Part shown: piece after piece, positions 1 through 21,944 of the stretch | Numbering within the stretch: the stretch's first letter is position 1 | Layout: each line of letters starts with the position of its first letter | IMG/VR virus record: IMGVR_UViG_3300025674_000459 | Span: 1 to 21,944 of that record | DNA: 21,944 nt | Source of the DNA: a virus | Direction: 5' to 3' (one strand) | The notes under the pieces: model-generated | Told to the model about the DNA's origin: nothing | What the model saw: only the letters and a program-made list of their open reading frames with translations | The model's database searches: none | Made by a program: the position numbers and the translations under genes

Positions 1-2352
1 GGAGAAGCTCCAAGTGAAGATGCACAAACTAGGTCAGCTATTACATCTGATGGAATTGCTAAAGGTAATGCTGCACAAATAGGTGGTGTACCTACTGTTG
101 CGGCTGCATCAAGACAAGCAGTTACTGGAAAAGCTCGTAAGGCAGCAGCAGCAGATATGTTAGCTGTGGTTGGTGAAATGCCACCAGAAGTAACAGCAGC
201 TATTGTAGAAGACCCTGCAGTTGTACAAGCTCAATTAGATACTCAACCTGTTAATGTTCAAGCAGCAGTAGCAGCACTTCCAAAAGAAGCTTTAGTATCT
301 ACACAGATGGAAGGTTTACTTTCTAGTATTGAAGAAGGAGAAACTCCTGCATGGGCTAGACCTGCTGTAGATGCAGTTAATGCTATGATGGCTCAAAGAG
401 GTATGTCAGCTTCAACAGTAGGAAGAGATGCTTTGTTTAATGCTATTATTCAAAGTGCTTTACCAATTGCACAAAGTAATGCTGCAGCTTTACAACAAAG
501 AGCTTCACAAAATTTAAGTAACGAACAACAAGCAAATTTACAACAAGCTAATCAAGTCATGCAACAAAGAATGGCTAATCTTGCTAACAGACAAACAGCA
601 GCTTCACAGACTGCACAAATGGCACAAGAGGTTGTAATTAAACAAGCTGAGTTTGAACAACAAGCAGTCTTAACTACAGCTCAACAAGAGCAACAAGTTA
701 GAATGCAGAACATTCAAAACGAACAACAGAAAGCTTCTCAAGAATCTGCACAAAGACAACAAGTAGCTATTGCTAATTTAGATGCAGCTACTAAGATGGA
801 TTTAGCTAATCTTGAACAACTTAATGCAGCCGGTAGAGATAATTTAACTGCTGACCAACAAACAAGATTAGCAGAGTTTCAAGCTAAAGTAGATAGAAAT
901 GCTAGACAAGCTGAACTTGAACAAAGAATGGAAGAGGTTAATCTTAGTAATGATTTAAAAGTAGAACTAGCAAACTTAACAGAAAAGAATCAAGCTGCTA
1001 GAGAATCTATGACTGCTGAAAATCAAATGAGATTAGCAAATCTTAATGTTCTTGTAGACTTTAAAAAGACTAATGCCAATTTAGCACAACAAATGGACTT
1101 AGCAAATATGTCTGCTGAGAACCAAATGGAACTTGCAAACTTGCAAGAAAGAGCTGCTGCAGATAGTGCAAACTTTACAGAAGCTAATAAATTTAGATTA
1201 CAAGAACTTACAACTGCTGCAAATGTTTTATCACAAAATGCTGAGTTAAAACAAAGAGCAGAGTTTGCTAAGTTAAGTGCTGAAGAAAAAATAGCACTTG
1301 CAAATCTTACAGCTAAAAACCAAGCAGATAGTGAAAATATGTCTGCTGAAAATCAAATTGAGTTAGCTAATCTAAATAAGAAAATGAGAACTGCTGAAGT
1401 TAATGCTAACTTAGCACAACAGTTAGGACTTGCAGAGCTTTCAAATGCACAAGAAGCTGCAATGACTAATGCTCAGATTAATGCTAACATGGATATGGCT
1501 AACTTTAATGCAGAGCAACAAACTGCTTTAGCTAATAGTAAATTTATGCAAAGTGCTACTCTTGCTAATTTTAATGCTGAACAACAGGCTATTATGCAAG
1601 ATGCTACTTCATTAGCTGCAATGGATTTAGCAAACTTAGATGCTCAAACTAAAGTTAAAGTAGAAAATGCTAGAAACTTTTTAGCTTTAGATATGGCTAA
1701 TTTAAGTAATGAACAACAGACTAATATTTTAAAAGCTCAACAAGAACAACAAAGATTATTGAGTAATCAATCTTTTGAGAATGCTGCAGCTCAGTTTAAT
1801 GCAACATCAGAAAATGATGTAAATAAATTTATGGCTGGTTTAAATGCAAATATGAGTCAATTCAATGCACAACAAACTAATGCTATGGAACAATTTAATA
1901 CTACTCAAGAAAATGCTGCAGAAGCTAGAAGAGTTGGTATGGAGTTTGAAGCTGAAAAAATTGATGCACAAATAGCAGCAGATATTGACAAATTCAATGC
2001 ATCACAAGATTTTGCTAGAGAGCAGTTTAATACACAAAATGAAACTGTTATAGCACAATCTAATGTTCAATGGAGAAGACAAGCTAATACTGCTGATACA
2101 GCAGCGTTTAATGCGGTTAATCAACAAAATGCACAGAATGCTTTTGGAATGACTGCATCAGCTATGAACTTTTTATGGCAACAATTAAGAGACGAAGCAG
2201 ATTTTGCATTTAGGTCAGAAGAAGGTGACAAGCAAAGAAAAGCTTCATTAATGATTGCTGCTTTAGGTAACGAAGGTGCTACAGCAAAAGATACAAGCTG
2301 GAGTACAAATTTATCTGCTATAACAAAATTAGTAGAAGGATGGTTAGATTAA
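1..2352 (+). CDS. Virion structural protein with long 11-residue-repeat helix (5' end cut by window)
   Basis: The reading frame is open from base 1, so the gene starts upstream; 783 residues are visible and the ATG at 157 is only an internal Met. Numbered from that Met, the first ~115 residues are Ala/Pro-rich and include a WARPAVDAV segment and an ALPIAQSNA segment, which resemble blocks I recall from structural proteins of marine phages. Residues ~117-633 form an unbroken helical repeat rich in Gln, Asn and Ala with recurring LANL/MANF/QFNA quartets. Residues 634-731 are a non-repetitive tail ending in a Trp- and Leu-containing segment. There are almost no Gly or Pro residues in the repeat, which fits one very long helix or coiled coil. 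The gene heads a run of virion genes with 1-3 base gaps or small overlaps. A role as fibre, rod or internal virion protein is inferred from position and architecture; no enzymatic motif was seen. Confidence 0.75.
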   Translation, partial: GEAPSEDAQTRSAITSDGIAKGNAAQIGGVPTVAAASRQAVTGKARKAAAADMLAVVGEMPPEVTAAIVEDPAVVQAQLDTQPVNVQAAVAALPKEALVSTQMEGLLSSIEEGETPAWARPAVDAVNAMMAQRGMSASTVGRDALFNAIIQSALPIAQSNAAALQQRASQNLSNEQQANLQQANQVMQQRMANLANRQTAASQTAQMAQEVVIKQAEFEQQAVLTTAQQEQQVRMQNIQNEQQKASQESAQRQQVAIANLDAATKMDLANLEQLNAAGRDNLTADQQTRLAEFQAKVDRNARQAELEQRMEEVNLSNDLKVELANLTEKNQAARESMTAENQMRLANLNVLVDFKKTNANLAQQMDLANMSAENQMELANLQERAAADSANFTEANKFRLQELTTAANVLSQNAELKQRAEFAKLSAEEKIALANLTAKNQADSENMSAENQIELANLNKKMRTAEVNANLAQQLGLAELSNAQEAAMTNAQINANMDMANFNAEQQTALANSKFMQSATLANFNAEQQAIMQDATSLAAMDLANLDAQTKVKVENARNFLALDMANLSNEQQTNILKAQQEQQRLLSNQSFENAAAQFNATSENDVNKFMAGLNANMSQFNAQQTNAMEQFNTTQENAAEARRVGMEFEAEKIDAQIAADIDKFNASQDFAREQFNTQNETVIAQSNVQWRRQANTADTAAFNAVNQQNAQNAFGMTASAMNFLWQQLRDEADFAFRSEEGDKQRKASLMIAALGNEGATAKDTSWSTNLSAITKLVEGWLD
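505..2055 (+). repeat. Degenerate 33-bp tandem repeat encoding about 47 hendecads
   Basis: Inside the first gene, LANL-like quartets recur at residue positions (from the Met at 157) 139, 205, 216, 271, 293, 315, 326, 381, 403, 447, 458, 469, 491 and 513. QFN/KFN quartets follow at 546, 568, 579, 612 and 623. All of these positions are equal modulo 11. The consensus unit is roughly [LMQ]-[AF]-N-[LF]-[SN]-A-E-[QN]-Q-x-x. At the DNA level this is a diverged 33-base period in frame with the gene. Confidence 0.8.
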
Positions 2353-2353
2353 T

Positions 2354-3277
2354 ATGGGATGGTTAAGAAAAAAAGCAAAACAAATAGGTAGAGCTATAAA
2401 AAAAGTAGGTAAGAAATTTAAAAAAGCTTTTGGTAAAGTTGCTAAAGCTTTTGGTAAATTAGGACCTCTTGGAAGTATAGCTATGTCATTTTTATTACCG
2501 GGAATAGGTAATCTTATGTCGGGATGGATAGGAAGTTTTGGCAAAGGTGTAATGAACTTATTACCAAAAGGAGCTAGTGAATTTTTATCAGGAGCTGCTA
2601 AGTATATAAGAAACAATGCTATACGTCCTGTTACTGGAAAGATTTCTCAAGTTTATGATAGTATTACTGGAGCTTTGAATGCAGGATTTGAAGGAGCTAA
2701 AAATGTTATTGAAACAGGAGTAAATAAATTAGGAGGAGTTGTAGGTAAAGAAGAATTAGGTACAGATATAAGAAATTATTTTGCAAACTTAAAACCTGCT
2801 AAAACTGCAGAGACTCCAAAAGTAATTCCAGAAACTCCAAAAGTAGACCCTACATCAATTGATGTTCCTGTAGATACAAAGTTAGAAAAAATGGGTTTTA
2901 AAGAAAAATATAAAGATGAAATTTCAGCATATAAAAAAATAAAAGCAGTTGGAACATTTGGACAAGATATACAAGCTCAAGAAGATTATGCAGAAGCAAT
3001 GAAGGAACAAGCTGATGCAAGACAAAGAGCTTATTTTACTAGTATAGGAGAACAAGCTTTAGGACAAAGAAGTGATTTAACTTTATCAGGACAGCCTATA
3101 GGATTTATAGATAGTAGTCAGTTTAATGTAAATGAAGGTATAGATAAAGTTGCATCCTTATATAGTAATATTGTTTTAAATGCACCTGTACCGACTGGTA
3201 TGAATCCATTAAAGTTTATAAATAATTTTGCACCTATCGGACCTTCATTAGAAGAATTACTAGGATTACAGGAGTAA
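2354..3277 (+). CDS. Putative ejection/virion protein with highly basic amphipathic N-terminus
   Basis: A 307-residue protein starting one base after the previous stop. The first 36 residues contain 14 Lys/Arg and no acidic residue, arranged as basic pairs alternating with hydrophobics (for example KKVGKKFKKAFGK), i.e. a cationic amphipathic helix. A Gly-rich hydrophobic segment follows at about 38-62 (SIAMSFLLPGIG). The middle is Pro/Thr-rich (about 150-175, with repeated ETPKV) and the C-terminal half is mixed and soluble-looking. Similar basic-then-hydrophobic N-termini occur, from memory, in virion genes of other marine phages. Membrane insertion during genome ejection, or DNA or membrane binding inside the particle, is an inference. 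No named family is recognised with certainty. Confidence 0.6.
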   Translation: MGWLRKKAKQIGRAIKKVGKKFKKAFGKVAKAFGKLGPLGSIAMSFLLPGIGNLMSGWIGSFGKGVMNLLPKGASEFLSGAAKYIRNNAIRPVTGKISQVYDSITGALNAGFEGAKNVIETGVNKLGGVVGKEELGTDIRNYFANLKPAKTAETPKVIPETPKVDPTSIDVPVDTKLEKMGFKEKYKDEISAYKKIKAVGTFGQDIQAQEDYAEAMKEQADARQRAYFTSIGEQALGQRSDLTLSGQPIGFIDSSQFNVNEGIDKVASLYSNIVLNAPVPTGMNPLKFINNFAPIGPSLEELLGLQE

Positions 3278-3280
3278 ACA

Positions 3281-3895
3281 ATGATAACAGATGAAGCAAA
3301 ACCATTTTTATTTAAGGGTGCTATTCCCGGACAATCTTTAACAAATAGTCCTGATAGTAAATATCCTTGGGAAGGACCACCACAAATGGTATCTCAAAGA
3401 GAAGCTACTGAAAAAATATTTTTAGATTTAATCAAACCTGAAAATATGGAAACTGTATCTAACTTAATGTCTGATGGAATGCCAGTAGCTGACGTAGCTC
3501 AAATGTTATTAATGGGAGGATTCTCTAAAGGTAAATTTAATCCTGACATGATGTTAAATTTATTAGAACCTACTATGTATATTTTATTATCTATTGCTGA
3601 GAAAGTAGGTATTGACCCTAAGATAACAAGAGAAGATGATGAAATTGAAATAGATGATGAAGATTCAAGTGAAGAAGATTTACAAAATGCAGAAGAAATA
3701 AAACATGCAATAGGTAAAGGCGGTAAGTTTCAAGATGCTCAAGTTAAAAAAATTAGTCCAACATCAGTAGGTAATTTAAATGTTGCAGAGCAGTTAGAAA
3801 CTTTAGATACTGCTAAATTAAAAGCAAGTTTATTACAAAGAAGAAAACAAGAACAACAACCAAGAGAAAGTTTATTAGGTAAAAAAGAGGTATAA
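3281..3895 (+). CDS. Conserved-type phage structural protein (IPGQSLT motif)
   Basis: A 204-residue protein with a good ribosome site (AGGAG just before the ATG). Near the N-terminus it carries IPGQSLTNSP followed by YPWEGPP (residues 15-34), a pattern I recall from small virion-associated proteins of marine podo- and myophages. A helical region with LISKP/LMSDGMPVADVAQMLL-type sequence follows. An acidic stretch at 118-139 separates it from a basic C-terminal tail (about 145-204, including QRRKQEQQ). The molecular function is unknown. Its fixed position between two virion proteins supports a structural or assembly role. Confidence 0.6.
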   Translation: MITDEAKPFLFKGAIPGQSLTNSPDSKYPWEGPPQMVSQREATEKIFLDLIKPENMETVSNLMSDGMPVADVAQMLLMGGFSKGKFNPDMMLNLLEPTMYILLSIAEKVGIDPKITREDDEIEIDDEDSSEEDLQNAEEIKHAIGKGGKFQDAQVKKISPTSVGNLNVAEQLETLDTAKLKASLLQRRKQEQQPRESLLGKKEV

Positions 3896-3896
3896 C

Positions 3897-5477
3897 ATGG
3901 CTACTAATTTTAGTGATATATTATCAGATTATGATGAAATGAGTTTTGAAGAACTCGGAACTTCTTTACTTGCAAGACAAGAAGAACAAAGAAAAAGAGC
4001 TGCTAAGACTTCAAGAAAAAGCCAAAAAGTTCAACAAGCTCTAGGAGTTTTATTAGCAACACAAGGTCTTTTTAAAAGTCAATTTAATAAAAGACAAAAA
4101 GAATTAAAAGAATTAAAAACTTTAGATTTATTAAATACTGAAAATACTGCAAAGAAATTAAGAAGTGTTAGTTCTTTTGTTAATGTTATACCAGAAAACT
4201 TTGAAGCTGATAAACCTTTGGAAGAAAGAGTTAATAGTTTTATGAATAATCCAGAACTTTATAATCAATTTAAAGTAAATTCTAAACCTCTAATAGATAG
4301 TTATTTACAAAGTGTTTTTGCTAATAATCCAGACTTTCAAAATTCACCTGAGTATAGTTCTATTTCTAGATATGGTAATAAACAACTTATTAGTAATTTG
4401 TTAGAAAATAATAATTATCAAACATTTGTAAACGAATTAGCAGAGCTAGAACCTGGTGAACTAACTAGAGAAGATTTATTAAAAAAATATATAAGAATTA
4501 GTCCTCAAAGATTTACTCAGCAACGTACTAGACAATATCAATTAATTGAAAATGAATTAAAAAATAAAGCAGGATTTATTGAAGGCATAAAAGGTATAGT
4601 TCAAAAAGTTAGTAAAGATAAAAGTAAAAAAGGTGAATTAGATTTATATAGTAGATTAAGTTCTGCAGATATAGCTGGAAATGACTTAAATACTATTTTA
4701 GATACATTAGATATTGGAGGATTATTAATACCTGAAATAAATAAAGCTATTGCTCAAACTGAAGCTTCTGATATTAAATATAGAAATATTATGGCAACAG
4801 AACAAGGTAATAAAACAATAGCAAGATTACAACAAGATTTTAATGATTTAAAAGTTAATGTTAAAGAACCTCTATTCGCAAAAGATAAATTAATTAATAC
4901 TCAAGGTTTATTAGACGAGGTAGAAATTAATAAACTAGGAGAAGTTTTTAATTTTGTAGAAGGTTTAGATGAAAACACTAAAAGAAAAGTATTTACAGAT
5001 GCAGGTGCTTTAGCTTTAAGATTCCAAGATGAGCCACAGTTTGCTATTGATATTTATAAAACTATAACAGATGACCCTAATAAAATTAATAGATTTAAAA
5101 ATAGAATTAAAGATACAGCATTTAGAAATCAATATGCTATTATGATGACTTTAAAAATGGGAGTAAAAGGTCAAGGCACGTTTGCTACTGGAGGACAAGC
5201 AGGTTTTACTAAATATACAGGATACGATGCAAATCCTATGACTTTAATGCTTGGAGATGTTTTTGAAGTAGAAAATGGTAATTTTCAACCTACAACAGAG
5301 TATTATTTCCTAGATGATGATGAGCAAAAAATGATGGTAGATAAAAAAATAAGAAGTATTTTAAAACTTGGAATATCTCAAGATGCTAAACAAAAAACTA
5401 TTGATAACTTTTTTGCAAACATAGATGTACCCGGTTTTACAAATCAAGAAGATTATTTTAAAAGTTTTATAAATTAA
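3897..5477 (+). CDS. Virion structural protein, unknown function
   Basis: A 526-residue, mostly helical, Lys/Asn-rich protein that begins one base after the previous stop. The N-terminal section (residues 18-72) has ELGTSLLARQEEQRKRAAK followed by a strongly basic segment around QQALGVLLATQGLFK. This looks like the N-termini of virion proteins that precede the large inner protein in other marine phages (recalled, not searched). The rest has no recognisable catalytic motif, no signal peptide and no clear membrane span. The stop overlaps the next start as TAATG, suggesting translational coupling to the 1321-residue protein. In T7 terms the position corresponds to gp15 of the inner core, but no sequence similarity to gp15 is claimed. 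Confidence 0.6.
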   Translation: MATNFSDILSDYDEMSFEELGTSLLARQEEQRKRAAKTSRKSQKVQQALGVLLATQGLFKSQFNKRQKELKELKTLDLLNTENTAKKLRSVSSFVNVIPENFEADKPLEERVNSFMNNPELYNQFKVNSKPLIDSYLQSVFANNPDFQNSPEYSSISRYGNKQLISNLLENNNYQTFVNELAELEPGELTREDLLKKYIRISPQRFTQQRTRQYQLIENELKNKAGFIEGIKGIVQKVSKDKSKKGELDLYSRLSSADIAGNDLNTILDTLDIGGLLIPEINKAIAQTEASDIKYRNIMATEQGNKTIARLQQDFNDLKVNVKEPLFAKDKLINTQGLLDEVEINKLGEVFNFVEGLDENTKRKVFTDAGALALRFQDEPQFAIDIYKTITDDPNKINRFKNRIKDTAFRNQYAIMMTLKMGVKGQGTFATGGQAGFTKYTGYDANPMTLMLGDVFEVENGNFQPTTEYYFLDDDEQKMMVDKKIRSILKLGISQDAKQKTIDNFFANIDVPGFTNQEDYFKSFIN

Positions 5478-8400
5478 TGAAAAACGAATTACAAGAATAT
5501 CTAGATTTTTTAGAGGAAGAAAAATATCTTAAATCTCAAGAGGAAGAAGAAGAACTTGTACCTACTGAATATATTCAACAAACACAAACTCCTGAAACTC
5601 CTAAAGTAACTCCTTTACCTAATTCCTATATACAAGCTAGTCAGACGACTCCTACTTATTCATTAGGTGGTAAAAAATCTTTATCTGAACTTGAAGCAGA
5701 CCCTGAGTTTGATAAAAGAGCTGCACGTTTTTTAGAAGGTATTGGTCGTAACGAAAATATATTTGAGTTTTTAAGAGACTCTGATTATAATTTAAGTTCT
5801 GCTGTTCAAAGGTCTTTTGAGGTTGGTAAATGGACAGAAGAACAAAAAAAAGATTATTTATATTTAAGAGAACAATTTGATAATGCAGAGCTTAAAGGTC
5901 TTAAAGAAAGATTAGGATTTGTAAAAGATTTTGCTATAGATGTAGTTCGTGACCCTCTTAACATTCCAGCTCTTTTATTTACAATTCCTACTATGGGAAC
6001 TTCAGCAGCAGGTAAAATTGCAGCAACTCAAGCAGCTAATCAAGGTATAAAACAATTAATTAAATCATCGTTAAAGGCTGCTAAAAAACCAGCTATTTAT
6101 GGGGCTGCAGAAGGTATGGCTTGGGCTGGACCACATGAATATTTTTTACAATCTATGGATGTAGACCTTGGAGCTAGAGATGAAATAGATATGTCTGTAG
6201 TAGCAGGGACTGCAGCTTTAGGTGGACTTATTGGTGGCGGTTTAGTAGGTGGTTTAAGTGCTATAAACTCTGGTCGTTATCTTGCTAAAGAATTTAAATA
6301 CTCTAACGAAGAAGCAATAATAAAAGAAGGTAAGAAAAAATCTAGAAAACAAATTGCTACTGAAGAACAAGTAGCTTCTTTAAGAGAAAATCTTAATAAA
6401 AAGTCAGCAAAGTCATTATTTGGTAAAGCAACTACAGAGTTTGTTGATAAAGCTAAAAAGTCTGATACATTAAAAAAATTATTAGATAACTTTAGATATG
6501 ATTGGGACGTAACTATTTTTGGTCCTAAAGATATTAAAGTTAGAAAAGATTCATATGGTTTAGCACTTGGAAGACTTCAAGGTAAATTACTTACTGGAAT
6601 GGGACAAGCTTTAAATGGATTGAATAAAGTACGTAAATCAAGATTTAATTGGAGTGGAGTATTAGATGTAAAAGATAATGACCAATTAGCTTATCTTTTA
6701 AGAGGTGGTAAAGAAAAAACTTATAAAGGTGAAGAGATAGGTGAAGATGTTCTTGAAGCTTATGAAAAAATAAAAGCTTTATTAGAAGATACTTTTAACA
6801 AAGGTCTTGAAGTAGGTTTATTTAATCCATTACAAAAAATAAGAAATTATATGCCTCGTAAATTTAAATACGAAGCTATCGAAAATAACTATGATGATTT
6901 TGTAGATTTACTAGTTAAATCAGGACATGCTAATCCTGTTAATGATATTAAACAATTAACAACTATTAATGTGAGTGAAGTTGTTGATGGTGTTACAAAA
7001 ACTAAAAAAGTACAAGGAACTTTAGATGGTCAACTAGGTGTTGACATGGAAGCTTTTGGTAGAGATTTTCTTAAAGAAGCTGATAATGATATAGTAAAAG
7101 CAACTAGATTAAAAGCTGAGCAAATTGTAGATGATATGTTAGAATATCGTTGGACTCCTTTTGAATTAAGGTCTACATTAAAAGCTGGAAATGGTTCTAG
7201 TTTTTTACAACATAGAGCTTTTTCAAAAATAAAAGATAATGATTTAATACCTTTTTTAGAAAATGATGTAGAACTTGTATTGCAAGATTATTTTACTAAT
7301 GCATCTCAAGCTATTGAAAGAACTAGATTTTTTGGTAGGTCCGTTGAAGATTTTAGAGATAACTATTTAAATAAAATTCAAGCTGAATTAAGAGCTAACG
7401 GAGTTAGTAAAGAAGATACAAAAGAAGTTATTGAAAGACTTACATTAATGCATGGGAGAGTTACAGGATTAGATGTTCCTCAAACTCCAAAAGCATTAAG
7501 AGGTTTATCAGACTGGGGAAGATTATCACAACAAATGGCTCACCTTCCTTTAGCTACTGTATCAAGTATAACTGAGCCTTTAATTCTTTTAAGTCGTGTA
7601 GGTTTAACAGAAACTCCTGCAACTGCAGCTATTATTGGTAAATCCTTAGTAGCTGAAACAATAAAAACAGGGCAAAGAATAACTCAAGGAGTTCAGAGAG
7701 GATTAGGTAAAAAAACAAAAAACTTAAAAGACTTAGATGACGAAACATGGTCTGAAATTTATCAAACAGGATTAGCTTTAGAGCAATCTGTAATGGATAG
7801 AATTGAAAGTTTATATGGTGAAGCACTTGGAAGTTCTAGAGCTAAAGAATTACAAAACATGTTCTTTAAAACTAACTTACTTACACAGTGGACAAGTGCT
7901 GTTCAATTAGCAGCTTTCACAACAGGTAAAAGATTAATAGTTCGTAATGCTGAAAAACTTTCTAAAGGTGGTTTAAAAGCAAAAGACAAACAATTTTTAA
8001 TAGAACAGTTAAATGATTTAGGTATAGATGCCGATGAAGCTGTAAACTTTTATAAAAAATCTTTAAACAAAGACGGTGTTTATAGTGGAAGACTTGCCAA
8101 ACAACAAGAGTTTTATGATACTAAATTATTATCAGGTGCTAATAGATTTACAAAAGAAATAATATTAAATCCTAGTACTGCAGAAGCTAATAGACCTTTG
8201 TGGTATTCTACACCTGCAGCTCAAATGTTAATACAATTTGCGGGGTATCCTACTGTGTTTAATAATACTGTATTAAAAAGATTTATAACTGATATTAAAG
8301 ATTATCCGGGTCAAACAGCACCAAGAATTGCAGGTACTATGCTGCTTATGACTAGCGTTGCTATGATGGGTAATTATATTAGAAATCCAGAATATTTTGA

Positions 8401-9442
8401 TAAAAATGTAGATGGAACTTCTAAAGCTACAGGTGAAATAATCATGGATGGTTGGCAAAGATGGGGTGGATTAGGACCATTAGACTATTCTAAAAGATAC
8501 ACAGAAGCAGGAGAGGCTGGAGCTGGTCCAATAGCAAGTCTTGCTAAAGGTGTTGGAGGTCCTCTACCTCAAGATATAATTGATGGTATGATTTATAGAA
8601 AAGGCTGGTTAGAAATTGCAGGAACTAATTTGCCTTTTTATTCAGCTTATGATTTACTAGCAGGTGAAGGAACTAAAAAAGAATTACGAAGTAATTTAAG
8701 AGCTATAGATAAACAAATTAGTGGAACTGCAAAAGATGAAGAAGAAGATATATCAATAGTTCCAGCATATGCTAAAGGTGGTATAGTTAAAGATGTACCT
8801 AATGTAAAAGATGAGCCTGATGAAATGCAAAGTAGAGTAACAGGTATGCCTTTTAATAGTACTGCAGACTTTATGCAAGATGCAGAAGATAGAGCTTTGA
8901 AAGGTCAAATGGATAGATTAGGTTTAGCTGAAGGTGGTTTTGTTAGTGAAATTTTACAGCTTATAGCTGCTAAAAGAAAATATAAAGATACAGAGTTTTT
9001 AAAAAAATATGCTGAAGATGTAGCTTGGCAAGAATCTAGAGGAAAAGGACCACAAACTATTCAAGAAGGTAATGGTATAGCAAAAGGAAAATATCAAGTT
9101 GAAGGAAGTTTAGGAAGTAATAGAAACGACACTATTATACAAAGAGCTTTAAATTTTTATGATGAATATCCAGATGCTCCTATAACAGATGAAATAAAAT
9201 TTGCACTGTCTCAAAAGGGTAAAGATTTAGATTTTTCAACTTTATCAGAAGAAACACAAGATGCTTTATTTTATATGGATGCAGAAAGAGGTACTTTACC
9301 ACTTGATAAATTATCAACTGGAGAACTAAGTCATGAATTAGCTTGGATGAATCATTGGAATCAAGGACCCGATGTAAATGTCATGCAAGAAAAATGGCGT
9401 AAAGCACAAAAAGAAAAAGAACTTTATTATAATAATTATTAA
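5477..9442 (+). CDS. Large internal virion protein (T7 gp16-like position and size), possible C-terminal lysozyme-like domain
   Basis: At 1321 residues it is about the size of T7 gp16, the inner-core ejection protein. It begins with an acidic Glu-rich segment (1-30) and a Pro/Thr-rich linker. Gly-rich hydrophobic stretches occur near 239-262 (TAALGGLIGGGLVGG) and 953-968. Much of the middle is helical. Residues about 1112-1156 contain DEPDE, a TGMPF segment and MDRLGLAEGGF, a linker style I recall from marine phage structural proteins. Beyond it, WQESRGKG (Glu1186) followed about 18 residues later by GKYQVE (1204-1209) resembles the catalytic Glu and the following Gly-x-Tyr-Gln region of lysozyme or transglycosylase folds. 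A muralytic role is an inference; no free endolysin was seen in the window. Membrane-active ejection function is likewise inferred from size, hydrophobic segments and position before the holin-like genes. Confidence 0.6.
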   Translation: MKNELQEYLDFLEEEKYLKSQEEEEELVPTEYIQQTQTPETPKVTPLPNSYIQASQTTPTYSLGGKKSLSELEADPEFDKRAARFLEGIGRNENIFEFLRDSDYNLSSAVQRSFEVGKWTEEQKKDYLYLREQFDNAELKGLKERLGFVKDFAIDVVRDPLNIPALLFTIPTMGTSAAGKIAATQAANQGIKQLIKSSLKAAKKPAIYGAAEGMAWAGPHEYFLQSMDVDLGARDEIDMSVVAGTAALGGLIGGGLVGGLSAINSGRYLAKEFKYSNEEAIIKEGKKKSRKQIATEEQVASLRENLNKKSAKSLFGKATTEFVDKAKKSDTLKKLLDNFRYDWDVTIFGPKDIKVRKDSYGLALGRLQGKLLTGMGQALNGLNKVRKSRFNWSGVLDVKDNDQLAYLLRGGKEKTYKGEEIGEDVLEAYEKIKALLEDTFNKGLEVGLFNPLQKIRNYMPRKFKYEAIENNYDDFVDLLVKSGHANPVNDIKQLTTINVSEVVDGVTKTKKVQGTLDGQLGVDMEAFGRDFLKEADNDIVKATRLKAEQIVDDMLEYRWTPFELRSTLKAGNGSSFLQHRAFSKIKDNDLIPFLENDVELVLQDYFTNASQAIERTRFFGRSVEDFRDNYLNKIQAELRANGVSKEDTKEVIERLTLMHGRVTGLDVPQTPKALRGLSDWGRLSQQMAHLPLATVSSITEPLILLSRVGLTETPATAAIIGKSLVAETIKTGQRITQGVQRGLGKKTKNLKDLDDETWSEIYQTGLALEQSVMDRIESLYGEALGSSRAKELQNMFFKTNLLTQWTSAVQLAAFTTGKRLIVRNAEKLSKGGLKAKDKQFLIEQLNDLGIDADEAVNFYKKSLNKDGVYSGRLAKQQEFYDTKLLSGANRFTKEIILNPSTAEANRPLWYSTPAAQMLIQFAGYPTVFNNTVLKRFITDIKDYPGQTAPRIAGTMLLMTSVAMMGNYIRNPEYFDKNVDGTSKATGEIIMDGWQRWGGLGPLDYSKRYTEAGEAGAGPIASLAKGVGGPLPQDIIDGMIYRKGWLEIAGTNLPFYSAYDLLAGEGTKKELRSNLRAIDKQISGTAKDEEEDISIVPAYAKGGIVKDVPNVKDEPDEMQSRVTGMPFNSTADFMQDAEDRALKGQMDRLGLAEGGFVSEILQLIAAKRKYKDTEFLKKYAEDVAWQESRGKGPQTIQEGNGIAKGKYQVEGSLGSNRNDTIIQRALNFYDEYPDAPITDEIKFALSQKGKDLDFSTLSEETQDALFYMDAERGTLPLDKLSTGELSHELAWMNHWNQGPDVNVMQEKWRKAQKEKELYYNNY

Positions 9443-9444
9443 TT

Positions 9445-9888
9445 ATGGGATTTCCTTTTGAAATAGTTACAATGTTAGCTTCCACAGTGCTTGGTGGAGT
9501 TATGAGTATATGGTCTGAAAGTCGTAAGGCTAAAGCAGAAGCTCAGAAACTTCTTATAACTCGTGGTGAGTTTGATATGAAAGCTAAGAAACAATCACTT
9601 GACCATGGATTAAAAGATAAAGGCTTTGCATGGACTAGAAGAATCATAGCACTAACATCAGTATTTGCTATTGTTCTTTTACCAAAACTTGTAGCTGTAT
9701 ATTATCCTGATGTAAGTGTTACTGTAGGATATACACAATGGAATCCCGGCTTTTTATTTTTTAAAGAAGGAAGAGAAGTATTTGATTGGGTAACTTTTCA
9801 AGGTCTTGTAATTACACAATTAGACACTAACTTAGTATCAGCAATTATTGGCATGTACTTTGGTGGTAGTTTAGCAAAAGGAAGATAA
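9445..9888 (+). CDS. Three-transmembrane protein, probable holin
   Basis: A 147-residue protein with three predicted membrane spans: residues 5-23 (VTMLASTVLGGVMSIW), 66-87 and 128-144 (VSAIIGMYFGGSL). A basic, helical cytoplasmic-looking segment lies between spans 1 and 2 (RKAKAEAQK). Size and topology fit the three-span holins seen next to phage and gene-transfer-agent lysis genes. The position after the last virion gene, with its stop overlapping the next start (TAATG), supports a late lysis role. The alternative is a membrane-anchored structural protein. Confidence 0.5.
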   Translation: MGFPFEIVTMLASTVLGGVMSIWSESRKAKAEAQKLLITRGEFDMKAKKQSLDHGLKDKGFAWTRRIIALTSVFAIVLLPKLVAVYYPDVSVTVGYTQWNPGFLFFKEGREVFDWVTFQGLVITQLDTNLVSAIIGMYFGGSLAKGR

Positions 9889-10175
9889 TGGATACTAGAG
9901 ACTTTATGACCATCTTAGAAACTGTAGGGATTCCTGCAGCTTTTGCAGTTGCTGCCGGATGGATGGTTTGGAAACTCTTTAGTGCTTTAATAGCTGATGT
10001 ACATAAAAAGTTAGATACACAACATGGTATGATAGTTGCATTAATAGATAGAGTAAGACAAATGGATAACGATATGATACGTATAGACTCTATGGTGCGT
10101 ACAGCTTTAGGTGTACAAATAGATGTTGATAGATTAGCGAGAGCAGATGGAAAGAAAGACCAAAGAAAAGATTAA
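9888..10175 (+). CDS. Small single-span membrane protein, possible holin partner
   Basis: A 95-residue protein with one membrane span at about residues 13-34 (IPAAFAVAAGWMVWKLF). A polar helical region follows, with a heptad-like MIVALIDRVRQMDNDMIRID segment, and the C-terminus is very basic (ADGKKDQRKD). Such one-span proteins with a coiled-coil tail are often found next to holins. Holin, antiholin or lysis regulator are all possible. Its start overlaps the previous stop by one base. Its last 29 bases overlap the next small gene in another frame. Confidence 0.45.
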   Translation: MDTRDFMTILETVGIPAAFAVAAGWMVWKLFSALIADVHKKLDTQHGMIVALIDRVRQMDNDMIRIDSMVRTALGVQIDVDRLARADGKKDQRKD

Positions 10176-10242
10176 GTTTGAGATACCCGTAATAACTATT
10201 TTTGTATTTCTATTTATTCTTAGTGTATTGGAGCAATTATGA
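10147..10242 (+). CDS. 31-residue membrane peptide coupled to csgF
   Basis: An ATG at 10147 opens a 31-codon frame with a basic N-terminus (MERKTKEKIK) and one hydrophobic span at residues 13-28 (IPVITIFVFLFILSVL). It ends in a TGA that overlaps the csgF ATG (ATGA at 10239). A purine-rich GCGAGAGC lies just before the start. It fills what would otherwise be a 63-base gap in a genome with almost no gaps, and it holds the csgF ribosome site. No homologue is recognised. It could be a functional small membrane protein (lysis or export accessory) or a leader whose translation drives csgF. N-in topology is inferred from the charge bias. Confidence 0.5.
   Translation: MERKTKEKIKFEIPVITIFVFLFILSVLEQL
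10230..10233 (+). promoter_or_regulatory. Ribosome binding site of csgF
   Basis: GGAG five bases before the ATG at 10239 is the clearest Shine-Dalgarno sequence in this stretch and fixes the csgF start. It lies inside the preceding 31-codon frame, so the two genes can be translationally coupled. Confidence 0.6.
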
Positions 10243-10748
10243 ACTTAAATGATTTAGAAAAAGTACATCCTATAAAACAAATTACTGTAGCTTCTATAGT
10301 ACAGGTATTAGTATTTGGATTTATGTTGTTAGCTTTCTGGGGTAACTCTAAAGTCTTTGCAGATGAAATAGTATTTAAATTTAAAAGTCCTAGCTTTAAT
10401 GGTGTTGGTACATCATCACATTACCTAACCATACAGAACCAAGAGTTTAATCGTAAGGCAGCTTTAAAAGCAGAGATAAAAGCGTTACAAGATGAAATAG
10501 AAAGAGACAAAGAAAATACAACACTCGCAAGGTTTATAAGAAACTTAGAGTCTAGAATATATGCACAGTTATCTAGACAGCTTGTAGAGAACTTGTTTGG
10601 TGAAACTCCAAGTGATAGTGGCGTATTAGAATTAGAGGGCAACAGAATAGAATATAGTGTTGTCGATGGTATAATAACTTTAAACATAACGGACAGTGAT
10701 GGGAATACAACGACTATATCTTTACCTATCGGTAGCTTTACTTTCTAG
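10239..10748 (+). CDS. csgF: CsgF-like curli assembly factor
   Basis: A 169-residue protein with a hydrophobic export signal (residues 17-34) and a plausible cleavage after Ala41 (KVFA then DEI). The predicted mature N-terminus (FKFKSPSFNG, 46-55) lines up with the start of E. coli mature CsgF (FQFRNPNFGG), the part that plugs into the CsgG barrel. The Asn17 equivalent is replaced by Thr58 in an ungapped alignment. A helical middle (70-125) leads to a C-terminal β region, IEYSVVDGIITLNITDSDG, which matches E. coli DYIVDIANRDGQLQLNVTD. In known systems CsgF is secreted through CsgG and couples the pore to curlin nucleation at the cell surface. It is followed by csgG, as in csgDEFG, but the gene upstream is not CsgE. 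The call comes from alignment with remembered E. coli sequence. Confidence 0.85.
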   Translation: MNLNDLEKVHPIKQITVASIVQVLVFGFMLLAFWGNSKVFADEIVFKFKSPSFNGVGTSSHYLTIQNQEFNRKAALKAEIKALQDEIERDKENTTLARFIRNLESRIYAQLSRQLVENLFGETPSDSGVLELEGNRIEYSVVDGIITLNITDSDGNTTTISLPIGSFTF

Positions 10749-11553
10749 TTGTGCTGTACTAAATCAGAATCAGGACTTAGTATTAACTCAAGATATAAAG
10801 CCTAGTTCAGTATTAGATTTACAGTCAGAAGAATTAAAGAATTTACCACCGGCTACAGTGATGCCGACTATAGCTATATACCCTAACAGTTTTAAAGACT
10901 TAACAGGTCAGCGTAGAAGTAATAGTTCGTTTGCTTTGTTTAGTACAGCTATTACACAAGCTCCTGAAGCTTTTCTTATAAGAGCTTTTAAACATACAGC
11001 AAATGGAAAGTTTTTTAGAGTTGTAGAAAGAGTAGGCTTGGATGACCTAACAAAAGAAAGACAACTTATTAGAAGTACTCGTAAAGAGTTTAAGGAAGAT
11101 AACAAAATGAAACCTCTGCTATTTGCAGGGTTACTAGTTCAGGGAGGAGTAATTAGTTATGAAGCTAATCTCAGGTCTGGAGGTGCTGGTGCTAGATACC
11201 TAGGGATAGGTAACAGTAAACAGTACAGAGAAGATACGGTTACTATATCATTACGATTAGTATCTGTGTCAACAGGAGAAGTACTGATGGAAACTTTAGT
11301 TTCTAAAAGTATTATATCCACAAGTGTTTCTCAGGATGTATTTCGTTTTATTGAAACTGGCACAGAGCTAGTAGAAATAGAAGGTGGTGTAGCTGAGAAC
11401 GAATCTGTTTCTATAGCTTTGCAAAAGGCAATAGAGACAGGTGTATTAAATATTATAAATATAGGAATAGAGAGAGGCTATTGGAAATATGAAAATATTA
11501 AAATTGATAAGCCTGTTTGTGATGCTGAGTGCATTGCCGACATACGGGGCTGA
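10699..11553 (+). CDS. csgG: CsgG-like outer-membrane curli secretion channel (lipoprotein)
   Basis: A 284-residue protein from the ATG at 10699 (a GTG lies three bases earlier). A lipoprotein signal has the lipobox LLSSC with Cys18; the next residue is Ala, not Asp, which predicts outer-membrane sorting. Family landmarks follow in order: KDLTGQ, FSTA (81-84), VERVGLDDLTKERQLIR, SGGAGARYLGIG (160-171), VSVSTGEVL, VFRFIETG and AIETGVLNIINIGIERGYW. Each has a close counterpart in E. coli CsgG, which is of similar length. CsgG forms a nonameric diffusion channel for unfolded curlins. The three constriction residues of E. coli (Tyr51, Asn55, Phe56) correspond, without gaps, to Ser76, Leu80 and Phe81, so only Phe is kept. 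The 5' end overlaps csgF by 50 bases in another frame. Confidence 0.93.
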   Translation: MGIQRLYLYLSVALLSSCAVLNQNQDLVLTQDIKPSSVLDLQSEELKNLPPATVMPTIAIYPNSFKDLTGQRRSNSSFALFSTAITQAPEAFLIRAFKHTANGKFFRVVERVGLDDLTKERQLIRSTRKEFKEDNKMKPLLFAGLLVQGGVISYEANLRSGGAGARYLGIGNSKQYREDTVTISLRLVSVSTGEVLMETLVSKSIISTSVSQDVFRFIETGTELVEIEGGVAENESVSIALQKAIETGVLNIINIGIERGYWKYENIKIDKPVCDAECIADIRG

Positions 11554-12205
11554 TAACGAAATATATGTTGACCAATCAGGTGCTACAGCTAACATAGATT
11601 TAGAGCAGTTAGGTTCAGGCAATATTATAGGTGGATTACAATCTTCAGCAGGAAGTGTGACTCCATTAGATTTAGACGGTCTTACTATGACTTTAGATAT
11701 AAATCAAATAGGAGATACTAATAAATTCTTAGGTGATATTTATGGTGATTCTATAACAGGATTTTTTGAGTTTGATGGTGATAGTAATACATTTACTATA
11801 CAAGGAGACCCAACAAATACTTTTGGTATTGATAACTCTAATTATAATGTTGACGTTACTGGAAACTCTAACACATTTACCTTAGACCATGGTACAACTG
11901 CACTAGCTGCAACACTAGATTTAGATTGGATTATTCAAGGTGATGATAACACTTTTGATTTCGATATAAATTATGATGGTGCTACTAACTATGTAGATGT
12001 TGATGGAGATGATAACACTGTAACCTTTACAGGTTCAGGATATGCCGGAGGGTATTTTTATCTTGACCAAACAGGAAACAGTAGAACATTCAACATACAA
12101 CAACTGAGTACTCAAGACAATGACTGGCTTAAAATTATATCTAACGGTAATAATGGTACTGTTTGTGTCATTCAAAATGACCAAGGTACAGGCACAAGCT
12201 GCTAA
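11489..12205 (+). CDS. Secreted curlin-like repeat protein, candidate CsgG substrate
   Basis: A 238-residue protein with a clear signal peptide (KILKLISLFVMLSALPTYG, cleavage near 20-21) and a body of about eight β-rich repeats. Units share an alternating hydrophobic strand, then a Gly-[DN]-x-Asn turn and a second strand: DQSGATANI, NQIGDTNKF, FDGDSNTFTI, VTGNSNTFTL, IQGDDNTF, VDGDDNTVTF, DQTGNSRTFNI, SNGNNGTVCVIQ. This follows the curlin pattern (x-Q-x-G-x-x-N) but is far richer in Asp, and several Gln positions are lost. The only cysteines are C226 and C238 at the end. Overlapping the end of csgG by 65 bases, it is the natural candidate cargo of the channel. Whether it acts as CsgA (fibre), CsgB (nucleator) or a non-amyloid β-solenoid is open. 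Confidence 0.7.
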   Translation: MKILKLISLFVMLSALPTYGADNEIYVDQSGATANIDLEQLGSGNIIGGLQSSAGSVTPLDLDGLTMTLDINQIGDTNKFLGDIYGDSITGFFEFDGDSNTFTIQGDPTNTFGIDNSNYNVDVTGNSNTFTLDHGTTALAATLDLDWIIQGDDNTFDFDINYDGATNYVDVDGDDNTVTFTGSGYAGGYFYLDQTGNSRTFNIQQLSTQDNDWLKIISNGNNGTVCVIQNDQGTGTSC

Positions 12206-13229
12206 TATTGGAAACATAACAGAACTTAATGGAGCTGGTAGAGTTGTCAGAGATGATACTTACCAAGCTTCATTAAATTTTGACATAAATAGTTTTGATA
12301 ATGTTCAAACTTCTAACGGAAGATTGGGCATTACTTTTTTAGATGACAGTCAAGTTAGACTTACTGAACATTCTGAATTAATAATAGATGAGTTTATATA
12401 CGACCCCGACCCGTCTAAATCTAAGATGGCACTTCAGTTTGCTAGTGGTACTGCAAGGTTTATTACTGGTAAGTTAGCTACAATAGATAAAGAAAATATA
12501 CTAATACAAACTCCTAGTGCTACGATAGCTATTCGTGGTACAGATTTTACAGTTACTGTAGATGAGTTAGGGAGAAGTTTAGTTATATTATTACCAGACG
12601 ATGACGGTCTTCCAAGTGGAGAGATTGTTGTCGCAACAGCTATGGGACAGGTAACACTTAACAAACCTTACCAAGCTACTACAGTTTCAATGTACGAGAC
12701 TGCACCAACCAAACCCGTTATCCTTGACTTAACTCTTGAGTTAATTGATAACATGTTAATAGTAAATGAACCACAGAAAGTAGAACAAGAAGATGAAGGA
12801 CAAGATGGAGATGGCGTTTCTAATATTCTTGATGTTGACTTCCTTGAGTTCGATGATTTAGAAGTAGACTATCTTGCAGAAGATGAGTTAGAGTTTACAG
12901 AGTTAGATATAAATTATCTTGATGTAAACTTTCTAGAAGATTTACTAAACATCATAGAAGAGGTAAATGAGTTAGACAATACTGAATCACTTTTAAGGAC
13001 TGACATAGATTTAAAAGGAACTCAAGTTGGCTTTGACTCTAACACTCAAATCAACACATTCTTAACTGACAACCTTATAACCTTTTACAAGTCTCTAGAA
13101 GATACTGTAAGACTAGACTTAGATAGGTCTAATGCTTATACAGTTATCATGATTCAAAACGGTAAGAGTACACAGGTCATTGTCAATGGTGGAGGAGACT
13201 CTACTATAAAAATAACGCAAGGAGATTAA
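12120..13229 (+). CDS. Secreted FecR-domain protein with acidic pentad repeat and curlin-like tail
   Basis: A 369-residue protein. The signal peptide (hydrophobic 5-18, likely cleavage after VQAQA near 27) puts it in the periplasm or outside. Residues about 33-145 form a FecR domain, with a GRVVRDDT opening, LDDSQVRLTEHSELIIDEF, an FASGTARFITGKL segment and a closing TPSATIAIRGTDF, the most diagnostic part. A DEGQDGDGVSN stretch (225-235) resembles a Ca2+-binding Asp-rich loop. Residues 239-273 are seven acidic five-residue units with Leu always at position four. The tail (337-369) has MIQNG and IKITQGD, similar to a curlin repeat. The start is embedded 86 bases inside the curlin-like gene and lacks an obvious ribosome site; Met12 (12153) would lose the basic n-region. 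FecR-domain proteins next to CHASE2 cyclases are, from memory, a recurring bacterial pair, which suggests it is the sensor partner of the next gene. Confidence 0.8.
   Translation: MTGLKLYLTVIMVLFVSFKMTKVQAQAANIGNITELNGAGRVVRDDTYQASLNFDINSFDNVQTSNGRLGITFLDDSQVRLTEHSELIIDEFIYDPDPSKSKMALQFASGTARFITGKLATIDKENILIQTPSATIAIRGTDFTVTVDELGRSLVILLPDDDGLPSGEIVVATAMGQVTLNKPYQATTVSMYETAPTKPVILDLTLELIDNMLIVNEPQKVEQEDEGQDGDGVSNILDVDFLEFDDLEVDYLAEDELEFTELDINYLDVNFLEDLLNIIEEVNELDNTESLLRTDIDLKGTQVGFDSNTQINTFLTDNLITFYKSLEDTVRLDLDRSNAYTVIMIQNGKSTQVIVNGGGDSTIKITQGD
13219..13224 (+). promoter_or_regulatory. Ribosome binding site of the cyclase gene
   Basis: AAGGAG six bases before the ATG at 13231, the strongest Shine-Dalgarno match in the cassette. 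It overlaps the last codons of the FecR-domain gene and supports efficient translation of the cyclase. Confidence 0.7.
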
Positions 13230-13230
13230 C

Positions 13231-14961
13231 ATGAAGTGGTCTACAATTCTTTTAGGACTATTAACTTTACCTTTGCTTTTTAATGCTGTTCCACTTGAAG
13301 TACTAAGACTAAAAACTTTTGACGCTTTAGTAGCTCAACAAGAACCAACCGGACATTTTAAAATACTTAATATTACTGAAGAAGACCTAGATAAAATGGG
13401 AGGATATCCTTTACCTCGTCAAGACTTAGCAAGTATTCATAAAAAAATTATGGATGCTGGTGCTTATGGAGTTGGATGGGTTATGTTATTTCCACATGCA
13501 GATAGACTAGGTGGTGATGATGAGTTTGCTTTAGAGCTTTCTAAGTCTGCAAGTGTTATAGCTATGCCTGAAATATCTAATGGAGTTTATCCTGCTACAC
13601 ATGGTACAGTTATAAAAGGACCAATAGTATCCTTACCAAAAGCTCAAGGATTTTTAGAAAACATAGAACCTTTAAAACAGTCAGCTAGTCAAGGTGCTAT
13701 CTCTGCACCAGTTGATGTAGATAATTTAGTAAGGCGTATACCTTTACTACAACAAACAGATAATGGGTGGGTTGCTTCGTTTGGAACAGAAGTTTTAAAA
13801 ATACTAGGAGGTGGTCGTACTTATCAGATTGTCACAAATCTGAATGGAATAGAACAGATTAGAGTTAGAGGTATTCCACCCGTTTCAACAGATAGTTTAG
13901 GTCGTAAGTGGATTAGTTGGGTAGACACTCCACAAACTACACTAGCTGAGATGGATGTTGAATCTTCTTTTGTGTTTGTAGGATTTACAGCCAAGGGAAT
14001 ATCACCACAAGTTGCAACACCTGTAGGTTTATTAGAGCCTCACAAAATTCAAGCTGCGTTATCTGAAAGCATGTTAATGGATACGCCACAGATACCTGAC
14101 TATAGATTGTTTGTAGAACTATTATTATTATGTGTCTCAGGTTTACTGACAGCCTTTCTAATAGCACGATTAGGTATCACATGGGGTATTGTATCAGTTG
14201 GTGGTTTGATGTCAGGAGTAGGCTACTTTGGATATAGTGTCATACAAAATAACATACTCATAGATGTGACTTGGAGTATGACAAGTATGACACTTATTGC
14301 CACGTTACAATTCTACCTAAACTTTAGAAAGCAATACAAGCTTAGACAACAAATTAAAAAACAATTTGAACATTACCTTGACCCAAGACAAGTCAAACAA
14401 CTCCAAGATAATCCGGAGCTTCTGAAGTTAGGCGGAGATAGACGAAGATGTACGTTTTTATTTACAGATGTTCGTGGCTTCACAAGCTTGTCAGAAAAAC
14501 TAGAGCCTGAACAAGTAACAGAGATTATGAATAAGGCACTAACTATTCAAGCTGATGCAGTTAAAGAATGTGGAGGGATGGTAGATAAATATATTGGTGA
14601 TGCGATGATGGCTATCTTTAATGCACCTATAGACTTAAATGACCATGAGCAAAAAGCTGTTGAATCAGCTGTGAAAATACACCAACGTATGGCTGAAGCC
14701 GACTTAGGGATAGAGATAGGTATAGGGATAAATACAGGAGAGGCAGTTGTAGGTAATATGGGAAGCGATTCACGATTTGATTACTCGGCAATAGGTGATG
14801 CAGTAAACCTAGCCGCAAGATTGGAAAGTTCTACTAAAGAAGTTGGTAAAGATATAGTCATAGGTCATGAAACAATTAAGAGTTACACAGGAAACTATGC
14901 AACTCTTGAGCCAATTTATGTAAAAGGAAAAGAAAAACCTATAAAAATTTACACAATTTAG
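13231..14961 (+). CDS. CHASE2-domain membrane adenylate cyclase (class III)
   Basis: A 576-residue sensor enzyme. An N-terminal membrane anchor (3-20) is followed by a CHASE2 region (about 28-285, with FDALV at its start), which should face the periplasm. Three membrane spans follow (about 291-312, 315-337, 342-363), the usual CHASE2 architecture, then a linker and a class III cyclase domain (about 405-576). All catalytic residues are visible: metal Asp413 in FTDVRGFTSL and Asp457 in DKYIGDAMMA, adenine-selecting Lys453 and Asp523 (SAIGDAVNLAARLE), and transition-state Asn526 and Arg530. Lys/Asp rather than Glu/Cys predicts ATP to cAMP rather than GTP to cGMP. It is the last gene of the plus-strand cassette, one base after the FecR-domain gene. 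The family assignment is secure; its signal and its role in infection are inferred. Confidence 0.93.
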   Translation: MKWSTILLGLLTLPLLFNAVPLEVLRLKTFDALVAQQEPTGHFKILNITEEDLDKMGGYPLPRQDLASIHKKIMDAGAYGVGWVMLFPHADRLGGDDEFALELSKSASVIAMPEISNGVYPATHGTVIKGPIVSLPKAQGFLENIEPLKQSASQGAISAPVDVDNLVRRIPLLQQTDNGWVASFGTEVLKILGGGRTYQIVTNLNGIEQIRVRGIPPVSTDSLGRKWISWVDTPQTTLAEMDVESSFVFVGFTAKGISPQVATPVGLLEPHKIQAALSESMLMDTPQIPDYRLFVELLLLCVSGLLTAFLIARLGITWGIVSVGGLMSGVGYFGYSVIQNNILIDVTWSMTSMTLIATLQFYLNFRKQYKLRQQIKKQFEHYLDPRQVKQLQDNPELLKLGGDRRRCTFLFTDVRGFTSLSEKLEPEQVTEIMNKALTIQADAVKECGGMVDKYIGDAMMAIFNAPIDLNDHEQKAVESAVKIHQRMAEADLGIEIGIGINTGEAVVGNMGSDSRFDYSAIGDAVNLAARLESSTKEVGKDIVIGHETIKSYTGNYATLEPIYVKGKEKPIKIYTI

Positions 14962-14979
14962 GTAAATCCTCTGAGACAA

Positions 14980-15057
14980 ACAGAGAAGCTCTGTATTAAA
15001 AAGTTGTTACATCTGAAGCAATCGTATTAGGTATTATCAGATATGTTAATACAGAGC
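14980..15057 (+). terminator. Nested inverted repeats in the convergent junction, possible two-way terminator
   Basis: Between the converging cyclase and 76-residue genes, GCTCTGTATTAA (14988-14999) is the exact reverse complement of TTAATACAGAGC (15046-15057). Inside the loop, ATCTGA (15011-15016) pairs with TCAGAT (15037-15042). The left arm can instead form a local hairpin, ACAGAG-AAG-CTCTGT (14980-14994). There is no clean U-run on the plus strand. On the minus strand the local hairpin is followed by TTGTCTC. The position suits transcription termination from both sides, but an RNA element or protein site is equally possible. Confidence 0.4.
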
Positions 15058-15078
15058 ATACAGTGAGTTCAATTTTCT

Positions 15079-15309
15079 TTATTCTGTCATTTTTCTAGCA
15101 TTTAAGTTAGCTTCTATATAATTATGTACTTCATCTAGTTTTTTTGTAGCTTCTCGCATTACTGTCTGTAATGTTGAGTATTCTTCTACACTAAAATACT
15201 TTTTTAATTCTTTAATATCTACCGAAGTTCTTTCAGTAACTAAGTTACCTGCTCTATTATAAATAAGTTTGTAAGCTAAGAGGGTAGCTTCATCCCTTTT
15301 TGTTCTCAT
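15079..15309 (-). CDS. Small protein downstream of nrdB, unknown function
   Basis: A 76-residue, highly charged, probably all-helical protein with no signal, membrane span or known motif. The C-terminal half (about 36-70, VEEYSTLQTVMREATKKLDEVHNYIE) has heptad-like spacing. Its ATG overlaps the nrdB stop (ATGA), so it is almost certainly translated as the last gene of the minus-strand operon. A link to nucleotide metabolism is suggested only by position. Confidence 0.6.
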   Translation of the reverse strand: MRTKRDEATLLAYKLIYNRAGNLVTERTSVDIKELKKYFSVEEYSTLQTVMREATKKLDEVHNYIEANLNARKMTE

Positions 15310-16280
15310 CTTTCTATTCCTGTAAATGTAATATTATCTTGTCTCCCTCTTAGACCTGCTTTCATATATGTAGTAGCTCTACCTTCAAAGAAGTTTTGAT
15401 GCTCTACTCCTGTTACCTCGTCAATCCATCCTAGAGGATTTTCTCTTTGATCAAAGTTAGTCTTAAGACCAAGCTGTAATAATCTTCTATCTGCTATGTA
15501 TCTATTGTAAGCATACATATCTTTTTTAGTTAGTCCTTGTATGTCTCCCATATCAAAAACTAAATCTAAAAATTTATCTTCTAACTCTACCATATGTCTA
15601 CATATATCATAAAGTTCTTTCTTAAAATCATCTGTCCATATTTCTATGTTTTCTTTTATAAACTCTCTAAATAATTTTGTCATAGCTTCAACGTGCATAG
15701 ACTCATCACGTATAGAATACGTAACAATCTGTCCCATGCCTTTCATCTTACCAAATCTTGGAAAGTTTAAAAGAATAGCAAAGCTACTGAACAACTGTAA
15801 GCCTTCTGTAAAAGCTGAATACACTGCTAAAGTTTTTGCAATAGTAGTCTTATCAGACTTAAGCGGTTTAAAGTTACCAACATAATCATGCTTGTCTGAC
15901 ATCTCTTCGTACTCTGCAAAAGCTTTATACTCTATCTCAGGCATTCCAACTGTATCAAGTAACAAACTATAAGCATGTTGATGAATTGATTCCATGTTTG
16001 CAAAAGAACCCATCATCATTCTTGCTTCAGGTTTTTTAAAGATAGGCATATATTTATCTACATACCCTGCACCTACATCTACATCAGACTGTGTAAACAA
16101 TCTAAATATTTGTGTAAGTAAATTCTTTTCTTTATCTGTGAGTTCTTGCCAATCTTTAACATCTGTATGTAATGGAACAGACTCAGGCATCCAATGCATT
16201 TGATTCTGTAGTACATAGTAGTCAAACATCCATGGATATTCAAATGGTTTGTAGTAATCTCTAGTTTTTAATAAGCTCAT
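15306..16280 (-). CDS. nrdB: Class I ribonucleotide reductase small (radical) subunit
   Basis: A 324-residue NrdB/R2. It holds the metal-oxygen cofactor that starts catalysis in NrdA. Ligands are visible in order: Asp66 or Asp68 (FTQSDVDV), Glu97 and His100 (MESIHQHAY), Glu159 (FTEGLQLFSSF), Glu193 and His196 (IRDESMHVEAM). The radical-bearing Tyr is present at 104, seven residues after Glu97, matching E. coli Glu115/Tyr122. This argues for a tyrosyl-radical enzyme rather than a Tyr-less subclass. The length is a little below that of E. coli NrdB. The start overlaps the stop of the preceding small gene as ATGA. It provides deoxynucleotides for phage replication. Confidence 0.95.
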   Translation of the reverse strand: MSLLKTRDYYKPFEYPWMFDYYVLQNQMHWMPESVPLHTDVKDWQELTDKEKNLLTQIFRLFTQSDVDVGAGYVDKYMPIFKKPEARMMMGSFANMESIHQHAYSLLLDTVGMPEIEYKAFAEYEEMSDKHDYVGNFKPLKSDKTTIAKTLAVYSAFTEGLQLFSSFAILLNFPRFGKMKGMGQIVTYSIRDESMHVEAMTKLFREFIKENIEIWTDDFKKELYDICRHMVELEDKFLDLVFDMGDIQGLTKKDMYAYNRYIADRRLLQLGLKTNFDQRENPLGWIDEVTGVEHQNFFEGRATTYMKAGLRGRQDNITFTGIER

Positions 16281-16534
16281 ATTTCTGCCTCCACATATTT
16301 TTCAGGTTTAATTATTTTATAATCAGAATTAGTTTCAATAACAACTCTAGCACCGCAAGGTAATATAGGTTTATCATTACCACCATATCTAATAATACAT
16401 TCTCCTAAAACTTTTACTTCGTGACAATAAGTGTTTGTTCTTCCTTCTTTAATAGTAATAACAGGTTCGTTAGTACCATGTTTTTTATTTGCTCTAATCT
16501 TATGTTGATTAACGTGTATATATTTTTTAGCCAT
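16277..16534 (-). CDS. Small protein between nrdA and nrdB
   Basis: An 85-residue protein beginning MAKKYIHVNQHKIRANKKHG. It looks like a compact β-rich domain with two Cys (in NTYCHEV and the PCGARV region) and closing hydrophobic strands. The ATG at 16534 is chosen over an in-frame ATG four codons earlier because GAGGG lies five bases before it and the start then falls just after the nrdA stop. I recall similar small proteins sitting by ribonucleotide reductase genes in other phages. It is not a glutaredoxin or thioredoxin: there is no CxxC. Function unknown. Confidence 0.7.
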   Translation of the reverse strand: MAKKYIHVNQHKIRANKKHGTNEPVITIKEGRTNTYCHEVKVLGECIIRYGGNDKPILPCGARVVIETNSDYKIIKPEKYVEAEI

Positions 16535-16535
16535 A

Positions 16536-18431
16536 TTATCCCTCACATGCGATACATTCTGTATCTTCTAAATTTATTCGTTGTACTTTAGTATTTACAT
16601 TCTCTACAGTTCTTGCTGCATTAGAACGAAAGTAATAAAGCGATTTAAGTTTGTTCATACCATACCAGTGTACATCATTAACATATTGCATGTATTCATC
16701 ATGTACTTCTTGAGGCTCTGTTGCCTTTGGTAAAGTAAAGAACAGATTAACAGACTGAGCCTGACATATAAACTCTTGTCTTTGATGTGCGTGTTCGACA
16801 ATCCATATTTGATTTATCTCATTCGCAGTTTTAAATATTTCTTTTTCATCATCAGTAAGAATATCTAAGTGTTGAACTGAACCATCACTACCTGATATAT
16901 TTTTCCATATAGCATCTAACTCTTTGCCTTTAAGCCCCTTAGACTTGAGAACTTTTTCGAGATACTTGTTCTTAACTTGGTAAGACCCTGACAAAGTTTT
17001 GTGAGTATAGCAGTTAGCACGGAAAGGCTCAATAGAAGGGGAAGTACCACTACATATAATCCCACTACTAGCGTTAGGAGCAATAGCCAATAAGTTAGCG
17101 TTTCTTTTACCTGTGCCATGAATGTCAGGAGCCTCTCCTCTTCTAACAGCCAGTTCTTTAGTCGCTTCATTTGCTCTAGTATTGATATACAAGAATGCTT
17201 TATAGTTGAAACCACTAGCGTATATCCCTTCGAAAGGGATGTTACGAGATTGAAGATAAGCATGGAAGCCCATAGCACCGAGACCGAGACTCCTTTCTCG
17301 ATACGCTGAGTAGGCACTCTTGGTAAAGCCTTCCTTACCTTCTTTAATATATTTTTGAAAGCGTTTAAAATTTGCACTGTATTCTCCTAATTGTTCTGTG
17401 TCTACTGCATTATCAATGTAATGCTGTAGTATATTATCAAGCATGGTTATTAAATCTTCAATGAACATATCGTCTTTCGACCAGTCATCAAAGTGTTCTA
17501 GGTTTACAGATGATAAACAACATACTGCTGTTCTTTCTTCATCTGTTGGAAGCGTAATCTCTGAGCATAAATTACTTTGTCTTATCTTTAAACCTAAATC
17601 TTTTTGTGCTTTAGGTAAATGTTTATTACAAGTATCGATGTTCACCATGTAAGGCTCACCTGTTTCTGCTCTAGCATTTATTATCTGCCACCATAAATCT
17701 CTAGCATTGATAGTCTTAACAGCTTCGTTAGTCTTAGGATCTATCAATCTCCAGTCTTCATCTTTTTCTACAGCTTCTAGAAAAGCATCTGTAATGTTTA
17801 CACCATTATGTAGATTAAGATTCTTTCTGTTTATATCTCCACCTGATTCTTTTCGCATGTTAATAAACTCTTCAATTTCAGGGTGGCTTATATCCATATA
17901 AGCTGCATAGCTACCACGTCTTGTTGTGCCTTGGTTAAAGGCTAACATCTGTGAATCAACTACATGGATGAAAGGAATAGAACCAGTAGAACGACTGCCG
18001 TGAGTAGTTGAAATACCGTTGCTCCTAATATCACCCCAATATCCACCAATGCCTCCACCTGAACTTGCCAACCATATATTCTCATCATAGTGAGCAGATA
18101 AACCACCCCTGCTGTCAGGAACATAATTGAGGAAACAACTGATAGGAAGCCCACGAGTGGTTCCCCCGTTACTAAGAATAGGAGTGCTGAACATGAACCA
18201 ACGAGAGGAAGAGTAGTTATAAAGTCTTTGAGCCAACTCGAAGTCGGTTTCTCCTTTGTATGTTGCTCCGAAGACGGAGGCTCTTGCGAATGCTTCTTGG
18301 GCATGTGTTTCTCCTTCCCAAAAATATCTATCTTTGAGTGTATCTAAACTAAATTTATCAAATTCTTTTTCTTTATCATAGTTTATTTCAATTCCTAAGT
18401 AAGGCTTAGTTCCTATTTTATCTTCAACCAT
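16536..18431 (-). CDS. nrdA: Class I ribonucleotide reductase large (catalytic) subunit
   Basis: A 631-residue NrdA/R1 that reduces ribonucleoside diphosphates. Active-site residues are in place: Cys99 (LPISCFL), Asn287-Cys289-Glu291 (SNLCSEI, the thiyl radical loop) and Cys304 (TAVCCLSSVNL). The paired Tyr of the radical path is in KSLYYFRS, and the C-terminal swinging arm ends CIACEG (Cys626, Cys629). Other family stretches include GGTTRGLPISC, RRGSYAAYMDISHPEIEEF and APNASSGIICSGTSPSIEP. The N-terminus goes straight to the catalytic barrel with no ATP-cone, so dATP shut-off at that site is probably lost. It is shorter than the E. coli enzyme. GAGGA precedes the ATG, and the start overlaps the previous gene by 8 bases. 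Confidence 0.95.
   Translation of the reverse strand: MVEDKIGTKPYLGIEINYDKEKEFDKFSLDTLKDRYFWEGETHAQEAFARASVFGATYKGETDFELAQRLYNYSSSRWFMFSTPILSNGGTTRGLPISCFLNYVPDSRGGLSAHYDENIWLASSGGGIGGYWGDIRSNGISTTHGSRSTGSIPFIHVVDSQMLAFNQGTTRRGSYAAYMDISHPEIEEFINMRKESGGDINRKNLNLHNGVNITDAFLEAVEKDEDWRLIDPKTNEAVKTINARDLWWQIINARAETGEPYMVNIDTCNKHLPKAQKDLGLKIRQSNLCSEITLPTDEERTAVCCLSSVNLEHFDDWSKDDMFIEDLITMLDNILQHYIDNAVDTEQLGEYSANFKRFQKYIKEGKEGFTKSAYSAYRERSLGLGAMGFHAYLQSRNIPFEGIYASGFNYKAFLYINTRANEATKELAVRRGEAPDIHGTGKRNANLLAIAPNASSGIICSGTSPSIEPFRANCYTHKTLSGSYQVKNKYLEKVLKSKGLKGKELDAIWKNISGSDGSVQHLDILTDDEKEIFKTANEINQIWIVEHAHQRQEFICQAQSVNLFFTLPKATEPQEVHDEYMQYVNDVHWYGMNKLKSLYYFRSNAARTVENVNTKVQRINLEDTECIACEG
16540..16544 (-). 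promoter_or_regulatory. Ribosome binding site of the nrdA-nrdB spacer gene
   Basis: GAGGG on the minus strand, five bases before the ATG at 16534 and overlapping the last codons of nrdA. It decides the start of the small gene. Confidence 0.65.
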
Positions 18432-18723
18432 TATCTTGTTCCTCTAAGTATAAAGCTATTATAGCATAATGAATAATCTTAAGCAAGTCCATTCTGTTTT
18501 TACCATTCTTTTTTCCATATCTCATAGCATACTTCATTATGTTACCCATAGCAAAGCCATCCCCGTGTCCAGTATCTAATATAATATCTGTTGCTTGATA
18601 CTTACCATTAGAGTAATGTTGATTGTATGTATTTCCTATATAAGATTTTATTTCATTTAATATTTTATCTTCTCTAAATTTATAATTCACTGCTCTTCCA
18701 TTCCTTTGGTATGCTTTCTTCAT
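18424..18723 (-). CDS. DUF3310-like protein
   Basis: About 99 residues from the ATG at 18723. The C-terminal half follows the DUF3310 pattern: QHYSNGKYQATDII, FAMGNIMKYAMRYGKK, then NRMDLLKIIHYAIIALYLEE. The family is widespread in phages and is sometimes annotated as nucleotide kinase-like, but its activity is not established to my knowledge. The start is uncertain. ATG 18762 would overlap the upstream gene by 83 bases, ATG 18723 by 44, and a GTG at 18690 (with GGAAG close by) by 11. The domain itself is intact with any of these. The stop overlaps the nrdA start. Confidence 0.75.
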   Translation of the reverse strand: MKKAYQRNGRAVNYKFREDKILNEIKSYIGNTYNQHYSNGKYQATDIILDTGHGDGFAMGNIMKYAMRYGKKNGKNRMDLLKIIHYAIIALYLEEQDNG

Positions 18724-19117
18724 TATACCATCTAAAATTATTTGTCTCTGCCCATTCGGCATGAGTTCTTTTTGTTTTATCTTTCCTTACTTTAGCACCT
18801 GGCATTGGAGAGAAAGGTTTCTGAAATAAAAACACTAACTCATAATTATCAGGTAAAGCTTTTCTAATATGTATGTACTTACTATACTCTGCATAGTCCC
18901 AAAATCTACCTTTAGCTTCTATCAAAATTGTTTTATCATCTATAACTTTAACAAAGTCAGGTTCATACTTATGCTTAACTACATAGTTTATGTTATCCCA
19001 ATGATGATTCCAATCTTTTAAAACTGTTTGATGTATTTCATATTCCCAAACACTATCATAGCCTTTAGGAACTCCAACCTTTTTAGGTCTTGGTTTTCTT
19101 GGTACTCTTTTAGGCAT
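18680..19117 (-). CDS. T7 endonuclease I-like Holliday junction resolvase
   Basis: A 145-residue protein from ATG 19117; a TTG two codons earlier is possible. The N-terminus is basic (PKRVPRKPRPKK). The PD-(D/E)XK core is visible as YEPDF (Asp in T7 position 55) and IEAKGRFWD (Glu and Lys at T7 positions 65 and 67). A candidate first Glu lies in SVWEYEIHQ. Downstream, HIRKALPDNYELVFLFQKP and SIPKEW match T7 gp3 HLLIREQHPELDIRIVF and LIPAEW in order and spacing. T7 endonuclease I resolves four-way junctions and branched DNA before packaging and degrades host DNA. It is the third nuclease in a row. Its start overlaps the upstream gene by 8 bases. Confidence 0.85.
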   Translation of the reverse strand: MPKRVPRKPRPKKVGVPKGYDSVWEYEIHQTVLKDWNHHWDNINYVVKHKYEPDFVKVIDDKTILIEAKGRFWDYAEYSKYIHIRKALPDNYELVFLFQKPFSPMPGAKVRKDKTKRTHAEWAETNNFRWYNEESIPKEWKSSEL

Positions 19118-19916
19118 TGTCAATAGAAGAATCGTAGTTCTTAACTAGCTTCCAATATGTTAGGATACTATTAAACATTCCCAAGTGTTTTGCATGAGAT
19201 TCTTCGTCCCATATATGACACGAGATTAATCCTGTATCAGCCCTATCTACAAAGATAGAAACTCTTTGTGGATTATCAAAGCCACAGCCTTGTGCATAAG
19301 CAGACAACTGCATACCATGTTCATCGTATACTAATTTAGCAGGATCTTTGCCTTCTAAGTTATCTTTAGTTTTAAAGTCTACAAAGATTCCAGATTTAGA
19401 ATATAAATCTATCTTACCACCATACCCTGAATCAGCACAGAAAGAATCTTCTGCTATCCATTCTTCATCAGGAAAGTTTTCATCAAGCCATGCTTTAACT
19501 TTCTTGTAAGGTTTAGTTTTAGATATTCCTAAGAATCCTTTTTCAATTTGATAGTGGATCTTAGTTCCTTTCTTCGCAGCTTCTATGCCAATCTTCTTTG
19601 AATCTAACTTACATCTGTAAGCAAAAGAGTCAAACGATTCTCCCTCCTTTCTTTCAAGGGTGATAGCAGAATTTAAAGCTTGATTTATCTTCCAGTTTTC
19701 TAATGATGGTTTAGCTATCATACCTAGTATGGTAGTAACCGAAGGTACAAGCCCTAAACTTTTAGCATCTCTAAGAGTTGTATTCCTTTCTTTACCATTA
19801 GCACCTATGATTGTGTACATAGGTTCTCCGTCTTGAGCATACCAATGTCCTGACTCAGACGTAAATTTATTATAGCTATCTATTTTAGTTTTGTCAATAT
19901 TTTTATTACTTTTCAC
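19110..19916 (-). CDS. RecB/Cas4-like PD-(D/E)XK exonuclease
   Basis: A 268-residue nuclease with the RecB-type signature in order: VPSVTTIL (58-64), GTKIHYQIE (His121, Glu125), GYGGKIDLY (Asp170), IFVDFKTKD (Asp180, Lys182) and the Gln203/Tyr207 motif in MQLSAYAQ. The SGHWYAQDGEP start and TTLRDAKSLGLVPSVTT block are typical of the phage branch of this family as I recall it. It starts with GTG at 19916; the next Met (33) would lose the conserved N-terminal block. It probably degrades or processes DNA ends for recombination or host DNA breakdown, replacing the T7 gp6 exonuclease role. It overlaps the neighbouring genes on both sides by about 10 bases. Confidence 0.8.
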   Translation of the reverse strand: MKSNKNIDKTKIDSYNKFTSESGHWYAQDGEPMYTIIGANGKERNTTLRDAKSLGLVPSVTTILGMIAKPSLENWKINQALNSAITLERKEGESFDSFAYRCKLDSKKIGIEAAKKGTKIHYQIEKGFLGISKTKPYKKVKAWLDENFPDEEWIAEDSFCADSGYGGKIDLYSKSGIFVDFKTKDNLEGKDPAKLVYDEHGMQLSAYAQGCGFDNPQRVSIFVDRADTGLISCHIWDEESHAKHLGMFNSILTYWKLVKNYDSSIDNA

Positions 19917-20229
19917 GATGTTTTACCCACCTTAATTTTCTTGTCTCAGGAATGAATAGTAAAAACCTAACGTCTGCCTTTACTTGTTCCGGAGTTCTTG
20001 TTGATTTTGATTGCCAATGTGCAACCTGATTTACTCTTTTCTTTAAACCTGCTGTCTTAACATCTACTAATTTAATGTTACCTTCAGGGTCTCTAACTAC
20101 TAAGTCTATTAACCCATCACATCCACAGTTTTTAAATACTTCATATCCATTATCCCATAACCAAGTCACAGCATAATATTCTGCTAAGTCTCCTTTTCTA
20201 CTAGCAGACTTTTCTTTAATGTGTTTCAT
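19906..20229 (-). CDS. Small PD-(D/E)XK endonuclease (resolvase-like)
   Basis: A 107-residue protein with a compact nuclease core: KGDLAEYYAVTWLWDNGYEVF (Glu17), then CGCDGLIDLVV (Asp42) and IKLVDVKTAG (Asp56, Lys58). This arrangement is found in small archaeal-type resolvases and in phage or intron endonucleases. The C-terminus is basic. It starts 14 bases inside the polymerase 3' end. DNA cleavage is inferred from motifs; the target (branched, nicked or host DNA) is unknown. Nearest alternative: a VSR or homing-type nuclease of the same fold. Confidence 0.7.
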   Translation of the reverse strand: MKHIKEKSASRKGDLAEYYAVTWLWDNGYEVFKNCGCDGLIDLVVRDPEGNIKLVDVKTAGLKKRVNQVAHWQSKSTRTPEQVKADVRFLLFIPETRKLRWVKHREK

Positions 20230-21944
20230 ACCAATTATCTCCTACTTTATATTCACCTGTCAAGGGACATCTCATATTAAAATATTCAGATGCCTGTTCA
20301 ATAGCCTTAACTCCAAGCTCTCCTACAAACTCAGCTTGAGTTTCAGGAACTTCTATTTGCCATTCATCATGAATGTTAGCTACAAATTTTGCATTAATAT
20401 TATTTAGTTTTATTAAAGCTTCAAGAAAACACATAGCTTTCTTCATAACAATGGCACCCCCGCCTTGTAATAATGTATTCAAAGCAGCATGTTGACTACG
20501 TACATATATCTTACGACCATCTAGACCTTTTAAGAATCCTCGTTCAGAAGCTTTCTGTACTTTATCTTTAAGACTTCTAAGTGATGGTAAGTTCTTGAAG
20601 AAAGTTTGTTTTAATTCTTTACCTTTCTTAATACCACCACCTGCAACACTACCTATCTTAGCATCACCTGCACCATAAACTAAAGCATAGATAAATGTCT
20701 TAGCTTGGTCTCTAGTTTTAAGACCTGCAAGTTCTTGATTGGTAGTATGTATATCACCATTTACAACCTCTTCTACATATTCAGGGTCATTCATATAGTG
20801 GGCTAACATTCTAAGTTCTAATCCACTAGCATCAATACCTACAAGTTTATGTCCTTCAGGAACAGTCCAGCAAGAACGACACTCTTTACCATAAGGGCTA
20901 CCTGCATTAGGTACTTGTGCCATGTTAGGATTTCTGTGTGTCATTCTTCCTGTGATAGTTCCATTAGGTATAACACTACCATGTACTCTGTTATCTTTAA
21001 GTTCATCTATCCAAGATGTAACTTGTGCGATCCTCTTTTGATATAAAAGAAAGTCTGCAATAAGTTTAGCTTCTCGGATGTGTTCAATCTTTTTCAAAGT
21101 ACCTTCATCTACAATAGGCTGACCTGTTGGTGTAAACTTTTTAGGTTTCCATCCAAAGTCAATTAGATATTCACCAATCTGTTTACGACTACCAAGATTA
21201 AAGTCAACCAACTTCTGTCTCATGAAAGGTTCAACACTCTGTGTCTTAATACATCTATCGTATTCTTCATCAGTCAATCCTCGTTTAGATAACTCACCAT
21301 CTTTCTTAACATAAGGAGTTACTAACTTATCATCAACTAACTTAGGCTTGAATGTATTATGTACTTCATCTTCAACAGCAAGTTGCTTTGCTTTAAGTTC
21401 AGCAAGAAGTTCCATAGCTTGTTGAGTATTGAAAAAGAATCCATTAAGTTCTTGTTGTTTGATTATTTTAGCTACATCATGCTCAAGCTTAATAGAATCT
21501 GCACTAAAGATACTACCTTCTTTGATTAAAAATTTATATACAGCTTCGTTAAGTTTAACATCTTGAATACAATACTCTAACATTTCAAGAGTATATGAAT
21601 CAAAATCTTCAGGCTGTTCTTGTTTTAACATACCGACTCTCCAACCCCAAGCTTTTAAGCTATGTCCATTCTCACGAATAGGATTGAATAGTCTTGACAT
21701 AACCAATGTATCTTCTATCTTACAATCAAACTTAGCACCATAAAGTTTTTCCAACACAGGTATATCGTAACCTATAATGTTGTGACCTATAAGTGTGTCA
21801 GCTTGTTGTAAGAACTCAATACCTTCTTCTATTTGTGTGTTGTCAAATGTATATAACTTACCATCTACTTCTTTAGCTACAATACACCACACATTATTTG
21901 GATGTAGACCATCAGCTTCTATATCAAATACTATTTTAGAATTG
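20216..21944 (-). CDS. polA: T7-like family A DNA polymerase with 3'-5' exonuclease (5' end cut by window)
   Basis: 575 residues are visible; the frame is open to the window edge. Counting from the first complete codon, Exo I is FDIEADGL (Asp7, Glu9), so only a few residues are missing. Exo II is GHNIIGYD (Asp60) and Exo III YCIQD (Tyr124, Asp128). Polymerase motif A is DASGLELRMLAHY (Asp371), the O-helix RDQAKTFIY...YGAG (Arg411, Lys415, Tyr419) and motif C IHDEWQIEV (His525, Asp526). Long stretches follow T7 gp5, including GLDGRK followed by RS-HAALNTLLQ. The residue equivalent to E. coli Phe762 is Tyr. It is shorter than T7 gp5, mainly before the LGSRKQIGEYL block, where gp5 carries its thioredoxin-binding insertion. 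A GTG at 21892 is only an internal Val. It is the first gene of the visible minus-strand operon. Confidence 0.95.
   Translation of the reverse strand, partial: NSKIVFDIEADGLHPNNVWCIVAKEVDGKLYTFDNTQIEEGIEFLQQADTLIGHNIIGYDIPVLEKLYGAKFDCKIEDTLVMSRLFNPIRENGHSLKAWGWRVGMLKQEQPEDFDSYTLEMLEYCIQDVKLNEAVYKFLIKEGSIFSADSIKLEHDVAKIIKQQELNGFFFNTQQAMELLAELKAKQLAVEDEVHNTFKPKLVDDKLVTPYVKKDGELSKRGLTDEEYDRCIKTQSVEPFMRQKLVDFNLGSRKQIGEYLIDFGWKPKKFTPTGQPIVDEGTLKKIEHIREAKLIADFLLYQKRIAQVTSWIDELKDNRVHGSVIPNGTITGRMTHRNPNMAQVPNAGSPYGKECRSCWTVPEGHKLVGIDASGLELRMLAHYMNDPEYVEEVVNGDIHTTNQELAGLKTRDQAKTFIYALVYGAGDAKIGSVAGGGIKKGKELKQTFFKNLPSLRSLKDKVQKASERGFLKGLDGRKIYVRSQHAALNTLLQGGGAIVMKKAMCFLEALIKLNNINAKFVANIHDEWQIEVPETQAEFVGELGVKAIEQASEYFNMRCPLTGEYKVGDNWYETH

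Follow-up and report, generated by a model that had tools for sequence, protein, structure and literature searches.

Why should a phage carry the genes of a curli export channel together with those of a periplasmic regulator and a receptor-type adenylate cyclase? Six consecutive genes at positions 10147-14961 of a viral contig of 21,944 nucleotides (IMG/VR record IMGVR_UViG_3300025674_000459; the whole stretch is called the window here) encode, by their open reading frames and Pfam families, a 31-residue membrane peptide, CsgF, CsgG, a curlin-like protein, a FecR-domain protein and a CHASE2 cyclase. An earlier reading of the letters without database searches (the original prediction) had placed these six packed genes correctly, and neighbouring reading frames overlap or almost touch. 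It also held that the full set was undescribed, a claim overtaken by Wittmers et al. 2022 (PMC9599517), whose available text reports the module, FecR and adenylate cyclase among its genes, from pelagimyophages and HTVC023P-type podoviruses. Three points presented here were not found in print: a motif at the C-terminal end of the FecR protein, a carrier of the HTVC103P type, and an upstream gene, mem95, that lacks a kinase domain.

Gene order and recurrence

The window phage has the CsgF-CsgG-CsgA/B-FecR-(AC) order of the Wittmers 2022 module. Downstream, nrdB, nrdA and PolA genes are convergent with the block, in agreement with the predicted replication operon; upstream, what had been taken for lysis genes includes at 9888-10175 a member of the module itself, which recurs with csgF in IMG/VR loci and named phages. 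Between 9300 and 15400 there are 24 promoter-like sites against 25.1 in shuffled sequences and 4 terminator-like sites, none on the + strand, against 2.8 (sd 1.6); neither count is clearly above the shuffles, and a single transcript for the block could therefore not be argued.

The recurrence of the block was followed in two sets of csgG-bearing IMG/VR loci, a near set (the best 80 of 442) and a distant set (the best 80 of at least 565, with presence scored by position relative to csgG rather than by strict order), and each count covers only loci with enough flank. csgF accompanies csgG in 77/77 near and 74/74 distant loci (151/151 in total), a curlin gene accompanies csgG in 63/63 and 66/66 (129/129), fecR in 51/51 and 51/51 (102/102), and the cyclase in 34/34 and 30/33 (64/67), being absent from three of the distant loci. 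These loci are not independent: an exact 300-base stretch is common to 102 pairs in the near set and to 24 in the distant set, and three loci (L210, L211 and L213) share such stretches with the cultured phage HTVC008M (L001), while no exact 300-base stretch common to the two sets appeared in the sampling done. The joint recurrence of csgG, fecR and the CHASE2 cyclase in phage contigs, on which the original prediction had staked itself, is borne out by these 160 loci.

Phage lineage

By protein similarity, the window belongs to the HTVC103P-type pelagiphages, a third lineage with the module. Its PolA is 50.6% identical to that of HTVC103P, and four HTVC103P proteins match the window; the window being a 21.9-kb fragment, the likeness in portal and capsid comes from a relative contig, G002 (portal 59%, capsid 50%, PolA 51%, primase 47%). 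In the CsgG tree, 27 HTVC103P-type rows form one clade (100/100), joined to seven HTVC023P-type rows at 99/93, and the backbone genes of sample contigs from the two lineages match different reference phages. Lineage labels assigned automatically from mixed markers looked unreliable for short loci and were set aside. Assignment of the window to the HTVC023P type was rejected: there is a single match of 84 bits, the layout of HTVC023P is different, and the first 50 kb of that genome (60.9 kb) contain no annotated RNR. Megablast of the window DNA gave no match to named phages.

Secretion genes and the upstream membrane protein

CsgG (10696-11553, + strand; Pfam CsgG, 1.1e-48) belongs to the outer-membrane curli pore family and has the lipoprotein signal SSCAVL; its profile matches solved CsgG chains, best 3x2r (1.7e-63), and a lipobox pattern is present in 53 of 57 distinct CsgG proteins. 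CsgF (10239-10748, +; Pfam CsgF, E=1.6e-17) does not match any solved CsgF chain at E<=0.01. Alignment indicates that its N-terminal 40 or so residues correspond to a separate small-peptide reading frame in other loci. A frame like that of the hydrophobic 31-residue peptide (10147-10242, +) occurs in 30 of the 80 near loci (best 80 of 442), six of which have it within a longer, CsgF-sized frame.

The gene at 11489-12205 (+) encodes a secreted protein, predicted to be a beta-solenoid, which is a candidate fibre subunit. The original prediction had called it curlin-like, and this holds for the family, in which Curlin_rpt matches 13 of 37 relatives at E<=0.01, but is weaker for the window protein alone, where Pfam finds DUF3060 only (5.9e-5) and no Curlin_rpt. 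A Q-x-G-x-x-N-type motif, written after inspecting the window sequence, occurs six times against a shuffled mean of 0.64, with 0/2000 shuffles as high. Modelling gives the protein a regular beta-solenoid fold (pLDDT 84), which matches mostly generic beta-solenoids, SufB/SufD first; the E. coli CsgA fibril 8enq (Z 12.0, rmsd 8.7, 110 aligned) is one among many such matches, and Foldseek gave none at E<=0.001, so that the likeness to CsgA rests more on sequence repeats than on fold. With a CsgG-family pore, a CsgF-family protein and, through relatives, a secreted curlin-repeat substrate, the block encodes a putative type VIII (curli) secretion system. CsgE, CsgC and CsgD were not found by Pfam among the ten window proteins scanned; the available text of Wittmers et al. 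2022 (PMC9599517) reports them absent from pelagiphage modules.

The 95-residue protein that we call mem95 (9888-10175, +; PHROG 18771) has one predicted N-terminal membrane segment. Its gene lies upstream of csgF in 73/73 near loci with enough flank (best 80 of 442) and in 50/63 distant ones (best 80 of at least 565); among named phages it occurs in six records only (HTVC008M twice and four Melnitz variants), at two places in each, and these are the same records that contain csgG, fecR and the cyclase. The published module is preceded by a histidine kinase (HK), whereas in the window this position is taken by mem95, which probably corresponds to the HK of Wittmers 2022. No kinase family appears among the Pfam matches of ten mem95 members at E<=1, and HATPase_c is absent from nine phage records, HTVC008M and Melnitz included, with 14/14 control genomes positive. 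A histidine kinase upstream of the module was accordingly rejected for the phages tested, and by its domain content mem95 belongs to the module and has no kinase domain. In this comparison, which lies outside the nine Wittmers genomes, the mismatch may be a matter of naming, with the window staying in the published module.

The FecR protein and its curlin-like tail

The secreted FecR-domain protein (12120-13229, +; Pfam FecR, 4.3e-11) consists of a signal peptide (by eye), a FecR domain, an acidic linker and a C-terminal beta domain whose last strand is curlin-like. Pfam FecR matches all 43 relatives at E<=1, and the predicted model has the fold of the PupR signalling domain (6ovk; Z 16.1, rmsd 2.4, 139 aligned). 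In this model a short N-terminal helix (residues 4-19) is followed by beta structure from near residue 29, which, given the size of a FecR-type N-terminal anti-sigma domain, would leave no room for such a cytoplasmic domain; canonical FecR anti-sigma signalling was rejected on this modelled architecture.

The C-terminal stretch (residues 340-369, at 13137-13226, +) contains Q346, and its final strand ends in Q367. The pattern [ILVF]x[ILVF]xQ stands at the C-terminal end of all complete phage FecR proteins examined, 51/51 in one set and 63/63 (53 distinct) in another, with one protein counted in both (the FecR of L210 is that of HTVC008M). Q367 is invariant in 43 aligned proteins and is the sole invariant column after residue 211, I363 and I365 are conserved at >=90%, and conservation in the tail equals that in the FecR core. 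Outside FecR, the motif is present in 62 of 95 curlin-profile reading frames; in the controls, + strand frames of the same loci, it is found in 0/79 csgG, 0/76 csgF, 0/57 mem95 and 1/37 cyclase frames. It also occurs in 15 of 487 other frames, of which four look unrelated and 11 are, in our judgement, unrecognised second curlins; ten of these candidates sit where fecR ends or directly behind it, and the eleventh (L272) is some 700 bases further downstream. Bacterial FecR relatives lack the motif in all nine cases with a complete C-terminal end (21 of the 30 fetched run off the locus), as do the seven bacterial FecR proteins beside cyclase relatives (the one in L205 being a short protein). An hhalign comparison of the tail with curlin was not significant (E=0.2, 11 columns), and Curlin_rpt has no match in 43 FecR members at E up to 1; with no significant profile match obtained, the claim is one of conserved motif, position and controls rather than of demonstrated homology. 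The motif common to phage FecR proteins and curlins may link fibre and sensor. The main text of PMC9599517 uses neither of the words C-terminal and transmembrane, and its available passages do not mention a FecR tail.

The CHASE2 cyclase

The last gene (13231-14961, +) encodes a receptor-type protein that combines a CHASE2 domain (Pfam, 4.1e-25) with a class III adenylate cyclase catalytic domain (Guanylate_cyc, 1.1e-19). By alignment and pattern check, D413, K453, D457, D517, N526 and R530, which we take to be the metal, substrate and transition-state residues of class III cyclases, are intact. Among 73 distinct cyclases, 63 have the Lys and the Asp/Asn pair, seven (that of Melnitz included) lack the pair and three are unsettled by pattern. 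The sensor pair probably makes cyclic AMP; no cNMP-binding protein was found in nine phage contigs. On the host side, a 16S probe pattern meant to pick out SAR11 genomes, in which a cAMP receptor could be sought, matched 0 of 398 genomes. A FecR-profile gene adjoins CHASE2-cyclase relatives in 7 of 30 bacterial loci with flanks of 1.2-1.5 kb, and no curli genes were found within these short flanks.

Comparison with known systems

The closest published arrangement is the pelagiphage module of Wittmers et al. 2022 (PMC9599517), whose available text gives HK gene(s), CsgF, CsgG, CsgA/B, FecR, an optional second CsgA/B and adenylate cyclase. Its carriers are HTVC023P-type phages and myoviruses, whereas the window is HTVC103P-type and has no second curlin between fecR and the cyclase, and the HK label contrasts with the kinase-less upstream gene of the phages tested. 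HTVC008M and Melnitz have the order csgF-csgG-curlin-fecR-curlin-cyclase with two mem95 copies upstream of csgF, and their CsgG is 44-47% identical to that of the window; they differ in being myoviruses of 141-147 kb with two curlin-like genes, and the Melnitz cyclase lacks the usual Asp/Asn pair that the window cyclase has.

Bacterial curli operons (Halomonas, Vibrio, Pseudoalteromonas and others, and E. coli through its solved CsgG structures) have CsgG, CsgF and curlin repeats in common with the window, but in the best 80 of 322 bacterial csgG loci no FecR, cyclase or mem95 profile match lies within up to 10 kb; by title this set is mostly Gammaproteobacteria and Bacteroidota, with no named Alphaproteobacterium and some short flanks, so the absence of fecR beside csgG is a result for these groups and may not apply to Alphaproteobacteria. 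Alphaproteobacteria are given as closest in the available text of Wittmers et al. 2022 (PMC9599517). The BiofilmReg operon of Burkholderia contaminans, as far as the consulted text describes it (PMC5192318), likewise pairs a CHASE2 receptor with a FecR protein that has a signal peptide, in a setting linked to biofilms, but there CHASE2 sits on a histidine kinase with a response regulator, the FecR protein has LysM, and curli genes are not among the four operon genes. FecR/PupR anti-sigma regulators have the periplasmic FecR fold (6ovk) in common with the window protein, which differs in lacking the N-terminal cytoplasmic anti-sigma part and in its added curlin-like C-terminal strand.

Discussion

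We tentatively read the block as a type VIII (curli) secretion module, carried by phages and joined to a cyclase that senses the periplasm, a reading that is plausible if somewhat short of probable. Sequence gives us the identity of the genes, their fixed layout, their joint inheritance across phage lineages, the motif in the FecR tail and the cyclase residues, and from these we infer how the parts may act. CsgG with CsgF would form a pore in the host outer membrane during infection, and the curlin-like protein would exit through it and build a beta-solenoid fibre at the surface of the cell. The FecR protein would be exported to the periplasm, where its curlin-like strand could dock on the curlin or be drawn to the pore while its FecR domain contacts the CHASE2 domain, so that cAMP made by the cyclase would tell the cytoplasm how fibre export stands. 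Such an export-and-sense circuit gains indirect support from the FecR tail and from the bacterial FecR/CHASE2 neighbours, including those in the consulted text of PMC5192318. A more specific version, in which FecR is a fibre-coupled sensor whose built-in curlin strand joins, caps or is exported with the phage amyloid, giving a mechanical readout of fibre or pore state that the CHASE2 cyclase converts to cAMP, is possible but doubtful.

Several observations count against a fibre and sensor circuit: cultures infected with Melnitz did not clump in the available account of Buchholz et al. 2022 (PMC9004378), the profile comparison of tail and curlin is not significant, and the nine phage contigs have no cNMP-binding protein. 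To these may be added the 7/73 cyclases without the Asp/Asn pair, the 3/33 distant loci without a cyclase and the lack of a solved-chain match for CsgF. We found no report in the literature of a fibre from a phage curli module.

It is rather unlikely that the FecR protein is instead a structural anchor, its FecR domain retained in the periplasm and its tail capping or anchoring the fibre, with the cyclase a separate regulator. Residues 27-121 match the 'Cell surface anchoring domain' 5ix9, presumably from a Marinomonas adhesin, with a Z of 7.0 (72 aligned, 24% identity) that can reflect a common arrangement only; 15 of 30 bacterial FecR loci have the match in an open frame of >1000 residues, which we took for large adhesins, and tail conservation equal to that of the core also speaks for an anchor. 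However, the cyclase accompanies fecR in nearly all phage loci with enough flank (64/67 in the two best-80 IMG/VR sets), and this, together with the curli-free bacterial FecR/CHASE2 pairs, favours a sensing partnership.

That CsgG serves as an open pore, for uptake of larger molecules (Zaragoza-Solas 2020) or for depolarisation and lysis timing (Buchholz 2022), rather than for fibre export, is unlikely. It would fit the absence of clumping in Melnitz cultures (PMC9004378), the absence of CsgE among the ten window proteins scanned and the small membrane proteins upstream of csgG, but a bare pore would not need the curlin-like gene that follows csgG in every locus with enough flank (129/129 in the two sets). 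The statement in the available text of Buchholz et al. 2022 (PMC9004378) that Melnitz lacks csgA/B conflicts with the record of that phage, which annotates two 'curlin associated repeat protein' genes. A chimera, in which assembly joined a host operon to phage DNA, was one of the outcomes that the original prediction had named as refuting it and has a negligible probability: no point in its favour was found, the same phage genes flank the block in many contigs, the records of the cultured phages HTVC008M and Melnitz contain it, and 0/80 bacterial csgG loci (best 80 of 322) have fecR or the cyclase.

A conserved block of six to eight genes in at least three distinct phage lineages of highly abundant ocean bacteria must pay its way, and candidate benefits are cell aggregation, superinfection blocking and lysis control. 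Calling the 'histidine kinase' a small membrane protein, if valid for the published genomes, would drop a misleading part of the published model, and mutating the FecR tail offers a concrete way to ask whether the fibre is what the cyclase reads. If the fibre-coupled reading is true, clients of the secretion system would have a common tag in the C-terminal [ILVF]x[ILVF]xQ strand, and the module would be a phage-encoded circuit from amyloid to second messenger.

Identity of the gene block

The original prediction placed six genes at 10147-14961, for a 31-aa peptide, CsgF, CsgG, a curlin-like protein, a FecR protein and a CHASE2 cyclase, and all six are confirmed there as ORFs that overlap or almost touch. 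In the window proteins, CsgF, CsgG, FecR, and CHASE2 with the class III cyclase score above the Pfam cut-off; four block proteins match existing PHROGs (35372, 20175, 37870 and 35576), all annotated as unknown function. The curlin-like protein was identified through its relatives: Curlin_rpt matched 13 of 37 of them (E<=0.01), Q, G and N columns are invariant or almost so in their alignment, and the predicted structure is a regular beta-solenoid (pLDDT 84, pTM 0.81) whose fold matches are generic solenoids; these include the CsgA fibril of E. coli (8enq; Z 12.0, rmsd 8.7, 110 aligned). The first ~40 residues of CsgF (10239-10360) resemble a separate small membrane-peptide ORF of 38 related loci, in which the CsgF N-terminus is different; by a simple pattern, the fused form occurs in the window and 15 other loci.

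Recurrence in phages and published precedents

Counting only loci with enough flank, the genes accompany csgG in two sets of IMG/VR loci: in a near set (best 80 of 442), csgF in 77/77, curlin in 63/63, fecR in 51/51, cyclase in 34/34 and mem95, a small membrane-protein gene, in 73/73; in a distant set (best 80 of at least 565), 74/74, 66/66, 51/51, 30/33 and 50/63, respectively. Each set contains near copies within itself, and no exact 300-base stretch common to both was found. The same block is present in the records of the phages HTVC008M and Melnitz. The predicted joint recurrence of csgG, fecR and the CHASE2 cyclase is thus borne out, and their co-occurrence exceeds chance. In the Melnitz record (MZ577097.1), two genes at 6107-8901 are annotated 'curlin associated repeat protein', whereas the Melnitz paper, in the text available, states that fibre genes are lacking (Buchholz et al. 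2022, PMC9004378). OR851715.1, an unannotated record of 1.5 kb titled 'Salmonella phage', has a 39.8% match to CsgG and may be host csgG sequence.

The full set had been thought undescribed, which is wrong, since the main text of Wittmers et al. 2022 (PMC9599517) describes a module of a 'histidine kinase' (HK), CsgF, CsgG, CsgA/B, FecR, often a second CsgA/B, and adenylate cyclase, carried by nine HTVC023P-type genomes and myoviruses, expressed in metatranscriptomes and transferred between viral families. Proposed functions in the texts available include 'sibling capture' (Zaragoza-Solas et al. 2020, PMC7029224) and lysis timing, with no clumping observed (Buchholz et al. 2022, PMC9004378).

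A new carrier lineage

The window, an entire 21.9-kb virus record, encodes a PolA nearest to those of HTVC103P, HTVC104P and HTVC115P (about 50%), and a relative contig, G002 (49.9 kb), is HTVC103P-like in portal (59%), capsid (50%), PolA (51%) and primase (47%). A second block-bearing contig, G006 (57.4 kb), matches HTVC023P in capsid (63%) and terminase (50%), its sole match to the HTVC103P set being primase at 20%; each contig was compared with reference phages rather than with the other. CsgG of HTVC023P-type loci is ~80-82% identical to that of the window, and in the CsgG tree 27 rows labelled HTVC103P-type by their nrdB neighbour form one clade (100/100) that joins seven HTVC023P-type rows at 99/93. 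Such closeness across unlike backbones argues that the block moved between them. It lies between mem147 (9445-9888), a 147-aa membrane protein, and convergent RNR/replication genes, a position taken in HTVC103P by four small hypothetical genes. The G002 homologue of mem147 matches HTVC103P gp50 at 62%, so mem147 looks like a backbone gene, unlike the adjoining mem95. Because HTVC103P infects Pelagibacter HTCC7211, the host of the window is probably SAR11. A Q/N/A-rich, open-ended 783-aa protein at 1-2352, with a long irregular ANLxxxNQ-like repeat, is perhaps a virion protein.

Phages of the HTVC103P type, with morphogenesis genes like those of HMO-2011, have been described (PMC8528129) in a main text that contains neither 'curli' nor 'csgG'. 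Wittmers et al. 2022 (PMC9599517), the only paper in the open-access literature searched to mention both HTVC103 and curli, names HTVC103-type phages once, among PolA-tree isolates. The open-access main texts searched hold no prior report of an HTVC103P-type carrier, of a kinase-less mem95 as module member or of the FecR tail described below, and, judged by title, none of the papers there that mention both FecR and curlin is on phages.

The gene probably annotated as histidine kinase

Lying 5' of csgF, mem95 (9888-10175) encodes 95 aa with one membrane segment. Among named phages it occurs in only six records (HTVC008M twice and four Melnitz variants), the same ones that carry the block, and at two places in each, which agrees with the 'HK, sometimes two' of Wittmers et al. 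None of 10 mem95 members matched a kinase family, and HATPase_c was found in none of nine phage records, with 14/14 control genomes positive. We infer that mem95 is the HK of that module. Thirteen of the 63 distant loci (best 80 of at least 565) have no mem95 match.

The FecR protein and its C-terminal end

FecR comprises a short N-terminal helix (by eye a putative signal peptide), a FecR domain folded like the signalling domain of PupR (Z 16.1, rmsd 2.4, 139 aligned), an acidic linker and a C-terminal beta domain, at a mean pLDDT of 70. The linker (12822-12989, residues ~235-290) has a five-residue rhythm, LDVDF LEFDD LEVDY and so on, at low model confidence. The model architecture leaves no space for an anti-sigma domain. 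FecR might, instead of reading a signal, anchor the fibre in the periplasm through a curlin-like tail; this explanation stays alive because the FecR domain lies within open frames of >1000 aa in 15 of 30 bacterial FecR loci fetched and residues 27-121 match 5ix9, a 'cell surface anchoring domain' (Z 7.0).

The C-terminal end itself is a new observation: all 51 near-set FecRs, HTVC008M and Melnitz included, end in [ILVF]x[ILVF]xQ, followed by no more than four residues. Across 43 FecRs that are 29-98% identical to that of the window, Q367 never varies, and no other column past residue 211 is invariant. The same tail ends 63/63 complete distant proteins (53 distinct; best 80 of at least 565 loci), which is not a blind test, since the pattern, first written after viewing the near set, was widened (more residues, up to four after Q) after viewing the distant tails. 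The narrow motif occurs in 2 of 596 other near-set ORFs, both curlins (of HTVC008M and Melnitz). Distant-set controls scored with the same wide pattern (again the best 80 of at least 565 loci) gave 62/95 curlin-profile ORFs, 1/37 cyclase ORFs, 0/79 csgG, 0/76 csgF and 0/57 mem95 ORFs, and 15/487 others, including 11 probable second curlins. The motif was found in none of nine bacterial FecR relatives with complete ends, among 30 fetched, and in none of seven beside cyclase relatives. Homology between tail and curlin is not proven, given an hhalign E of 0.2 against the curlin profile, no Curlin_rpt match in the FecRs, and a motif nine residues before the end of the window's own curlin rather than terminal. 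The tail would equally be compatible with a common signal for assembly or sorting.

Possible bacterial origins of the parts

Among 80 bacterial csgG loci (best 80 of 322, a sample that scarcely covers the Alphaproteobacteria), csgF was present in 58 and curlin in 26, and profile matches to fecR, cyclase and mem95 in none. Alphaproteobacteria are closest to the phage module in the main text of Wittmers et al. 2022 (PMC9599517). Whole-cyclase relatives, not necessarily each with CHASE2, are widespread in the sampled bacterial phylum (237/398 genomes, E<=1e-20), and a FecR-profile gene adjoins the cyclase relative on the opposite strand in 7 of the 30 best bacterial loci (1.2-1.5 kb flanks). In BiofilmReg, as described in the text available (PMC5192318), a secreted FecR adjoins a CHASE2 protein, which is a kinase there and a cyclase in the phage block. 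The phage block thus appears to combine a curli operon with a FecR/CHASE2 sensor pair that occurs independently in bacteria. That the window is a chimera is very unlikely, as the block recurs across both IMG/VR sets and in the HTVC008M and Melnitz records.

The cyclase and the proposed circuit

The window cyclase retains the catalytic residues of a class III enzyme (D413, K453, D457, D517, N526 and R530). The Lys and the Asp/Asn pair are both present in 63 of the 73 distinct phage cyclases; seven lack the pair and three are ambiguous by pattern. The seven that by pattern lack the usual Asp for the substrate and Asn for the transition state (Melnitz, L002 at 8917-10968, and loci L248, L253, L255, L256, L276 and L280) are perhaps inactive or altered. 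Two cyclases of the window's lineage (L056:8513-10312 and L063:12533-14329) combine an HTVC008M-like catalytic half with a window-like CHASE2, which suggests recombination inside the gene. No cNMP-binding protein was found in nine phage contigs, possibly incomplete ones, and any cAMP may therefore have to be read by a protein of the host.

The module is real, conserved and biologically interesting, but previously described; what is added is a carrier lineage that is new, a probable correction of the annotation and a motif in the FecR tail that can be tested. Under the export-and-sense hypothesis, an exported fibre or its pore would be sensed by FecR, which would signal through the cyclase to cAMP.

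Follow-up and report, generated by a model that had tools for sequence, protein, structure and literature searches.

A curli (type VIII secretion) cassette that includes genes for a FecR protein and an adenylate cyclase was described in 2022 in HTVC023P-type podophages and in pelagimyophages (PMC9599517). Expression of the cassette in metatranscriptomes and its co-transfer were reported there, together with a histidine kinase encoded upstream of CsgF and said to be always present in the podophages; CHASE2 is not mentioned in the main text. Part of the curli cassette had been described earlier (PMC7029224). The GenBank records of the SAR11 myophage HTVC008M and the Methylophilales myophage Melnitz carry the cassette with its cyclase.

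In bacteria, FecR is paired with most CHASE2 cyclases of Campylobacterota (PMC9239204). In Sinorhizobium meliloti, the CHASE2 cyclases CyaD1, CyaD2 and CyaK respond to a signal via the outer-membrane protein NsrA, and the cAMP receptor Clr is present (PMC13001267). The phage cassette, including the cyclase, is already known from PMC9599517; the present analysis adds a second pelagipodophage lineage, data on selection, the pairing with FecR and the scarcity of cNMP-binding domains in the likely host family.

Organization of the Curli Cassette

The window, i.e., the whole stretch of 21,944 nt analysed here (IMG/VR record IMGVR_UViG_3300025674_000459), contains the genes in the order CsgF–CsgG–curlin–FecR–cyclase on one strand, with the cyclase being the last (Table 1). 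These five genes are homologous to those of the PMC9599517 module and follow the identical order. The window cassette differs from that module in that no second curlin gene is located between FecR and the cyclase, and in that the gene before CsgF encodes a 95-aa membrane protein and not a histidine kinase. A Pfam search found no kinase domain in this small protein. Its homologues precede CsgF in HTVC008M and Melnitz, and the upstream "histidine kinase" of PMC9599517 may be this same short membrane protein. The protein is also encoded at positions 2845–3123 of L002. In contigs L090 and L091 of the Rickettsiales MAG MED657, a related cyclase has two copies of the gene for this small protein downstream and none upstream.

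Table 1. Position and annotation of the curli cassette genes in the window.
Feature	Position	Strand	Details and evidence
Small membrane protein	9888–10175	+	95 aa; conserved directly upstream of CsgF in podophage and myophage cassettes
CsgF, curli chaperone/nucleation factor	10239–10748	+	Pfam CsgF, 1.6e-17
CsgG, curli outer-membrane secretion channel	10696–11553	+	GTG start, overlaps CsgF; Pfam CsgG, 1.1e-48
Putative curli subunit, a secreted curlin-like protein of all-beta repeats	11489–12205	+	Homologous to the curlin genes of HTVC008M and Melnitz
FecR-domain protein, signal-like segment at the N-terminus; likely cyclase partner	12120–13229	+	Pfam FecR, 4.3e-11
CHASE2-domain class III adenylate cyclase	13231–14961	+	ATG start, 576 aa; ORF, Pfam, residues, dN/dS

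The curlin-like protein is a putative curli subunit, assigned through homology and fold type, with a weak Pfam match: the Curlin_rpt profile gave a value of 8.6e-6 for the Melnitz homologue and 0.25 for the window copy. Modeling led to a confident all-beta repeat structure (pLDDT 84), for which a Foldseek search against the PDB found no significant match. The FecR model was of low confidence (pLDDT 49) and matched weakly the structure of a putative anti-sigma factor. Two of the structural analyses were run without rows from phage records. The C-terminus of FecR is beta-rich and contains a short curlin-like motif that recurs in 64 of 66 sequences. A role of this region as a curlin-like docking tail was considered and was not accepted in view of weak curlin profile scores (0.002 at best and 0.45 for the window protein), and it is kept as a lead.

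CsgF, CsgG, curlin and FecR all adjoin the cyclase in 45 of the 47 loci with enough flanking sequence, and both exceptions (L038 and L043) meet the end of the stored sequence. The FecR gene adjoins the cyclase wherever the stored sequence reaches, and the cassette is conserved across three phage lineages. The genes of NrdB, NrdA, an endonuclease and PolA are convergent to the cyclase. The intergenic region between the two convergent gene sets (14962–15078) contains an imperfect hairpin (z −2.2), a possible bidirectional terminator. A promoter scan performed no better than on shuffled sequence.

Domains, Active Site and Selection of the Cyclase

The first-pass annotation had described an intact CHASE2 adenylate cyclase, and this description was borne out. 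Both domains exceeded their Pfam cut-offs, namely CHASE2 at residues 12–305 (4.1e-25; 89.2 bits vs. a cut-off of 26.3) and Guanylate_cyc at residues 406–574 (1.1e-19; 71.2 bits vs. 21.9), and the active site is complete, with all six named residues present: the metal-binding D413 and D457, the adenine-specifying K453 and D523, and the transition-state residues N526 and R530. The nearest solved structures for the catalytic domain are those of bacterial adenylate cyclases. No substitution occurs at D413, K453, D457 or R530 in any of 81 near-full-length phage relatives; N526 is kept in 80 and D523 in 75, the other six having Ser at the latter position. In class IIIb cyclases the adenine-specifying Asp is likewise replaced and ATP is still the substrate, so the Ser was not read as a loss of function. 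The six cyclases with Ser (L041, L046, L052, L064, L072 and L074) belong to more than one phage lineage according to gene context, since NrdB adjoins the cyclase in L041 and not in the others.

The median pairwise dN/dS of the related phage copies was about 0.14 for the whole gene, and both halves were found to be under purifying selection (0.11 for the catalytic domain and 0.15 for the CHASE2 sensor). Among the matches listed in IMG/VR, full-length relatives were up to 95% identical to the window copy; together with the dN/dS value, this excludes a chance ORF. All these sequence characteristics allow us to assume that the protein is very probably an active adenylate cyclase.

Three membrane spans had also been proposed. 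A hydropathy scan revealed one N-terminal span (residues 3–25) and, C-terminal to the sensor, a single hydrophobic block (288–327). No additional span could be distinguished around residues 337–360, so that the first two segments were supported and the third was not. CHASE2 is flanked on both sides by hydrophobic segments, as in CHASE2-domain receptor cyclases, and, judging from this domain, it is reasonable to suppose that the signal is extracytoplasmic.

Phage Lineage and Cyclase Phylogeny

The PolA and structural genes of the window are closest to those of the SAR11 phage HTVC103P, with which the window has PolA and three other genes in common; with HTVC023P, PolA is the sole shared gene (27%). 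Two related contigs have 22 (L004) and 19 (L031) ORFs in common with HTVC103P and two and one, respectively, with HTVC023P, and another two (L045 and L066) are of the HTVC023P type. On gene content, the window phage is a member of an HTVC103P-related pelagipodophage lineage, not of the HTVC023P type to which the podophages of PMC9599517 belong. The presence of the cassette in this second pelagipodophage lineage, outside the intended survey of the 2022 paper, is new here.

Phylogenetic analysis grouped the 37 bacterial cyclases together (SH-aLRT 99), with all phage copies outside. The window cyclase is in a clade of 33 rows (support 100) together with copies from both podophage lineages, including those of the HTVC023P type. 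The cyclases of HTVC008M and Melnitz have the same CHASE2 and Guanylate_cyc domains and lie in the same cassette; however, they are only 32–34% identical to the window copy and form part of another group. The tree was a quick one; it was left unrooted, and several of its branches are long. The bacterial cyclases were taken from a genome search; the contig scan gave no bacterial outgroup because most of its matches were contigs from MAGs in which the cassette is of the phage type.

The separate position of the phage cyclases agrees with the phage context, which is conserved in many contigs, and a recent insertion of the gene from a host is thereby ruled out. No integrase was found in the contigs of seven relatives, in HTVC103P or in HTVC023P; this fits the lytic life assumed for the phage, although it falls short of proof. 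The first-pass annotation had regarded the cyclase as unusual cargo. This view is not upheld, because the cyclase belongs to a published and widespread curli/FecR/cyclase cassette (PMC9599517) that is carried by HTVC008M and Melnitz, and the IMG/VR scan yielded at least 598 related sequences.

Association of the Cyclase with FecR and Curli Genes

A FecR-domain ORF was found within 1.5 kb of the CHASE2 cyclase in 5 of 20 bacterial loci (one of the five overlaps a cyclase ORF that is probably over-extended), and in 8 of the 20 when the distance is widened to about 2 kb; curli genes were not found in the vicinity. As in Campylobacterota, the CHASE2 cyclase of the phage cassette adjoins a FecR-domain envelope protein; the Campylobacterota cluster adds a phosphodiesterase and a TPR protein (PMC9239204), the place of which is taken by curli genes in the phage. 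Since FecR and a CHASE2 cyclase are a known bacterial pair, FecR need not indicate iron regulation here, and the two proteins can be read as forming a signalling unit by themselves.

The reading that we favour, with a probability of roughly 0.55, is that the cyclase and FecR constitute the signalling arm of the phage-borne curli cassette, the cyclase being active and anchored in the membrane. From gene order alone, we infer a contact between FecR and CHASE2. FecR would report curli secretion or the state of the cell envelope to the periplasmic CHASE2 domain, the CHASE2 signal would activate the cytoplasmic cyclase dimer, and the activated cyclase would convert ATP to cAMP during infection. Signalling in this direction is known from S. 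meliloti, with a different partner, as NsrA is a beta-barrel protein and not a FecR protein. With a signalling pair of this kind, the curli module of PMC9599517 would have a mechanism that can be tested and is independent of iron regulation.

In five loci (L033, L034, L037, L038 and L043), the cyclase is located on the strand opposite to FecR and extends the NrdA/NrdB unit; three of the five (L034, L037 and L043) have a small heat-shock-protein-like ORF between the cyclase and FecR. The position on the ribonucleotide-reductase strand indicates that co-expression with FecR is not required, and the retention of the cyclase outside the curli operon speaks for a useful function exerted in trans. 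The same move into a replication-gene unit, along with the occurrence of bacterial CHASE2 cyclases without neighbouring curli genes, would suit an active cyclase that is independent of curli, responds to some other signal at the envelope (osmotic state, damage or superinfection) and is only carried along by the cassette. We consider this rather unlikely, as the linkage to FecR and curli is near-universal in three phage lineages, the inverted loci included, and the co-transfer reported in PMC9599517 also speaks against it.

Host and Possible Targets of cAMP

The host of the window phage is likely to be SAR11, judging from its gene similarities. The genomes of the SAR11 family were examined for cNMP-binding domains of the PF00027 type and for class III cyclases. 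A cNMP-binding domain was found in 11 of 148 family genomes, this set being the family of one contaminated Candidatus Pelagibacter MAG (G001) and many of its genomes probably being MAGs, compared with 74 of 96 across the class. Most of the 11 matches are in ORFs of about 870–1000 aa, one is in a short protein of 112 aa, and two proteins have a CRP-type HTH over the cut-off, both with an FNR-like cysteine-rich N-terminus. A class III cyclase over the cut-off was present in only 2 of the 148 genomes; both are on contigs where CsgG and the remaining cassette genes are also present, and both cyclases therefore look like phage sequences in MAG bins. In 20 phage records, no cNMP-binding protein was found.

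The proposal that the phage tunes host cAMP is thus doubtful: with cNMP-binding proteins and class III cyclases almost absent from the likely host family, there is perhaps no host cAMP circuit to tune. S. meliloti differs in having Clr, no receptor having been found for the phage system. The likely SAR11 host seems to lack any recognised cAMP receptor, and the favoured signalling-arm reading therefore does not account for the target of cAMP. A tentative extension, which we regard as possible and not probable, is that the phage introduces cAMP as a signal into hosts whose lineage does not itself use it; cAMP would then be sensed by a receptor not yet recognised, encoded by the phage or by the host, or would be put to a non-canonical use, and in this way control curli display or late infection. 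The hosts of pelagiphages are among the most abundant bacteria of the ocean and many marine phages carry the curli/cyclase cassette; should the cyclase be functional in SAR11 cells, which have no recognised receptor, either a new receptor awaits discovery or cAMP is used outside transcription.

The difficulty with the target would disappear if the true host were not SAR11 and were instead a bacterium with a CRP-type regulator, so that cAMP feeds a canonical host receptor. We infer the host of the window phage, a Methylophilales phage has the same cassette, and cNMP-binding domains are frequent across the class, which leaves some room for such a host; but the affinity of PolA and the structural genes to HTVC103P, and the fact that the isolate HTVC008M, which infects HTCC1062, carries the same cassette, make it quite improbable. 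A catalytically dead or vestigial cyclase, of which the sensor or membrane part alone matters, would suit a likely host without a recognised receptor for the product, but it is very hard to reconcile with the complete or near-complete conservation of the catalytic residues across 81 sequences and with a dN/dS that is lowest in the catalytic domain.

Curli/cyclase phage contigs were found binned in MAGs of the Pelagibacter family (L085 and L163 (G042:C11)), and surveys of the genes present in SAR11 could be led astray by such contigs.
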